Of a stretch of 64,000 nucleotides of DNA, positions 1 to 64,000 are shown piece by piece. Origin of the DNA: Prochlorothrix hollandica PCC 9006 = CALU 1027 (GTDB taxonomy: Bacteria; Cyanobacteriota; Cyanobacteriia; Prochlorotrichales; Prochlorotrichaceae). The translations under genes were made by a program, and so were the position numbers. How positions within the stretch are numbered: position 1 is the first letter of the stretch; the number at the start of each line of letters is the position of its first letter. The notes under the pieces are model-generated. The model made no database searches. It saw nothing but the letters and a program-made list of their open reading frames with translations, and was not told where the DNA came from. Where the stretch lies: the NCBI RefSeq assembly GCF_000332315.1, contig NZ_KB235944.1:166914-230913 (forward strand), read 5' to 3'.

Positions 1-188
1 GCTTGAGCTACCTCAAAATAGGTCTCCGTTGGTTAACGGGGGTGGTTCACAAAGGCCGTGATTTTCTGCCCTTCGATGCTCTACTCTACCGAGACCCCGA
101 ACCTTGTTTTGCTTCTGCTAAGGCCAAGCAAAAACACCTCGAACAATTCTCGATTGAGCGAGTGCAGACCTTTTACTGTTCTGCTTGA
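1..188 (+). pseudogene. Transposase C-terminal fragment (IS4-like), cut by window edge
   Basis: An open frame enters from the left edge and stops at 188. The visible 61 residues contain GLRWLTGVVHKG, RDPEPCFASAKAKQ and a terminal FSIERVQTFYCSA. This pattern (a RDPEPC-type motif shortly before the end) recalls the C-terminal tail of cyanobacterial IS4-like DDE transposases; family assignment is from memory of such tails. No catalytic residues lie in the visible part, so it is unknown whether the gene is intact to the left. It ends about 40 bp from the 3' end of the convergent exoprotein gene, so an insertion may have shaped that gene's C-terminus. Confidence 0.45.
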
Positions 189-229
189 GAAGCCTCTAAC
201 CAAGGCTGTCACTATCTTTCACAGATGTG

Positions 230-3103
230 TCAGTCAGTCAGCACCTTCAGGGCTTCAGCCGTCACATTGCCCAGACTAAGGCTGTGGGTTTCCGATGTAC
301 AGCTTAAGCCACAACGGCCCCCGGCATTAATCTCGACCCTGCCACCACTATCACCCGTGGTTATCACATTGCCGCTGATGGTTACGGCGTTGCTCATACT
401 ACCGTAACCATCGCTGGTGGCATTAATGGTAATGTCGCCTGCGCTGGAACCGCCCCCACTGTCTGAGCCTGAAGCCTCTAAGTTGCCCCCCACCGTAATG
501 CGGGAGTCAGCATAGGCATTATCACGGGCATAGGTGGTCAGCTTGATATCCCCCCCACTGGCTGCGATGCCGCTGGTAGTGGTGGTGATGTTTCCCCCCA
601 CCGTGATGGTGCTGCTGGCCACCTCAGAACTCCCTGTGGCGAGGAGCGTCACCGTACCCCCATCCCCTCCTTGGGAGGTGGCCGTGATATTTCCCGTAAT
701 GGTTAGATCAGCCGTGCTTCCATTAGTCATTTGGCTTGCCAGATTCACCTCCCCAGCATTACTGGATCCAACGGTTGCATCGGTCTTAATCGAACCGTTA
801 ATGGTCAGATAACTAGACCCATAGCCCTCGGCAGTCACGGTCACGGCTCCCCCGTCACTGGTTTGGGCTGTGGTATCCAGATCCCCGGTGATGGTCAGGG
901 TGCTGTCGTCAGTTTGAGACTGGGAGGTGAGGGTGATATTCCCGCTCGTGTCCGATGCGGTGAGGATATTGCCCGCGATCGCCAGATTGCTCCTGCCGTA
1001 TTTGCCATAGGCTTTCAGGTCGATCTGTCCACCAGTTCCTTGGGGGGCATGGGTGTCTAGGTTGCCGGTTATGGTGATGTCACTGAGGAAATTAAAAGAA
1101 TTAGTGTATACATCAATGTACCCGCTGCTACCCAGGGGGGAGGTGGTGTCTAGGTTGCCATCGATCGTGATTGTACTGTCACCATTATAGGAATACGAAC
1201 CTAAGCCAATGCCTCCGCTCGATCCGGACTGGGAGGTGGTGATTAAGTCACCATTAATCCTGATAGCTGCACGATCAGAGGAAGAAGAGGTATCAAGGCT
1301 AATATTTCCACTATTACCGAACGGGGAGGTGGTGGTGAGGTTGCCTGTAACGGTGATCGTGCTGTTGTCACCGAAACTACTTGCCTCGGCGTTGAGACTA
1401 ATCCTTCCCCCGTCCAGACTGGGATCGGTGGTACTGGTATCGATCGATCCCACCGTCAACTGCACCCCCGAAACGGTGACATCCCGTCCCGGTGCCCGGA
1501 TGGTGTCTGTGGCATCCATCACAAAGTAACCTAAGCCACTGCCCCCACTACCGACGGTAAAGTTGATAGTTCCCGCTCCAGCCCCCCTGGCAAATTCAAG
1601 GAGGTTGTCAGTGAGATCATTGATGGTGATACGGTCATCAGCCGTAATGGAAACATTGGTGCTAGCCGCTAAACCCTGCAATTCCGACTCATAGATCACA
1701 CTGGGACCAGTCCCCAGATCCACAAAGTTAACGCCATCGGTAGTACTATCCCCCACGCCGTTTTCAATGGTGACCGTGGTGGGATCCAGCAGTAAGGTGC
1801 CCCAACGGCCCAGGGCGGCGCTGGTGTTGACCTGGCCCCGAAAATCCAGATGCTGTTTGCCGGACACTTCCACAAAGCCCCCATTGCCCCCCGCTGTGCC
1901 CCCTTGGGCTGTAATCTGTCCCCGAAAGCTGGTGCTGCCATCGGCCCAGACAATGACCCGGCCCCCGTCGCCCGTGGTCAGGCCATTGGCCAAAATTAAG
2001 GACTGACCATTGACCAGGGTTAAGGCAGCATTGGGAACGGTGCCCTTGCCCTGGTAATCTCCCCCGATGCGCACCAGACCGCCCGTGGTGCCGGCAGCGT
2101 CGATCGTGGCATCCACCACCGCCACCCGTTGCCCCAGAATAGCCACGGTGCCGCCGGGAGCTTGGCTCTGGTTAACGGCGATCGCACCAGCGGCGATCGC
2201 CACCCCTGGTTCTGGGGGAATCACGAACCCCGATCCCGTCAGGCTCACCGTGCCATCGGCGGCGATCGTCAAATCCGTGGCATTGGTAAAATTCCCCCCC
2301 GTCAGCAAGTCTGGCAAGCTCAAGGGGTTAAAGGTGGCCTGGAGGAGGCTTAAATCCCCCACTGCCGCCGGATCCAAGGCCATAAACTCCAGATCCAACA
2401 CCATGCCCGTTTGGCTGAGGCGCACCATTTTTGCCTCTGGCACCGCCAGCAAGACCACCTGTCCCCCAGGTGCCTGGAGGTTGCCCGTATTGACCGCCGT
2501 CCCCCCCAGCAATAACAGTCGCTGAGTTGGGTTAACCGCTAAATTCCCCTGATTGACCACAGCGGCGGCGATCGCCACCTCACTGAAGATAAACCCCGTG
2601 GGACTGCCCACCAGGGTCTCGTAGTCCGGGGTGCCCACGGCATTAAACCACCCCTCCCCAAAGCCGATACCAGTGGCGGTGGTGGCGGTGAAGTCTCCCC
2701 CCACATTGAGTTGGGCCTGGGGACCAAACACCAGCCCCGCCGGGTTCATCAAGAAGAGGTTGGCGCTGCTGTTACTCACCTGGATCAGACCATTGATGTA
2801 AGACGCATCCCCCCCCGTAATGCGCCCCAAAATATTGGCAATGTCGGGGTTGGCCCAAAAGTTAGCGGTTTCCCCTGCCCCCAGGCCGAACTGGTCAAAG
2901 CTGTGGAATAGATTGCTACCCGTGGTGGTACCGCCGTTAATGTTGTAGCGATCGCCCACCTGCTGCACCGTGGTCTGGGTGCCGTCCGCTGCGGGGGTAA
3001 TGCTTTGGGCTTGGGCCACTCCCCCCATGCCCAGCACAAGGGGCAACCACACCAGGAGACTTTGAAAATAGAAGCGAATAGAGGAATAGGGTAGAAAAGA
3101 CAT
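230..3103 (-). CDS. Filamentous haemagglutinin N-terminal domain (TpsA-like) secreted protein
   Basis: Predicted 957-aa exoprotein of two-partner secretion. A signal peptide (about residues 1-32, ending GGVAQAQS) is followed by the TPS/haemagglutinin N-terminal domain, with NLFHSFDQFGL, NPDIANILGRITGG and NLFLMNPAGLVFGPQAQL. After about residue 450 come many beta-helix-like repeats of the type TITVTGNLTTTSPFGNSG, rich in T, S, G and N. I chose the ATG at 3103, preceded by GAAGG, over an in-frame codon nine residues upstream. Such proteins are exported through a TpsB/Omp85 partner and act at the cell surface; no TpsB gene is visible. The short Cys-containing end (GGRCGLSCTSETHS), next to a transposase remnant, may mean the C-terminus is truncated. 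Confidence 0.85.
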   Translation of the reverse strand: MSFLPYSSIRFYFQSLLVWLPLVLGMGGVAQAQSITPAADGTQTTVQQVGDRYNINGGTTTGSNLFHSFDQFGLGAGETANFWANPDIANILGRITGGDASYINGLIQVSNSSANLFLMNPAGLVFGPQAQLNVGGDFTATTATGIGFGEGWFNAVGTPDYETLVGSPTGFIFSEVAIAAAVVNQGNLAVNPTQRLLLLGGTAVNTGNLQAPGGQVVLLAVPEAKMVRLSQTGMVLDLEFMALDPAAVGDLSLLQATFNPLSLPDLLTGGNFTNATDLTIAADGTVSLTGSGFVIPPEPGVAIAAGAIAVNQSQAPGGTVAILGQRVAVVDATIDAAGTTGGLVRIGGDYQGKGTVPNAALTLVNGQSLILANGLTTGDGGRVIVWADGSTSFRGQITAQGGTAGGNGGFVEVSGKQHLDFRGQVNTSAALGRWGTLLLDPTTVTIENGVGDSTTDGVNFVDLGTGPSVIYESELQGLAASTNVSITADDRITINDLTDNLLEFARGAGAGTINFTVGSGGSGLGYFVMDATDTIRAPGRDVTVSGVQLTVGSIDTSTTDPSLDGGRISLNAEASSFGDNSTITVTGNLTTTSPFGNSGNISLDTSSSSDRAAIRINGDLITTSQSGSSGGIGLGSYSYNGDSTITIDGNLDTTSPLGSSGYIDVYTNSFNFLSDITITGNLDTHAPQGTGGQIDLKAYGKYGRSNLAIAGNILTASDTSGNITLTSQSQTDDSTLTITGDLDTTAQTSDGGAVTVTAEGYGSSYLTINGSIKTDATVGSSNAGEVNLASQMTNGSTADLTITGNITATSQGGDGGTVTLLATGSSEVASSTITVGGNITTTTSGIAASGGDIKLTTYARDNAYADSRITVGGNLEASGSDSGGGSSAGDITINATSDGYGSMSNAVTISGNVITTGDSGGRVEINAGGRCGLSCTSETHSLSLGNVTAEALKVLTD

Positions 3104-3146
3104 AGTTACCTTCGCCTTAAGCCATACCAAGAAACAGCAAGGGGAA

Positions 3147-3249
3147 TACAGCAGTCCTAAATGGCTCGTGTGGTGTGCGCCCTCCGGGGGTACACCACAC
3201 CAAGGGTTTCAGCCTTCGAGATGCCTACAACTGATTTAGGGTTGCTGTA
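3147..3249 (+). repeat. 103-bp TACAGCA miniature element, copy 1
   Basis: Begins TACAGCAGTCC and ends GGTTGCTGTA. The imperfect terminal inverted repeats are about 16 bp, with an internal GTGTGGTGTG...CACACCAC palindrome. The flanks are CAAGGGGAA (left) and CAAGGGGTT (right), which may be a decayed 9-bp target duplication. It lies just upstream of the TpsA-like gene. Confidence 0.8.
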
Positions 3250-3289
3250 CAAGGGGTTCTAACCGGATAGCTGAAAATCAGAATATCTT

Positions 3290-3557
3290 TACAGCAGTCC
3301 GAAATGGATCATGAATGGATCGTAAATGGATCATGAATGGATCGTAAATGGATCATGAATGGATCGTAAATGGATCGTAAATGGATCGTAAATGGATCAT
3401 AAAAGGATCATGAATTGATCGTAAATGGATCATGAAAGGATCATAAATGGATCATGAAAGGATCATAAATGGATCATAGGGTGTTTGCCCGGAGGGTACA
3501 TCCCACGCAAAAGGTTTCAGCCTTCGAGATCCTTACAACTGATTTAGAATTGCTGTA
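3290..3557 (+). repeat. TACAGCA element, copy 2, expanded by an internal minisatellite
   Basis: Both ends of the 103-bp element are present (TACAGCAGTCCGAAATGG at the left, GATTTAGAATTGCTGTA at the right). The segment that normally reads AATGGGTCGTG is replaced by about 170 bp (3303-3478) of AATGGATCRTGA-like units of about 11 bp. The insert appears to be a local expansion of the element's own sequence. Confidence 0.75.
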
Positions 3558-3741
3558 GTAGATGATTTAACTTGAGATAACCCTGATTCTTAATATGGTC
3601 ACTGGACCGTCAGTCCTGATGTTCCCCAGTGCCCTGAAGTCTACGGTATCCCTACAAGGCCCTAGGGCCAAAGTCGGGATCTGTGCCCCAAGCGGGCCAT
3701 CGTTCAGGCTGGGATATCTACAACTATATATTCCCAGAAGA

Positions 3742-3844
3742 TACAGCAACCCTAAATCAGTTGTAAGGATCTCGACGGCTGAAACCCTTGGTGTGGTGTG
3801 CCCCCTCCGGGGGCACACCACACGACCCATTTAGGACTGCTGTA
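3742..3844 (-). mobile_element. TACAGCA element, copy 3, with perfect 11-bp target duplication
   Basis: Inverted copy from TACAGCAACCC to GGACTGCTGTA. It is bracketed by identical TTCCCAGAAGA at 3731-3741 and 3845-3855. This is the best evidence in the window that the family moves as a discrete element. There is no coding capacity, so a transposase in trans is implied. Confidence 0.85.
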
Positions 3845-3857
3845 TTCCCAGAAGATA

Positions 3858-3956
3858 GGACACCTCGAAAAATCCAAATTCTCGCCCCTGTACCAACGCA
3901 AGAATAGGGGGTGTGGCGGGCGGCTTCGCCACCTAACCCAATTAATCGAGGTGCCC
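3858..3956. repeat. ~96-bp GGGCACCTCGA element, copy 1
   Basis: Starts GGACACCTCGAAAAAT and ends ATTAATCGAGGTGCCC, giving 11-bp terminal inverted repeats with one mismatch. The interior holds CTGTACCAACGCA and a GGCGGGCGGCTTCGCC hairpin. It starts only 13 bp beyond the end of element copy 3. Four further copies occur in the window. Confidence 0.75.
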
Positions 3957-3970
3957 GATAGTTAGCGGCG

Positions 3971-5017
3971 CTACGATCGCACCTTCTTCCGGGCTTGCCA
4001 GCTAATGTAAGTTAACAACACCGTTGCACCAGCGGCATAGGCATAGCCACTGGGCACCCCTGAAAACGCCACCGCCAAACTGCCCACCCAGAGGGTCAGA
4101 CAATAGATAAACAGCACCGTCGATCGGTGGGATAGGCCAGCATTGAGTAGGCGGTGGTGTAAATGGCGGTTATCGGCATTGAAGGGGGATTTACCATTAC
4201 GCAGGCGATCGACAATCACCGCTGACATATCCAACAGGGGCACCGCCAAAATTAAATAGGGCATCAACACCGCCACCGTGGTTACACTTTTGACCAAGCC
4301 CACCACCCCCACTCCCGCCAGGGTAAAGCCCAAATAATAGGCTCCCCCATCCCCCATGAAAATTTGGGCCGGGTTGAAGTTATACCGCAGAAACCCCAAG
4401 GTTCCCCCCGCCAGGGCCGCTGCAATTAAGGCCGCTGCCGGTTGATCCATGGACAGGCTCACCATTAACATCACCACCGCCGCAATGCCGGAGACCCCGG
4501 AGGCGAGACCATCCAACCCGTCGATCCAGTTAATGGCATTGGCCATGCCCACCAACCACAGCAGGGTCAGCACCAGGCTAATGCTGGGGGGCAAGGAAAT
4601 CAGCCCCACAAAGGGAATACTAATAAAGTCAATTTGCACCCCCACCTGCCACGCCGCCAAGGCCACCATGGCTTGGGCAAAGAGGCGCATAAAGGGGGAG
4701 AGGTTAAAAATATCATCGGCAAGACCAATGAGGAAAAAGGCGAGTCCACCAATGGTCACCCCCCAAATTTCATATTCTTTGTCGGGGGGCAGCCAACCAA
4801 AGCCACCGCTCCACCACACCAACAGCAGGGCAATGAGGTTGCCGAGGAAAATCGATACGCCCCCAAACCGAACCATGGGGGCTTTGTGCATTTTGCGGGC
4901 ATTGGGCAGGTCAACGCGACCACTTTTAAGTCCAATGCGCCGCACCAGGGGAGTGGTGCCCAAGACAACGAGGGCAGAAACCACAAAGGCCGTGAGATGG
5001 TAGATCTGGAAGGGCAT
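3971..5017 (-). CDS. MraY/WecA-family undecaprenyl-phosphate glycosyl-1-phosphate transferase
   Basis: 348-aa polytopic membrane enzyme that would transfer a sugar-1-phosphate (GlcNAc-1-P in WecA/TagO relatives) to undecaprenyl phosphate, starting a surface polysaccharide. Visible family motifs, in order: NARKMHKAPMVRFGG near the start, GLADDIFNL (Mg-binding DD), NAINWIDGLDGLASG, FNPAQIFMGDGGAYYLG and DNRHLHHRLL near the C-terminus. About ten hydrophobic segments separate them. I chose the ATG at 5017; a TTG at 5032 would add five residues. The sugar specificity cannot be read from sequence. It stands alone, between repeat-rich gaps. Confidence 0.9.
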   Translation of the reverse strand: MPFQIYHLTAFVVSALVVLGTTPLVRRIGLKSGRVDLPNARKMHKAPMVRFGGVSIFLGNLIALLLVWWSGGFGWLPPDKEYEIWGVTIGGLAFFLIGLADDIFNLSPFMRLFAQAMVALAAWQVGVQIDFISIPFVGLISLPPSISLVLTLLWLVGMANAINWIDGLDGLASGVSGIAAVVMLMVSLSMDQPAAALIAAALAGGTLGFLRYNFNPAQIFMGDGGAYYLGFTLAGVGVVGLVKSVTTVAVLMPYLILAVPLLDMSAVIVDRLRNGKSPFNADNRHLHHRLLNAGLSHRSTVLFIYCLTLWVGSLAVAFSGVPSGYAYAAGATVLLTYISWQARKKVRS

Positions 5018-5098
5018 GGGTAGGGGGGGCAACGGGTAGAGAACGGGTTTGGCAACGTGATTCCTACACTAACCCGGAAGTCTGGTTAAAAAACCCTG

Positions 5099-5201
5099 TA
5101 CAGCAATCCTAAATCAGTTGTAAGGATCTCGACGGCTGAAACCCTTGGGGTGGTGTGTGCCCTCCGGGGGCACACCACACGACCCATTTAGGACTACTGT
5201 A
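5099..5201 (-). repeat. TACAGCA element, copy 4
   Basis: From TACAGCAATCC to GGACTACTGTA, with the same central GTGTGC/GCACACCAC palindrome as the other copies. It lies upstream of the WecA-like gene. No clear target duplication is seen. Confidence 0.8.
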
Positions 5202-5391
5202 TTCGGGGTTTAGGGTCCATTTCCGCATTAGCTGAAGGGTTGGGCCGAGCTAGGCTGTGCCGCCTAGACTATCATCAAGTTGAGATCGAAAGGCATCCTA
5301 AGAGCGCGTCTGGGTTGCAGGTTAAGATCCCGTTCGCCATTCAAATTGATGCTCATTGAAACGGCCTCAGGCCAAGGAGATCCCTAGGGAC

Positions 5392-6672
5392 TTAAAGATA
5401 GTTTAAGGGATCCACGGGTTCGCCCTCTTCCCGCGTCTCAAAGTGGAGGTGGGGACCGGTGGACAGTCCGGTGGAGCCGACCCAGGCAATGATCTGTCCG
5501 GCGACGACCCGATCGCCCGCCACCACGTTTAGCTCGCTGGCATGGCCATAGAGGGTGGTGAGACCCTGGCCATGGTCAATAATAACCGCATTACCATAGC
5601 CCCCATACCAATCTGCCTCGATGACGGTGCCCGCTGCGGCGGCGGCGATCGGGGTGTCATAGTCCACGGCAAAGTCCATACCAGCATGGAGACGGCGGGT
5701 GCCCAAGACAGGATGTTCCCGCCAGCCGAAGTTGCTGCTAATGGGTCCATTGACGGGGTAACGTAGGCGACTTCCGCTGTAGGGTTCGGGAACAAAGCCC
5801 GGATTGCTGGGACGGCCTTGGCTTACCCGCGAGAGAATCAGTTGGGTAATGGCGGCGGAGTCCCGTTCCAATTGGGCTTGGGCGGCTTCTAGGGCAAGGC
5901 GATCGCTGCTTAAACGTTGGATCAGTGCCTGCTGGAGGGTGACCTGAGCCTCGCCTTGGGATTGCTGACTCAGAAGCTGCTGCCGCACCAGGGCCAAGTT
6001 ATTTTTCTGGGTCTCTAGGCCACTGCGCTGCACCAAGAGGGTTTGGTAGTTGGTCTGGAGGGCTTGGAGTTCCTGGCGATCGGCATCATACAAGCGCTTA
6101 ATGCGATAGGTCTGGGCCAATAGCTCGCTGAGGCTGCTGCTTTGCAGGAACACCGCCCAACCCTGGGCCTGGGGTTGCTGCTGGAGCCACCGCAGCCGCG
6201 CGGCCACCTGGGCCTGTTGTTCCTGGTAGTGCTGCTGGGCTTGGCTGAGGCTTTGCTGGAGGGATTGGAGGGCGGTTTGGGCAGTTTGCAGTTGGCGATC
6301 GGTGTCCCCCAGGGTGGCGCGGGTGTCTTGGATGGTTTGCTGGAGTTGGGCGATCGCGCCCTGGGCGGCTTGCTCCAGTTGCCGCAACCGCTGCTGCTCC
6401 TGGCTCACCCCCTGGTGATACTGCTGCAGTTGCTGTTGGTAGCGCTGCAAATCCCCCACGCCTGCCGGTGCTGCGACTTCCGCCGGTGCAGCGGGGGGTT
6501 GGGCCACACTGGGATTTCCCCCGATCCAGCCCCAGCCCAGCATCCCCACCAGCAGGCTCAGGCTGATGAGAAGACTGAGGGCGATCTCCCGCTGCCACCC
6601 GCCCCCTGTTTGCCGTGGGTGTAGGCTTCCCCTGTGCCGTTCCTGGGGCGCGATAATCCTAGGGTCCCCCAA
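5392..6672 (-). CDS. M23 peptidoglycan peptidase with coiled-coil N-terminus (EnvC/NlpD type)
   Basis: About 426 aa. A hydrophobic signal or anchor (IALSLLISLSLLVGMLGW) precedes a long Gln-rich coiled coil (about residues 60-270). The C-terminal LytM/M23 domain keeps both zinc motifs, HAGMD (HxxxD) and GPHLHFE (HxH), so it is predicted to be an active endopeptidase rather than a pure activator. It probably acts on septal peptidoglycan in the periplasm. The start is uncertain: no ATG/GTG/TTG lies between the signal peptide and the preceding gene's stop. I chose TTG 6672, which overlaps that gene by 14 bp with GAGG upstream. An ATG at 6738 overlaps by 80 bp, and an ATT lies at 6657. Confidence 0.85.
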   Translation of the reverse strand: MGDPRIIAPQERHRGSLHPRQTGGGWQREIALSLLISLSLLVGMLGWGWIGGNPSVAQPPAAPAEVAAPAGVGDLQRYQQQLQQYHQGVSQEQQRLRQLEQAAQGAIAQLQQTIQDTRATLGDTDRQLQTAQTALQSLQQSLSQAQQHYQEQQAQVAARLRWLQQQPQAQGWAVFLQSSSLSELLAQTYRIKRLYDADRQELQALQTNYQTLLVQRSGLETQKNNLALVRQQLLSQQSQGEAQVTLQQALIQRLSSDRLALEAAQAQLERDSAAITQLILSRVSQGRPSNPGFVPEPYSGSRLRYPVNGPISSNFGWREHPVLGTRRLHAGMDFAVDYDTPIAAAAAGTVIEADWYGGYGNAVIIDHGQGLTTLYGHASELNVVAGDRVVAGQIIAWVGSTGLSTGPHLHFETREEGEPVDPLNYL

Positions 6673-6931
6673 AAATAGCCGCCTCGATATCCATACGGGA
6701 TAGGGAATAGGGAAAAGCCCGTTGGATGTCTCGCCCATCCGCGCCCGCTTTGAGGTAACAGACCACGATATCGGTTACATCCAACTGAATTTCTGCTTGC
6801 CAGTCGTCATGGCACAACAGCCAACGGTTGCGCTCGGAGCCATGGGACTCGCACCCCTGTTCCTGAAGCCAGCGCTCTAAGGCGGGCAGGGTGTGGTTAT
6901 ATAGGGGGGTATTGGGGGGCGGAAGGGCCAT
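6659..6931 (-). CDS. DUF3143-like small cyanobacterial protein
   Basis: 90 residues, soluble and without a signal peptide. The start ALPPPNTPLYNHTLPALERW, the central WLLCHDDWQAEIQLDVTD and the terminal FPYSLSRMDIEAAIFGGP match what I recall of DUF3143, a short family restricted mainly to cyanobacteria. Function is unknown. I chose the ATG at 6931; the frame stays open 43 codons further, but that part is encoded by a GATCTGCGGTTGCA tandem repeat and is unlikely to be translated. The stop overlaps or abuts the M23 peptidase gene, so the two are probably co-transcribed. Confidence 0.7.
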   Translation of the reverse strand: MALPPPNTPLYNHTLPALERWLQEQGCESHGSERNRWLLCHDDWQAEIQLDVTDIVVCYLKAGADGRDIQRAFPYSLSRMDIEAAIFGGP

Positions 6932-7002
6932 AGGTTTGGGTTGACGGTGATGTTTAGGTGAGTGGACGCGGTGGCGGTTGATGCAGTGGCGGTGGACGCG
7001 GT

Positions 7003-7069
7003 TGCAAAAGATCTGCGGTTGCACAAGATCTGCGGTTGCAAAAAATCTGCGGTTGCACAAGATCTAGAG
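7003..7069. repeat. Tandem GATCTGCGGTTGCA repeat
   Basis: About four units of 16-18 bp (AGATCTGCGGTTGCAMAA) directly upstream of the DUF3143-like gene. No function is evident. Confidence 0.8.
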
Positions 7070-7666
7070 ATCTAGGCTATTTTAATGCGATCGCCGAGTC
7101 CTCCAATCCACAAATTGAGGACGATCGACCCAGACCTTAGACCAGGGCAATCCCCAGGAACCCGCTGGATCAATTTCTGGGACAGATCGCTGGATCAATA
7201 TTCTGGGACACATCGCTGGATCAATTTCTGGGACACATCCGTTGTCTTGATCTTCACGGCTGTTCTGATCGGCACAGGTGATCTGTTCCAGAAACTGATG
7301 TTCACGCACCCAGCTATGAACCACGGCCTAGCCAGGGGAGGATCTATCCTCAAGGCTACCATTGCTATCCTGTCTAGGGTATAGCCATCAAAACCGATTG
7401 TGTGCCCCCAGGGACAATTCAGATCCCCCATGGGGCTACTGTGTAAACACAAATTGATCTAAACCTCGAAGTCCTGATCTTGGACCCCCGATGCCCCCCA
7501 TTCTGGGGGGAAATGCCATCTTGTTCCCCACCGGGTCGGGGCTAGGGGTGGGTTTGACCGGGCGATCGCAGCAGAGGATTAGCAATACTCCGAGCTATGG
7601 GTACGCGGTAGGTACTGTGGCAGCATCAGACCCCGTGGCAGTCTCCACCCATGGGGCAGTTGTGGA
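7070..7666. other. Gene-free gap with a 26-bp tandem repeat
   Basis: No convincing gene. Three units of CGCTGGATCAATTTCTGGGA plus ACAKAT lie at about 7161-7240. The remainder has unbroken frames on both strands but no family resemblance or codon pattern that I can recognise. Confidence 0.5.
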
Positions 7667-8728
7667 CTATACGGTTTCCAGATCAGACTCAGGTTCAGAC
7701 TGTTGATCAGCCTGGACCGGTGGAGCAGTCTCTGGTAGCGTCATAGCTTCAGGTGTCGTGACTTCAGGTGTCGTGACTTCAGGTGCTATAGCTTCAGGTG
7801 CCGTAACTTCGGGTGTCGTAACGTCAGGTGTTGTAACGTCGGGTGTCGTAACTGCGGGTGTCGTAACGTCGGGTGCCCCAGGGTCAGACCCTTCAGCAGA
7901 GCTTCCGAGGGCAGTCGCCTCTGGTGCTACGGCGGATTCAGAGGCCACGATCGTCCCCGTCCCGGTTGCAGGCTCTGACGATGCAGAGGCCGTTGCTGAA
8001 GAAGCCGTTGCTGAAGAAGCCGTTGCTGAAGAGGCCGTCTCTGAGGGTTCAGGAGCGGGAACCGGGGAAGTTGGTTCTCCCCCGTGAATCGGTTCCACCA
8101 TTAACGGCAGCGATCGCCGCAACCACACCACCGAACCCGCCCACACCGCCACCAACCCCAACACCAACAGCCCAAACTGTCCCACCCACTGCACCAACAC
8201 CGCCAAGGGCACCAACTGCCCCGCCCCATAGGCTAGCCCCACGATCGTCGAAACCCACAGCAACGCCCCCACCGCATTGCACACCAAAAACCGACCATAG
8301 GGCATGGCCGCAATCCCCGCCAAAGGACCAGCAAAAATGCGCAGAAAGGTCACAAAGCGCCCCAACAGTACCGCCTTGATGGCATTGCGGGCAAACTGTT
8401 CTCGCCCCTGTTCCAGGCGGTCTTCCGGGATCCGGAACATCCGCCCCGCCCACTGCACCAACTGCCAGCCCCCCCAGCGCCCCAGCCAATAGCCCAGGTT
8501 ATCCCCCAAAATCGATCCCCCTAGGGCACTGACCACCACTCCGCTGAGCCGCAAATCGCCACTACCCGCCAAAAATCCCCCCACCAAGGTGAGGCTTTCC
8601 CCCGGCAACGGTACGCCAGCGTTTTCCAACAGCAATCCCAAAAAGACCGTCCAGTAACCATAGCGCTGGGCCAGGGCTTCCAGTTGCTCCAGGGAAAAAA
8701 AGTCTAGGGATAAAAGGGCAATGGTCAC
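7667..8728 (-). CDS. DedA family membrane protein with long repetitive tail
   Basis: 353 aa. Residues 1 to about 205 form a DedA/SNARE-associated domain: ENAGVPLPGES near residue 36, GSILGDNLGYWLGR, then GRFVTFLRIFAGPLAGIAAM (the conserved F/GRF...R...G motif), with several membrane helices. DedA proteins are lipid flippase-like carriers, such as for undecaprenyl phosphate. The last 150 residues are unusual for the family: low-complexity blocks of SSATA and TTPDV/TTPEV units encoded by 15-bp DNA repeats, ending acidic. The tail probably lies outside the membrane and may vary in length between strains. GTG start at 8728. Confidence 0.88.
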   Translation of the reverse strand: MTIALLSLDFFSLEQLEALAQRYGYWTVFLGLLLENAGVPLPGESLTLVGGFLAGSGDLRLSGVVVSALGGSILGDNLGYWLGRWGGWQLVQWAGRMFRIPEDRLEQGREQFARNAIKAVLLGRFVTFLRIFAGPLAGIAAMPYGRFLVCNAVGALLWVSTIVGLAYGAGQLVPLAVLVQWVGQFGLLVLGLVAVWAGSVVWLRRSLPLMVEPIHGGEPTSPVPAPEPSETASSATASSATASSATASASSEPATGTGTIVASESAVAPEATALGSSAEGSDPGAPDVTTPAVTTPDVTTPDVTTPEVTAPEAIAPEVTTPEVTTPEAMTLPETAPPVQADQQSEPESDLETV

Positions 8729-8951
8729 AGTTCAACCTCAATGCAGGATGTAGGGCCAGGGTGGGCGGGAGCGGGAAGTATGGCTTTGAGGACGGACCTG
8801 GCCACTGGGGGCCATAACGTCCCCAGGCATCCCGTGGGCCAACCCCTGCCCTTCTCCCCACTCCATAGGGCTAGGGTCGCAACCCATAGACTCGATCCAT
8901 AATCAGTACAGTCACCTGTGAGTCACCTGTGGGTCACCTTGAACTAGCCCG

Positions 8952-9896
8952 TTATTTAACCATACCCTGGCGCAATTCCCCATAGGCTTGATAAACACCC
9001 TTGACGTTATACCAATTGAGAAAGATCCGGGCTATTTCTAGGGCTAATTGGGATTTTCCCCGATCGATGAGCCACTGCAACAGGGGAGCCATGCGCCGCT
9101 CATTGAGCCAGCCCCCCAAGGACAGCAGCCCCCAGAGCATCTGGTGGAGGGGGGTCATCTGGATCATCATGCGCACGGCCCAGGTGGGATGCTTCTGGTA
9201 GAACAAGACCCCCATGCGGCCCCGTTGCTGTTCTTGGTCAATGAGGCGGGGAATTTGGGCCAAACTGAAGGGGGGGTGCCAATGATAGCCCACGGCCTGG
9301 GGGCACTTCACCAACCTTAGGCCCAATTGCTTCAGGCGAACCCCCAACTCTAAATCTTCCCAGCCATAGAGCTGGAATTGGGTGTCAAATAGTCCTGCTT
9401 TTTCCAGCCACGATCGCCCAATGGCCACATTGCCCGTAGCAAAGAAGGCGGCGGAAAAGTCTGTGATTTTATAGGGTTCAGCGGTGGGATTCTCAAAATT
9501 ACAGGTATTAATGACGGCTCCATAGGTGAAGCAGCGATCGTCCCCCTGGTCTCGTTGGGCTTGTACCAGGGCGCTGCCATGGCATTGCAAAAAGTCGGGC
9601 AAGACCACCAAATCACTGTCAATAAAGATAATGGTATCCCCTTGGGCCGCTGCCACCCCCAAGTTGCGGGCCGCTGCCGGTCCTTGGTGCTGCTGTTGGA
9701 GAAGGCGCACATGGGGGAAGTCGGGGTTATGGTGCAACCAGTCCACGGTGCCATCGGTGGATCCATCATCCACGACGATGACTTCATAACCGGCGATCGG
9801 CTCCTGGGGAACAATAATCTGTCCCTCCAGGGCGGCGAGGCATTGGGCCAAGATGGGCTTGCGGTTGTAGGTGGGAATGACAACACTGATCTGCAC
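8952..9896 (-). CDS. Family 2 glycosyltransferase
   Basis: 314-aa GT-A fold enzyme. It opens MQISVVIPTYNRKPIL; VIVVDDGSTDGT gives the nucleotide-sugar site, IIFIDSDLVV the DxD-type metal site (residues about 90-100), and GWEDLELGVRLKQLG the C-terminal ED acceptor/base motif. Donor and acceptor are unknown. No membrane segments. GTG start at 9896. It is separated from argH by a palindromic repeat array, so it is probably a separate transcription unit. Confidence 0.88.
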   Translation of the reverse strand: MQISVVIPTYNRKPILAQCLAALEGQIIVPQEPIAGYEVIVVDDGSTDGTVDWLHHNPDFPHVRLLQQQHQGPAAARNLGVAAAQGDTIIFIDSDLVVLPDFLQCHGSALVQAQRDQGDDRCFTYGAVINTCNFENPTAEPYKITDFSAAFFATGNVAIGRSWLEKAGLFDTQFQLYGWEDLELGVRLKQLGLRLVKCPQAVGYHWHPPFSLAQIPRLIDQEQQRGRMGVLFYQKHPTWAVRMMIQMTPLHQMLWGLLSLGGWLNERRMAPLLQWLIDRGKSQLALEIARIFLNWYNVKGVYQAYGELRQGMVK

Positions 9897-9984
9897 GGGG
9901 GGCTAGGCTCCAATCAAACGCCTTCCCATGATAGGCCACCCATGCTGGAACACTCAGAAAGTTGGGCACTACAAGCTGGGGATT

Positions 9985-10115
9985 GGTTTGTAGTAGCGAC
10001 TTCAGTCGCTCTGGTTTGTAGTAGCGACTTTAGTCGCTCTGGTTTGTAGTAGCGACTTCAGTCGCTCTAGCCCATCACTGTTTGGGAGGGAACGACTGAA
10101 GTCGTTATTACGAAC
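9985..10115. repeat. Three 28-bp GTAGTAGCGACTTCAGTCGCT units plus inverted half
   Basis: Three direct units of 28 bp (9985-10070), each containing a GCGACTTCAGTCGC palindrome, then a diverged inverted unit AACGACTGAAGTCGTTATTACGAAC. Similar elements are widespread in cyanobacterial intergenic DNA. Confidence 0.8.
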
Positions 10116-10136
10116 GGTACGCTCAGGCTGGGGAAT

Positions 10137-11531
10137 CTATTGCAGGGAGGCTTTAGCCCGATCGAGGGCCGATCGTACTTGATCAAACCCCGTGCCCCCG
10201 TAGCTATTGCGGGCTGACACCACCTGGCGGGGTTCGATCGCCCGGTAGATATCCGCCTCAAACTGGGGATGGAGATCCTGCCATTCCACCAACGTCAAAT
10301 CCTTCAGCAGTTTATTTTGGGCTAAACAGGTGCGCACCACCTTGCCCACCAGGTTATAGGCTTCCCGGAAGGGGACCCCCTTCGTGGCCAGATAGTCCGC
10401 CACATCCGTTGCATTGGAGAAATCGTCCGTCACCGCTTGGTTGAGGCGATCGGTCTGGAACTCCAGCCCTTCCCGCAGCAAAATCGCCATACACTCCAGA
10501 CTGCCCTTCACCGTTTTCACCGTGTCAAACAGGGCTTCTTTGTCATCCTGGAGATCTTTGTTATAGGCCAGGGGCAACCCCTTCATCAGCACCAACAGCG
10601 CTTGCAAGTGGCCAAACACCCGCCCCGTCTTACCCCGCACCAACTCCGGCACATCGGGGTTTTTCTTCTGGGGCATAATGCTGGAACCGGTGGCGCAATT
10701 GTCCTTCAGACGCACAAAGCGGAACTCCTCCGACGACCAGAGAATGATTTCCTCGGAAAGGCGGCTGAGATGCACCATAATCAGGCTAGCAGCCCCCAGA
10801 AACTCAATGGCGAAGTCCCGATCGCTGACCCCATCCAGACTATTGCCATAGACCCCTTCAAACTCCAGCAGTTCGGCGGTGTAGTGGCGATCGATGGGGA
10901 ACGTGGTTCCCGCCAAAGCACCGGACCCCAGGGGGCACTGGTTCACCCGTTTGCGCACATCCCCCAACCGTTCCCAGTCCCGTTGGGCCATGGCGAAGTA
11001 GGCCAGCAAATGGTGGGCAAGGCTGAGGGGTTGCGCCCGTTGCAGGTGGGTATAGCCGGGAATCAGGGTTTCCACATGGTTTTCCGCCAAAGTCAGCAAC
11101 ACAGTTTGGAATTCCCGCAGATGCTGGCGAATTTCATCCAGATGATGCCGCAGATAGAGGCGAGTATCCGTCCCCACCTGGTCATTGCGGGAGCGGGCAG
11201 TGTGCAGCTTCTTACCCACATCCCCCACCAGATCCGTCAACCGCCGCTCCACGGCAAAATGCACATCTTCAAACTCAATACCGGGCTGAAACTGGCCCTG
11301 GCGATATTCTTGGCGGATTTGCTCCAGACCTTGCACCAGTTGTTCCCCTTCGGCAGCGGAAATAATGCCCGTTTTGGCCAACATTTTGGCATGGGCCTGG
11401 GATCCGGTGAGATCAAATTCAATCAGTTGAATATCGAAACCAATGCTGGCGTTGAACTCAGCGATGGTGGGGTGGAGCGCAGATTCAAAGCGCTGGCTCC
11501 AGGTTTGGGGGGCGGGGGTGGGCGTACTCAA
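10137..11531 (-). CDS. argH: Argininosuccinate lyase
   Basis: 464 aa. It cleaves argininosuccinate to arginine and fumarate, the last step of arginine synthesis, in the cytoplasm. It is a fumarase/aspartase superfamily member of normal length. Visible: [20 protein letters not shown] at the start, [19 protein letters not shown] (substrate site), YTHLQRAQP with the catalytic-region His, and the superfamily signature [12 protein letters not shown] about residue 280. The best frame start is TTG at 11531. No other arg gene is adjacent. Confidence 0.97.
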
Positions 11532-11678
11532 GGCAATGGGGGCTGAATGGGTGGATTTTGGACAGGCTTACTATACCAGTCCCGTGGGGGTGCGGGTGGT
11601 CTCTGTTAACGACACCTCACATTCTGCCGCCCCTTTCCGGCGACCCCTGAGCGCCTGGGCACCCCTAGAACCTAATCC

Positions 11679-12215
11679 CTAGTCTTGGAGGGCGGGAGCC
11701 TGGGCCAGGGTTAAGGCTCCCGCTTCCATCTGCTCTCGATCGCTGTCGCACCACGATCGCGGACCTTGGCAATGGTGAGCAATCAGCAAGCCCCACAACC
11801 CTGTAGCCGTCACAATGGGCACAGCGAGGTTGGCCCGCACCTGGAGTTGGCGCAAAAAGTCCCGGTGACAGGGGGCCATAGCTTCGGTTTCGATGTCGGC
11901 GATCGCCCGCACCCGACCGGCCAAATAGAGGGCGGCATACTCGTCGTTGAAACATTGATCGGGTCCGGTGGATCCAAAAATGGAAAGCCGTTGATCGATC
12001 AAGGCTTCAAAGGTCACCTGTCCTTCCCACTGTTTATAGAAGTAGTACAGCACCACCCGATCGACCGCCAGAGCAGCCCGCAAATCATGGACGGTGGTTT
12101 GCACCAGTTGATCATGGGCGATTTTATCGTTGAGGCGCTCTAGGATCCGCTGGAAAACTCTGATTTCCGTGGCAGCGGTGCGGGGCACCAGGGGAGGCTC
12201 AAGGTCGTGGGTCAT
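11679..12215 (-). CDS. Stand-alone DXCF-type cyanobacteriochrome-like GAF protein
   Basis: 178 aa, a single GAF domain (about residues 20-170) with nothing attached. It carries DQCF at 86-89 (a DXCF motif) and PCH at 115-117. Cys88 and Cys116 are 28 residues apart, the spacing I recall between the second and canonical bilin-binding cysteines of DXCF cyanobacteriochromes such as TePixJ. Flanking motifs GRVRAIADIE, LQVRANLAVPI and LWGLLIAHHC also match that family. If it binds phycocyanobilin or phycoviolobilin it would be a blue/green photosensor; with no output domain it must signal through a partner. It could also be a non-binding GAF relative. ATG start at 12215. Confidence 0.75.
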   Translation of the reverse strand: MTHDLEPPLVPRTAATEIRVFQRILERLNDKIAHDQLVQTTVHDLRAALAVDRVVLYYFYKQWEGQVTFEALIDQRLSIFGSTGPDQCFNDEYAALYLAGRVRAIADIETEAMAPCHRDFLRQLQVRANLAVPIVTATGLWGLLIAHHCQGPRSWCDSDREQMEAGALTLAQAPALQD

Positions 12216-12324
12216 GGGGCGTGGGTTACTCTAAGGGGCGATCGACGGTGTTTCAATACTAGGTCTTGCCCTACCCCGGCGGTAGATCCCCTTCGGGCCG
12301 ACTAGTTTTAGGATAAGCGGATCG

Positions 12325-13623
12325 TCAGGAGGCCGATCGCCCCCGATAGAAGCGGGCGAGGCGGTGGGGATCGATGCCGAGACCATAGCCGAGGATCATG
12401 GCTTGATTGATCACCGTCGTGCGCAGAACCCCTAGGGTGCGCCAGCGGCGATCGGAGGTTTGCACTACCGCTGGGGCCAATGCAATGCGGCCCTGGCTTT
12501 GGAGCCGTTGCACCAACTCAAAATCTTCCATAATGGGCAGATCGGCAAACTGCCCCACGGCTTCAAAGGTCGATCGCCACAGAAACAGCCCTTGATCCCC
12601 ATAGGGTAGCTGGCAATAGTGGGAGCGCACCTGGGTTCCCCACTCCACCCAGCGCAGACACCAACCCGCCCCGGCAATGTGCAACCGAAACGCCCCCGCC
12701 ACCACCTTGGGTTGGGCCAGGGTCACCTGCACCTGCTGCACAAAGTCCGACGGCAACCGGGTATCCCCATGGAGAAACAGCAACAGGGAGCCTTGGGCAT
12801 GGCTAGCCCCCAGGTTCATTTGCTGGGCGCGTCCGGGGGTGGTTTCCAGCACCTTGGCCCCCAGCCGCCGCGCCAGATCAGGGGTCCCATCCCGGCTGCC
12901 CCCATCCACCACCAGGATTTCCACCCCGGCTTGGTGGAGGGGTTCCAGAGTGCGTTCCAGGTGGGGGGCTTCGTTGAGGGTGGGGATAATCACCGACAGG
13001 GTGGGGATTTGCATCCGGGGGAAGCGATCCCAGATCACCAGATCTTCGGGGCGATCGATGTCGTGGAGCAGCGGCAATTGGGTCACCGACATCTGGGCTT
13101 GGCTGGCCCGCCCCAGGGTGTCCGCCAATACCTGATCCGTCCCCCAGGCCATATTTTGGAACAGGGCGGGGATGGCTTGGCGCAGACCAATCAGGTAGTA
13201 GCCCCCATCGATGGCCGGTCCCAGCACCAGATCCTGGGCACTGAGGGCGGCAAAGGCTTGGGTCAGAATGGGGGTATCCAAATCCGGGCAGTCAATGCCA
13301 ATGGTGACCACGGCTTGGTAGCCCGCTGCAAAGGCTGCGGCAAACCCTGCCGCCATGCGATCGCCCAAATCCCCATCCCCCTGGGGCTGGTAGTCCACAT
13401 CGGACCCCAACCACCGGGCCAGGGTCTCCCCATCGGCTCCGGTGTAGCGCACCTCCAAATCCACCCCCTGATGCTGGCGCAGGGCACGGGCCTGGGCCAG
13501 GGTATGCTCCGTCATTTGGCGCTGGAGGTCAGCGGCTCCCGTGGCTCCCAGGGCGGGAATGAGGCGGGTTTTGGTGCTGCCCGCGTGGGGGTAGCGGGTG
13601 AAGATAATCAGGCGTTGGGACAC
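12325..13623 (-). CDS. Fused TIGR04282-like nucleotidyl/glycosyltransferase and TIGR04283-like glycosyltransferase
   Basis: 432 aa. Residues 1 to about 200 resemble DUF2064/TIGR04282 (RLIIFTRYPHAGSTKTRL, TIGIDCPDLDTPIL, GPAIDGGYYLIGL). Residues about 205-430 form a family 2 glycosyltransferase of the TIGR04283 type (LSVIIPTLNEAPHLERTL, VDGGSRDGT, LFLHGDTRLP, YGDQGLFLWRSTFE). The two halves are often separate neighbouring genes, associated in some genomes with arsenosugar synthesis; here they are one chain. The arsenosugar link is from family annotation only, and no ArsM or ArsS gene is visible. GTG start at 13623. Confidence 0.82.
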   Translation of the reverse strand: MSQRLIIFTRYPHAGSTKTRLIPALGATGAADLQRQMTEHTLAQARALRQHQGVDLEVRYTGADGETLARWLGSDVDYQPQGDGDLGDRMAAGFAAAFAAGYQAVVTIGIDCPDLDTPILTQAFAALSAQDLVLGPAIDGGYYLIGLRQAIPALFQNMAWGTDQVLADTLGRASQAQMSVTQLPLLHDIDRPEDLVIWDRFPRMQIPTLSVIIPTLNEAPHLERTLEPLHQAGVEILVVDGGSRDGTPDLARRLGAKVLETTPGRAQQMNLGASHAQGSLLLFLHGDTRLPSDFVQQVQVTLAQPKVVAGAFRLHIAGAGWCLRWVEWGTQVRSHYCQLPYGDQGLFLWRSTFEAVGQFADLPIMEDFELVQRLQSQGRIALAPAVVQTSDRRWRTLGVLRTTVINQAMILGYGLGIDPHRLARFYRGRSAS

Positions 13624-13704
13624 GGGTTCGGCAAGGGGTGAAACAGGTGAGACCGGGCTAGGAATTAGGCTTTGCCGGGGTTAGGCTTTGCCGAGATTCA
13701 AAGA

Positions 13705-14178
13705 TTAGGCTTTGCCGGGATTCAAAGGAATCATTTGCCAGGTGACAAAGGTGCCCACAGGACTCCAGAGCAGGTAGGGCAACAGCAGCAACACCGCCCT
13801 GGGGGATTGGCCCACCACTTGGCTGGCCAGGATGCACCCCCAGAGGAAGCCCCCCCCGCCGATCAGGGTGCCCCAGGTTAGGCTGCGCAACTTACACATG
13901 ACAGGGGTATAGGCCATAACGGCCACTTCCAGCCCTAAATAGCCCGCCATCAAGCACCAGCGCCAAATCCAATGCGCCGTATCTGCCCAGGTGAAGCTGG
14001 CGGAGATGATGCCGCAGATCAAGATAAAAATCCAAATAAAGGGAATAGCCCCTTCAAAGGTGAGCCAGGGGGGACGGCGCAGGCGAAAAAACCATTGGCT
14101 ATCCTGCTGGGGCAAACGATTCAGGGCGATCGCCACCGCTGTGGCCACGATCGCGATCCCAATCCAAGCTGGCACCAT
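13705..14178 (-). CDS. TspO/MBR family membrane protein
   Basis: 157 aa with five membrane helices. The start WIGIAIVATAVAIALNRLPQ, the conserved RRPPWLTFEGAIPFIW loop and the C-terminal LLLLPYLLWSPVGTFVTWQM are typical of TspO (translocator/peripheral benzodiazepine receptor family), which binds porphyrins and tetrapyrroles. I chose ATG 14178, preceded by AAGGGGGG; a GTG at 14196 would add six residues. Several AATAGTACGGA tandem units (14217-14252) lie upstream, near its promoter. Confidence 0.85.
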   Translation of the reverse strand: MVPAWIGIAIVATAVAIALNRLPQQDSQWFFRLRRPPWLTFEGAIPFIWIFILICGIISASFTWADTAHWIWRWCLMAGYLGLEVAVMAYTPVMCKLRSLTWGTLIGGGGFLWGCILASQVVGQSPRAVLLLLPYLLWSPVGTFVTWQMIPLNPGKA

Positions 14179-14261
14179 GGGTAAGCCCCCCTTCACATTG
14201 ACGGCTGATGACAGGAATAGTACGGAAATAGTACGGAAATAGTACGAAAACGGGGTATCAA

Positions 14262-14332
14262 CTTAAGCCGGGACAGTGGGGCGCTCCGCGCTCCACTATT
14301 CCATTAATCTTGTCCCGCTTTCAGCGGGAACC
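14262..14332. repeat. CCGGGACAGTGGGGCGCTC element, copy 1
   Basis: A palindromic unit of about 70 bp, ACTTAAGCCGGGACAGTGG...ATTAATCTTGTCCCGCTTTC. Related copies are at about 18066-18140 and 32773-32850, and short fragments (GTCCCGGCTTAAGTTGATAC) occur at about 19300 and 51773. This copy directly follows the tRNA-Ser gene on the minus strand. Confidence 0.65.
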
Positions 14333-14339
14333 CCGAAAA

Positions 14340-14424
14340 CGGAGAGGGTGGGATTTGAACCCACGGTACCTTTCGGCACATCCGATTTCAAGTCGGACGC
14401 AATCGACCACTCTGCCACCTCTCC
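14340..14424 (-). tRNA. tRNA-Ser (anticodon UGA)
   Basis: An 85-nt class II tRNA on the minus strand. The acceptor stem GGAGAGG pairs with CCTCTCC, and the discriminator is G. The anticodon loop CTTGAAA gives UGA. A long variable arm (TGTGCCGAAAGGTAC) and GGTTCAAATCC T-arm are visible. CCA is not encoded. Confidence 0.96.
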
Positions 14425-14687
14425 CTAAGACCTCAATGGGGTCGTCAAATTATAGGGTATTTCCCGACTAATAATCTAGGGCGTTGACCCTGGAATCCAC
14501 CTGTAGGGGTCAGGTTTCCTGACCCTCCCCGTGGGGTACGGAACACAAAACGCTGCCTTAGGCGCGAAATTGGCCGGGGAATTGGCCGGGGAATTGGGCG
14601 CGAAATTGGCCGCGAAATTGGCCGCGAAAATCACGCCCCTACTGGATTAGGTGCAAAAAACACGCCTCTATCGAGTTTTAGCCAGTT

Positions 14688-16022
14688 TTAGCCCACCAGC
14701 AGATCTTCTTCGGGATAGTGGAGAGTGCTGGGGGCTGGATCCCCTAGGAGGGCTGACATCAACATCAACACCCCCACCCGCCCCACATACATCACCAGCA
14801 CCAAAATCAGTTGGGTGGTGAGGTTAGCTTGGGCGGTGATGCCGATGGATAACCCCACCGTGGCAAAGGCTGACACCACTTCAAATAAAACCGGCAAAAA
14901 TTCCTGGGTGGGTGCTGCCAGGGACATGAGAATGGTGGCCACAATCACCGTCAGCAGGGAAGCCATAACCCCGCCGATCGCCTTCAGGATCAAGGACATG
15001 GGGATTTTGCGTTGGTAGCACAACACCTCTTCTTTGCCCTGGAGCACGGCACGGGTACACATCACCAGAACCCGCAGGGTGGTGGTTTTGAGACCGCCCC
15101 CCGTGCTGCCGGGGCTGGCCCCCACAAACATAAAGGCAATGGTCAGAAACAGGGAGGTGGTGGTCATCTGGCTCAAGTCCACGGTATTGAAGCCAGCGGT
15201 GCGGGTGGTGACGGACTGGAACCAGGCGGCGATCAGTTTTTCCCCAACGGTCAACGTGCCCAGGGTGGCGGGGTTGTTGAACTCCGTCAGGAAAAAGGAG
15301 AGAGTCCCCAAAAACAGCAGGAAGAGGGTGGTGCTGGTGACGATTTTGAAGTGGAGGGAAAAGGTGAAACGGATGGGCTTCTGGGAAACGCGATCGCGGC
15401 CCCACAGATACAGTTCCAACAGCACCTGATAACCAATGCCCCCCAAAATAATCATGAGGGTAATGGCAACGTTAAGCAGGGGATCGGTGGCGTAGTCCAT
15501 AAAGCTATTGGACAGCAAGCCAAAGCCCGCATTGTTAAAGGCGTTGATGCTGTGGAATGTGGCCATCCATAACCCCTGACCCAGGCCATAGTCTGGTTCA
15601 AACACCGGCAGCAGCAGCAAAATCCCCAAGATTTCCAGCATCAGGGTCATGCCGATGATCGATTTGACCAAATGCTGCATTCCCGAAATCCCAGAGGTAT
15701 CCAGGGACTGGTGCATGGCCAATTTGTCCCGCAGCCGGAATTTGCGTCCCAACAGCAGCAATAAGAAGGTGGTGGCGGTCATATAACCCAGCCCCCCCAC
15801 CTGGGCCATGAGGGCAATGAAAAACTGCCCCAGGCCCGAATAGTACTGGCCCACATCCACCACAGAAAGACCGGTGACACAGACCGCAGAGGTGGCGGTG
15901 AAAAGGGCGGTGCTGAGGATACCCCAGTGTCCATCACTGTGGGAGAAGGGCAACATCAGCAGCAGGGTACCGGCAGTAATCAGGGCTAAAAAGCCCAAAC
16001 AGATGGATCGGGAAATGGTCAT
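14688..16022 (-). CDS. ktrB: KtrB/TrkH-type potassium (or sodium/potassium) transporter subunit
   Basis: 444-aa membrane channel-like transporter. Four pore-loop filter motifs with the diagnostic glycines are visible: VCVTGLSVVD (about residue 50), NNAGFGLLS, TRTAGFNTVD and FATVGLSIG. The overall order and length match KtrB, which works with a cytoplasmic KtrA/TrkA RCK subunit; none lies nearby. It takes up K+ in a Na+- or osmotic-dependent manner in cyanobacteria. I chose ATG 16022 (MTISRSICLG); an in-frame TTG at 16067 adds 15 non-conserved residues. Confidence 0.9.
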   Translation of the reverse strand: MTISRSICLGFLALITAGTLLLMLPFSHSDGHWGILSTALFTATSAVCVTGLSVVDVGQYYSGLGQFFIALMAQVGGLGYMTATTFLLLLLGRKFRLRDKLAMHQSLDTSGISGMQHLVKSIIGMTLMLEILGILLLLPVFEPDYGLGQGLWMATFHSINAFNNAGFGLLSNSFMDYATDPLLNVAITLMIILGGIGYQVLLELYLWGRDRVSQKPIRFTFSLHFKIVTSTTLFLLFLGTLSFFLTEFNNPATLGTLTVGEKLIAAWFQSVTTRTAGFNTVDLSQMTTTSLFLTIAFMFVGASPGSTGGGLKTTTLRVLVMCTRAVLQGKEEVLCYQRKIPMSLILKAIGGVMASLLTVIVATILMSLAAPTQEFLPVLFEVVSAFATVGLSIGITAQANLTTQLILVLVMYVGRVGVLMLMSALLGDPAPSTLHYPEEDLLVG

Positions 16023-16079
16023 GGCGTGGGGGGAGAGGGGTAATGATCCCTGGGGGCGATCCCCCAATCAACTGTTGCA

Positions 16080-16795
16080 GTAGACCTAGGAGTCCCAGGC
16101 AGAAGTCCCAGGCAGAAGTCCCAGGCAGAAGTCTATCCATTCTGCCCAGGGTCCGGTGTGGGTGGGTCGGCTGGACGCTCTAGCGTTCCGTAGCGTAACG
16201 CATCAAAACCTGACTCTGCGGTGCGTTACGGCTACGCCTAACACACCCTACAAGCTGCTGGGGTGAGTTCACCGATTTTGGTAGGGGCAATCCCCCCGTG
16301 GTTGCCCCGGTTGGGGGTCGCCAAGAGGGTCGGCACGGGGGCGAGAACCCTACCCGAGGTCGTAGGTCGCCAAGAGGGTCGGCACGGGGGCACGAACCCT
16401 ATCCGAGGTCGTAGGTCGCCAAGAGGGTCGGCACGGGGGCGAGAACCCTACCCGAAGTCGGTTGTTCCCAGGTGAAATGCACCCCGTTGATCCGGCTTTG
16501 ACCGGCGATCGTGGGGCTGAAACCCGACTCACTCTCCCCCTGAATAGTTACCAGATCTATTCAGCAGCAGGCTCGGTGAGCAGCAGATTCCTGGAGTAGC
16601 AGACTCGGTGAGCAGCAGACCCCTTGAGCAACAGACCCCTTGAGCAGATGCACCAGCAAGGCATGGAGATGGCAGAACTTGCGGTGAAGGTGTAGGGGGG
16701 CAAATGCGCCCGAATTTTAACATGGTAAGCTATACCGAATTTATACCTATGCCAGTGTGTCCTGGGATAGATTTTGGTGTGAGGAGCTTTACGCA
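16080..16795. repeat. Gap packed with tandem and composite repeats before murI
   Basis: No gene. It holds: AGTCCCAGGCAGA units (about 16088-16135); a GCGTAACGCATC/TGCGTTACG palindrome and CTACGCCTAACACACCCTAC (16185-16255), a common cyanobacterial repeat; three units of about 50 bp containing GTCGCCAAGAGGGTCGGCAC (16314-16456); the composite-repeat end CCCGACTCACTCTCCCCCTG; and GAGCAGCAGAC-type units (16562-16650). Confidence 0.7.
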
Positions 16796-17770
16796 ATGGC
16801 AAGACAAATACAGGGGGATTCAGGACAGGGGGATCCAGTAGTTCAGTCACGGCTGGATTGGGGATCCGATCGCAGTCACTGCCCCATTGGCATCTTCGAT
16901 AGTGGCGTAGGGGGGGTGACGGTGTTGCGGGAGTTGTATAACCAACTGCCCCAGGAATCGGTGATCTATTTTGCCGATACTGCCCGGTTGCCCTATGGCA
17001 CCCGATCGCCCCAGGAAATACTGCAATTTGTCCAGGAAATCCTCGGTTGGATGGCCCAGCAAGGGGTCAAGATGGTGATCATGGCCTGTAACACCAGCTC
17101 GGCCCTCGCCTTGGAAGCCGTGCAGGGGCACTATCCGTTTCCGGTGTTGGGGTTGATTTTGCCAGGAGCCAAGGCAGCGGTGCGCCATGGTCAGCGGGTG
17201 GGGGTCATTGCCACATCGGCCACCGTGACCAGCAACGCCTATCAACGGGCCATGGTGGAAGCCAAGCCCCAGATACAGGTGTGGCAGGTGGCCTGTCCCC
17301 AATTTGTGCCCTTGATTGAGGGTAACCAAATCCACAGTCCCGAAATGCGCCAAGTGGCCCAAACCTATCTTCAGCCCCTGATGGATCAGGACATCGACAC
17401 CTTGATCTATGGTTGCACCCACTATCCCCACCTCGCCCCGGTGCTGCGTACCCTGCTATCCCCTACGGTGCAATTCATTAACCCGGCGGTTCATGTGGTG
17501 GCGGCGGCGGTGCGGGAGTTGGATGCGTTGGGGTTGCGCCGCAGTGGGGTGGCCCAGCCGACCCAGTTCTACACCAGTGGCCCTGCTCCCCAGTTTGCCA
17601 CCGTCGCCAGCCAGTGGTTGGGCTATCAGCCCCAGGTGCAGATGCTGCCGTTGTCGGTGTTGCAGTCCCCTGGGGCTGGGGTGGAGTCTGGCATCGCTGC
17701 GGCGATCGCCCCCACTCCTAACCCTACTGTCCCGCCCTTGGATAATGCCCTTTCCCCGCTGCTGACCTAA
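16796..17770 (+). CDS. murI: Glutamate racemase
   Basis: 324 aa. It interconverts L- and D-glutamate in the cytoplasm, supplying D-Glu for peptidoglycan. FDSGVGGVTVLREL (with the conserved Asp-Ser) starts about residue 34; MACNTSSALALE carries the first catalytic Cys and YGCTHYPHLAPV the second. I chose ATG 16796, preceded by GAGGAG with 9-nt spacing; a GTG at 16757 is less likely. The N-terminal 30 residues precede the usual family start, and the C-terminal 45 residues after SVLQSP are Ala/Pro-rich and probably disordered. Confidence 0.96.
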   Translation: MARQIQGDSGQGDPVVQSRLDWGSDRSHCPIGIFDSGVGGVTVLRELYNQLPQESVIYFADTARLPYGTRSPQEILQFVQEILGWMAQQGVKMVIMACNTSSALALEAVQGHYPFPVLGLILPGAKAAVRHGQRVGVIATSATVTSNAYQRAMVEAKPQIQVWQVACPQFVPLIEGNQIHSPEMRQVAQTYLQPLMDQDIDTLIYGCTHYPHLAPVLRTLLSPTVQFINPAVHVVAAAVRELDALGLRRSGVAQPTQFYTSGPAPQFATVASQWLGYQPQVQMLPLSVLQSPGAGVESGIAAAIAPTPNPTVPPLDNALSPLLT

Positions 17771-17799
17771 GTCCTAACCAAATCCCTCCTTTGTTGTAA

Positions 17800-18140
17800 T
17801 TATTCAGGGGGTCACGGGAGAATGAGGGTTTCAGGCTTCAGAAAACAGACCTGAGGCGATTGGAGAGGGTCTATTTCACCTGGGCAGATTCCCCAATTTT
17901 TGTAGGGGCAATCCCCCCGTGGTTGCCCCGGCTGTGGATCCCCAAGAGGGTCGGCACGGGGGAGAGAACCCTACCTGAGGTCGATGGTTCCAAGGTGAAA
18001 TGGATCCCGTTGATCCCGCTCTGACCGGCGATCGTCGGGCTGAACCCCGACTCACTTTCCCCCTGAATAGTTACGTCGAGACAGTGGGGCGCTCTGCGCC
18101 CCACTGTCCTGTTAATCTTGTCCCGCTTTCAGCGGTAAGC
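17800..18140. repeat. Composite intergenic repeat, longest copy
   Basis: Runs from TTATTCAGGGGGTCACGGGA to the CGGGACAGTGGGGCGCTC element. It contains GAATGAGGGTTTCAGGCTTC, GTAGGGGCAATCCCCCCGTG, CCAAGAGGGTCGGCACGG, GACCGGCGATCGTCGGGCTG and CCCGACTCACTTTCCCCCTG. Partial copies are at 16275-16552, 20090-20245 and 25291-25386. No gene is present. Confidence 0.65.
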
Positions 18141-18148
18141 CCTCGGTT

Positions 18149-19177
18149 CTAGGGGGAGGTGTACCAGAAGTAATCTGCGATCGCCCCCGGTCCCGCCGCT
18201 GCAAACTCTGGGGGAGGGTTAATCAAGACAATTTTTTGCACCAGATCTTTTTGCACTACATCTTTTTGCACTACATCTTTTTGCACTACATCTTTTTGCA
18301 CTACATCTTTTTGCACTACATCTTTTTGCACTACATCTTTTTGCACTACATCTTTTTGCACTACATCAGCCCCCAGTCGTCGCTGCACCCGTTGGGGAAT
18401 GCCGTAGCCATAGATGCCATGGCTGTGGCCCATCAGCACCACCACTGGCTGGGTTGGATTGGCCCGGAGATGGTCGGCGATCGTCGCCGCCATGGTTTCA
18501 TCCCATAGCACCTGGGCCGCCACAAAGTTTTCAAAACCGGCACTATTGCCGTGGCCATGGTGGCTTTGCTGGAAAATTTCCTCTAAAAAGGCCCGATAAC
18601 CGGGATCGCTGGTGTCAATGTCGGCGGGTGCGGGAACATAGCGACGATCGGCCTCGGTGATGCTATCCAACCCCTGGCGAGCCACTTTACGGGTAATCTC
18701 CGTGGGGGTATTGAGGGCCAACACCTTGATGCCCTGGGCTTGGGCAAACCGCAGCAGGGGGGCATACAGTTCCCAGTCAAAGCCCCAGCGCTCATCATAT
18801 TCGGTATCTCGCCGGAGGCTGGTTTCGTCGATCGATCCGGCTAAGTAGCGATCGATCACCCCTTGAAAGGGTCGCTGAAACATTTCCAACCCCAAGATCA
18901 AGTTTGGATTTTGCCGATGGAGGGCTTGGAGAATGGTCAGTTGGGCAGCATGATCTTCGGGGCGATCGTGGGTTTCCCCTAAATAGACCACCTGGGCCTG
19001 GGCCAAATCCGCCAGAATCGCCTCCGGGTTTGGGGTGGCGGGGGGGGCCACTGCCACGAGAGCCGGAACAGTTGGGGGCAGGGGCGGTAAGGATTCCGTG
19101 CCGAAAAGATGATGGGTCGCCGGGATGGACAGCAGGGCAAGGACACCCGCCAAACCGAGGATAGGGTGATAAAACAC
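18149..19177 (-). CDS. ChaN/DUF399-like (haem-uptake-type) protein with D-V-V-Q-K repeats
   Basis: 342 aa, probably exported: the short start MFYHP precedes a hydrophobic stretch (LGLAGVLALLSIPA). The body matches the ChaN/DUF399 (EreA-like) family: VVYLGETHDRPEDHAAQ, LILGLEMFQRP, RRYVPAPADID and VVVLMGHSHGIYGYGIP, with the GETH and H(S/A)H residues of the active or haem site. Between RLGA and IVLINPPPEF nine D(V/L)VQK pentapeptides are inserted, from a 15-bp DNA repeat at about 18235-18367. The frame is open back to 19426, but that part covers a terminator-like repeat, so I prefer the GTG at 19177. Confidence 0.75.
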   Translation of the reverse strand: MFYHPILGLAGVLALLSIPATHHLFGTESLPPLPPTVPALVAVAPPATPNPEAILADLAQAQVVYLGETHDRPEDHAAQLTILQALHRQNPNLILGLEMFQRPFQGVIDRYLAGSIDETSLRRDTEYDERWGFDWELYAPLLRFAQAQGIKVLALNTPTEITRKVARQGLDSITEADRRYVPAPADIDTSDPGYRAFLEEIFQQSHHGHGNSAGFENFVAAQVLWDETMAATIADHLRANPTQPVVVLMGHSHGIYGYGIPQRVQRRLGADVVQKDVVQKDVVQKDVVQKDVVQKDVVQKDVVQKDVVQKDLVQKIVLINPPPEFAAAGPGAIADYFWYTSP

Positions 19178-19328
19178 AGGCGATCGCCACTGTAAAGGAA
19201 CGGGGAAGGAACTGGGATTGATAATCCCTCTGAATAAACCTAGCAGTAACCCCTCGTCCCCTGGGAAATCCCCCTCGTTTTCTTCTGTCGTTACCCCATT
19301 GTCCCGGCTTAAGTTGATACTCGCTTTT

Positions 19329-19359
19329 AAAAAGAAAAGTCCGCTCCGAAGAACGGACT
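19329..19359 (-). terminator. UUCG-loop hairpin with T-run, repeat-borne, copy 1
   Basis: On the minus strand AGTCCGTTC-TTCG-GAGCGGACT is followed by TTTTCTTTTT, the form of an intrinsic terminator. It is preceded by GGAGAAACATCTAGGAAGCT, which a second copy at 20246-20273 shares. No gene reads into it from nearby, so it looks like the end of a mobile element or a small RNA rather than a gene terminator. Confidence 0.7.
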
Positions 19360-19426
19360 GAAGCTTCCTAGATGTTTCTCCGAGAGATATAATATTGCCC
19401 TCCATTACTATTTTGCAATCCGCCAT

Positions 19427-20245
19427 TTAACGCATTTTATGGTTTGGCCAAGTTAATAAGATCCTAGTTTTTCTGGCTATGGCAATTGTCCCGATCGTTC
19501 CTCTGTTTATAACCGTTCAGGGGGGGGACAAAGTTAGTGTGTCTCAGCCCTCCGATCGAGGGCTAAAATGGCCCGAAGTGGGACGATCCCAGATTTCCAG
19601 AGCCTGAAATCCCCATTCCCCCGCTGAACCCTGACGAGTGCCGGTTTGAAGAGAGGTTTCACCGATTAAGGTTCCGGTATCCATCAACATCGATATTCTG
19701 GGCAGCGTATAGAGCCTAAACCTGCAAAATTAGTGCAAGAGAACTAGTTTTTTGCCCTAGCTACCTTGCTCTAGCTACCTTGCTCTAGCTACCTTGCCCT
19801 AGCTACCTTGCCCTAGCTACCTTGCTCTAGCTACCTTGCTCTAGCTACCTTGCCCTAGCTACCTTGCCCTAGCAATGGTGACCTCAGAGCAAGCGATCGG
19901 TTAATGGCAGCAAACTGGTAAGGCTAGGGCACCTCGAAAAACTCAAATTTTTTCCCCTGTACCAACGCAGTAGTCAGGGTTATAGCAGTCCTAAATGGGT
20001 CGTGTGGTGTGCCCCCTCCGGGGGCACACCACACCAAGGGTTTCAGCCGTCGAGAGCCTTACAACTGATTTAGGGTTGCTGTATAGCGGAATTATTCAGG
20101 GGGTCACGGGAGAATGAGGGTTTCAGGCTTCAGAAAACAGACCTGAGGCGATGGGAGAGGGTCTATTTCACCTTGGCAGATTCCTCGATTTTGGTACGGG
20201 CAATCCCCCCGTGGTTGCCCCGGCTGTGGGTCGCCAAGATAGACA
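19427..20245. repeat. Gene-free gap with 14-bp minisatellite and element fragments
   Basis: About nine units of TAGCTACCTTGCYC fill about 19756-19873. A truncated GGGCACCTCGA element (19927-19980) is cut exactly where a TACAGCA element begins (19981). A part-copy of the composite repeat follows (20090-20245). No gene is apparent. Confidence 0.7.
19981..20083 (+). repeat. TACAGCA element, copy 5
   Basis: From TATAGCAGTCC to GGGTTGCTGTA. It abuts the truncated GGGCACCTCGA element, so it either inserted there or accompanied a deletion of that element's right half. Confidence 0.8.
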
Positions 20246-20273
20246 AGAAAAAGTCCGCCCCGAAGGACGGACT
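20246..20273 (-). terminator. UUCG-loop hairpin with T-run, copy 2
   Basis: AGTCCGTCC-TTCG-GGGCGGACT then TTTTTCTTG on the minus strand, 106 bp after the stop of the PQG-repeat gene. It may terminate that gene. The region upstream (GGAGAAACATCTAGGAAGCT, and a TTAAATGGCGGATT-like stretch in inverted form) is shared with copy 1. Confidence 0.7.
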
Positions 20274-20378
20274 GAAGCTTCCTAGATGTTTCTCCAATTG
20301 CTGCCATTATGCGATGAGATTGGGCTATTTGTAATCCGTTAAATGGCGGATTTTGTGTTAACGGCTACCAATCTGATG

Positions 20379-21368
20379 TTACGGGAGATAAATCACTCGC
20401 GCATCCAGGTTCTGTTCCCGTAGGACCACACTGAGGTATTCCGCTGTGGCGCGATCGCGAAAGACTCCTGCCTGGATATACTTGCCCCGGCGTATCTTTG
20501 AAATGAAGGCATCGGGTACACATTGACGCACTAGGGCCAATGCCTCTGGATTCTCCCCCGGCACAACGACGGCATAGGGTGCCCCTGGCAGGCGACCAAT
20601 CATTGTAACCGACCCGACCTGGGCTGTATTGTGGCGATCGCAGATATTAATCCACGGTGCCGCAGGCGGGGCGGCGAAACCTGGGGTCAAGGGGGATGGG
20701 GAGAACCCCGGAGCCGGAGGAACTGGTGGCAAAACACCTTGGGGAAACGCACCTTGGGGTAAAACGCCCTGAGGAAATGCACCTTGGGGTAAAACGCCTT
20801 GGGGAAACGCACCTTGAGGAAATGCACCTTGGGGTAACGCACCTTGGGGTAAAACGCCCTGAGGAAATGCACCTTGGGGTAAAACGCCTTGGGGAAACGC
20901 ACCTTGAGGAAATGCACCTTGGGGTAAAACGCCTTGGGGAAACGCACCTTGGGGTAAAATACCTTGGGGTAAAACGCCCTGAGGAAATGCACCTTGGGGA
21001 AACGCACCTTGGGGTAAAACGCCTTGGGGAAATGCACCTTGGGGTAAAACGCCTTGGGGAAACGCACCTTGGGGGAAAACGCCCTGAGGAAACGCACCTT
21101 GAGGTAAAACGCCTTGGGGGAAAGTAGTAGAGGGAAAAGTTGCCTGGGCTAAGGTTCGCGGCGGGAGAGGCAAGATAACCCCAACCGCAGATAACACCAT
21201 GGCGATCCCTAGAGCTATAGGGCTATTAACCAGAAATACCCCTCTAGCTATGGGCAATACTGGTTTTTTTAACGACTGAATCACAGATTTAACCACAGTA
21301 AACCGAGAGACAGCAGGTTGGAGAAGATCGCGCCCATCAGACTGCATAGGGGTGTAAAAATAGTCCAT
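20379..21368 (-). CDS. Exported or anchored protein with 26 PQG pentapeptides and a SPOR-like C-terminus
   Basis: 329 aa. A hydrophobic segment (ALGIAMVLSAVGVILPL, about residues 45-65) suggests a signal peptide or anchor ending near RTLAQA. Next come 26 tandem pentapeptides (F/L)PQG(A/V/I), encoded by a 15-bp repeat at about 20730-21125, then a Pro-rich linker. The last 90 residues (VGSVTMIGRLPGAPYAVVVP ... KYIQAGVFRDRATAEYLS) look like a SPOR-type or related small alpha/beta domain that could bind peptidoglycan. I chose ATG 21368; a TTG lies at 21404. No known family for the whole protein. The PQG tract is probably an extended spacer. Confidence 0.7.
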   Translation of the reverse strand: MDYFYTPMQSDGRDLLQPAVSRFTVVKSVIQSLKKPVLPIARGVFLVNSPIALGIAMVLSAVGVILPLPPRTLAQATFPSTTFPQGVLPQGAFPQGVFPQGAFPQGVLPQGAFPQGVLPQGAFPQGAFPQGVLPQGILPQGAFPQGVLPQGAFPQGAFPQGVLPQGAFPQGVLPQGALPQGAFPQGAFPQGVLPQGAFPQGVLPQGAFPQGVLPPVPPAPGFSPSPLTPGFAAPPAAPWINICDRHNTAQVGSVTMIGRLPGAPYAVVVPGENPEALALVRQCVPDAFISKIRRGKYIQAGVFRDRATAEYLSVVLREQNLDARVIYLP

Positions 21369-21656
21369 TGAAGCTAGTTCATCAATAGTCACGGACAGAC
21401 ACAAAAGACCATTGTCCCATTATCCCCGATCGAGAGACTGAGCCATTAACCGATTGTTTCGATTGTTTCCCTTGGGTCTCAAAGATTTTATAGCCGGAGA
21501 CCATAACCGTCAGGATGTCCGTTCTCGGTTGATAGCACTTATACCTAAGGCTTTTCCCTAACTTGATAAAATACCCTTAGCAGTACCTGGCCTTCATCGG
21601 CTACACCGCCCCATCCTTTCCCGCTTTATCCATTCCCAAGGTCAAAAAACGCTGGC

Positions 21657-24600
21657 ATGGCTTACCCCCCCAAGGGATTCTTGGCCCAACTGTGGCATCA
21701 TCCCCGTCTGCAATCTGTTCTCCACATCGGGCGTAAATCGAGGGTCTCTCCAGACGACTCCATCAATCCGGTGGCTTTCGCCCTGGGGTTCCTGCGCTCT
21801 ACCTTTGCGGTGACTTGCTCCGACTTCCGCATTTTAGGGATTTTATGGCTGGTCTATGCCTGTATTCATCAACTGTGGTTAGTCCTCGATCGCACTCCCC
21901 CCTCTTGGGATCCCGGCAAGCATCTTACGGGATCCCTCAATTATTGGTGGGTTCTGAGCCATGCTCAATGGTTGTCCGCTGATTGGTGGACCCACTTGTG
22001 GATGCTGTCCTCCAGCTATGTCCCGTTTTTGTATATCACCACCGCTCCCCTGCGCAGCATCTTGGGCTTAGGGGCTGATGCGGGAATTACCATCAATCTG
22101 GTCTATGGATCCATGGTGCTGGGGGCGGTCTATGGTCTGGGACAGTTGGCCGCAGCCCACTCCCCCAACCCTCGCCTAGGACTGTGGGCTGCGGGGCTAT
22201 GTTTACTGATGCCCCGGCTTTATAACACCAGCCTCGATTATTTGGTGGACTATGGCGCGATGGCCTGGGCAACTGTGAGTTTTTTGCTGCTGACCCTGTG
22301 GACCCAACGGCAGGAGTCATCTCCTCCCGATGGCTCTACCCCAAGACAGCTTCGGCAGAAACAAACTCAGGATTCGCGATCGACCCATTCCAGCCCGACC
22401 AATCCGCGATCGACCCATTCCAGCCCGACCAATCCGCGATCGTTCAATCGCCGATCGTGGGGATTGGCCATTGCCTTTGGGGTTTGCCTAGCTTGTACCC
22501 TCTTCACCAAGCAAACCCTGCTCCTCTTTTTTGTGGTACCCCTAGGCTGGGTCATGGGGGCGGCGGTGTGGACTCGGCACTGGCAACGGCTGGCTCAACT
22601 GTTGGTGGCGGGGGGGATTACCGGGGGGCTGCTGCTGCCCTGGGTTAGCACCAATCTCATTTTCCTGTTCGGTGCGGGTAGCAATTCCCTGGTGACGGCG
22701 GCGACCAACGAGGGGGATCCAGCGGTTAATACCTGGGCTGCTTGGCTGTACTATCTGCGGGATCTCCCGGCGGCGGTGTCTTGGCCCCTGTTGGTGGTGC
22801 CCGTGGTGGGGTGGCTGTTGTATGGGGGAAATCTGCTGAAGCTGCGATCGCGCCCGCACCCTCACCCATCCTTCACGAGTCTTTCCCCCACTGCCCCCAG
22901 CCCAGCAATCCCCCAGCCTCTGCCCCAAACCTTGGATCCGTTTGAATCCTCTGGGGATGAATTAACGGACGTTGAACTTAAAGCTGCTGAATTGGCAGAA
23001 CCCCAAGCCACCGGGGAATCCCAAGCTACTGGGGAACCCCAAGCCCCTGGGGAAAAAACTGCACCGGAGCCTACCGCTGAGTTAGTCGATCGAATGCACT
23101 CCGCACCGACGATCGCAGCAACGGTTGAATCTGGTCTTGAGGTCAAAGAAACCGAGTTACCGAAAACCGAGTTACCGGCAACCGAGTTACCGAAAACCGA
23201 GTTACCGAAAACCGAGTTCACAGAAACCACGCTGGCGGAAACGACTGAACAGGCTAGCGCTGAACAGACTAGCGTCCAGATCACGAGTACCGAAAGTCCT
23301 AGCGCCGAGCAGACCAGCGCCGAACAGACTAGCGCCGATCTGACTAGCGCGGAGCAGACTAGCGCCGAGCAGACTAGCGCCGATCTCACGGCATCGCAAC
23401 GGCCCAAACGGATCACCCTGCCGGGAGCAGTTGCGGCCCTCTCGTCCGGCGTGATCCTGGAACCCGCTGCTGGGATGATGGCTGATGCGATCGCGGCTAT
23501 CCCCCCTGAATCCCCCGCAGATCCCTCCCTCACCGCAGCCGAGTCCTCCAAGGTGCCGTTCGATCGAGCCTCCGATCGAGCCTCAGAGCAATCCCCCGAT
23601 CGAACCTCCGAGCAATCCCCCGATCGGCCCCGTTTCCCCAATCTTTTTCCCTGGTTTGCGGCCTATATCCTAGGGGGCTATGGGTTATGGTCGTTGATTT
23701 CCAACAAAGATAGTCGCTATATCATGCCCTATCTGCCCATCTTGGCCCTGTTTCTGGCTTCTGGCCTGGGCTATTGGCAGCGGCGTTGGTGGCGGGTGCG
23801 CTGGCTGACGGGGGGCTTTGCCCTGGTGTTGATGCTCCTCAATCTCTTTCCCCTGGGGGGTGGCTTAGGTCAAGGCATCGTCACCCTCTTTTCGCCCCAC
23901 AGTCTGCGCTGGCCCAGCCTCCAGGCCAGTTGGCCCCAAGAATCCCTCATGCAGCACTTGGCCACAGCCCAGCCCTATCAGGTGGTGAACCTGGGAATCT
24001 TGGAAGGATCCGCCACCATCAACCCCGATACTCTCACCTACTATGGACTGCAACAGAATTTTCGCATCTATGCCCGCAGCCTGGGCGATCGCGAAAGCTT
24101 CCAAGACAGCGACCTGGATGCCCTCAATTGGTTTGTGACCCAGCAGGATCCCAACCTGGATGTTTTAAGCCTGGGGGAACCGAACCGGATCCAACAAACC
24201 GTGCAAAAACTGCTCCAGGATCCCCGCTTTGAACTGGATGCCACCTGGCCCATGGCTGATGGTAGCCAATTACAGCTCTATCGCCGTGTCCAACTGCCCG
24301 TGACGGTGGAACCTTTAGCAGAGCCAGCCCCGGCCTTGCCCAGGGAACAACAAATGGAACAACCGCCGGTTTTCCTAGAAAAAATCGAATTTTCCCCCCT
24401 TGCCCCCGCCGGTGCCCCCATTCCCATCACCTATACCTGGGTCGGTTCCTGGGACAACCTCAGTCAAGGGCTGGTGTTGGTGGATTGGCAACAAAACTTG
24501 CCCCCCATCCCCGATACTGCCGGGTTACCTGACGCTTGGATCCAGGATCATGCCATTGGTCTGGGCACTCTACCCCCCTTGCCCATCCAGGCCAACCAAA

Positions 24601-25289
24601 TAGTCAAAGGTCCCCCAGTGGCTGACGGCAATCAGTGGTTTCGGGTGACGGAGCGCACGGCCATGATGCCTCCAGAACCCGTGATGGATGGGGTCTATAA
24701 TTTTAGTGCCCAGTACCTCAATGCCACCACAGGGGAGGTGACAACCCTCGCGGTGCCCCCGGTGGCCCTGACCCTGGATGCCGATGTTGCCCCCGTGCCC
24801 AGCCCCGCGCCCGATTGGGTCACCCAGTTGCGGCAACTCGCCCCTCGCTTGGGTCAGGGTCGGCAAGGGTTGGATCAGGTCTTCGATCGCCTGGGGCGCA
24901 TCAATCTCTATGACCCTATCCAAAACTATTTGGTTCAAGCTGAAAAAACCCTGGAGGTTCGCCTCGATCTCGATCCCGATAACCTAGACTATGCCTACGC
25001 CCTGGGACTGGCACGGGTGATGCAGCGGGACAAACCGGGGGCACTAGCTGCCATGAAACGGGTGGCCAGCCTCGATGCCAGTAACCCCATGGCCCATGCC
25101 TATGTGGCCTTTATCCATCTCGTCTCGTTCCAGCCCCGCAAGGCCCATCGCGCCCTGAAACCGGCCCTCGCCCTGGAGCCGGATAACCTGGAATTTCGGG
25201 CCATTGAGGCGATCGCCTCCCTGATGCAGGGCAACCTCTGGGGGGCATGGCACCAGGGCCGATCGATTCTCCAAGCCTTACCCAATTAG
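21657..25289 (+). CDS. Very large GT-C-like membrane glycosyltransferase with low-complexity loop and TPR-like tail
   Basis: 1210 aa. The N-terminal third has multiple membrane helices with SWDPGKHLTGSLNYWW (a first-loop Asp typical of GT-C/ArnT-PMT enzymes) and NLVYGSMVLGAVYGLGQ. Helices resume at about residue 665 (LFPWFAAYILGGYGLWS, SRYIMPYLPILALFLASG). Between them, residues about 395-660 are repetitive: ATGE, TELPK, SAEQTSADLT and DRASEQSP units. A beta-rich region follows, and the last 110 residues look TPR-like (NLDYAYALGLARVMQRDKPG). It would transfer a sugar from a lipid-linked donor; the acceptor is unknown. ATG start, with no strong RBS. Confidence 0.75.
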   Translation: MAYPPKGFLAQLWHHPRLQSVLHIGRKSRVSPDDSINPVAFALGFLRSTFAVTCSDFRILGILWLVYACIHQLWLVLDRTPPSWDPGKHLTGSLNYWWVLSHAQWLSADWWTHLWMLSSSYVPFLYITTAPLRSILGLGADAGITINLVYGSMVLGAVYGLGQLAAAHSPNPRLGLWAAGLCLLMPRLYNTSLDYLVDYGAMAWATVSFLLLTLWTQRQESSPPDGSTPRQLRQKQTQDSRSTHSSPTNPRSTHSSPTNPRSFNRRSWGLAIAFGVCLACTLFTKQTLLLFFVVPLGWVMGAAVWTRHWQRLAQLLVAGGITGGLLLPWVSTNLIFLFGAGSNSLVTAATNEGDPAVNTWAAWLYYLRDLPAAVSWPLLVVPVVGWLLYGGNLLKLRSRPHPHPSFTSLSPTAPSPAIPQPLPQTLDPFESSGDELTDVELKAAELAEPQATGESQATGEPQAPGEKTAPEPTAELVDRMHSAPTIAATVESGLEVKETELPKTELPATELPKTELPKTEFTETTLAETTEQASAEQTSVQITSTESPSAEQTSAEQTSADLTSAEQTSAEQTSADLTASQRPKRITLPGAVAALSSGVILEPAAGMMADAIAAIPPESPADPSLTAAESSKVPFDRASDRASEQSPDRTSEQSPDRPRFPNLFPWFAAYILGGYGLWSLISNKDSRYIMPYLPILALFLASGLGYWQRRWWRVRWLTGGFALVLMLLNLFPLGGGLGQGIVTLFSPHSLRWPSLQASWPQESLMQHLATAQPYQVVNLGILEGSATINPDTLTYYGLQQNFRIYARSLGDRESFQDSDLDALNWFVTQQDPNLDVLSLGEPNRIQQTVQKLLQDPRFELDATWPMADGSQLQLYRRVQLPVTVEPLAEPAPALPREQQMEQPPVFLEKIEFSPLAPAGAPIPITYTWVGSWDNLSQGLVLVDWQQNLPPIPDTAGLPDAWIQDHAIGLGTLPPLPIQANQIVKGPPVADGNQWFRVTERTAMMPPEPVMDGVYNFSAQYLNATTGEVTTLAVPPVALTLDADVAPVPSPAPDWVTQLRQLAPRLGQGRQGLDQVFDRLGRINLYDPIQNYLVQAEKTLEVRLDLDPDNLDYAYALGLARVMQRDKPGALAAMKRVASLDASNPMAHAYVAFIHLVSFQPRKAHRALKPALALEPDNLEFRAIEAIASLMQGNLWGAWHQGRSILQALPN

Positions 25290-25290
25290 C

Positions 25291-25386
25291 CGTAATGATT
25301 CAGGGATCCACAGGAGAATGAGGGTTTCAGGCTCTAGACCGGCGATCGTGGGGCTGAAACCCGACTCACTTTCCCCCTGAATAGTT
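25291..25386. repeat. Composite repeat, short copy
   Basis: GATTCAGGGATCCACAGGAG ... GAATGAGGGTTTCAGGCTCT ... GACCGGCGATCGTGGGGCTG ... CCCGACTCACTTTCCCCCTG. These are the two ends of the longer copy at 17800-18140 with the middle missing. Confidence 0.65.
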
Positions 25387-25387
25387 A

Positions 25388-25483
25388 GGGCACCTCGAAA
25401 AATCAAAATTCCCGCCCCTGTACCAACGCAAGAATAGGGGTTGTGGCGGGCGGCTCCGCCCAACCCAATTAATCGAGGTACCC
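25388..25483. repeat. GGGCACCTCGA element, copy 3
   Basis: Complete copy from GGGCACCTCGAAAAAT to ATTAATCGAGGTACCC; it lies just before the GST gene's ribosome binding site region. Confidence 0.75.
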
Positions 25484-25522
25484 GTTACCCATTAGCCTTA
25501 CAACCCTAGGGGAGCAGAACCC

Positions 25523-26278
25523 ATGTTGGAGCTATATCAATTTGAGTTATCCCATTACAGCGAGAAAGTCCGCTTTGTCCTGGACTACAAAGAACTGCCC
25601 TATCGCAAAATTGAGGTGCTTCCTGGCCTGGGGCAACTGGATCTTTACCGCATTTCTGGACAACGCCAAGTCCCCGTCCTCAAGGATGGGGGCACCATTA
25701 TTGCCGACTCCACCGCCATTATTCAGCACCTGGAGCAGGAATATTCAACGCGCCCAGTGATCCCCACCGACTCCCCCCAGCAGGGTCTCTGTTTATTGAT
25801 GGAAGAATGGGCCGATGCCTCCATTGGTCTCAATGCCCGTAAGGTGTTGCTGGGATCCCTGGGGCAAAATGCTGCCCTGCGCCAGGGGTTGCTGCCCCCC
25901 GATACGCCGGAGGTGCTGCGATCGCTGACGGACTCCATGGCCGAATTCCTGTCCCCCGATCGCTGGGGCTGGCTGGGATCCGGCGTTGGCTTCAGTGCGG
26001 GGGATATCGATCATGCCCACCGGGATCTGCGGCAAAATCTAGAAGCCCTCTGTCTGATTCTCAAGGAACAGCCCTTTTTGGTGGCAGATACCCCCACCCT
26101 CGCCGACTTTGCCGTGGCCAGCCTGATGATGTATGTAAAATTCCCGAATCATCCTGCTGTAAAAATCCCGGAAGCCTTGAAGGGCCAGGGAGTCCAGGGG
26201 CTGGCCGACGATCCCCACTTTGCCGCCTTTTTCACCTGGCGCGATCGCCTTTATACCAATTACCGCCGATCGGACTAA
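25523..26278 (+). CDS. Glutathione S-transferase family protein
   Basis: 251 aa, cytosolic. The N-terminal thioredoxin-like domain starts LELYQFELSHYSEKVRFVL (Ser/Tyr active-site region) and has ISGQRQVPVLKDGG (cis-Pro) and IIADSTAIIQHLEQEY (the glutathione-binding E/D-S motif). An all-alpha C-terminal domain follows, with ADTPTLADFAVASLMMYVKF. This makes it a typical GST; the substrate is unknown. ATG 25523 is preceded by AGGGGAG with good spacing. Confidence 0.9.
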   Translation: MLELYQFELSHYSEKVRFVLDYKELPYRKIEVLPGLGQLDLYRISGQRQVPVLKDGGTIIADSTAIIQHLEQEYSTRPVIPTDSPQQGLCLLMEEWADASIGLNARKVLLGSLGQNAALRQGLLPPDTPEVLRSLTDSMAEFLSPDRWGWLGSGVGFSAGDIDHAHRDLRQNLEALCLILKEQPFLVADTPTLADFAVASLMMYVKFPNHPAVKIPEALKGQGVQGLADDPHFAAFFTWRDRLYTNYRRSD

Positions 26279-26438
26279 GGCAGATCCCAGAAACTGGGGG
26301 GACGCGATCGGGGTGCGGTGGCCTAAGGGTGCCGTGGCCTGTAACCCCTTCCCCACGGTTTCCTGACACTGTAACAACCCTTAACGCTTTATAACAGAAC
26401 GCCACTAAGCTCCTTGGGGGGGAAGACTCTCCCTTAAA

Positions 26439-26631
26439 ATGGTGCAGTTACAGGTGCAGAATAGTGCCATCTTGAGCCAGCCCACTCTGGGGGCTAATCT
26501 GGGGGCTAATCTGGGGGCTAATCTGGGGGCTAGACTTTGGGCTGGTTCGGGGGCGATCGCTGATCTCGTTTTCTGTCCCTGGATCGGCTCTATGATTCAG
26601 TTCTATGAGTTGATCCGACTGGCAACGTTTT
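26439..26631. repeat. 12-bp CTGGGGGCTAAT tandem repeat upstream of a GH13 gene
   Basis: Four units at about 26487-26533. A frame across them (LGAN repeats) overlaps the following gene in another register and is not considered coding. Confidence 0.6.
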
Positions 26632-28776
26632 ATGGTGTCCATGCTGCAAACCCTTCTCGCTCCCCTACAGCCCAAACCCGCCGGTGTTCCCGTTGCTCCT
26701 TTGGCCTATCGTCCCTCTCACCTCACCCATGTGGAGCAGGTCTACGACAATGGCCGGGTTGATGTAGCCGTTGTGATCTATTGGCCCGCCATTGATGGGC
26801 TGGAGGGGGGAAGTCTTGATAACTACCGCGTGCAAGTGCAAGCTGGCCATCGCCCTTGGCTAGACCTAACCCCCCCTAACCTGGGTTCAGAGCTGGGTCC
26901 AAACTATTGGTCTGGCCAGCTCCAGACCATTGCCCCTGGCACGGCCCTCACCTTTCGCTATCGCCCTGGATCGGGGGTGTGGAAACCCCTGGTGCCCATG
27001 ACTAGCCTCGATCGGGTCTACAGCACCCTATACGTTCCCAACCCCCAATACACCTGGAAAAATTCCCCCCCCCGCTTCGACCAAGGGCGAGTGTTACTGG
27101 AAACCACCCTGGAGGGTCTGCTGGCGGGCTATGGTCGAGGGGTCTTGGCCCCCCGGAGTCGGGAAGAAATGTTCCAGGATTCCATTGTCCAACAGATCGC
27201 CAAAACCGATATCCCAGGGCAACTGTCGGAATGGGCGATCGATCTGGTGATGGCTCCCCTGGCTTCCTCCATGGCCGATCGGGCCTGCCTCAACTATAAA
27301 TTCAACTACCTCACCTACGACGTTGCCGATGTGGATTGGCAACTGGGCACCAGCCAGGATCTGATGCGCTTGGTGGATATCTTCTACGAACAGGGCATTA
27401 CCCTGGTGCCCGATTTAATTTTTGTCCATCAGGTTAGCCAGCCCTTTGATGGATCCTTAGACCAGGTGAACCGTCCCCACTCCAACCAGCCCCTTTATGT
27501 AGACACCCAGGCCCGCCAGTTTCGAGACTATGGCACCTGGATGTTCAAGCTGGAAGATCCCGAAGTCCGCCGTCAACTGGTGGAGAAAATGGTCGCCTTT
27601 GTGACCCAATACCATTACAAGCTGATTCGCTTGGACTACCTGGATGGGCTGATTCTGCAATATTCCGATCGCAGCGTTAACTATGGCGCGATCTTTCTTC
27701 AGGAACTGCGGACGGCCCTGAAACTGGCGGATCCCCACCTGAGGATCCTGGGGGAAACCTTTGAAGCCCATAACCATTGGGTCATCAAAAACTGCGTTGA
27801 TATTTTCTACTCCCCCTTTGGCTTCTCGGTATTAGATGAGCTATATAGTTTCCCCTGGCGGCGCTATCGCCCTCTTTTCCCCGATCTAAACCGTATTTTG
27901 CCCGATCTGAACTATATTATTCACTGGAAGCGACCCAACGCCCTCTATGCCCAGCTCCACGATGAAACCTGCGCCGATGAACACATTAGTTCAGGGCGAC
28001 CCCACACCCCCTGGGCCTATGGGTTTAACCCCGCTGAGTTGGCGAAACGCCAAGGGGAAGCCCTGGTGCAAATGGGGCAGTGGCAAACCTGCGATCTGCT
28101 GGACTATGTGCGGCGGATGGTGCGGGTTACGGAGGCGCTGACCCTGTTTAGTTGCAATTTACTCTATATGTATGTGCCCGCCGTGGATGCCCTCACCCTG
28201 GGGTCGTCCCTGGAGCAGGATCACTGGAAAGTGCAGTGGCAAGGGGTCACCCCAGAGCAACTGATCACCTGGAAGGCAACGGGGCTGAGGGAGGCGGATA
28301 TTGCCTTTTACCATGGCCAGCACCGGGCCGATATGATTGCCCTGCGCCGCCTCTTTCGCCGCTATACCGTGGTGGATCCAGACACCCAGCGACCCTTAAC
28401 CGAGGTGCGGGTGTGCCACAGTGATGGGGAGAATGCGGTGTTAGGGCTGTGGCGTTCCAGCGCCATGGCTCCAGAGTCGTCCCTTTTGGTATTATTCAAC
28501 CTGGGCAATCACGGATTCCATCGCGATCGCAATGTCTATGAATGTCCAGTGCCCAAAGGCTGTGTAGGCACCTGGGAAGTGATGTTTGACGGAGACTGGA
28601 TCGCACCGGAGTGGCGTTTAGATCCCAAGGCACCAGAACCCTTGGGCTATCCACCCGGCACTATCCTCCGCAGTGGCCCAGGGGTCTTTTTGCACCAAAT
28701 TCCGGTGCTGAGTCTCAACCTCGGTGCCCGCAGTCTTTTGGTTCTGAAATATCATCGCGAAGGGTCACGTTTTTAA
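26632..28776 (+). CDS. GH13-like glycoside hydrolase/glucan enzyme with intact catalytic residues
   Basis: 714 aa. The N-terminal 150 residues look beta-rich (carbohydrate-binding-like), followed by a TIM-barrel with GH13 conserved regions: PDLIFVHQ (region I), LIRLDYLDGL (Arg333, nucleophile Asp335), ILGETFEAHNHW (acid/base Glu375) and AQLHDETCADE (His443-Asp444). A beta-sandwich C-domain ends the protein. No signal peptide, so it is probably cytoplasmic and acts on alpha-glucan such as glycogen. Branching, debranching or transfer activity cannot be decided. ATG 26632; another ATG lies three codons on. Confidence 0.75.
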   Translation: MVSMLQTLLAPLQPKPAGVPVAPLAYRPSHLTHVEQVYDNGRVDVAVVIYWPAIDGLEGGSLDNYRVQVQAGHRPWLDLTPPNLGSELGPNYWSGQLQTIAPGTALTFRYRPGSGVWKPLVPMTSLDRVYSTLYVPNPQYTWKNSPPRFDQGRVLLETTLEGLLAGYGRGVLAPRSREEMFQDSIVQQIAKTDIPGQLSEWAIDLVMAPLASSMADRACLNYKFNYLTYDVADVDWQLGTSQDLMRLVDIFYEQGITLVPDLIFVHQVSQPFDGSLDQVNRPHSNQPLYVDTQARQFRDYGTWMFKLEDPEVRRQLVEKMVAFVTQYHYKLIRLDYLDGLILQYSDRSVNYGAIFLQELRTALKLADPHLRILGETFEAHNHWVIKNCVDIFYSPFGFSVLDELYSFPWRRYRPLFPDLNRILPDLNYIIHWKRPNALYAQLHDETCADEHISSGRPHTPWAYGFNPAELAKRQGEALVQMGQWQTCDLLDYVRRMVRVTEALTLFSCNLLYMYVPAVDALTLGSSLEQDHWKVQWQGVTPEQLITWKATGLREADIAFYHGQHRADMIALRRLFRRYTVVDPDTQRPLTEVRVCHSDGENAVLGLWRSSAMAPESSLLVLFNLGNHGFHRDRNVYECPVPKGCVGTWEVMFDGDWIAPEWRLDPKAPEPLGYPPGTILRSGPGVFLHQIPVLSLNLGARSLLVLKYHREGSRF

Positions 28777-28796
28777 ACTCTTTTTTGGTTACAGCA

Positions 28797-28895
28797 GGGC
28801 ACCTCGAAAAATCTAAATTTTCGCCCAGTGTCCCACGTAAGAATCAGGGTTGTGGCGGGCGGCGGCGCTGCTTCCCCCCATTAACCGAGCTACCC
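28797..28895. repeat. GGGCACCTCGA element, copy 4 (diverged)
   Basis: GGGCACCTCGAAAAATCTAA ... ATTAACCGAGCTACCCT. Right end diverged. It directly follows the GH13 gene. Confidence 0.65.
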
Positions 28896-29237
28896 TGACG
28901 TTTTTTTACGTTTTTTCCTTACATTCTTTGGTTAGGCTCTTTTTTTACGTTTTTTCGTTACGTTTCTCGGTTTCCGGGGGTCGGTTCCCTGTCGTTAACC
29001 TCAGCGTTTACCTTCCTGGGGTGGGCGATCGCGGGGGTTCTGTTGGCCCCAGGTTATCCGGATCCAGCCCACGATCGCCGCAAAAATCTATGAACCTGTA
29101 GAACCCTGACCCCGTTTGTCCGCCCGCTTACCCCCCGTGTGAGCGCACACCAGGGCTAATCTTGGGGTGAGGTGGCGGGTAGCTCCAGCGGCGGAACTAC
29201 CCCTTACCCCTGACGTGAGGCCATGGCTTACAGCTCT
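28896..29237. other. Gene-free gap with T-rich tract
   Basis: TTTTTTTACGTTTTTTC occurs twice between 28899 and 28965. The rest has no recognisable gene or RNA. Confidence 0.5.
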
Positions 29238-29340
29238 TACAGCAGTCCGAAATGGGTCGTGTGGTGTGCCCCCGGAGGGGGTACACCACACCAAGGGTTT
29301 CAGCGATCGAGATCCTTACAACTGATTTAGGATTGCTGTA
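29238..29340 (+). repeat. TACAGCA element, copy 6
   Basis: From TACAGCAGTCC to GGATTGCTGTA. It ends 83 bp before the chosen start of the next gene. Confidence 0.8.
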
Positions 29341-29423
29341 GATGTATGGTTAGAGCTTTAAGCCATGGTCACACCCCCTGGGCGGGCACGACCCCAGGAA
29401 CTCCTAATCCCTCGACAATCCCT

Positions 29424-30620
29424 ATGCTTCACCTTGCTTTTGCCCTACCGGACTCCACTGCCCTCAGTTTTGGCAGCAGTAAACTATTCCAAATTCTGAT
29501 GCCCCTCTCGGTTTATATCCTCTTCCAAGAGCTACCGGGGGTTCGCCAGTCAGTCCAGCGTTTTATTTTACTGCTCAAACCCGATGCCAACCTGGACTCC
29601 TATGAGTATTTAATCAGCCTGTTTTTGGGGTTTATTAGCTGGAAAATTGGCTGTGATTTTGGCTTTCTCATTGTGGCAACTGGTTCTGCCCCTTGGAGCA
29701 TTGCCTTCACCGTGGCGGGTCTAATTCCCTATGCGATCGCCCAATATTTTTGCTATTACCTCATTGGCCAGAAAATGATTATCCAGGGGAATCCTAACCC
29801 CTTTAATGAGAAGTTTACAGCCAAAAAAATCACAGGTCGCCCTCCCCTCTGGAAACGGTTTGTGTCCAAGTTTTTCCATGAAAACATGAATGTCACCACC
29901 GCCAGTGTGCCCCTGCGCCAAGTGATTCTCAAACCCATGGTGGACTATGCCGGCATTATTATTAGTTGGCCCCTATATAATGTGGGCTTGATTTTTCTCC
30001 AGTCGGGGGAAATTAACTTTGCTCCCCTCTTTCACTTTATGTTTCTGTCCATTTTCGTTTTCTATGTGGTCAATGTTTTTGGCTATATTTTGGGCTATAA
30101 CCTGGGGGAATTCCTCTATTTTCGCCTGGTGCTTGGGGTGGAATGGCTGAAGAAACAACTGCGCAAGCGCAAACTCCAGGGCCAACAGGCCAGGTTAGAA
30201 TCCCTGGATAACCAGGGTCAGGCCAAGGGTGCCTGGATGGTGAAGATCGCCCTGTTCAATGATGTGGTCTTGCTGCCCTATCGTAGCTTTTGTAACCGCT
30301 ATGGCATTAACCTGCGTTGGCTGATGTCCGCCAGCCTGGGGGTGGCCTGTGTGATTGTGATCGAGCCGAAAATGTCCAGTACGATTTTCAGTCTGGCCAA
30401 TAGTGTGCAGCACCTGTGGTTCTATAGCTTTGGTCATGTGGATCCCAGCCATGTGGATCAACTCCTCAGTGCCGCCGGGGAGGGTTACCTGCCCCCCGCC
30501 GAAAACTTGACCACGGAGTTTGCCCGCAACTTCCCCACCCTCTACGCCGCTGTCCAGCATGGTGCGGCCCAGAACCCTGGATTTGAACCCAGTACTCAGA
30601 TTGCCCTCATCGCCCCCTAG
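29424..30620 (+). CDS. Polytopic membrane protein of unknown function
   Basis: 398 aa, not recognised. At least five hydrophobic segments are visible: around LFQILMPLSVYILFQ, YLISLFLGFISWKIG, APWSIAFTVAGLIPYAIAQ, PLFHFMFLSIFVFYVVNVFG and LRWLMSASLGVACVIVI. A basic cytoplasmic stretch (WLKKQLRKRKLQGQQARLE) lies between helices. The C-terminal 60 residues are soluble. I chose ATG 29424; an upstream ATG at 29346 lies right beside a repeat element and adds 26 non-conserved-looking residues. It ends 55 bp before the secreted GH13-like gene and is flanked by GH13-like genes, so a role in glucan handling is possible, but this is only context. Confidence 0.6.
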   Translation: MLHLAFALPDSTALSFGSSKLFQILMPLSVYILFQELPGVRQSVQRFILLLKPDANLDSYEYLISLFLGFISWKIGCDFGFLIVATGSAPWSIAFTVAGLIPYAIAQYFCYYLIGQKMIIQGNPNPFNEKFTAKKITGRPPLWKRFVSKFFHENMNVTTASVPLRQVILKPMVDYAGIIISWPLYNVGLIFLQSGEINFAPLFHFMFLSIFVFYVVNVFGYILGYNLGEFLYFRLVLGVEWLKKQLRKRKLQGQQARLESLDNQGQAKGAWMVKIALFNDVVLLPYRSFCNRYGINLRWLMSASLGVACVIVIEPKMSSTIFSLANSVQHLWFYSFGHVDPSHVDQLLSAAGEGYLPPAENLTTEFARNFPTLYAAVQHGAAQNPGFEPSTQIALIAP

Positions 30621-30675
30621 AACCAGGGAGCCATTGCCGCCTTGTTCCGCTGACCTGTTCCTGGTGCCCCTACCC

Positions 30676-32703
30676 ATGATTCGACGACTGCTGCTTTTGA
30701 CCCTGACTGTAATGGTGGGCCTGGGCTTGGGCCTGCCCCTCTGCCCCGCCCGTGCCGCTGATCTGTTCCCGGCAGTCCGGGGTCACCTGGACAATGATGT
30801 GCTCTACTACATCACCGTCGATCGCTTCTATGATGGGGATCCCAGTAACAATATTCCCACCGCCGCCTTCCCCCTGGAGGGGGATCTGGATGCCCCCACC
30901 CTGGCCTATAACCGGGCTAACCAGGCACTGTTGCCCCACCTCTATGATGGCAGCCATCGCTATGTGAACCTATATTGGGGCGGAGATTTGGCCGGTGTTC
31001 TCCAGAAGCTGGACTATCTCCAGGACTTAGGGGTGACAAAACTGGTGTTGTCGGGCATCCAAGATAGTGCCAATAGTTTGCTCTATAACCCCGGTAGCAA
31101 TGGTTATCTCTATGATCAGGTTAAAATTAACCAGAATGGAGCAGATCCCTTCTATAGTCAGGCCAGTGCGGGCTTTAACCAAGTCTGGCTCAAAGACTGG
31201 TTTGAACTGGATGAACATCTTCGGGATCTGACGGGGGATCAACGCCAGCCGAAAAACCGCTTCCAGATTTTGCGCCGTCTCTTGGATGAAGCGGGCGATC
31301 GCGGCATGGGTATTTTGCTGGAATTAAACCTCAATAGCACCTCCCCTTACCGCACTGACCTGGACTATAAACCCTTTGATCCCCACCAGTCTGAACGCTG
31401 GGGCATGGACAATGGGGCGGTCTATCGCCACGGCGATCGGGTGGCGGAGTACATTAGCCTCACTGCCTCGAACTCCAGCACGGCGATCGATCCCCCCGCC
31501 CCCCCCAGCCCCCTGATCAACCCCCAGGGCTGGTTCCATGAACCCATCCCCCTGGACTACAACCGCCCCACAGCCACCATGCTGGAACAGGCTCCCATCA
31601 ACGGCCTACCGGACCTCAACCAAGAGAATCCCCAGGTAGCCGCCTATCTGTTGGAGGCGGTGCGCTTTTGGCTCAATTTCAACCCCCAAGGGGTGCCCAT
31701 CGCTGGGTTTTATCTGCCGTCTATTCCCAATATCAATGTGGAATTCTGGCAAAACCTAGAGCAGACGGTGCAGGAGGTACGGCCCGATGCCCTGTTGGTG
31801 GCGGCCTATGGGGATGGGGGCTATCGCAAAGCTGCCAGCGTTGATTGGTATGAGAAGACCCAAGACTATAGCTTGGTCAATTACAGCTTTAGCACGGCCC
31901 TGCGGCGTTTTTTTGGCCAGGATCGGGGCTGGGATGGACGCACCGCTGTGCTGCGGGAAAGCATCCTGGGCAAAGCCGGTCGCTACTATAACTATGGATC
32001 GGTGCAGCGCTTAATTCACTGGATCCTCAACCCCAGTGAATCCCTGGAAATCCCCCGCCATGCCTTGGATGTGGTCTCCGAGGCCGATGCCAAGGGCTGG
32101 GTTAACTTTGTGGATAGCCCGGAACAGCCCCGGATCCTGTCCTATTACCCCGCCATGACCAACCAAGCCTATGGCAGCGCCCTCAAGTTTATGTTTGCTA
32201 GCGAGGGGGTGCCCTTGTTGCTCTATGGCGATGAAGCGGGTTTGGCGGTGCCCCACCATCCCCAACACAGTGGACCCTTTGGCATTGGCGGTTATCCCTT
32301 CAATCAGCAGATGATGATCTGGCCGGGGGATGGGGGTTGGAACGATCGCCTGCACACCATGACCCGCAGTTTAGTGCAGTTGCGCCGCGATTATCCGGTG
32401 TTGCGCTATGGGGATACGCGGTTTCTATTCCCGGCCAATGCCCAGGCGGATAAGGATCTGTTCATGGTGCGGGAGTTTGAGCACTGCACCCAATCCCCCC
32501 AGGAATGTCCCGATGCCAGTCGCATCCTCTATGCCTATTCCACGGAGGGGGGCAATTTTCTGTTGAACTTTGATGAAACCCAGGTCAGCAGTGTTAAGGA
32601 TACGGACTTGGATGATCCCTATCCGGTGTTGCAAGGCTTGGTTCCCCTTCATCTCCAGCCAGAGGAGGCCAAGGTCTTGGTGCTGCAATCCCCATCTCCC
32701 TAG
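30676..32703 (+). CDS. Exported GH13-like protein lacking the catalytic triad (putative pseudo-amylase)
   Basis: 675 aa with a signal peptide (LLLLTLTVMVGLGLGLPL, ending near CPARAAD). The fold is clearly amylase/CGTase-like: DNDVLYYITVDRFYDGDPSN at the start, YWGGDLAGVLQKLDYLQDLG, and near the C-terminus FMFASEGVPLLLYGDEAGLA. The conserved catalytic regions are altered: the region II G-x-R-x-D is GFYLP (Tyr346, Pro348), region III has AAY (Ala377) where Glu is expected, and region IV is FVDSPE (Glu483) instead of FxxNHD. It is therefore predicted to bind but not cleave glucan, unless the residues are replaced elsewhere. I chose ATG 30676 for the signal peptide. Confidence 0.75.
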   Translation: MIRRLLLLTLTVMVGLGLGLPLCPARAADLFPAVRGHLDNDVLYYITVDRFYDGDPSNNIPTAAFPLEGDLDAPTLAYNRANQALLPHLYDGSHRYVNLYWGGDLAGVLQKLDYLQDLGVTKLVLSGIQDSANSLLYNPGSNGYLYDQVKINQNGADPFYSQASAGFNQVWLKDWFELDEHLRDLTGDQRQPKNRFQILRRLLDEAGDRGMGILLELNLNSTSPYRTDLDYKPFDPHQSERWGMDNGAVYRHGDRVAEYISLTASNSSTAIDPPAPPSPLINPQGWFHEPIPLDYNRPTATMLEQAPINGLPDLNQENPQVAAYLLEAVRFWLNFNPQGVPIAGFYLPSIPNINVEFWQNLEQTVQEVRPDALLVAAYGDGGYRKAASVDWYEKTQDYSLVNYSFSTALRRFFGQDRGWDGRTAVLRESILGKAGRYYNYGSVQRLIHWILNPSESLEIPRHALDVVSEADAKGWVNFVDSPEQPRILSYYPAMTNQAYGSALKFMFASEGVPLLLYGDEAGLAVPHHPQHSGPFGIGGYPFNQQMMIWPGDGGWNDRLHTMTRSLVQLRRDYPVLRYGDTRFLFPANAQADKDLFMVREFEHCTQSPQECPDASRILYAYSTEGGNFLLNFDETQVSSVKDTDLDDPYPVLQGLVPLHLQPEEAKVLVLQSPSP

Positions 32704-32772
32704 GCTCCCAGGGGGTTATTCTGGCATTTTGCGTTTCCCCATTCCGGCCCAGGTCTCAAAGGAAATTTGGGG

Positions 32773-32991
32773 TATCAACTGAAGCCGGGACAGGGGGGCG
32801 ATCCACGTCCCGCTGTCCCGTTAATCTTGTCCCGCTGGCAGCGGTAAGCCCGATCTGCATCAAAAGGACGGGCATTATAGATCGCCCACGTTACAGATCG
32901 CCCACGTTACAGATCGCCCACGTTACAGATCGCCCACGTTACAGATCGCCCACGTTACAGATCGCCCACGTTACAGATCGCCCACATTTGA
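32773..32991. repeat. CCGGGACAG element followed by a 16-bp minisatellite
   Basis: Copy of the GGGACAG...TTAATCTTGTCCCGCT palindrome (32785-32850), then seven units of ACAGATCGCCCACGTT (32876-32988). No gene. Confidence 0.75.
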
Positions 32992-33094
32992 TACAGCAGT
33001 CCTAAATGGGTCGTGTGGTGTGCCCCCGGAGGGGGCACACCACACCAAGGGTTTCAGCCATCGAGATGCCTACAACTGATTTAGAGTTGCTGTA
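32992..33094 (+). repeat. TACAGCA element, copy 7
   Basis: From TACAGCAGTCC to AGAGTTGCTGTA, directly after the minisatellite and 19 bp from the stop of the EI24 gene. Confidence 0.8.
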
Positions 33095-33112
33095 AAGCCT
33101 AAAATAAAGCCA

Positions 33113-33937
33113 TTAATTTGAAGATCCCTGGCGATCGAAGGAATGGGTTGGCTGAATGCGATCGCAGTAGAGCAAGGTCCCCCCAGCGATACAGAGGGGA
33201 ACCGTCAATAGGTTGACAAAGGGGATGCTCACTAAACCAAAGCAAACCACACCAAAGGGCAGCGTGACGGGGAAATGACGGAAAACCAAGGCTAACTTGT
33301 GGCGAAACGGTAAGCGTCGCCGTTCTAAGGGGGGATCTAAAAAGTCCATGCAAATTAAGAGGATCCCTAGGCTGAGACCCAAGCTGGTGGCCAAGAGGGA
33401 GCCGAAACCAGGTATAAAGTGTAGCCCAAAGCAGAGGAGACCCAAGGGTAAGGCCAGGGCCAGTTTTTTCAGTTCAAAGGCGATCGCCCGCCCCAGATCC
33501 CGGACAATGCCCACCTCCACCACCGTCACCTGACCCGTGCGCATTTTCTCCAATTTTTCCGACAGTTGCCCATACCAGGGTGCCCCCAGCAGGGTGCCAA
33601 ACTGCACCAGCAGAAAGCCCACCGTCAACAGCAACCCCACCACAAACAGCACCTTGGCTAAGCCAGCCAAGCCCACGGCCACGACGACTAAAAAGCCTAA
33701 CCTGGGGGGCAGGGTCTCGACCCATTGCTCCCAGGTGAGGGTCAGTCCATTCAGGATGCGATCGATGCGCTGCCAGCCAGGAATCAGCAATCCCCAGTAG
33801 AGACCCGAACCCACCACAGCATTGATGACCATGGGGATGATCAGGTATTGCCGCAGGGGGGGATGGCTGTGGAACAGGCGCAGGGCACGGAGGGGATAGG
33901 TGATGCCGGCAAAGGGAGCCGTGATCAGGTTCAGCAT
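33113..33937 (-). CDS. EI24 domain (CysZ-like) membrane protein
   Basis: 274 aa. It begins LNLITAPFAGITYPLRALRL, then QYLIIPMVINAVVGSGLYWG; a hydrophobic hairpin and ALALPLGLLCFGLHFIPGFG follow, and DFLDPPLERRRLPFRHKL precedes a last helix pair (VTLPFGVVCFGLVSIPFVNL). This pattern, including the P-x-E-R-R-x-x-F-x-x-K motif, is that of EI24/CysZ, a family with sulfate-transport members. In cyanobacteria the substrate is not established. ATG 33937. A 17-bp CGGAGTCGGGCAACAGAA tandem (33963-34015) lies upstream. Confidence 0.85.
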   Translation of the reverse strand: MLNLITAPFAGITYPLRALRLFHSHPPLRQYLIIPMVINAVVGSGLYWGLLIPGWQRIDRILNGLTLTWEQWVETLPPRLGFLVVVAVGLAGLAKVLFVVGLLLTVGFLLVQFGTLLGAPWYGQLSEKLEKMRTGQVTVVEVGIVRDLGRAIAFELKKLALALPLGLLCFGLHFIPGFGSLLATSLGLSLGILLICMDFLDPPLERRRLPFRHKLALVFRHFPVTLPFGVVCFGLVSIPFVNLLTVPLCIAGGTLLYCDRIQPTHSFDRQGSSN

Positions 33938-34028
33938 AGGAGTTGGGACGTTAGGCCGCTGTAGGAGTCGGGCAACAGAACGGAGTCGGGCAACAGAACG
34001 GAGTCGGGCAACAGGAAACGGGGACAGG

Positions 34029-36404
34029 TCAGTTGGTTAACCAGGGTAACACTGCGGCCACCTGTCCGAGGGCCAAGCCCCCATCATTGGGGGGAAACTG
34101 CTGGGACCAATGGGTCCGAAAGCCCTCGGAGCGCAGGGCCGGGATCGCCGTCTCCAGTAAAAGGCGATTTTGGAAACAGCCGCCCCCCAGGACAACGGTT
34201 TCCAGGCCCACCCGCTGGGCCACGCACCCCATGGACTGGATTAAGCTGTTGTGGAAACAGCGGGCCATGGTCTCCACCGCCACCCCTTGGGCCAAGTCCG
34301 CCAACAGCGATCGCACCAGGGGTTCCCAGTCCAGGATCCATGGCCCTTGATCTGGGCGATCGATGCCCCAGGGATAGGTGGACTCGGTGTCCGATCGTTG
34401 GGCCGCAAACTCCACCGCCATGGCCCCTTGGCCCTCAAAACTGGTGACCGGGGGACACAGCCCCAAGAGGGCCGACACCCCATCAAAGAGTCGCCCCATG
34501 CTGGTGGTGGCGGGGCAGTACAGGTGTCGATCCAGGGTTTGCAGCAACAGGTGTAGTTCTGCGGGACTGAAATAGGGGGCTAGGGTGGGGGGGAGGGTGG
34601 GGCGATCGCGGCTGACTAGCCCCAGGCTAAACAACAGGCCCAGGGCCGATCGTCGCGGTTCCCGCGCCGTGCGATCGCCCCCCGGCAAGGGAAACGATCG
34701 CCAATGGGCCACCCGTTCAAAACCGGGAGCCGCTGCCCCTGGGATCACCCGCAAAAACTCCCCCCCCCACAGTTGCCCATCCAAGCCATAGCCCAAGCCA
34801 TCCCAGACCACCCCCAACACCGGACCCGGGATCTGCTGCTCCGCCATTACGGCCCGCACATGGGCATAGTGATGTTGCACGGGGAACAGGGGCAGGGGCT
34901 GGGCGGGATCCGGGGCGAGGATCCGGGCAAGGCTCTGGGCCATCTGGCTGGAGCCATAGTCGGGGTGGGCATCACAGGCCAGGGCTTGGGGCTGAAAGTT
35001 ATAGAGGCGCTGGAGGGTCTCCAGGGTTTCTTGGACGCGATCGCGGCTGCGCAGGCTGTCCAAATTGCCCAGGTGGGGACTGAGGATCACTTGGCCCTGG
35101 TGGTAGAGGGCCAGGGTATTTTTGAAGTGGCCCCCCAGGGCGAGGAGGGCCGTAGTGGGGGGATTAAAGCCGGTGCTAGTCACGGTGAGGGGCAACGGCG
35201 CATAGCCCCGCGCCCGCCGCAAGACTAACGGCTCACCCGCCACAACGCGGACGATGGAATCATCCACCGGTCGGGCAATGGGGCGATCGTGGCTGAGAAA
35301 GCCATCGGCAATGGATCCCAAGCACACCAGGGCATCCGCCGTTTGCCAGCAGAGGGGATCCCCGGACACATTGCCGCTGGTGGCCACTAAGGGCAAGCCG
35401 TAGTCCCGCAGCAGCAGGTGGTGGAGGGGGGTGGTGGGCAGCATTACCCCTAGGTTGGGATTATCGGGGGCCAGACTGGGAGCCAGATTACCGGCCCGAT
35501 TACTGGCCCGATTGGGATCCAGGGTTGGGCTATCCCGGCGACGGGTCAACAGCACAATGGGGGCGGCGGCGGACTGCAACAGGTGGGCTTCAGCGGGAGA
35601 AACATCACAGTACTGCTCCAGGATGGGCAGATCGGGGAACATCACCGCCAGGGGCTTGTGGGGTCGCTGTTTGCGCTGGCGCAGCCGCTGCACCGCCTCC
35701 TCCTGGTGGGCAGCTACCATCAATTGAAATCCCCCTAGCCCTTTGACGGCGATAATCTGGCCCTGGCGCAGGTGGTCGATCGCCCGCTGGAGAGCCTCTT
35801 CCGCCATGGCCTGGGGCTGCTCATCCCCCGATCGCCAAAACTCTAGGCGAGGACCACACTGGGCACAGGCATTGGGCTGGGCATGGAAGCGGCGATCGCC
35901 GGGATCCTCGTATTCCCCTTGGCACTGGGGACAAAGGGAAAACTGGGCCAGGGTGGTGCGGGGGCGATCGTAGGGCAGATTGTGGATAATGCTGTAGCGG
36001 GGTCCGCAGTGGGTGCAGTTGGTGAAGGGATAGCGGTGGCGGCGGTTGTGGGGATCCCACAGATCCTGGAGACAAGGGCTACAGGTGGCCAAGTCCGGCA
36101 GGACAAAGGCCGAGGGATCCGCAGTGCCCTGGGAGGGGCGAATGGTGAAGGGTTCCGGCAGAGAGACCGGCTCAAAGACCTGGGTGGTGAGGCGATCGAG
36201 GCGGCTGTGGGGGGGCTTGTCCTGGGAGAGCCGTTGCAAAAACTGGGCCAGTTGGCGGGGGTAGCCTTGGACTTCAATCATTACCCCCTGGCTGGTGTTA
36301 CAAATCCAGCCCCCCAAATCTAACTCCCGCGCCAACCCATAAACAAAGGGGCGGAATCCCACCCCTTGTACTAGACCGTTGATCGTAATTTTGAGCCGTT
36401 GCAC
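34029..36404 (-). CDS. hypF: Carbamoyltransferase HypF, [NiFe] hydrogenase maturation
   Basis: About 791 aa. HypF makes the CN ligand precursor of [NiFe] hydrogenase with HypE, from carbamoyl phosphate. Domains in order: acylphosphatase (GLVQGVGFRPFVYGLA), two zinc fingers (CSPCLQDLW ... NCTHCGPRYS and CPQCQGEYE ... ACAQCGPRLEF), YrdC-like (IIAVKGLGGFQLMVAA), and Kae1-like carbamoyltransferase (HHYAHVRAVMAEQ, GVVWDGLGYGLDGQLWGGEF). I chose GTG 36404, preceded by AGGA, where HypF proteins normally start. An ATG at 36464 would overlap the upstream gene. No hydrogenase or other hyp gene lies in the window. Confidence 0.95.
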   Translation of the reverse strand: MQRLKITINGLVQGVGFRPFVYGLARELDLGGWICNTSQGVMIEVQGYPRQLAQFLQRLSQDKPPHSRLDRLTTQVFEPVSLPEPFTIRPSQGTADPSAFVLPDLATCSPCLQDLWDPHNRRHRYPFTNCTHCGPRYSIIHNLPYDRPRTTLAQFSLCPQCQGEYEDPGDRRFHAQPNACAQCGPRLEFWRSGDEQPQAMAEEALQRAIDHLRQGQIIAVKGLGGFQLMVAAHQEEAVQRLRQRKQRPHKPLAVMFPDLPILEQYCDVSPAEAHLLQSAAAPIVLLTRRRDSPTLDPNRASNRAGNLAPSLAPDNPNLGVMLPTTPLHHLLLRDYGLPLVATSGNVSGDPLCWQTADALVCLGSIADGFLSHDRPIARPVDDSIVRVVAGEPLVLRRARGYAPLPLTVTSTGFNPPTTALLALGGHFKNTLALYHQGQVILSPHLGNLDSLRSRDRVQETLETLQRLYNFQPQALACDAHPDYGSSQMAQSLARILAPDPAQPLPLFPVQHHYAHVRAVMAEQQIPGPVLGVVWDGLGYGLDGQLWGGEFLRVIPGAAAPGFERVAHWRSFPLPGGDRTAREPRRSALGLLFSLGLVSRDRPTLPPTLAPYFSPAELHLLLQTLDRHLYCPATTSMGRLFDGVSALLGLCPPVTSFEGQGAMAVEFAAQRSDTESTYPWGIDRPDQGPWILDWEPLVRSLLADLAQGVAVETMARCFHNSLIQSMGCVAQRVGLETVVLGGGCFQNRLLLETAIPALRSEGFRTHWSQQFPPNDGGLALGQVAAVLPWLTN

Positions 36405-36429
36405 GCTGGGATCCTGTGATGGAGTCGGT

Positions 36430-37041
36430 CTAACAAATGGGCCGCTGCCCCGGGCGTACCCCATGGATATAGTCGCTGCCTGCTTCCGGTCGGTTGCGCC
36501 AGTGGGCCGCTGCTTCCGGGGCACCCCAGCCCAATTGCAACACCACTTCCAAAAATTCCGCCCGTTCCCAGGCTTGCAGTTGTGCCCACTGAGCTTTGTC
36601 GGCCATGGCTCCCACTGCCGCAGGCTCCAGGGGAAGGTAGTGGGTGCCGCGATCGCTGGCTAAATACAAATCCATGGGGGCGGTCACCCGCTGCCAATAG
36701 TCTAGAATGCGGGGCTTATGTAGTTGCAAAATCAACACATCCGCCGGGAGGGTCACTAACCGAGGATCTACCTCTGGATAATGCAGGCTTTGCCCCCGCA
36801 CTACCAATTCTCGCCAGACTAGGCCCGATACCTGATGTTGTCGCTGGTACGCATGGATTGTGGCTTTGAAGTCTTGGTAGGCTGTATATTTTTGAATGCC
36901 ATCGCTTTTGAGAAAATAGTCCACCACGGCATGACCGGTTGGGGCGGTGGACAGCAGGCTGAGGCGTTCTCCCCGCAGGTAGGTTTCGCCTTCAGTATCC
37001 AAAATACGAATTAACTCGATCGTGGTATAAATCGGGTTCAT
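36430..37041 (-). CDS. Conserved-looking protein of unknown function upstream of hypF
   Basis: 203 aa, soluble, not recognised. It starts MNPIYTTIELIRILDTEGE and has a mixed alpha/beta composition. Residues GMHLKP-type motifs are absent, but LPADVLILQLHKPRILDYW and APEAAAHWRNRPEAG stand out. It is 25 bp upstream of the chosen hypF start on the same strand, so it is probably co-transcribed with hypF. AAGG lies just before ATG 37041. Whether it has a part in hydrogenase maturation is unknown. Confidence 0.6.
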   Translation of the reverse strand: MNPIYTTIELIRILDTEGETYLRGERLSLLSTAPTGHAVVDYFLKSDGIQKYTAYQDFKATIHAYQRQHQVSGLVWRELVVRGQSLHYPEVDPRLVTLPADVLILQLHKPRILDYWQRVTAPMDLYLASDRGTHYLPLEPAAVGAMADKAQWAQLQAWERAEFLEVVLQLGWGAPEAAAHWRNRPEAGSDYIHGVRPGQRPIC

Positions 37042-37334
37042 GACCTTAGACCTCTGGCAATACTGGCAAACGAATGGGACTCAGCAACGGGTTAGGCGGG
37101 TATCTCCCTCAGGGTTTGGGGCAGCAGCAACGTTTCCCTGGGTTTCTGGCGGCTTTCCCCGGTGCTAGGAACCGGACCCGTTAATTGGAAAGTAGTTAAG
37201 CATATATACTTGGCAGAAATTGTCATACCCATCACCAAACCCTTGTGATCCTCAAGGAGGGCAAATTTCAGTCGATCGTTGCCCCAAAAACCATGGTGAC
37301 AAAACCATGACAATGAAACCATAGCCCTAAAACT

Positions 37335-37541
37335 ATGGCGACCGCCAGTCCAGATCCTGATTATGATGCCCTGGTCTTCAGCCATCAGGGGTTTGTGGAG
37401 ACGGCGATCGTGGGCCTGGAGCAGGACAGCCCCGCTGCCAATGATGCCCTAATCTTTGAGATGACCACTGGTACAGTCCAGCGTTGCGTAAAGCTCATGA
37501 ATCTGCTGGGATCGATCCGGGTTGATGGGGACTGCGATTAA
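37335..37541 (+). CDS. Possible small protein, doubtful
   Basis: 68-codon frame starting MATASPDPDYDALVFSHQGF. No family is recognised. It follows a stretch with several CCATGGTGACAAAACCATG-like direct repeats. It has a reasonable codon pattern but no clear ribosome binding site. Could be a spurious frame. Confidence 0.25.
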   Translation: MATASPDPDYDALVFSHQGFVETAIVGLEQDSPAANDALIFEMTTGTVQRCVKLMNLLGSIRVDGDCD

Positions 37542-37667
37542 GTCCCGCACTGTGAGACCAGCGGCGATCGTTGGTCAGATTTAATACATAGGTACTATCC
37601 CAGGGCCAAAAAAATAGCCCCAAGCTGACCTGGGACTGGGGGGGACAGGGGCGATCGCGGGCTTCAT

Positions 37668-39905
<2,238 letters not shown>

Positions 39906-40060
39906 ACCTGCCATCTTAAACCCAGACAGGGCGCGGTGTCTAGGGGCCGTTTGCGAACCCTCCGGTAAAGTGGGACAATACACAACATTTCCGAGACTCC
40001 AAAAACGCTGAAACCCTTACCCAGTAAGGCTGCGAACCCTCCGACGCAATTACGTTGTTT
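39906..40060 (-). promoter_or_regulatory. Probable CRISPR leader
   Basis: On the minus strand this region runs into the first-acquired end of the array as inferred from repeat polarity. It holds two direct copies of CGGAGGGTTCGCA (plus-strand 39952-39964 and 40031-40043), 79 bp apart, and TTGTGTATTGTCCCACTTTA. Such duplicated motifs are typical of leaders. A frame through it continues into the array and is not considered coding. Confidence 0.5.
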
Positions 40061-40132
40061 GAGGCCGATCGCCCGACCCCTCGCAACTGTCACAAGGGCC
40101 GGGGTCTGGGGATGGCAATATTCCCAGTAGGG

Positions 40133-40303
40133 TGACCTTTTCATCTGGGGCATTGGGCCGCGATCGGGTGCGGGGGAGTGAGTCATGGGGGAATGTTCTA
40201 GGGGAAGGGTGGGGGGCGATCGCTGCAAGACTGCTGTGGCTCACGGTAGGGAAAAACATTATGCCCCGGATCTGGTCTTAAGAGCTAGGGAACAGGCTCA
40301 CTC
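40133..40303 (-). repeat. Cassette 5' module, truncated copy 1
   Basis: About 170 bp from CATTGGGCCGCGATCGGGTG to the attC at 40303. It matches the attC-proximal part of the 500-bp modules at 41597-42096 and 43968-44557 (GCTGTGGCTCACGGTAGGGA, CATTATGCCCCGGATCTGGT, TCTTAAGAGCTAGGGAACAG). The remaining part has diverged or been replaced by the sequence leading into the CRISPR leader. Confidence 0.85.
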
Positions 40304-40389
40304 TCTAACGGTTTAGTTGAGCGGTAACAGATAAACTAGAGATCAACGCAAAATATCTATCGACTATCCGCTCCAACGCAGTGTTAGAT
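40303..40389 (-). other. attC-like integron recombination site A
   Basis: 87 bp. Minus strand: R'' ATCTAAC, L'' GTTG-G-AGCGG-A-TA, long loop, L' TTACCGCTCAAC, R' GTTAGAG. L' is the complement of L'' apart from extra bases G and A in L'', as in the extrahelical bases of attC sites. The TAA stop codon of the upstream gene (40384-40386) lies inside R''. Confidence 0.85.
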
Positions 40390-41535
40390 AGATTGTCCTG
40401 AGCGATCAATTTTCACATTAAGCCCATTTTCGTCTCTCCAGAAGCAATAACTTGGAATAGCGTTCAATGAGCTTTGAGATGATGCAAATGGATCTCTTAT
40501 GGTTTCAGTTTGACCTACCATACTCACTGTAGAGCGGTTAAAGATATTTTTCTGAAACCAATTCATTTCATCAACGCATTGTCTCGCATGATTTTGTAGT
40601 TCAGTAATTGAGGGAAATCCAGAAATAATTGCCTTATGCTCCTCAACACGACCTTGCATTTTCTCAAGATGTCGATCAACATAATTTGGATTTTCCATAA
40701 GAGAATAAAACAGATGAGCCTCTTGGATTCTAGATTGTGCTGATATTAAACCGCTCAGAAGTTGCATATCATGAATTGTCGTAGATCCCTCTTCTTGCAA
40801 CAATGTAGCCGACTGCTCCGCGCCCTGCGTTCCCCGTGTGTGTTGGATCACTCTGGCTCGCTCTGAAAAGTACTCAACAATAAGCTTATTTCTTTCAAGG
40901 ACTGAACCAATTTCTTGTTCCACGATCGCTAATCGTGTCATTGCTGGTTGAGTAAAAACCCCCGTATGGAAGTACTCATCAAGTAAATCATCTAGAGTTT
41001 TAATAGCCTGAAATACCCTACCCAAAGTCTCAGCTTCTTGACGGAAAGCAAGGTTTTCAATCTTTCGTGTCATTACATCTAATCTTCGATTTATACGATG
41101 CAGTTGTAATGTTCCAGCAATTCCGTTTAATACTGACCACACAGCTAATGGAGCAATCACTGGAGCCATTGAAGAAGGTGCAAACCTCAGTTGACCTGCA
41201 ATTTGCCCACTTGAAGTACTAACAACGGTTCCAAGAGACGCACCCCCTGTCTGCATTAATGCGTGTGTACCAACTTTTATGCCTTCAACTAATGCTGGAG
41301 TACCTACTACTTGAAATACACTGCCACTAGTTAAGCCTGCCGAGAGTGCTGTTGGCAAAGCTCTACTAATTTGATCCACAACAGAAGCGTTAATATTACC
41401 GCGTGGAGACTCTTGGGGACGTTGCCTCCAACGCTCAATAATGTGTTTACTGCAATTACTCCCATAGCCAACCAGAAGAGCTTTTGGCTTGCCATCTCGT
41501 CCAACAAGTTCTATGTACCTTGCATCTTCAGCCAT
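40384..41535 (-). CDS. Cassette gene: unknown protein with hydrophobic core and coiled coil
   Basis: 383 aa, not recognised. After a polar N-terminus, residues about 50-140 form a Gly/Ala/Ser/Val-rich, mildly hydrophobic stretch (SAGLTSGSVFQVVGTPALVE, APSSMAPVIAPLAVWSVLNG). Long charged helices follow (LHRINRRLDVMTRKIENLAF, HLEKMQGRVEEHKAIISGF). This hydrophobic-hairpin-plus-helices layout resembles helical pore-forming toxins and membrane-acting effectors, by architecture only. ATG 41535 has AAGGA upstream. The gene is more AT-rich than the core genes, ends inside an attC, and is preceded by the shared module. A defence or toxin role is inferred from the neighbours. Confidence 0.7.
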   Translation of the reverse strand: MAEDARYIELVGRDGKPKALLVGYGSNCSKHIIERWRQRPQESPRGNINASVVDQISRALPTALSAGLTSGSVFQVVGTPALVEGIKVGTHALMQTGGASLGTVVSTSSGQIAGQLRFAPSSMAPVIAPLAVWSVLNGIAGTLQLHRINRRLDVMTRKIENLAFRQEAETLGRVFQAIKTLDDLLDEYFHTGVFTQPAMTRLAIVEQEIGSVLERNKLIVEYFSERARVIQHTRGTQGAEQSATLLQEEGSTTIHDMQLLSGLISAQSRIQEAHLFYSLMENPNYVDRHLEKMQGRVEEHKAIISGFPSITELQNHARQCVDEMNWFQKNIFNRSTVSMVGQTETIRDPFASSQSSLNAIPSYCFWRDENGLNVKIDRSGQSI

Positions 41536-41596
41536 GTTGATATCCTTCAGACTAGTTACTTGTCTAAATGATTCCCCCTAAAGAGGTTTAATCTAT

Positions 41597-42096
41597 CTAA
41601 CTATTAATTAGACCGCAATCAGCAGCCTAACTCCCTATTCTGAAACAGGCTCAAACCCTTGATTCAGGGAGAACACAGTGCAATATAGCTAGGGGGGGCT
41701 AGGGGGGACTGTCGGGGCGGTGGAGATCGGGGTAGCTCCGAGTTAGTCATGGTGATTCAATTAGATTTTTCTATGTTAACCTTACTTACGCAATTATGCA
41801 ATTAATGATTTGTGCTATCTGCTTTTATAGAGACTTCTGAAGTAACTGGTGGATAACCGCTGCTTACCCGATCGCAGCCCCCATAGTCAAAGCCTGACGC
41901 GGGGAGACAGGCACAGCCGAGAAAACCATTGCCTCCGATTCGGACATCGGGCCGCGATCGGGAGCGGGTCAGTGGGTCATGGGGGAATGTTCTACGGGAC
42001 AGGTGGGGGGCGATCGCTGCAAGACTGCTGTGGCTCACGGTAGGGAAAAACATTATGCCCCGGATCTAGTCTTAAGAGCTAGGGGACAGGCTCACT
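41597..42096 (-). repeat. Cassette 5' module, copy 2
   Basis: About 500 bp between attC site B and the start region of the 383-aa gene. It is nearly identical to 43968-44557 except for an 80-bp insertion there. It begins on the minus strand GTTAGGGAGTGAGCCTGT and ends near ATTGCGGTCTAATTAATAG, 62 bp before the gene. It probably carries the promoter. Confidence 0.88.
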
Positions 42097-42183
42097 CCCT
42101 AACGGCTCGCTTGAGCGGCTGTAAACAAACTTTGCAATACCACCAGGATCTGTCGTCAGTCCGCTCCAACCGGATTGTTAGAC
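42097..42183 (-). other. attC-like integron recombination site B
   Basis: 87 bp. Minus strand: R'' GTCTAAC (matches RYYYAAC), L'' TTG-G-AGCGG-A-CTG, L' CAGCCGCTCAA, R' GTTAGGG. The two arms pair perfectly except for the extra G and A. It starts 23 bp after the stop of the macro-domain gene. Confidence 0.9.
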
Positions 42184-42205
42184 TATGCGGCGACTGCTTC
42201 AAATA

Positions 42206-43309
42206 TCACACAATAAAACTACACTCTAGCTGCTTAGCTTGTGCAGAAGCAGTAGCAATATACCTAACCGGGCGACCTGGAAGTTTCTTGACTTTGCCAA
42301 GTTTTTCTGCCTTTTTCAACCAATTATCAATTGTTTTTTTAGATTGGTCGAACCCTTTGACAATTTCATCTTTTGTTTGGGCGATACTGAGGGCTTTTTC
42401 AATAGATGGCAACACCACATAGAAGAGATCATCGTATTCTGGAAGACCATCAGTTTGACTTTCAGATACTTTAACTTCGAGAATCTCCTCTAATTGCATA
42501 CTTACGGAATTTGAGGAGTCTTTTACCTCTTCTGATACAACTGCATAAGATTGAATGGCTGGTTCTGTGGAGTGATCGCAGGAATCTCCAGTTTGTCCAA
42601 ACAAATTAAGATTTTCTACCTCAATTTGGGGGCTAGAGGTTTTATCGTTAGAAGGGTCAGCCGAAGAGTACAAAAAGCTAAACACATCTTTATATGTTTG
42701 CTTACCAATTCCCTCAGCCCTTCTTAGATCTCTAAATTTATGAACAGGGAGAGCAGAAATTATTTTTCTTTTAATGTCTGAGCGAAGACCAAGTTCTGCC
42801 GACCAAGAAAGATTTTCAATATTATTGAGCATATGAACCATCATTCCCTCTATACCCGATGCATCTTTCTCTGTATCTTCACAAATGAATACATCAATGC
42901 TGAGGTCTTTTAAGTACTTTTCCATGAGTGGAGAAACGAGGCTCCACTCAAGTCCACCATTACTGCATCCCAGCTTTGGAAATGCGACAGAAGTAATTCC
43001 TCCTCTTTGATAATGATCAGCAAAGTATTTTAAGCCTTGCTCTACCCATTCAATTTTAGAGGGGTGCTTCCAATGATATTTAGTTGGAAAGTTTAAAATC
43101 CAAGGGGTTTCGTAGTCTTTGTAGAGATACGGTCTACCGACTTCCACTTTTTTCTGGTTGCACCGCTCCACGTAATCCCTTTCCATTTGGGGAAATCTCA
43201 ACTGGAACTCCAAGGCAAGCCCAGCACCCATAACGCCTACGCAGTTAACCGTGTTGACGATCGTTTGAGCGCCGACATTAAAAACCGTAGTGTCAGTGTA
43301 TCGAAGCAT
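42206..43309 (-). CDS. darG: DarG-like macro-domain antitoxin
   Basis: 367 aa. The N-terminal macro domain (about residues 1-155) has NTVNCVGVMGAGLALEFQLR, the ADP-ribose-binding and hydrolase loop, and AFPKLGCSNGGLEW. In DarTG, DarG removes the ADP-ribose that DarT puts on thymine in single-stranded DNA and also binds DarT. The C-terminal 200 residues contain a stretch that looks helix-turn-helix-like (DEIVKGFDQSKKTIDNWLKK). The stop of darT and a GTG (43315) overlap; I chose ATG 43309 two codons in. Coupled translation is likely. It is followed by attC site B. Confidence 0.9.
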   Translation of the reverse strand: MLRYTDTTVFNVGAQTIVNTVNCVGVMGAGLALEFQLRFPQMERDYVERCNQKKVEVGRPYLYKDYETPWILNFPTKYHWKHPSKIEWVEQGLKYFADHYQRGGITSVAFPKLGCSNGGLEWSLVSPLMEKYLKDLSIDVFICEDTEKDASGIEGMMVHMLNNIENLSWSAELGLRSDIKRKIISALPVHKFRDLRRAEGIGKQTYKDVFSFLYSSADPSNDKTSSPQIEVENLNLFGQTGDSCDHSTEPAIQSYAVVSEEVKDSSNSVSMQLEEILEVKVSESQTDGLPEYDDLFYVVLPSIEKALSIAQTKDEIVKGFDQSKKTIDNWLKKAEKLGKVKKLPGRPVRYIATASAQAKQLECSFIV

Positions 43310-43314
43310 GGGCA

Positions 43315-43911
43315 CTAGAAATATACATCTCGATTTACTCTCCCTATGATAAGAGTTCCCTGCTTGGCTGTGATAATCGTTTCGCGATGTTTGTCAGAAT
43401 AGCAGAATACCACTTGGATGCGGCTAGGCTCGATTCTTGGGTGGACAAGCACCTCAGCACACTTTATCCGCCTACCGTCCTCAATATCAGTCCAACGTCT
43501 TGCCCTAATTGAATTCCACGGCAAACGTTCAAGCATTGAGATGTCTGTGTAAAAAATTGTCTCACTTGCAGCAGCATTTCCATCTGTAAAAATAATATTA
43601 GGCTCTGAAAGCAGTCGAGGGTCGAGTCCTAGAATAACGATGTCTTCTTGTATTTCTCGCCGTCTGTAAAGCATCGGGTTTCTCGGTGAGAAATATAGAG
43701 GTACGTAGTCGTGCAATGGTCTGTCGTAACAAGGATCTACCGTATTCGCTCGAATATCTTGAACATTAGGATCTGAAATGTCTGCTTCTATTAATCCCTG
43801 CCTATACGCTTCGTTATGAGACAGCAACCCATTATGGATAATAGAAGCAAGATTGTCTATGTAGGTCATGTGGTACAGGTAATCTATACCGTGCCTTTCA
43901 AGATAGTCCAT
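43315..43911 (-). CDS. darT: DarT-like DNA ADP-ribosyltransferase toxin (DUF4433)
   Basis: 198 aa. Family motifs: YLYHMTYIDNLASIIHNGLL with the NAD-binding His near residue 14; YVPLYFSPRNPMLYRRR; and CAEVLVHPRIEPS, with the catalytic Glu. DarT uses NAD+ to ADP-ribosylate thymidine in DNA and blocks replication; it is neutralised by the downstream macro-domain protein. All key residues look intact. Toxin first, antitoxin second, with overlapping ends. It belongs to one integron-type cassette, where such modules are thought to stabilise the array. Confidence 0.92.
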   Translation of the reverse strand: MDYLERHGIDYLYHMTYIDNLASIIHNGLLSHNEAYRQGLIEADISDPNVQDIRANTVDPCYDRPLHDYVPLYFSPRNPMLYRRREIQEDIVILGLDPRLLSEPNIIFTDGNAAASETIFYTDISMLERLPWNSIRARRWTDIEDGRRIKCAEVLVHPRIEPSRIQVVFCYSDKHRETIITAKQGTLIIGRVNRDVYF

Positions 43912-43967
43912 TGAGAATTTTACACGAGTTTAGACTTGTCCCATTGTGCCCGTGGCTTCAGCACAGT

Positions 43968-44557
43968 CTAATTATTAATTAGACCGCAATTAGCAGCCTA
44001 ACCCCCTATACTGAAACAGGCTCAGACCCTTGATGCAGGGAGAACACAGTGCAATATGGCGTTGGTAAATCAAAAGCTGAAACCGAACGAGGTTATAGGG
44101 GTTTCAGCCCGAATTCAACCCGTTGTTTACCAACGCCGTGCAATATAGCTAGGGGGGGCTAGGGGGGTGTTGCCGGGGCAGTGGAGATCGGGGTAGGTCT
44201 GAGTTAGCCATGGTGATTCAATTAGATTTTTCTATGTTAACCTTACTTACGCAATTATGCAATTAATGATTTGTGCTATCTGCTTTTATAGAGACTTCTG
44301 AAGTAACTGGTGGATAACCGCTGCTTACCCGATCGCAGCCCCCATAGTCAAAGCCTGATGCGGGGAGACAGGCACAGCCGAGAAAACCGTTGCCTCCGAT
44401 TCGGGCATCGGGCCGCGATCGGGTGGGGGGCAGTGGGTCATGGGGGAATATTCTACGGGACAGGTGGGGGGCGATCGCTGCAAGACTGCTGTGGCTCACG
44501 GTAGGGAAAAACATTATGCCCCGGATCTGGTCTTAAGAGCTAGGGAACAGGCTCACT
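43968..44557 (-). repeat. Cassette 5' module, copy 3, with an insertion
   Basis: Copy of the module at 41597-42096, lying between attC site C and darT (57 bp from its start). It differs by scattered substitutions and an 80-bp insertion at 44058-44137. Presence of the same 5' sequence before two unrelated genes is unusual for integron cassettes. Confidence 0.88.
44058..44137. mobile_element. 80-bp miniature element with 9-bp target duplication
   Basis: Ends GGCGTTGGTAAA and TTTACCAACGCC form an 12-bp inverted repeat, with an internal GCTGAAACC/GGTTTCAGC pair. It is flanked by GTGCAATAT at 44049-44057 and 44138-44146. The other module copy has the empty site with a single GTGCAATAT, which proves an insertion. 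Confidence 0.9.
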
Positions 44558-44643
44558 CCCTAACGGTTGAACTCACCCGCCGTCATTGATTTTGGATGAT
44601 ACATACAGATTAACATACGGTCGGGTGCAGTGATTTGTTAGCC
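44558..44643 (-). other. attC-like integron recombination site C
   Basis: 86 bp. Minus strand: R'' GGCTAAC, L'' ACT-G-CACCCG-A-CCGT, L' ACGGCGGGTGAGT, R' GTTAGGG. Arms pair perfectly except for the extra G and A, although the arm sequence differs from sites A and B. This covariation supports a structured site. Confidence 0.9.
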
Positions 44644-44713
44644 TATTCCACAAGGTTTATGGAGATTAGTTGAGCAATTCTAATGAAGACTTAAACCATT
44701 TGTTTTAAGCACA

Positions 44714-45094
44714 CTACTCTATTATATTCATAATTACACTCCTAAGCTCTTTATCAGGAGGACGCTTTTTAAACTGCTCATGACTATAAAGCCATAATGG
44801 TCTAATAATACGTTTACTTTCATTGACCAGATAAATAAGTCGAACTTGCCCAGAAGCACCTTGCCCTATTTTTATTTCAAGTTTGTGAAGCGTCCACTCC
44901 TTTGGAATACTTATTCCTCCAGGTAATGGTTCATCTCTAGAATTTATAGGATAAATTTCATACAACAAGTCTTTCAGGATTGCGACAATTGTGTTTGGAA
45001 AATTATTACCGTATGCTTTGCTTTTAGCCAACTTCTTAAACGTTCTTTCAAAGCTATCTGTCTTTTCAAGAGAGAAGGGAGGTAAGCCAGTCAT
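44714..45094 (-). CDS. Putative PanT toxin, RelE-fold-like, partner of a Panacea antitoxin
   Basis: 126 aa, basic. SFERTFKKLAKSKAYGNNF and IKIGQGASGQVRLIYLVNES recall RelE/ParE-fold proteins (an N-terminal helix pair then a beta-sheet). It overlaps the end of the Panacea-domain gene by 29 bp, the usual layout in PanAT modules, where the PanA antitoxin precedes variable toxins. Target (mRNA, ribosome or DNA) unknown. It is followed by attC site C. Confidence 0.65.
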   Translation of the reverse strand: MTGLPPFSLEKTDSFERTFKKLAKSKAYGNNFPNTIVAILKDLLYEIYPINSRDEPLPGGISIPKEWTLHKLEIKIGQGASGQVRLIYLVNESKRIIRPLWLYSHEQFKKRPPDKELRSVIMNIIE

Positions 45095-45659
45095 TTATCT
45101 CATCCTCTTGGACATATTCGGGATCTTTAGCAGGCTGTTTAAAGGATTGCTCTAGTAGATATGAAATTGAAGCCTTGTAAGCAGGATTACCTTGCTCAAT
45201 CTGTTCTAGCTTCTGATAGCCAAGTAATTTCATATCTTCTAAAAGGATAGGTTCTGTAGATGGGGCTTCGGATGGAAGTCCTTTCCGTGCTTTCTTCCAA
45301 GGAAACTCTACATGAGTCATCCCACTTAAGTAGTAAGCATGGTGTTGCCCAAAATAATCCCAAACCTCTTCAAGCAAATCCTTTCGATCATCGGTAATTT
45401 GTGAAAAAGAATATTTATCTGGCATTGGGAGTTGCTCAGCTTCAAATTTTGAATAAAAGCGGTAAGCTGGGGGGCAAACAGGTCCATATCGCCATGCTTG
45501 AATTTCATCCTCGAATAAAGGCTCATCAAAAAGTGCAAGATGCAAACTTTGTGCGTAGTAAAGAAGTTTTTGCACCTTCATATTAGTCATTTGCTCTTCT
45601 CGCCCATCCTCGTAGGCTCTGAGTATGAAGAACCTAGCAACCTGCTGGCAATCAAACAT
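45066..45659 (-). CDS. Panacea-domain (DUF4065) antitoxin
   Basis: 197 aa. The domain spans about residues 5-150: VARFFILRAYEDGREEQMTN, MKVQKLLYYAQSLHLALFD, EDEIQAWRYGPVCPPAYRFY. These are the hallmark Panacea (SocA/GepA-like) motifs. Panacea proteins are antitoxins to many unrelated toxins; here the adjacent downstream gene is the likely toxin. ATG 45659. A TATAAT at 45691-45696 (minus strand) precedes it, with a repeat element immediately upstream. Confidence 0.88.
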   Translation of the reverse strand: MFDCQQVARFFILRAYEDGREEQMTNMKVQKLLYYAQSLHLALFDEPLFEDEIQAWRYGPVCPPAYRFYSKFEAEQLPMPDKYSFSQITDDRKDLLEEVWDYFGQHHAYYLSGMTHVEFPWKKARKGLPSEAPSTEPILLEDMKLLGYQKLEQIEQGNPAYKASISYLLEQSFKQPAKDPEYVQEDEINDWLTSLLS

Positions 45660-45690
45660 TGCTTTGTCTCCTAAATATCCCAGGCTTCAC

Positions 45691-45719
45691 ATTATAACAC
45701 AATCTACAGCAACCCTAAA
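45691..45719 (-). promoter_or_regulatory. Possible promoter of the Panacea module, -35 inside a repeat element
   Basis: Minus strand: an extended -10 TGTTATAAT (45691-45699). Seventeen bases before the TATAAT is TTTAGG (45714-45719), which lies in the TACAGCA element that begins at 45705. The element therefore either supplies the -35 or displaced it. Confidence 0.4.
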
Positions 45720-45807
45720 TCAGTTGTAGGCATCTCGATGGCTGAAACCCTTGGTGTGGTGTGCCCCCGGAGGGGGCACACCACACGACCCATTTAGGAC
45801 TGCTGTA
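45705..45807 (-). repeat. TACAGCA element, copy 8, truncating an HNH nuclease gene
   Basis: From TACAGCAACCC to GGACTGCTGTA. The HNH endonuclease frame enters it from the right and stops after a few codons (PELQQS). The flanks do not match, so a deletion probably accompanied or followed insertion. Confidence 0.8.
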
Positions 45808-46201
45808 GTTCTGGCTCACCATCAACCGCAAAAGGAACACGATGATCAATTTGTAACTCGCGTTCCGCTATCTCTTCAAGATAAATAAAACACTTACATC
45901 CGTATCTGCTAATCAGTGCCTCTTTAATCTGCTTGGATAAACCGGTTCTTCCAGAAAGGCGAGTAAATCTTGCTTTACTAATATCTCCAAACCGATATGC
46001 AGCTATTTTTCTGCCATCACTTCCAGTAACACGAAAAGTTTCTAGCGGGATACCATTCTCTCTAACATCTCTAGCTGCTCTTGGCGGATGGTTATAACCG
46101 TAGGTTTCTTTCAAATCCTCAGTTGTAATAAATCCGTGTTGCAAGATGTGATCAATAACTGCCTTCGGTCTCTTTGCGGCTACAGAGCGACAAATAACCA
46201 A
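45794..46201 (-). pseudogene. Type II restriction endonuclease (HNH) remnant, 3' end lost
   Basis: 135 codons. HGFITTEDLKETYGYNHPPR, RDVRENGIPLETFRVTGSDG and ELQIDHRVPFAVDGE resemble an HNH-type type II restriction enzyme; the DH of the HNH motif is present at the very end. The remainder of the nuclease domain is missing because a repeat element interrupts the gene, so it should be inactive. The preceding fragment of an adenine methylase overlaps its start. Confidence 0.75.
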
Positions 46202-46404
46202 AAACTAGGGGTCATCTGAGTTGCAGACGTGGCAACACTAATTGCAGCAGTTCCAGCAAAAGGCTCTACTAGCCTATTGATATTATTCGGGAAAAACTGG
46301 AGAATATGCTTCGCCAGATTCCTCTTGCTGCCTTGATATTGAATAAAGTGGGGTAGATTCGCCATCGACATACGAGAACCAATAACCTTGCCGCAGTTTA
46401 TCAC
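46180..46404 (-). pseudogene. D12-class DNA adenine methylase N-terminal fragment
   Basis: 74 codons. FIQYQGSKRNLAKHIL and NRLVEPFAGTAAISVATSA are the start and motif I (FxG) region of Dam/D12-class N6-adenine methylases. The DPPY motif and all the rest are missing; the frame runs into the nuclease remnant. The two fragments look like a restriction-modification pair from which most of the methylase and the end of the nuclease were deleted. Confidence 0.8.
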
Positions 46405-46544
46405 GATAGTTTGAGCTTATCCCTTAAGTCCAGCATATTCCCAATCGTGACAGAAGAGGCGAGGGGGATTTCAGGGTAAAATGGCAGACTAGCCCCGCAA
46501 CTCCGGGACTTCGAGACGGTTACCCCGCTTTTCCCAGCTAGACC

Positions 46545-49500
46545 ATGGCCCAACCCCCCACCCCAGCCCAGAAACCCCAGTGGCAATTTTGGATCGATCG
46601 CGGCGGCACCTTCACCGATATCGTGGCCCAGCGCCCCGATGGTTCCCTCGTGACCCATAAACTGCTGTCGGACAATCCCCACCACTACGCCGATGCTCCC
46701 CTCCAGGGGATCCGGGACCTGATGGGGCTGGGGAGCCATGACCCGATCCCAGGGGAAGCCATCGCCCTGATCAAAATGGGCACCACCGTCGCCACCAATG
46801 CCCTCCTGGAACGGCGGGGCGATCGCACCCTGTTGCTCATTACCCAGGGCTTTGCAGATGCCTTGCGCCTGGGCTACCAAAACCGCCCCGACTTATTCGC
46901 CTTGCAGATTCAACTGCCGGAGCTGATCTATGAGCGGACGATCGCCGTCGAGGAGCGCATCAGTGCCCAGGGGGAAATCATCCAGCCCCTCCAAGGCTTA
47001 GAAAATCTGAGAAAACAGCTAAAAGAAGCCTATGCCGATGGTATTCGAGGCTGTGCAGTGGTTTTAATCCATAGCTATAGGTTTCCTGACCATGAACGGC
47101 GGTTAGCAGATTTAGCCCGATCCCTGGGCTTTACCCAAGTATCCGTCTCCCACCAAGTCAGTCCCCTCATTAAACTGGTGAGTCGGGGGGAAACCACCGT
47201 AGTTGATGCCTACCTCTCCCCGGTGCTGCGGCGCTATGTGGATCAGATTCAGCAGGGATTAAGTCCAGATTCTGATAGTAGTGATCAAAGGAACCATGAT
47301 TTAGCCCGAAAATTGCTATTTATGCAGTCCAACGGGGGACTGACGGCGGCCCAGACCTTTCAGGGCAAAGATAGCTTACTGTCGGGTCCGGCGGGGGGAC
47401 TGGTGGGGGCGGTGCAGGTCAGTGTCCAGGCCGGATTTCAGCGGGTGATCACCTTCGACATGGGGGGCACCTCCACCGACGTGGCCCACTATGGGGGGGA
47501 CTATGAGCGGCAGTGGGACACGGAACTGGCGGGGGTGCGACTGCGGGCACCGATGTTGGCGATCCATACGGTGGCAGCGGGGGGCGGGTCCCTGTTGCGC
47601 ATTGAGGGGGGGCGCTACCAAGTGGGTCCGGCCTCAGCGGGATCTAACCCTGGACCGGCCTGCTATGGTCGGGGTGGTCCCCTGACGGTGACCGATGCCA
47701 ATGTGCAGTTGGGCTATCTGCAACCGGCCTTTTTCCCCCATCTGTTTGGCTCCGATGGCCAGCAACCCATTGATCCGGTGCCCGTGCAACAGCAGTTTGC
47801 AGCCCTGGCGGCAACGGGGGATCAGGCGGAGTCCCGGCCCGAAGTTCTGGCGGCGGGGTTCCGCACCATTGCTATCGAAAACATGGCCAACGCCATCCAA
47901 AAGATTTCCGTCCAGCGGGGCTATGAACTCAGCCTCTATGTCCTCTGCTGTTTTGGGGCGGCGGGGGGCCAACATGTCTGCGCCCTGGCCCAGCGTCTCG
48001 GCATGACCCAAATCCTGATCCATCCCCTGGGGGGGGTGCTGTCGGCCTATGGCATGGGGGTGGCCGATCGCCGCCTGCTCAAGGAACAATCCCTAGAACT
48101 ACCCCTGACCCTGGCCCAGTTGCCCACCATTGCCCACCAGTTGCACACCTTAGCCAGTGCAGGGCGATCGCAGCTCATAGCCCAGGGAATCCCCGATGTG
48201 GTGACCCTAGCGTTCGATCAGCGCCTTTATTTGCGCTATGGGGGTAGTGATTCCCCGTTGGCGGTGCCTTGGCCGGAAAACCTCGGATCCGACATGGAGA
48301 TTCTGCACCAGTTAAGCCAGCAGTTTGAGCAGCAACACCACCAACGCTATGGTTTTGTCTTGGAGGATCAGCCCCTGGTGGTGGCCCTGGTGGCGGTGGA
48401 AGTGGTGGGGCGGACGGGGGTGGGAACGGTGCCGCCGGTGCTAGCAGCCCAACAGGGTGATCCCCCCGTGGCGGCGATCGTGGCCTGTTTCTATGGGGAT
48501 ACCTGGCAGGATACCCCGATTTATCACCGCTGCGACCTGGGATCGGGCTGCATCATCCCAGGACCGGCCCTGATTCTGGAACCCACGGGCACTAATCTCA
48601 TTGAACCGGGCTGGCAAGCGACGGTGACGGTGCAGGGCAATTTACTCCTTAACCCCACCCGTCAGATCCTGAGTCCCCCCCGGGTCCCAGGCATCGGGAT
48701 GGAGAATGCTGGGGCTGAAGACCCAGCCCACGCCCCCGATCCCGTCCTCCTGGAAATCTTCAATAACCGGTTGATGGCGATCGCCGAACAAATGGGCTTC
48801 ACCCTCCAAAACACTAGCCAATCGGTCAATATCAAAGAACGCCTTGACTTTTCCTGCGCCCTCTTCGACAGCGCTGGTCAACTGGTGGCCAATGCTCCCC
48901 ATATTCCTGTCCACTTGGGATCCATGGGGGAAGCGGTGCAAGCCTTGCGGGCTGCACGGGGGAGTACTTGGCGATCGGGGGAGGTCTATGTCTCCAATAA
49001 TCCCTACGACGGCGGCACCCACTTACCAGACATCACTGTTATCACCCCCATTTTCTTAGAAGAAAGCCAGAATCCCGATTTTTATGTGGCTTCTCGTGGT
49101 CATCACAGCGATATTGGGGGCATCAGTCCCGGATCGATGCCAGCCCAGAGTCAGTGTTTGGAGGAGGAGGGGGTTTTGCTGGATAACCTGCCCTTGGTGC
49201 AGGGGGTCCAGTTCCAAGGGGAAACCCTGCTGCGCCACCTGACCCAGGGACCCTATCCGGCCCGGAACCCCGCCCAAAACTTAGGGGATCTCCAAGCCCA
49301 AATTGCCGCCAATGAAAAAGGGGTACAGGAGTTGAAAAACCTGGTGCGCCAGTATGGCCGGGACACCGTGCGGGCCTATCTGCACCACGTGCAGGCCAAC
49401 GGAGCGGAGGCGGTGCGGCGGGTCATCGATCGCCTCGCCCAAAGCCTGGGTTCCGATCCCCGTCCCCCGTTCCGGGTGGAACTGGACAATGGGGCGCAGA

Positions 49501-50336
49501 TCCAGGTGGCCATCAGCTTCAACCCTCACCAACGCACCGCCACCCTGGACTTTGGGGGCACGTCACCCCAGCAACCCCATAATTTCAATGCGCCCCTGGC
49601 GGTGTGCAAAGCGGTGGTGCTCTATGTCTTCCGCACCCTGGTGCCGGAGCCAATCCCCCTCAATGGGGGCTGTCTGGAACCCCTGATCCTGCGCATTCCC
49701 CCCGGATCCCTGCTCCATCCCCACTATCCGGCGGCGGTGGTGGCGGGGAATGTGGAAACCTCCCAGGCGATCGCCGATGCCCTCTATGGGGCGTTGGGCA
49801 TTTTGGCGGCTTCCCAGGGCACCATGAACAATCTCACCTTTGGCAATGGTCAGCACCAATATTATGAAACCCTCTGTGGTGGCTCTGGGGCGGGGTCCGG
49901 TTTTGCAGGCACCGATGGGGTGCAAACCCACATGACCAATTCCCGGCTGACGGATCCGGAGGTGCTGGAGTTGCGGTTTCCGGTGCGGCTGCTGGAGTTC
50001 CGGATTCGGCCCCACAGTGGGGGAGCGGGCCAGTACCGGGGGGGCCATGGGGTGGTGCGGCGGTTGCAGTTCCTGGAACCGATGACGGTCAATTTGCTGA
50101 GCGATCGACGACGCATTGCGCCCTTTGGCTTAAACGGCGGATTACCGGGATCGGTGGGTCACAATAGCCTGGAGCGACGGGATGGCTCGGTGCTGGATTT
50201 GGGGGGAACGGCGACGGTGGCGGTGGCACCGGGGGATGTGCTGACGATCGCCACACCAGGAGGCGGCGGTTTCGGCTCCCCAAACGCAGGAGAGACGATC
50301 GAGATCCCCAAACACTCATCCATTCCATTGGAATAA
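46545..50336 (+). CDS. 5-oxoprolinase / hydantoinase A-B fusion
   Basis: 1263 aa. N-terminal HyuA-like half (to about residue 715): FWIDRGGTFTDIVAQRPDGS, IKMGTTVATNALLERRGDRT, FDMGGTSTDVAHYGG (ATPase-fold phosphate loop). C-terminal HyuB-like half: PVLLEIFNNRLMAIAEQMGF, SERRDFSCA-type region, VSNNPYDGGTHLPDITV, GRGGHHSDIGG-type region (SRGHHSDIGGISPGSMP) and GGGGFGSP at the end. Length and fusion fit ATP-dependent 5-oxoprolinase, which opens 5-oxoproline to glutamate. Hydantoinase activity is an alternative. ATG 46545; no accessory subunit nearby. Confidence 0.92.
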   Translation: MAQPPTPAQKPQWQFWIDRGGTFTDIVAQRPDGSLVTHKLLSDNPHHYADAPLQGIRDLMGLGSHDPIPGEAIALIKMGTTVATNALLERRGDRTLLLITQGFADALRLGYQNRPDLFALQIQLPELIYERTIAVEERISAQGEIIQPLQGLENLRKQLKEAYADGIRGCAVVLIHSYRFPDHERRLADLARSLGFTQVSVSHQVSPLIKLVSRGETTVVDAYLSPVLRRYVDQIQQGLSPDSDSSDQRNHDLARKLLFMQSNGGLTAAQTFQGKDSLLSGPAGGLVGAVQVSVQAGFQRVITFDMGGTSTDVAHYGGDYERQWDTELAGVRLRAPMLAIHTVAAGGGSLLRIEGGRYQVGPASAGSNPGPACYGRGGPLTVTDANVQLGYLQPAFFPHLFGSDGQQPIDPVPVQQQFAALAATGDQAESRPEVLAAGFRTIAIENMANAIQKISVQRGYELSLYVLCCFGAAGGQHVCALAQRLGMTQILIHPLGGVLSAYGMGVADRRLLKEQSLELPLTLAQLPTIAHQLHTLASAGRSQLIAQGIPDVVTLAFDQRLYLRYGGSDSPLAVPWPENLGSDMEILHQLSQQFEQQHHQRYGFVLEDQPLVVALVAVEVVGRTGVGTVPPVLAAQQGDPPVAAIVACFYGDTWQDTPIYHRCDLGSGCIIPGPALILEPTGTNLIEPGWQATVTVQGNLLLNPTRQILSPPRVPGIGMENAGAEDPAHAPDPVLLEIFNNRLMAIAEQMGFTLQNTSQSVNIKERLDFSCALFDSAGQLVANAPHIPVHLGSMGEAVQALRAARGSTWRSGEVYVSNNPYDGGTHLPDITVITPIFLEESQNPDFYVASRGHHSDIGGISPGSMPAQSQCLEEEGVLLDNLPLVQGVQFQGETLLRHLTQGPYPARNPAQNLGDLQAQIAANEKGVQELKNLVRQYGRDTVRAYLHHVQANGAEAVRRVIDRLAQSLGSDPRPPFRVELDNGAQIQVAISFNPHQRTATLDFGGTSPQQPHNFNAPLAVCKAVVLYVFRTLVPEPIPLNGGCLEPLILRIPPGSLLHPHYPAAVVAGNVETSQAIADALYGALGILAASQGTMNNLTFGNGQHQYYETLCGGSGAGSGFAGTDGVQTHMTNSRLTDPEVLELRFPVRLLEFRIRPHSGGAGQYRGGHGVVRRLQFLEPMTVNLLSDRRRIAPFGLNGGLPGSVGHNSLERRDGSVLDLGGTATVAVAPGDVLTIATPGGGGFGSPNAGETIEIPKHSSIPLE

Positions 50337-51584
50337 GACGACTTCTTCCCGCAGTTGATCTTTTGTTGCTGTTGATAGACGGGTTCTGAATAAATCTATA
50401 CCCAGCACCTGATAACCAGACTGTTGTGCGATCTCAGCCAGTATTTCGCCCGTTCTAATGAGTATTCTGAAATATGAGGCTTGATCGCCAACAACATAGG
50501 CCAGTCTTGCGCCCGGTCTTAGCTTAGGCTTCAGTTCTTCTAAATGCCGAGCCATCCCCCCAAAATAAAGTTTTACAACTTTATGATATGATTTCTCAAA
50601 ACCAGAATTTTTACCTAACTCAATACGTTTTCTCTCGATTGAATCTGCCAACTCCATAATTCTAGAATGATGAGAAATCCACTTTTCATCCGTATCTGTC
50701 ACATAGATATTTTTGGTATTTGAGCGTAATAAGTTTTCTTTATTTGCCCTAAGATCCCCTTTAGTGGTTACCATGCCTAATAACACTGATTCTAGTCTGG
50801 TAGCTCTTGAGTAATCCTTCTCGTTAGGATAGGGTGGAGAAGTTATAATAGCATCGATACTGTTAGGCTGTAATACATTACTAATGTTTCTTGCATCAGC
50901 CAAATGAACCACTGAACCTACATCTTTTAGTAGCTGAAACGACGCAACATCCTTTGCCATTTGATGGACTTGTTGTAGCCATATTTCTATTGCATCTACA
51001 TCTAACTTCTTTTTTCGACTAACACCAACTTCAGGACCAAACTTGAGATTACTGAAAGCATAAACTAATTGCTTAGCAAAAGCAGTTCTTTCATAGTTAT
51101 TGAATCGCCCATCATACAACTCATCTATGACTTCCAATAAAACAAGTGATTTATGGAGCGGCACTGGGCTAATTGAATCTTTGATAATGAGTTTGTTTTG
51201 TTCCTCCGTCAGGGTTTTTAGCTCATTGCCATACTTGACAAGTCTTAAATATGCTGCCTTAGCAATAGATTCTGCATGGTGAACAAGTCCATAACCATCG
51301 ATATTCCACTGCGTTTTTGTTTGTGCCATTAAGCGAACGACAGGATTAGCCTCAATACCTACAGATGAAATTCCGTGTTTTTTACACTCAACCAAAGTGG
51401 TTCCCGTTCCACAAAAAGGATCAAGGACACACTGTTCCAGACTAATATCAAACTTTTTTATGTAGTCTTTGACAAGATGGGGTGGATAAGACAATATAAA
51501 ACGATACCAATCATGGATCAATAAGTCTTCTTCATAAAATCTATTTAGCTCTGAACCACTTTTTTCTTGAACAACATATGTCAT
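50316..51584 (-). CDS. Orphan site-specific DNA methyltransferase
   Basis: 422 aa. VLDPFCGTGTTLVECKKHGI (motif I, SAM binding, about residue 53) precedes AIITSPPYPNEKDYSR (motif IV, S/TPPY, about residue 250). SPPY is typical of amino-methyltransferases, mostly N4-cytosine or N6-adenine. LRPGARLAYVVGDQASYFRI resembles the end of the catalytic fold. No restriction enzyme is adjacent. Codon use is more AT-rich than its neighbours, which suggests transfer. Its end overlaps the end of the convergent 5-oxoprolinase gene by 21 bp. Target sequence unknown. ATG 51584. Confidence 0.85.
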   Translation of the reverse strand: MTYVVQEKSGSELNRFYEEDLLIHDWYRFILSYPPHLVKDYIKKFDISLEQCVLDPFCGTGTTLVECKKHGISSVGIEANPVVRLMAQTKTQWNIDGYGLVHHAESIAKAAYLRLVKYGNELKTLTEEQNKLIIKDSISPVPLHKSLVLLEVIDELYDGRFNNYERTAFAKQLVYAFSNLKFGPEVGVSRKKKLDVDAIEIWLQQVHQMAKDVASFQLLKDVGSVVHLADARNISNVLQPNSIDAIITSPPYPNEKDYSRATRLESVLLGMVTTKGDLRANKENLLRSNTKNIYVTDTDEKWISHHSRIMELADSIERKRIELGKNSGFEKSYHKVVKLYFGGMARHLEELKPKLRPGARLAYVVGDQASYFRILIRTGEILAEIAQQSGYQVLGIDLFRTRLSTATKDQLREEVVLFQWNG

Positions 51585-51933
51585 GTTTTTAATGCCCTAA
51601 GCTCACGCAAGCGCTAAAATTTACATTATCGATATTCACCATTCATCAGTCTGTGTTTAGACTACAACTACTCTGCCGCCTAAAGACAGACTGACTCGGA
51701 AAGTCTTTGTTTGGAAGGTCTTTGTAAAGAGTAGCAGAATCTAGTGATGGAGTCAACAACGAGTCGCACTGTCCCGGCTTAAGTTGATACCCGCAGTTTC
51801 AAGGGATCGATCAAGGATGAGTTATCATGGAAATAGACGGCTCCTTGCACCAAAAATCTATCCTAAATATCCAATCCTAAAGTCTTAGACTAATGTTGTA
51901 GAGATACTTCTGATTTGACTAACACTATCTCTA
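51585..51933. other. Gene-free gap after a transferred gene
   Basis: No gene. It contains the fragment GTCCCGGCTTAAGTTGATAC (51773-51792), also seen at about 19300, and a GGAAAGTCTTTGTTTGGAAGG direct-repeat-like stretch around 51697-51730. Confidence 0.45.
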
Positions 51934-52036
51934 TACAGCAACCCTAAATCAGTTGTAAGGATCCCGATCTCTGAAACCCCTTGGGTGGTGTGCGCCCGGA
52001 GGGCGCACACCACACGACCCATTTCAGACTGCTGTA
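51934..52036 (-). repeat. TACAGCA element, copy 9
   Basis: From TACAGCAACCC to CAGACTGCTGTA, between the methyltransferase gene and the next plus-strand gene. No target duplication is seen. Confidence 0.8.
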
Positions 52037-52120
52037 ACCAAAGCAACAGTTTCATAGACGGGTTTTAGTCAGTTTAGTCAAAATAGATTGAGTCTGACCG
52101 CGTTAAGAGAGGCTAGCATT

Positions 52121-52723
52121 ATGTCCTACAGTCAGTTTAAAACCTTGGCCAGTGTCAAAGAAGCCTTTGGGATCCAAACCCGTGAAGGGGTGCGCTTCCT
52201 GCCCCAACTAGAGCCATTAACCCCATCGTCCATGTTGCAGTCTTATTTGGGATATGGCCTGCCGATCGCCACCGCAACGGGCAGTGAAAAGGTACGATCG
52301 GAGCTAATTATTAGTCCTCTTTTAATTGAAGTTCGCCAAATTCTAGGGCAACGCATTAGCTTCTTTTCAGGGGAAGAGTTTACAGTAGATGAATCAGTGG
52401 GGCTAGCGGGAATTTGTGATTTTCTGGTGAGTCGATCGCCCGCCTTAATTGAGATTGAAGCACCCGTGTTGATGTTAGTGGAAGCGAAGAAGGCGGATCT
52501 ACGGTTGGGGCTGGGGCAATGTGCGGCGGAACTGGTGGCAGCACAACGGTTTAATCAGAAACAGGGACACCCGATCGAGGCGGTCTATGGAGCAGTGAGC
52601 AGCGGAACCCTGTGGCGGTTTATGCAGTTGGTGGGGCAAGTGTTGACGATCGATGTGGCGGATTATACCCTGATGCCCATGGGCCAGATCCTGGCTTATT
52701 TAGTCTGGATGGCGGAAAATTAA
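52121..52723 (+). CDS. PD-(D/E)XK-like nuclease-fold protein of unknown role
   Basis: 200 aa. SVGLAGICDFLVSRSPALIE followed by VLMLVEAKKADLRLGLGQCA gives a D...ExK arrangement typical of restriction-endonuclease folds: Asp in GICDF and E-A-K in LVEAKK. A glutamine further along (GQCAAELVAAQ) also fits. Similar cyanobacterial proteins are unannotated as far as I recall. I chose ATG 52121 with GAGAGG upstream; an upstream in-frame TTG at 52088 adds 11 residues. It may be a defence relic or a Uma2-like transposon-derived protein; not decided. Confidence 0.65.
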   Translation: MSYSQFKTLASVKEAFGIQTREGVRFLPQLEPLTPSSMLQSYLGYGLPIATATGSEKVRSELIISPLLIEVRQILGQRISFFSGEEFTVDESVGLAGICDFLVSRSPALIEIEAPVLMLVEAKKADLRLGLGQCAAELVAAQRFNQKQGHPIEAVYGAVSSGTLWRFMQLVGQVLTIDVADYTLMPMGQILAYLVWMAEN

Positions 52724-53008
52724 CGGAATTACGGAATTACGGAATTATTGATCAAACCTTGCCAAAGCTGGCACCGTTCCCAGCAAAGCCTGAGTTCCTG
52801 GGGAGTACCCCTAGGGTTGCCGGAGATCCATACCCTCAACCCCGTGGGGGGGCGGAAGCGGGGCTACCTCGGCGATCGCCCCCATAGCCCTAGGGAACCG
52901 TCAACCCTAGGGAAAGCCCTTGTGTTGCGATCCTTCTGTGGTTAAGAATAGTTAATGCCTTTTAATAATTGCTTAAGCCCTAGCCCATCACCGGTTTAAC
53001 AACAGCCC

Positions 53009-54919
53009 ATGGCGGAGTTCCTTCTCAAGACCAGTTGGTTTATACCCTTTTACGGCCTGATCGGCGCAGTCCTCACCCTGCCCTGGTCCATCAACTTGAT
53101 TCGGCGCACAGGACCTCGCCCTGCCGCCTACTTCAACCTGTTCATGACCAGCCTCGCCTGCCTCCATGGCTCCGTGGCCTTGCCCGCCACCTGGGGCATG
53201 GTTCCCCAGCAACTGACCTTTGAGTGGTTGAGCTTCGCCGATCTGGACCTGTCCCTCGTCCTAGAAATCTCCAGCCTCAACATGGGGGCTTTAACCCTGG
53301 TCACCGCCATGAGTTTACTGACCCAGTTGTATGCCCTGGGGTACCTGGAAAAGGAATGGTCCTTGGCTCGGTTCTTTGGGTTGATGGGCTTTTTTGAAGC
53401 AGCCCTCAGTGGCATTGCCCTCAGTGACTCCCTGCTGTTGACCTATGGGCTGTTGGAAATGCTGACCCTCTCCACCTATCTGTTGGTGGGGTTCTGGTAT
53501 GCCCAGCCCCTGGTGGTGACGGCGGCGCGGGATGCCTTTTTAACCAAGCGGGTGGGGGATGTGATCCTGTTGATGGGGCTGGTGACCTTAGCCACCTATA
53601 GCCCCGGCTTAACCTTCTCGGAAATTGGCCAGTGGGCCGCCACCGTGGAACTGCCCCCCCTCACCGCCACCCTGTTGGGGTTGGCCTTGATTGCAGGGCC
53701 GATCGGCAAATGTGCCCAATTTCCCCTACACCTGTGGCTGGATGAAGCCATGGAAGCCCCCAACCCCGCCTCCCTCATGCGCAACTCCGTCGTGGTGGGG
53801 TCTGGTGCCTATGTGTTGATTAAGTTGCAACCGGTTTTTGCCCTCTCCCCCTGGGTCTCCGACACCTTAATTGCCGTGGGTGCTTTGACGGCGATCGGCG
53901 CGTCCCTGGTGGCCATTGCCCAAATTGACATCAAGCGCACCCTCTCCCACTCCACCAGCGCCTACCTCGGTCTCGTCTTCGTGGCCGTGGGGCTGGAACA
54001 TGTGGACATCGCCCTGCTGCTGCTGTTAACCCATGCAGTGGCCAAATCCCTGCTGTTTATGAGTGCGGGTTCCATTATTTTCACCACCAGCAACCAGGAC
54101 ATCACGGAAATGGGGGGGCTGTGGTCCCGGATGCCTGCCACCACCGTGGCCTTTATTGTGGGCAGTTTGGGCCTGCTGAGCCTGTTTCCCCTGGGCATGT
54201 TCTGGACCCTGCGCCATTGGCTATCGGGAATGTGGTCTAACCCCGACGGGTTGATTCTGTTGTTGATGGCGGTCAACTGCCTCAGTGGGGTCAATTTGTT
54301 GCGGGTTTTCCGCCTAGTGTTCCTAGGGGAGATCCAAGCCAAAACCCGCCGTATCCCAGAAATTGGCTGGGCCATGGCGTTGCCCATGGTGTCCCTCACC
54401 ATCATCACCCTGCTGATGCCCCTGATGCTGGAACGCTGGCAATTGCTACTGTCCATGACCTCCCCTGTGGTGGAACGGGATGGGTTGCAATATTGGGGAT
54501 TGCTACTCATTGTTTTGGCTTCAGCCCTGGGGGTGGCCATTGCGGCAGCCCTGCCCCTGTCCCGCACCCTGTCCCGGCCTATCCGCCGCTCCACCCGCTT
54601 CCTTCAGGATCTGTTGGCCTATGATTTTTATATCGATCGGGTCTACCGGGTTACGGTGGTTTGGATGGTCAATACCTGTTCCCAAGTTGCGGCCTGGATT
54701 GATCTCTATGTGGTGGATGGCATCGTCAACGCCGTTGGCTTAGCCACCATCCTCAGTGGCCAGGGGTTGAAATATAGTGCCTCAGGGCAATCCCAACTCT
54801 ATGTGGTAACCATCATGGTGGGGGTGGGTGTTTTGCTGGTGGTTATTACGGGGGGCGCAAATTTGTTGGATAGCCTCCAGCATGTGCTGCAACTGTGGCA
54901 CGGAAACCCCGTCCCCTAA
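53009..54919 (+). CDS. ndhF: NAD(P)H-quinone oxidoreductase subunit 5 / NdhF (NDH-1 CO2-uptake type)
   Basis: 636-aa membrane subunit. NGXL-type core: TQLYALGYLEKEWSLARFFG, LLMGLVTLATYSPGLTFSEI, FPLHLWLDEAMEAPNPASLM (conserved Lys/His/Glu region of proton channels) and AQIDIKRTLSHSTSAYLGLV. It lies 70 bp upstream of a CO2 hydration protein gene, so it is probably the NdhF3 or NdhF4 form of the NDH-1MS/MS' complexes that convert CO2 to bicarbonate at thylakoids. Which of the two cannot be decided here. No ndhD follows. ATG 53009. Confidence 0.9.
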   Translation: MAEFLLKTSWFIPFYGLIGAVLTLPWSINLIRRTGPRPAAYFNLFMTSLACLHGSVALPATWGMVPQQLTFEWLSFADLDLSLVLEISSLNMGALTLVTAMSLLTQLYALGYLEKEWSLARFFGLMGFFEAALSGIALSDSLLLTYGLLEMLTLSTYLLVGFWYAQPLVVTAARDAFLTKRVGDVILLMGLVTLATYSPGLTFSEIGQWAATVELPPLTATLLGLALIAGPIGKCAQFPLHLWLDEAMEAPNPASLMRNSVVVGSGAYVLIKLQPVFALSPWVSDTLIAVGALTAIGASLVAIAQIDIKRTLSHSTSAYLGLVFVAVGLEHVDIALLLLLTHAVAKSLLFMSAGSIIFTTSNQDITEMGGLWSRMPATTVAFIVGSLGLLSLFPLGMFWTLRHWLSGMWSNPDGLILLLMAVNCLSGVNLLRVFRLVFLGEIQAKTRRIPEIGWAMALPMVSLTIITLLMPLMLERWQLLLSMTSPVVERDGLQYWGLLLIVLASALGVAIAAALPLSRTLSRPIRRSTRFLQDLLAYDFYIDRVYRVTVVWMVNTCSQVAAWIDLYVVDGIVNAVGLATILSGQGLKYSASGQSQLYVVTIMVGVGVLLVVITGGANLLDSLQHVLQLWHGNPVP

Positions 54920-54989
54920 GAACGATTGGGTCGTGTTCCCACTGCCCGTTAATGGCCCTTTAATAAACCCTTTAAGAGTCGTGATTTCT

Positions 54990-56120
54990 ATGGCAATCAC
55001 CCAAATCGCCCCATCCACCCATCCCCTAGCAGCCTATATCCATGGCCTTGAGCAAGGGGGAGCCTTGCTGAGTGACAGCCCCACCAATGTGCTGGAAGTG
55101 GTGGGTATTCTCAAAAGCTATGGCATTGTTTTAGATGCCTATGCCACCAACTTGAAATATACGGCTGAATTTCAATATTTACAGTTTTTTCCCTTTTTCA
55201 AATATTGCAATGGGGAAGTGACCCTGGCCAAGTTGCTACGCCATTGGTGGCACGATCGCATCAACTACGAATATGCCGAGTACTGTGCCCGCACCATGAT
55301 TTGGCATGGGGGTGGGGGGCTGGCGGCCTATGTGGAAGGGGCGGACTTTCGGCAGCACTGCCAGCGGGCGATCGCGGCCCGGTTCCGCTACGATCCCTTT
55401 ATTCAAGGACTTCACCGCATCTTTCCAGAGTTTTTACTGGAACAAACCCGTTTTTCTGCCTATTGCAGTGGTTTAGGGCAATTTTGGACGATTATGTCCG
55501 AGATGTTTTTGTCCCTGTCCGATCGCTATGACAACGGGGAAATCCAAACCATTGGCCAGGTGGTGGATCACATTCGCGATGGCCTAGTAGCCGCAGCGGC
55601 CACCCCCATTACCTACCAGGTATCCTGGGGACGGCAATCCTACCCCATCATTCCCCCCGAAGCCGGACTCACCTTCTTAGCGGACACCGCCATTCCCTAT
55701 GTGGAGGCCATTTTTTTCCGGGGCACCCCCTTCCCTGGCACCGTTTCCTATAATGCCCAAGCCTACCAAATTCCCTTTGATCAAACGGAATTTATCTACG
55801 GTGCCCTCTATGCTGACCCCTTACCCATCGGGGGAGCGGGTATCCACCCGACGCTGCTGATGCAGGATATGACCCACTATTTGCCGAGCTATCTAGAGGA
55901 AATCTACCGCCAGAGCGATCGCAAAGACCAGGATCAGCGGGTGCGCATTTGTGAAAGCTTCCAAAAATCCATGTTTTGCGTCACGACGGCGGCGATTCAA
56001 GGGCTGGCTCCCCATGGCCTGGGAACCTCGGATCCCCAGGAGCAAAAAGCTAACCGGTTGTATCTGGAACAGTGGTTAACTCGTTTTATCAAGTCTCGCC
56101 TGGAAACCGTCAACCGGTAA
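54990..56120 (+). CDS. CO2 hydration protein (ChpX/CupA-CupB family)
   Basis: 376 aa, soluble. SPTNVLEVVGILKSYGIVLD, CNGEVTLAKLLRHWWHDRIN, FPEFLLEQTRFSAYCSGLGQ and GIHPTLLMQDMTHYLPSYLE fit the cyanobacterial CO2-hydration family, which attaches to NDH-1 complexes and hydrates CO2 using redox energy; a zinc-type site is proposed, and His/Cys residues such as C...H are present. Adjacent ndhF supports an operon. ATG 54990 follows a purine-poor leader; the frame is open further upstream but overlaps ndhF. Confidence 0.93.
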   Translation: MAITQIAPSTHPLAAYIHGLEQGGALLSDSPTNVLEVVGILKSYGIVLDAYATNLKYTAEFQYLQFFPFFKYCNGEVTLAKLLRHWWHDRINYEYAEYCARTMIWHGGGGLAAYVEGADFRQHCQRAIAARFRYDPFIQGLHRIFPEFLLEQTRFSAYCSGLGQFWTIMSEMFLSLSDRYDNGEIQTIGQVVDHIRDGLVAAAATPITYQVSWGRQSYPIIPPEAGLTFLADTAIPYVEAIFFRGTPFPGTVSYNAQAYQIPFDQTEFIYGALYADPLPIGGAGIHPTLLMQDMTHYLPSYLEEIYRQSDRKDQDQRVRICESFQKSMFCVTTAAIQGLAPHGLGTSDPQEQKANRLYLEQWLTRFIKSRLETVNR

Positions 56121-56195
56121 GGTCCAGCCAGAGGGCAGCAAAACCAATTTGGCCAAGGGGCAAGATCTGGTGTATGATATTCAAGCCATACACAG

Positions 56196-56266
56196 GCGGG
56201 TGTAGTTTAGTGGTAAAACCTCAGCCTTCCAAGCTGATGATGGGGGTTCGATTCCCCCCACCCGCT
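56196..56266 (+). tRNA. tRNA-Gly (anticodon UCC)
   Basis: 71 nt. Acceptor stem GCGGGTG / CACCCGC, discriminator T. Anticodon stem-loop CAGCCTTCCAAGCTG gives UCC. T-arm GGGGGTTCGATTCCCCC. CCA is not encoded. Confidence 0.96.
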
Positions 56267-56503
56267 TTGCAACCCTGGCGCAAGGGTGCAGGTTAGTAGA
56301 CCCAAAACATAACTGAGCCGGTACGAACCGAAGTCCTTTTTAATACCATAAAAAAGCGAATATTGTAGTTTAATTGGGGTTCCTGTTAAGAACCTTCACT
56401 ATTAACCCCTGATCACCTCAGTAACCTTAAAGAATTACTTAATTTTAGGGCGGACGTTTAAAGTCACTTGTTACGATCGCCGTGTTCAGCATGGGTATTT
56501 TCC

Positions 56504-57100
56504 ATGACCACGCTCTACGTCTTTCCCTTAATCATTGGGGGAATTTTTGTGGCCCTAGCAGCCGTGGGTGGGCTAGACGGAGCCGACTTTGATACAGACT
56601 TTGACGTGGATATTTCAGGGCAGGAATCTGACAGTAACCCCCCGACTGCCCTGACCACCATCCTCGATCGATTGGGTCAGATTTTACCCCTCCTCAACCT
56701 GCGATTTTGGACTTTCACCGCCTTTATTTTTGGGTTGTCCGGTTTTTTGCTGACCTTAGTTCACCAAAATCTATCAGAAACTGACATTCTGATCATTTCC
56801 ACTCTCCTAGGGGTGGTTTTTGGCAGCTTCAGTGTCAATCTGATGCGCTGGCTGCGATCGGAGGATGCCGATAGCCTGGTGCGATCGGAAGATTTCGTGG
56901 GGGCACAGGGCGTGGTCGAGATTCCCTTTGATCCCAACAGTCGCGGTAAAATCAAGCTGGAACTGCGGGGTACCCATATTTATTTACAAGCCATGACCAG
57001 CGAGGACAAAACCTTTGGGGTGGGCGATAACGTGTTAGTCGTTGGCCTAGAGGGGAGCCGCGCCTGGGTTGTGTCAGAAGAGAACATTGAAAATCATTGA
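56504..57100 (+). CDS. NfeD-like membrane protein
   Basis: 198 aa. Two or three hydrophobic helices (YVFPLIIGGIFVALAAVGG, LRFWTFTAFIFGLSGFLLTL, ILIISTLLGVVFGSFSVN), an acidic linker with D/E repeats (DGADFDTDFDVDISG), and an OB-fold C-terminal domain (GAQGVVEIPFDPNSRGKIKL ... VGDNVLVVGLEGSRAWV). NfeD proteins act with flotillin/SPFH membrane-scaffold proteins, and two such genes follow. I chose ATG 56504; 12 upstream codons are unlikely. Predicted to form part of a membrane microdomain. Confidence 0.85.
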   Translation: MTTLYVFPLIIGGIFVALAAVGGLDGADFDTDFDVDISGQESDSNPPTALTTILDRLGQILPLLNLRFWTFTAFIFGLSGFLLTLVHQNLSETDILIISTLLGVVFGSFSVNLMRWLRSEDADSLVRSEDFVGAQGVVEIPFDPNSRGKIKLELRGTHIYLQAMTSEDKTFGVGDNVLVVGLEGSRAWVVSEENIENH

Positions 57101-57110
57101 TCCTTATACG

Positions 57111-57206
57111 GGGCACCTCGAAAAATCCAAACTCTCGCCCCTATGCCAATGCAAGAATAGGGGTTGGGGCGGGCGGCTCCGCCCAACCCAATTAATCGAG
57201 GTGCCC
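57111..57206. repeat. GGGCACCTCGA element, copy 5
   Basis: Complete copy from GGGCACCTCGAAAAAT to ATTAATCGAGGTGCCC. It is directly followed, with no spacer, by a TACAGCA element. Confidence 0.8.
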
Positions 57207-57328
57207 TACAGCAACCCTAAATCAGTTGTAAGGATCTCGACGACTGAAACCCTTGCTGAAACCCTTGCTGAAACCCTTGCTGAAACCCTTTGTGTGGTGT
57301 GCCACACGACCCATTTCGGACTGCTATA
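57207..57328 (-). repeat. TACAGCA element, copy 10, with internal 12-bp expansion
   Basis: From TACAGCAACCC to GGACTGCTATA. The GCTGAAACCCTT segment is repeated four times (57244-57291) and the GC-rich central palindrome is shortened to CACACGAC. A second case of tandem growth inside the same element. Confidence 0.75.
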
Positions 57329-57346
57329 TACCATGGGGACTGACCT

Positions 57347-58864
57347 ATGAAACAGTGGATTGATCAACCGTGGGGGCACCGTGCCAACCTATCTGGCCCC
57401 CCCTCACCTTCCCATCCGGCCCTTGATGTAGCCCTTGATGTGGCCCTTGATGTGGCCCTTGATGTGGCACCAGAGAGTGCCCCCCGCACCGCCCTTCAAA
57501 ACACGATTCAACACACGATTCAACTGGTGGAGTCCAGCCCCAGTTTACCCCAGAACCTCACCCCTCCCCTCCTCCTCGCCCAACAGGGAGGTGGCGGATC
57601 CTTTGGTATTTTTCTCCTCTTTTTCATCATTGTGATCACGGGGGGCAGTATTTGGCTGCTCAATGCCATTATTCGCATTTGTGACCCCAATAAGATCCTG
57701 ATTATTTCGGGTCGAGACTATCGGTTGAATGGTCGCAAAGTGGGCTATCGGGTCGAATTTGGGGGACAAACCTACTGCATTCCCCTCCTGGAAACGGTGC
57801 AAACCATGGATATGCGCACCATGCCCGTGGCCCTGGAAATTACCAATGCCTATGCCAAGGGGGGAACGCCCTTAAATATTCAGGCGATCGCCAACGTCAA
57901 AATTTCCAATGATCCCATTGTGGTGCGCAATGCCATCGAGCGTTTTCTAGGGCGGAACCTCAATGAAATTCGCCGAGTTGCCCGGGAAACCCTAGAGGGA
58001 AATTTGCGGGGCGTGGTGGCCACCTTAACCCCAGAACAACTCAATGAGGATCGCCTGGAATTTGCCGATCGCATCGCCCGGGATGTCAATGATGACCTGT
58101 CTAAATTGGGGTTACAACTGGATACCCTCAAAGTCCAAAGTGTTTCCGATGATGTGGACTACCTCAACTCCATTGGTCGCCGCCAAATTGCCATGGTGTT
58201 GCGGGATGCGGAAATTGCAGAGTCCAATGCCCTAGCGGAGGCCCAATCCATTGAGGCGGAATGCAAGCGCCAGTCTGAGGTGGCTAAAACCCAGGCCACG
58301 ATGTTAATTCAACAGAAACAAAACGAACTGCGGCGCATTAAAGCGGATCTGGAAAAGCAGGCCAAATCTGAAGAAGAACGCACCTTTGCGGCTGCCCAAG
58401 AAGCCCGGGCCAAGGCCCAGGAACAATTACAGTCGGTGCGGGCCACTTTGGAACGGTTGCGCTTAGAGGTGGAGCAGGTGCTGCCAGCGGAAGCCAATCG
58501 CCAAGCGCGGGTCTTACAAGCCCAAGGGGAAGCGGCCCCCCTCGCCGCCGATGCCCGTGCTGCTGCTGAAGCAAACCGGCTCCTGTCCCAGGTGTGGCAA
58601 AATTTGGGCACGGGGGCTTCTGAACTGTTTGTCTTGCAACAGTTGGACATGATTTTGGAGCAGTCGGCAAAAGTGGCGGAACGGTTGCATTTATCCCATG
58701 TCAGTGCCATTGATAGCGGCGATGGTAAGTCTCTAGCAGGGCTAGTCAATGCCTATCCCCAGGTGGTGCAACAATTCCTGAAACAGGTGGAACAAACCCT
58801 CCAAATTGACTTGATCAGCTCGGCGATCGATCGCCGCAATTCCCAGTCCCTGCCTCCCAGTTAA
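57347..58864 (+). CDS. Flotillin/SPFH-domain protein 1
   Basis: 505 aa. An N-terminal soluble part with four ALDV units (12-bp DNA repeat), a membrane helix (FGIFLLFFIIVITGGSIWLL, about residues 82-102), the SPFH domain (ILIISGRDYRLNGRKVGYRV to about residue 270, with ARETLEGNLRGVVATLTPEQ), then a long Ala/Glu/Gln coiled coil (AEAQSIEAECKRQSEVAKTQ). It forms membrane scaffolds, usually with NfeD. ATG 57347 lies just past a repeat element. It is related to the next gene but not a close duplicate. Confidence 0.9.
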   Translation: MKQWIDQPWGHRANLSGPPSPSHPALDVALDVALDVALDVAPESAPRTALQNTIQHTIQLVESSPSLPQNLTPPLLLAQQGGGGSFGIFLLFFIIVITGGSIWLLNAIIRICDPNKILIISGRDYRLNGRKVGYRVEFGGQTYCIPLLETVQTMDMRTMPVALEITNAYAKGGTPLNIQAIANVKISNDPIVVRNAIERFLGRNLNEIRRVARETLEGNLRGVVATLTPEQLNEDRLEFADRIARDVNDDLSKLGLQLDTLKVQSVSDDVDYLNSIGRRQIAMVLRDAEIAESNALAEAQSIEAECKRQSEVAKTQATMLIQQKQNELRRIKADLEKQAKSEEERTFAAAQEARAKAQEQLQSVRATLERLRLEVEQVLPAEANRQARVLQAQGEAAPLAADARAAAEANRLLSQVWQNLGTGASELFVLQQLDMILEQSAKVAERLHLSHVSAIDSGDGKSLAGLVNAYPQVVQQFLKQVEQTLQIDLISSAIDRRNSQSLPPS

Positions 58865-58883
58865 CCGTAATCCCATTAGGGTC

Positions 58884-58986
58884 TACAGCAACCCTAAATC
58901 AGTTGTAGGCATCTCGATGGCTGAAACTCTTGGTGTGGTGTGCCCCCTCCGGGGGCACACCACACGACCCATTTAGGACTGCTGTA
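58884..58986 (-). repeat. TACAGCA element, copy 11
   Basis: From TACAGCAACCC to GGACTGCTGTA, 20 bp after the flotillin-1 stop. It separates the two flotillin genes. Confidence 0.8.
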
Positions 58987-59019
58987 GGGCGCTGGGGTCT
59001 GGCGGCAAACTACCCCGCC

Positions 59020-59100
59020 GAGGGCTGTGAATTATGGCTGTGAATTATGGCTGTGAATTATGGCTGTGAATTATGGCTGTGAATTATGGCTGTGAATCGT
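59020..59100. repeat. 13-bp ATTATGGCTGTGA minisatellite
   Basis: About five units of TGGCTGTGAATTA between the element and the ribosome binding site of the second flotillin gene. Confidence 0.8.
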
Positions 59101-59130
59101 GAATGATGTGCTGTGAATTAGGAGAACACC

Positions 59131-60792
59131 ATGCCAGGGTTTATTATTTTAGTGGTTCTGCTGGGGGTTACCGGGGCAGGACTGGGGGCGATTAATCTCA
59201 TCCTCAACAATTTGCTTTATATTTGTAAGCCGAGTGAGGTGCTGATCTTTGCTGGTCCCAAACAGAAAAAACGGTTACCCAATGGCCAACCCATGGGCTA
59301 TCGCATTGTCAAAGGGGGGCGAACCCTGCGGACTCCTCTGTATGAAAGAGCCTTTCGCATGGACTTGACCAACACCATTATTGAACTCAAAGTCACCAAT
59401 GCCTATTCCAAAGGGGGCATTCCCCTAGCAGTGGAAGGGATTGCTAACATTAAGGTGGCGGGGGAAGAACCGACGATCCACAATGCGATCGAGCGGTTGT
59501 TGGGAAAAACCCCTAAGGAAATTGAAAAAATTGCCCAGGAAACCCTAGAGGGGAACCTGCGGGGGGTGTTGGCTAGCTTGACTCCCCAGCAGATTAATGA
59601 AGACAAGATGGCCTTTGCCAAAAGTTTATTGGAAGAGGCGGAGGAAGATTTGCAGAAATTGGGCTTAACCTTAGACAACCTCCAGATCCAAAACATTTCT
59701 GACAATGTTAGTTATCTCAATTCCCTGGGACGCAAGCAACAGGCCGACCTCCAACGGGATGCCCGCATTGCGGAGGCCCAAACCCGTGCCGAATCCATTA
59801 TTAAAACAGCGGAGAACGATCGCAAAACCTCCCTCAAACAAATCGAAGCCGACATTGAAATTTCCCGCGCCGAGGCTGAACGGCGAATCCAAGATGCCCT
59901 GACCCAACGGGAGGCGGTGATTGCAGAAGCACGGGGTCAAATCGAGTCGGATCTAGCCCGCACAGAAGCCGAGGTTTCGGTGCAACAGGCCCGCATGAAG
60001 CAGGTGGAAAAGCAACTACAAGCCGATGTCATTGCCCCCGCCGAAGCCCAGATGAAGCAGGCCATTGCCATCGCCCAGGGGGAAGCCGCCAAAATTATCG
60101 AGGACGGCAAAGCCCAGGCTGAAGGGATTGAAGAATTAGCTAAGTCTTGGGCCGTGGCAGGAGCCAATGCCCGTGATATCTTCCTGTTCCAAAAGCTGGA
60201 AACCCTGCTGAAAACCTTGGTGGCAACCGTGCCGAATGTGGAGGTGGAGAAGGTGACCTTTATTAATGCCCAAGATGGCAACCTAGCCACCCAGTTAGCC
60301 TTGTTTTTAGAGCAGGTGCGCCAAACCAGTGGGGTGGATGTGGCAGGGGCTGTGGAGGGTATGACGCGGGGAAAGTCCCCCCGTCCGGCAACCCCTAAGT
60401 TAAGTCCTCCCCAGGATTTTGTGTTGTCGGACGTACCGCCGCCCCCCTTGCCTTCCCCTCCCCCCAACTCCAATCCCTTTACGGCTGGATCTAGCTTTGT
60501 CTCTGGTCCGTCCCCTGTCTCTAACCTGCCCTCGGATTTTGAGACAGAGTTGGTGGATAGTCTCCATGACCAGGTGCAGGGATTTTTAGATAAGCTGGCC
60601 GATCGCGGTCTCAATGCCACGGATACCAAAAGTACCCTACGCCAGGTGATCCACACCAACCAAAAGTTTCAGCGGCAGCTTAAGCGGGCCTTGGCGGCGG
60701 GGGGCCGGGAGGCGATCGAGGAAATCTTTCGCCATCCCCTGATCCGCATTCCCACGGCGACGATCGAAGCCTGGTTACAAGAAGAAAGCTAA
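59131..60792 (+). CDS. Flotillin/SPFH-domain protein 2
   Basis: 553 aa. Membrane helix at residues 2-28 (IILVVLLGVTGAGLGAIN), SPFH domain (LIFAGPKQKKRLPNGQPMGY ... AQETLEGNLRGVLASLTPQQ), coiled coil (TRAESIIKTAENDRKTSLKQ), then a Pro-rich linker (PPPPLPSPPPNSNPF) and a helical C-terminal extension of about 95 residues that flotillin 1 lacks. It shares the ETLEGNLRGV core with the neighbour, suggesting an ancient duplication. AGGAGA before ATG 59131 is a good ribosome binding site. Confidence 0.9.
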   Translation: MPGFIILVVLLGVTGAGLGAINLILNNLLYICKPSEVLIFAGPKQKKRLPNGQPMGYRIVKGGRTLRTPLYERAFRMDLTNTIIELKVTNAYSKGGIPLAVEGIANIKVAGEEPTIHNAIERLLGKTPKEIEKIAQETLEGNLRGVLASLTPQQINEDKMAFAKSLLEEAEEDLQKLGLTLDNLQIQNISDNVSYLNSLGRKQQADLQRDARIAEAQTRAESIIKTAENDRKTSLKQIEADIEISRAEAERRIQDALTQREAVIAEARGQIESDLARTEAEVSVQQARMKQVEKQLQADVIAPAEAQMKQAIAIAQGEAAKIIEDGKAQAEGIEELAKSWAVAGANARDIFLFQKLETLLKTLVATVPNVEVEKVTFINAQDGNLATQLALFLEQVRQTSGVDVAGAVEGMTRGKSPRPATPKLSPPQDFVLSDVPPPPLPSPPPNSNPFTAGSSFVSGPSPVSNLPSDFETELVDSLHDQVQGFLDKLADRGLNATDTKSTLRQVIHTNQKFQRQLKRALAAGGREAIEEIFRHPLIRIPTATIEAWLQEES

Positions 60793-60799
60793 CGACCCT

Positions 60800-61020
60800 C
60801 CATCCCCTGGGATCGTCGAGTTGTACTCGACCCAAAGCCGACTACAAGTCGGCTCTCCCAGATCCCCTGGGATCGTCGAGTTGTACTCGACCCAAAGCCG
60901 ACTACAAGTCGGCTCTCCCAGAGATCCCCTGGGATCGTCGAGTTGTACTCGACCCAAAGCCGACTACAAGTCGGCTCTCCCAGAGATCCCCTGGGATCGT
61001 CGAGTTGTACTCGACCCGAA
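60800..61020. repeat. 62-64 bp tandem repeat, 3.5 units, double palindrome
   Basis: Each unit has GATCCCCTGGGATCGTC, GAGTTGTACTCGAC (palindrome) and GCCGACTACAAGTCGGC (palindrome). The units differ by an extra GA at the junction. It lies between the convergent end of flotillin 2 and the next gene. Confidence 0.88.
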
Positions 61021-61076
61021 CCTAATCCCATGGAGTAATCGGGTATTGGTGGCCCAATCCTCAACACAATCCCCCT

Positions 61077-62243
61077 ATGGCTTCCCCTAAAGCCCCTATT
61101 CCTGGCTTTATTTTTATCTTTATTTCGATATTTGGCGAAGAAGGGGGCATCCAGTCCTATGGGCAAGATTGGCTCCGGGCCTACCAACGGTTGCTGCCCA
61201 GCCTCGGCCCAACGCTCCCCAGTTATGTGCTAATCCTGCGGGATCGGGGCACGGAAGCCAACCCCTTTCGCGGCCAGCCCCACTGGTTCTTCCAGGGCTA
61301 CAAATCCCCCATCCCCCAGTGGGAGCGGGCAACCTTCACCCTAGGGGTATTGTGGCATTTGCTGCGCCACCGTCCCCAGCGGCTGTTCTGTGGCCATATC
61401 AATCTGCTGCCCCTGGTGGCTCCCCTCTGTGGATGGTTGGGCATTCCCTATACGGTGCTGACCTATGGCAAAGAAGTGTGGGAACCCCTGCCACCCCGAC
61501 AGCAACGGTATTTGCGGCGGGCCGATCGCCTGGTGACCATTAGTCGCTATAGCCGCGATCGCGCCTGCCAAGCCAATGGACTCGATCCCCAAGCCTTTGC
61601 CCTGGTACCCTGTGGGGTGGATGGCGATCGCTTTTGCCCCGGTGACCCGAATCCAGAGCTGGTGCAGCGCTACGGCTTGCAGGGTTGCCGGGTGTTGCTG
61701 ACGGTGGCCCGGTTGTGGCCCGGGGATATTTACAAGGGGGTGGATGTGACCCTGCGGGCCTTGCCCCAAATCTTGGCCCAGGAGCCAACGGTGAAATATT
61801 TAGTCATTGGCCGGGGCGATGATCAGCCCCGGTTGCAGCAGTTGGCCCAGGATCTGGGGGTGGCCCAGCGGGTGGTGTTCGCGGGCTTTGTGGCCACGGA
61901 GTCTTTGCCCGATCACTATCGCCTCGCCCAGGGCTATGTGATGCCATCCCAGGAAGGCTTTGGCATTGTCTACCTAGAGTCCATGGCCTGTGGGGTGCCC
62001 GTGGTGGCAGGGGATCGGGATGGTTCGGCGGATCCCCTCCAGGATGGCCGCACTGGCTGGCGGGTGCCCCATCGGGATCCGGCGGCGGTGGCCCAGGCTT
62101 GTTTGGCCCTCTTACGGGGGGGCGATCGGCGCTGCGATCCCCACTGGCTGCGGCAACAAGCCCTGGCCCACTTTAGCCCCGATGCCCTGGCCCACAGCAT
62201 CCGCCCCCTGATGACCCAGGACCGGGGGCGATCGGCACCCTAG
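61077..62243 (+). CDS. Family 4 glycosyltransferase
   Basis: 388 aa, GT-B fold. [20 protein letters not shown] near the start, [16 protein letters not shown], and in the C-terminal domain [57 protein letters not shown] and [20 protein letters not shown] (E-x7-E motif). Sugar transfer in polysaccharide or glycolipid synthesis; donor unknown. ATG 61077. Its 3' end overlaps the convergent leuB by 4 bp. Confidence 0.9.
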
Positions 62244-63325
62244 GGGTTCAGCGCCTTGAGCAGAGCGTCTCCCATGGCCTGACAGCCCAGAATCGTGGAT
62301 CCTTCTGAGGCAATATCCCCGGTGCGGTAGCCCTGATCGAGGACGGTGGTAACGGCGGTTTCCAGGCGATCGGCAGCCGCTGCTTGATGCAAGCCATAGC
62401 GCAACATCATGGCGGCGCTCAGCACCTGGGCCAGGGGGTTGGCCTTGTCTTGGCCGGCAATGTCGGGGGCGGACCCATGGACCGGCTCAAAGACACCGGG
62501 ACCGTCGGCTCCCAGGCTGGCGGAGGGCAACATGCCAATACTACCGGTGAGCATGGCGGCGATGTCCGAGAGAATATCCCCAAACAGGTTGCCGGTCACA
62601 ATGGTGTCGAATTGCTGGGGCCAGCGCACCAACTGCATGGCGGCATTGTCCACATAGAGGTGGGACAGTTCCACATCCCCATAGGCGGGGGCCAGGGCGG
62701 TGACGCGATCGCGCCAAAGCTGGGACACTTCCAGCACATTGGCCTTGTCCACCGAGCAGAGTCTATGGTTCCGTTTCTGGGCGGTTTCAAAGGCAACGCG
62801 GGCAATGCGATCGATTTCGCCCTCGGTGTAGGCCATGGTGTTCACTCCCCGCTTTTCGCCGGACTCCGTGGCAAAAACCCCCTTGGGTTCCCCGAAATAA
62901 ATGCCGCCGGTCAGTTCCCGCACCACCATAATGTCCACCCCTTCAATGACCTCTCGCCTGAGGCTAGAGGCATCCACCAACTGGGGCAAAATGGTGGCGG
63001 GGCGCAGGTTAGCAAAGAGATTGAGACCGGCCCGCAGTCCTAGGAGACCGGTTTCGGGGCGCAGGTGGCGGGGCAGGTTGTCCCACTTATAGCCCCCGAT
63101 CGCCGCCAATAGCACCGCATCACTGGCACGGCACTGGGTCAGGGTTTCCTCCGGCAGGGGAGATCCCACGGCATCGATGGCGGATCCGCCGATCAGGGCT
63201 TCTGAGAATTCAAAGGAGAGATCAAACTGACGGCCAATTTCCTTGAGGATTTCGACGGTAACACCGAGGATCTCGGGACCAATGCCATCGCCGGGAAGCA
63301 GGGTAATGCGGTAAGTCTGGGACAT
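62240..63325 (-). CDS. leuB: 3-isopropylmalate dehydrogenase
   Basis: 361 aa. It oxidises and decarboxylates 3-isopropylmalate in leucine synthesis. Visible: [20 protein letters not shown], the substrate site [31 protein letters not shown], and NAD/metal motif [20 protein letters not shown]. Length is normal. I chose ATG 63325, where the family starts; an in-frame start at 63385 adds a Ser/Pro-rich stretch from a GGACAAAATTC tandem. Confidence 0.96.
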
Positions 63326-63746
63326 GGTTGCTGGGGAAATGGGGGACAAAATTCGGGACAAAATTCGGGACAAAACCGGGAGCAACGGGGGCTAAATAAA
63401 GAAGGGGTTAAACCCTACATTGGGGCTGTTGGGTTTCGTTCCTCTACCCAACCTACAGAGACCCTCTTTTGAGTAGGTTGGGTAGAGCTTTGCGAAACCC
63501 AACACAACCATTGTGGCTATTGGGTTTCGTTTCTTTACCCAACCTCGTTTCTTTAGCCAACCTACAGAGACCCTCTTTTGTCAGTCAACCAACCCCGGAC
63601 CCCAGGAAACTGGGGAAGCCAAGGGGAAAGCCGTCTTTTATTGTAGGACTAGTATTGTAGGGCTAGACTTTGCCCCAACGGAACCCCTCAGCACCCTCCC
63701 TCAGCACCCTCCCTCAGCACCCTCCCTCAGCACCCAGGACTTTGCC
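63326..63746. repeat. Gap with TTGGGTTTCG palindromic repeats
   Basis: Two related units at about 63424-63480 and 63510-63565: TTGGGTTTCGTTYCTYTACC ... CAACCTACAGAGACCCTCTT, with an inverted GTAGGTTGGGTAGAGC part, a common cyanobacterial palindrome. Three CTCCCTCAGCACC units (about 63690-63735) precede the next gene. No gene. Confidence 0.75.
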
Positions 63747-64000
63747 ATGCCCCCCGCCCCCCCTCTGCGCCTTGTGTCCCTGCTGCCCAGCGCTACGGAA
63801 ATTTTGGACTGTCTCGGCTTGACCGATCGAATCGTGGGCCGTAGCCATGAATGCGACTATCCAGCGGCGGTGACCGATCGCCCCATTTGCACCGCTGCCC
63901 GCCTCGACTCCCGCCAACCCAGCGGCCAGATTGATGCCGATGTTCACACCCTGCTGAACCATGCCCTGGGTCTCTATGCCGTCAACCTAGACCAGTTGCA
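63747..64000 (+). CDS. BtuF-like periplasmic cobalamin-binding protein, start only
   Basis: Only 84 codons are visible, up to the window edge. LRLVSLLPSATEILDCLGL and DRIVGRSHECDYPAAV are the N-terminal signature of BtuF/cobalamin-type substrate-binding proteins of ABC importers. Unlike typical BtuF it has no obvious signal peptide in the visible start, so it may be a cytoplasmic relative. ATG 63747 chosen; no strong ribosome binding site. Confidence 0.75.
   Translation, partial: MPPAPPLRLVSLLPSATEILDCLGLTDRIVGRSHECDYPAAVTDRPICTAARLDSRQPSGQIDADVHTLLNHALGLYAVNLDQL

Follow-up and report, generated by a model that had tools for sequence, protein, structure and literature searches.

A conserved family of free-standing, DXCF-type cyanobacteriochrome GAF proteins represented in Prochlorothrix hollandica and predicted to bind bilin

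Described DXCF cyanobacteriochromes and the gene in the window

Typical DXCF cyanobacteriochromes (CBCRs) convert phycocyanobilin to bound phycoviolobilin, switch between blue and green, and use a second cysteine that bonds C10 (PMC11284453). Their blue/green representative TePixJ (PDB 4fof, 4glq, 3vv4, 2m7u) has its GAF built into a methyl-accepting chemotaxis protein, and most studied cyanobacteriochromes have their output in the same chain, whereas the protein described here is a GAF alone, from a family that keeps both cysteines and never joins an output domain. Our search of the literature found no named class of single-domain cyanobacteriochromes. The closest individual case is Alr3356 of Nostoc PCC 7120, which has been annotated as 'similar to phytochrome' and described as a cyanobacteriochrome photoreceptor, with Ma et al. 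2012 (FEBS J) cited in its regard (PMC4788461). Its gene rose 3.94-fold when furA was turned off and its promoter was bound by FurA in vitro, which made it a direct repressed target, and the same table lists nblA (up and bound) and pcyA (up, not bound) (PMC4788461).

The window, a stretch of 64,000 nucleotides from P. hollandica PCC 9006, holds the gene and its domain at the following positions.

11679-12215, minus strand: gene for a 178-residue stand-alone CBCR-type GAF protein (from ORF translation, Pfam and family conservation)
11697-12113, minus strand: GAF domain (PF01590), residues 35-173 (Pfam)

The 178-residue frame lies on the minus strand, and the plus strand read in the same frame is interrupted by stops. 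Pfam assigned the protein one GAF domain, scoring 65 bits where the cut-off is 22, and no other domain; a HisKA/HATPase_c module is absent from the chain by both Pfam and the extent of the open frame. Because the stop-to-stop frame spans only 183 codons, no kinase, cyclase or receptor domain is contained in it. The original prediction had described a single-domain protein of 178 residues, with DQCF (Cys88) and PCH (Cys116) placed 28 residues apart and with kinase, cyclase and receptor domains all absent, and translation, the Pfam result and the frame length bear this description out.

Elsewhere in the window we observed a DedA-family membrane protein gene (7667-8728, minus strand) whose repetitive Thr/Pro/Val/Glu tail derives from 15-nt repeats at 7743-7876, and many short tandem repeat arrays with units of 11-18 nt, and in one case 62 nt (3302-3478, 18233-18367, 19752-19873, 32875-32985, 60802-61017 and others). 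Positions 38729-39905, called as tandem repeats with a period of about 73-77, form a CRISPR-like array with the repeat GTTTCCATTCAATTAGGATCCCCAGCGAGTGGGGAT and spacers of roughly 36-40 nt.

Assignment to the DXCF cyanobacteriochromes

Alignment by phmmer of residues 80-149 with the TePixJ GAF (PDB 3vv4, 6p58) required no gaps and laid DQCF on DPCF and PCH on ECH, and this gap-free register therefore identifies Cys88 and Cys116 as the DXCF and canonical positions, respectively.

11949-11960, minus strand: DXCF motif DQCF, residues 86-89, with second cysteine Cys88 (from sequence and the TePixJ alignment; Cys88 present in 114 of 114 family members)
11865-11870, minus strand: canonical bilin-attachment motif Cys116-His117 (from the TePixJ alignment; invariant in 114 of 114 members; bilin attachment predicted)

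The best PDB matches of the 178-residue protein were all bilin-binding CBCR or phytochrome GAFs, and profile comparison placed it among the bilin-binding GAF domains and not outside them. Modelling with AlphaFold2 on 20 family members (pLDDT 86, pTM 0.78) gave a structure that matched CBCR GAFs first among known structures, with TePixJ 4glq superposing at an rmsd of 1.7 A and a target TM of 0.85; the two share the DXCF and CH cysteines and the fold, at about 34-35% identity over the structural match. Residue comparison further revealed that the family keeps the pocket residues of bilin-binding CBCRs (Cys-His, Arg101, Trp141 and His147). Motif, profile, tree and predicted fold agree in making this single-domain protein a DXCF-type (dual-cysteine) CBCR GAF, and the identity initially proposed for it is supported on all four counts. 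It very probably binds a bilin covalently at Cys116, and Cys88 is likely to form a reversible adduct that gives a blue-absorbing state. A supply of bilin is indicated by a gene of the phycobilin reductase family in the same genome, an Fe_bilin_red (PF05996) match of 249 bits over the full model on contig C4. A second, partial match to this model lies on contig C1 (G000, 1014441-1014701; model positions 3-89, in a frame of 154 codons).

By both score and tree the closest multi-domain GAFs are DXCF or near-DXCF GAFs of histidine kinases, whose chains contain HATPase_c and an H-box of the AHEINN type. Sister placement to any single kinase GAF is weak (support 55/78), and we therefore assign no exact sister group among them; membership of the TePixJ subclade is not supported either, as TePixJ falls in another CBCR clade of the tree. 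We compared residues between the family, the kinase GAFs and other CBCR GAFs. The kinase DXCF GAFs (L182-L188) share with the family the Gly84 (mostly), Cys-Phe, Tyr-Ala and CH..FL positions but have HATPase_c modules and lack its Tyr58, Tyr60, Thr68, Thr83 and Asn90. The comparison across all three groups yielded Leu56, Tyr58, Tyr60, Thr68, Thr83 and Asn90 as family-specific residues, alongside a pocket signature common to all of them.

12036-12044, minus strand: Tyr58-Phe59-Tyr60, of which Tyr58 and Tyr60 are family-specific and a candidate partner surface (from the residue comparison)

Tyr58, Tyr60 and Thr68 are present in 94-100% of the family and are rare or absent in other CBCR GAFs, where the positions of the two tyrosines are mostly occupied by Gln, Arg, Lys, Asp or Glu. 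In the AlphaFold2 model residues 53-61 form a predicted strand, along which Tyr57 and Phe59, both shared, are interleaved with Tyr58 and Tyr60. From this alternation and the substitutions seen elsewhere we infer that Tyr58 and Tyr60 are exposed, and Tyr58, Thr68 and especially Tyr60 may form a family-specific contact surface.

The aspartate of the DXCF motif varies within the family, as Asp86 is replaced by Ser, Asn, Glu or Arg in 14 of 114 members, all with Cys88 retained, and typical DXCF photochemistry may therefore vary among them. In genus g14 none of the nine carriers has Asp86, and Ser or Arg stands in its place (L085, L092, L097, L098, L102, L103, L104, L107 and L144), which suggests altered tuning in that genus. 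In RcaE (8k9o) the corresponding positions read as Gln and Val.

Conservation and genomic setting of the family

A scan of GTDB genomes recovered 61 loci at 48-70% identity, nearly all of them frames of about 165-205 codons, with one shorter locus (L073) whose frame seems to be broken at the 5' end. Scores from a profile search over 386 sampled cyanobacterial genomes were sharply bimodal: 57 genomes carry a family gene, one copy each, at 215-296 bits and in every case free-standing in a frame of 165-213 codons, and the other matches listed reach at most 176 bits in frames of at least 383 codons. Among the matches listed in this search, the family gene was not found in the small-genome family f20. 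Relatives at 44-70% identity form a single clade on a long stem (bootstrap/SH-aLRT 100/100), and in 114 aligned members Cys88, Phe89, Cys116, His117, Arg101, Tyr60, Trp63, Trp141, His147 and Trp155 are invariant. Because both cysteines, Phe89 and His117 belong to this invariant set, the two-cysteine pattern is not a product of chance. The orthologous family occurs across about 15 cyanobacterial families and is fixed in its free-standing state, and the original expectation that free GAF photosensors are uncommon does not hold for this single-copy gene, which is present in 57 of 386 genomes and never fused.

The gene and both its neighbours are encoded on the minus strand, with argH downstream and, directly upstream (12325-13623), a TIGR04282-TIGR04283 fusion gene whose single protein joins two arsenosugar-type glycosyltransferase families. 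Clustering of the flanking genes at 62 loci found no operon partner conserved across families and only genus- or family-level synteny; because the neighbourhood is conserved among near relatives only, it indicates no partner gene. Microcoleaceae-type loci, for example, place the family gene beside a putative hydrolase or a uvrA-like gene (both named from sequence), and in several Nostocales close to PCC 7120 (L029, L030, L037) it comes right after ndhH; within that flanking-gene cluster the L048 member was checked and is ndhH. As ndhH of Nostoc/Anabaena sp. PCC 7120 is alr3355, the family member of that strain is most likely alr3356, with ndhH as its neighbour in place of the argH and glycosyltransferase fusion genes that flank the window gene. 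By synteny Alr3356 is thus the probable orthologue of the window protein, which falls in the family clade, and this kind of protein is probably already known in the literature as a CBCR. Seven blue-absorbing GAFs of PCC 7120, reportedly with Alr3356 among them, were characterised by Ma et al. 2012.

Proposed signalling in trans and its alternatives

The reading we prefer, at a probability of roughly 0.6 for the model as a whole, is that of a blue-absorbing dual-cysteine photoswitch that acts in trans on a partner. Phycocyanobilin would be attached at Cys116, with His117 adjacent, and a second, reversible bond between Cys88 and the bilin would give a blue-absorbing dark state; the photoproduct would probably absorb at longer wavelength, with or without isomerisation to phycoviolobilin. 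Because the family has neither an output domain nor a fixed neighbour gene, the free photoswitch would most likely act in trans by binding and modulating a partner, and we consider such signalling reasonably probable. The original statement that a free GAF photosensor must act through a partner is thereby kept as a probable reading, beside a less probable bilin-binding role that does not signal. The partner might be a histidine kinase, since the nearest relatives are GAFs of such kinases, docked through the family surface around Tyr58, Tyr60 and Thr68.

The main rival is a bilin-binding protein that handles or protects without signalling, namely a small carrier, sink or photoprotective quencher of free phycocyanobilin, for example when phycobilisomes are turned over under iron or oxidative stress. 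The lack of an output domain and of a conserved neighbour would suit such a role, as would the FurA binding and derepression of alr3356 in company with nblA and pcyA, but the authors of that study regard Alr3356 as a sensory photoreceptor (PMC4788461), and conservation of the second cysteine together with the whole CBCR pocket signature goes beyond what a carrier needs; we judge this alternative unlikely. A role for the two invariant cysteines in redox chemistry or in binding another ligand, in a GAF free of bilin, would agree with the control that FurA, which is redox-sensitive and responds to iron, exerts on the probable orthologue, yet all pocket residues shared with CBCRs are retained (including Cys-His, Arg101, Trp141 and His147) and the nearest solved relatives bind bilin, which leaves it with very little weight.

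A narrower version of the trans-acting photoswitch, overlapping with it, is a photosensor that homodimerises, or heterodimerises with CBCR kinase GAFs, and so serves as a modulating kinase subunit and not as a diffusible messenger. GAF modules have a dimerising helix, and the long first helix predicted here (residues 13-49) resembles one; the kinship with histidine kinase GAFs points the same way. Co-localisation with such kinases is confined to scattered cases, however, and the 55/78 support ties the family to no one kinase GAF, so we regard this version, too, as unlikely. A single GAF without an output domain could also be what truncation has left of a larger photoreceptor kinase, or a gene in decay, but this is effectively ruled out by conservation and by similar frame lengths: all 57 of 57 profile matches and nearly all 61 scanned loci are free-standing and of similar length, at 44-70% identity and with invariant motifs, and the internal stops reported in three matches (G058, G083, G129) are located outside the open frames.

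Returning to the photoswitch acting in trans, we tentatively entertain, as a doubtful extension, that the family is a general class of light-switched photosensor subunits, detached much as single-domain response regulators are, which would dock through Tyr58 and Tyr60 onto an enzyme or kinase of another chain and would couple blue light to iron status via FurA. What our analyses add is that the free-standing state is fixed in an orthologous family and that its family-specific residues hint at a partner surface. Light signalling by such a family, if real, must pass between proteins. With its family-specific residues and with Asp86 lost throughout one genus, the family lends itself to direct tests of partner binding and colour tuning, and a free-standing GAF of this kind is a natural small photoswitch with possible use as a tool.
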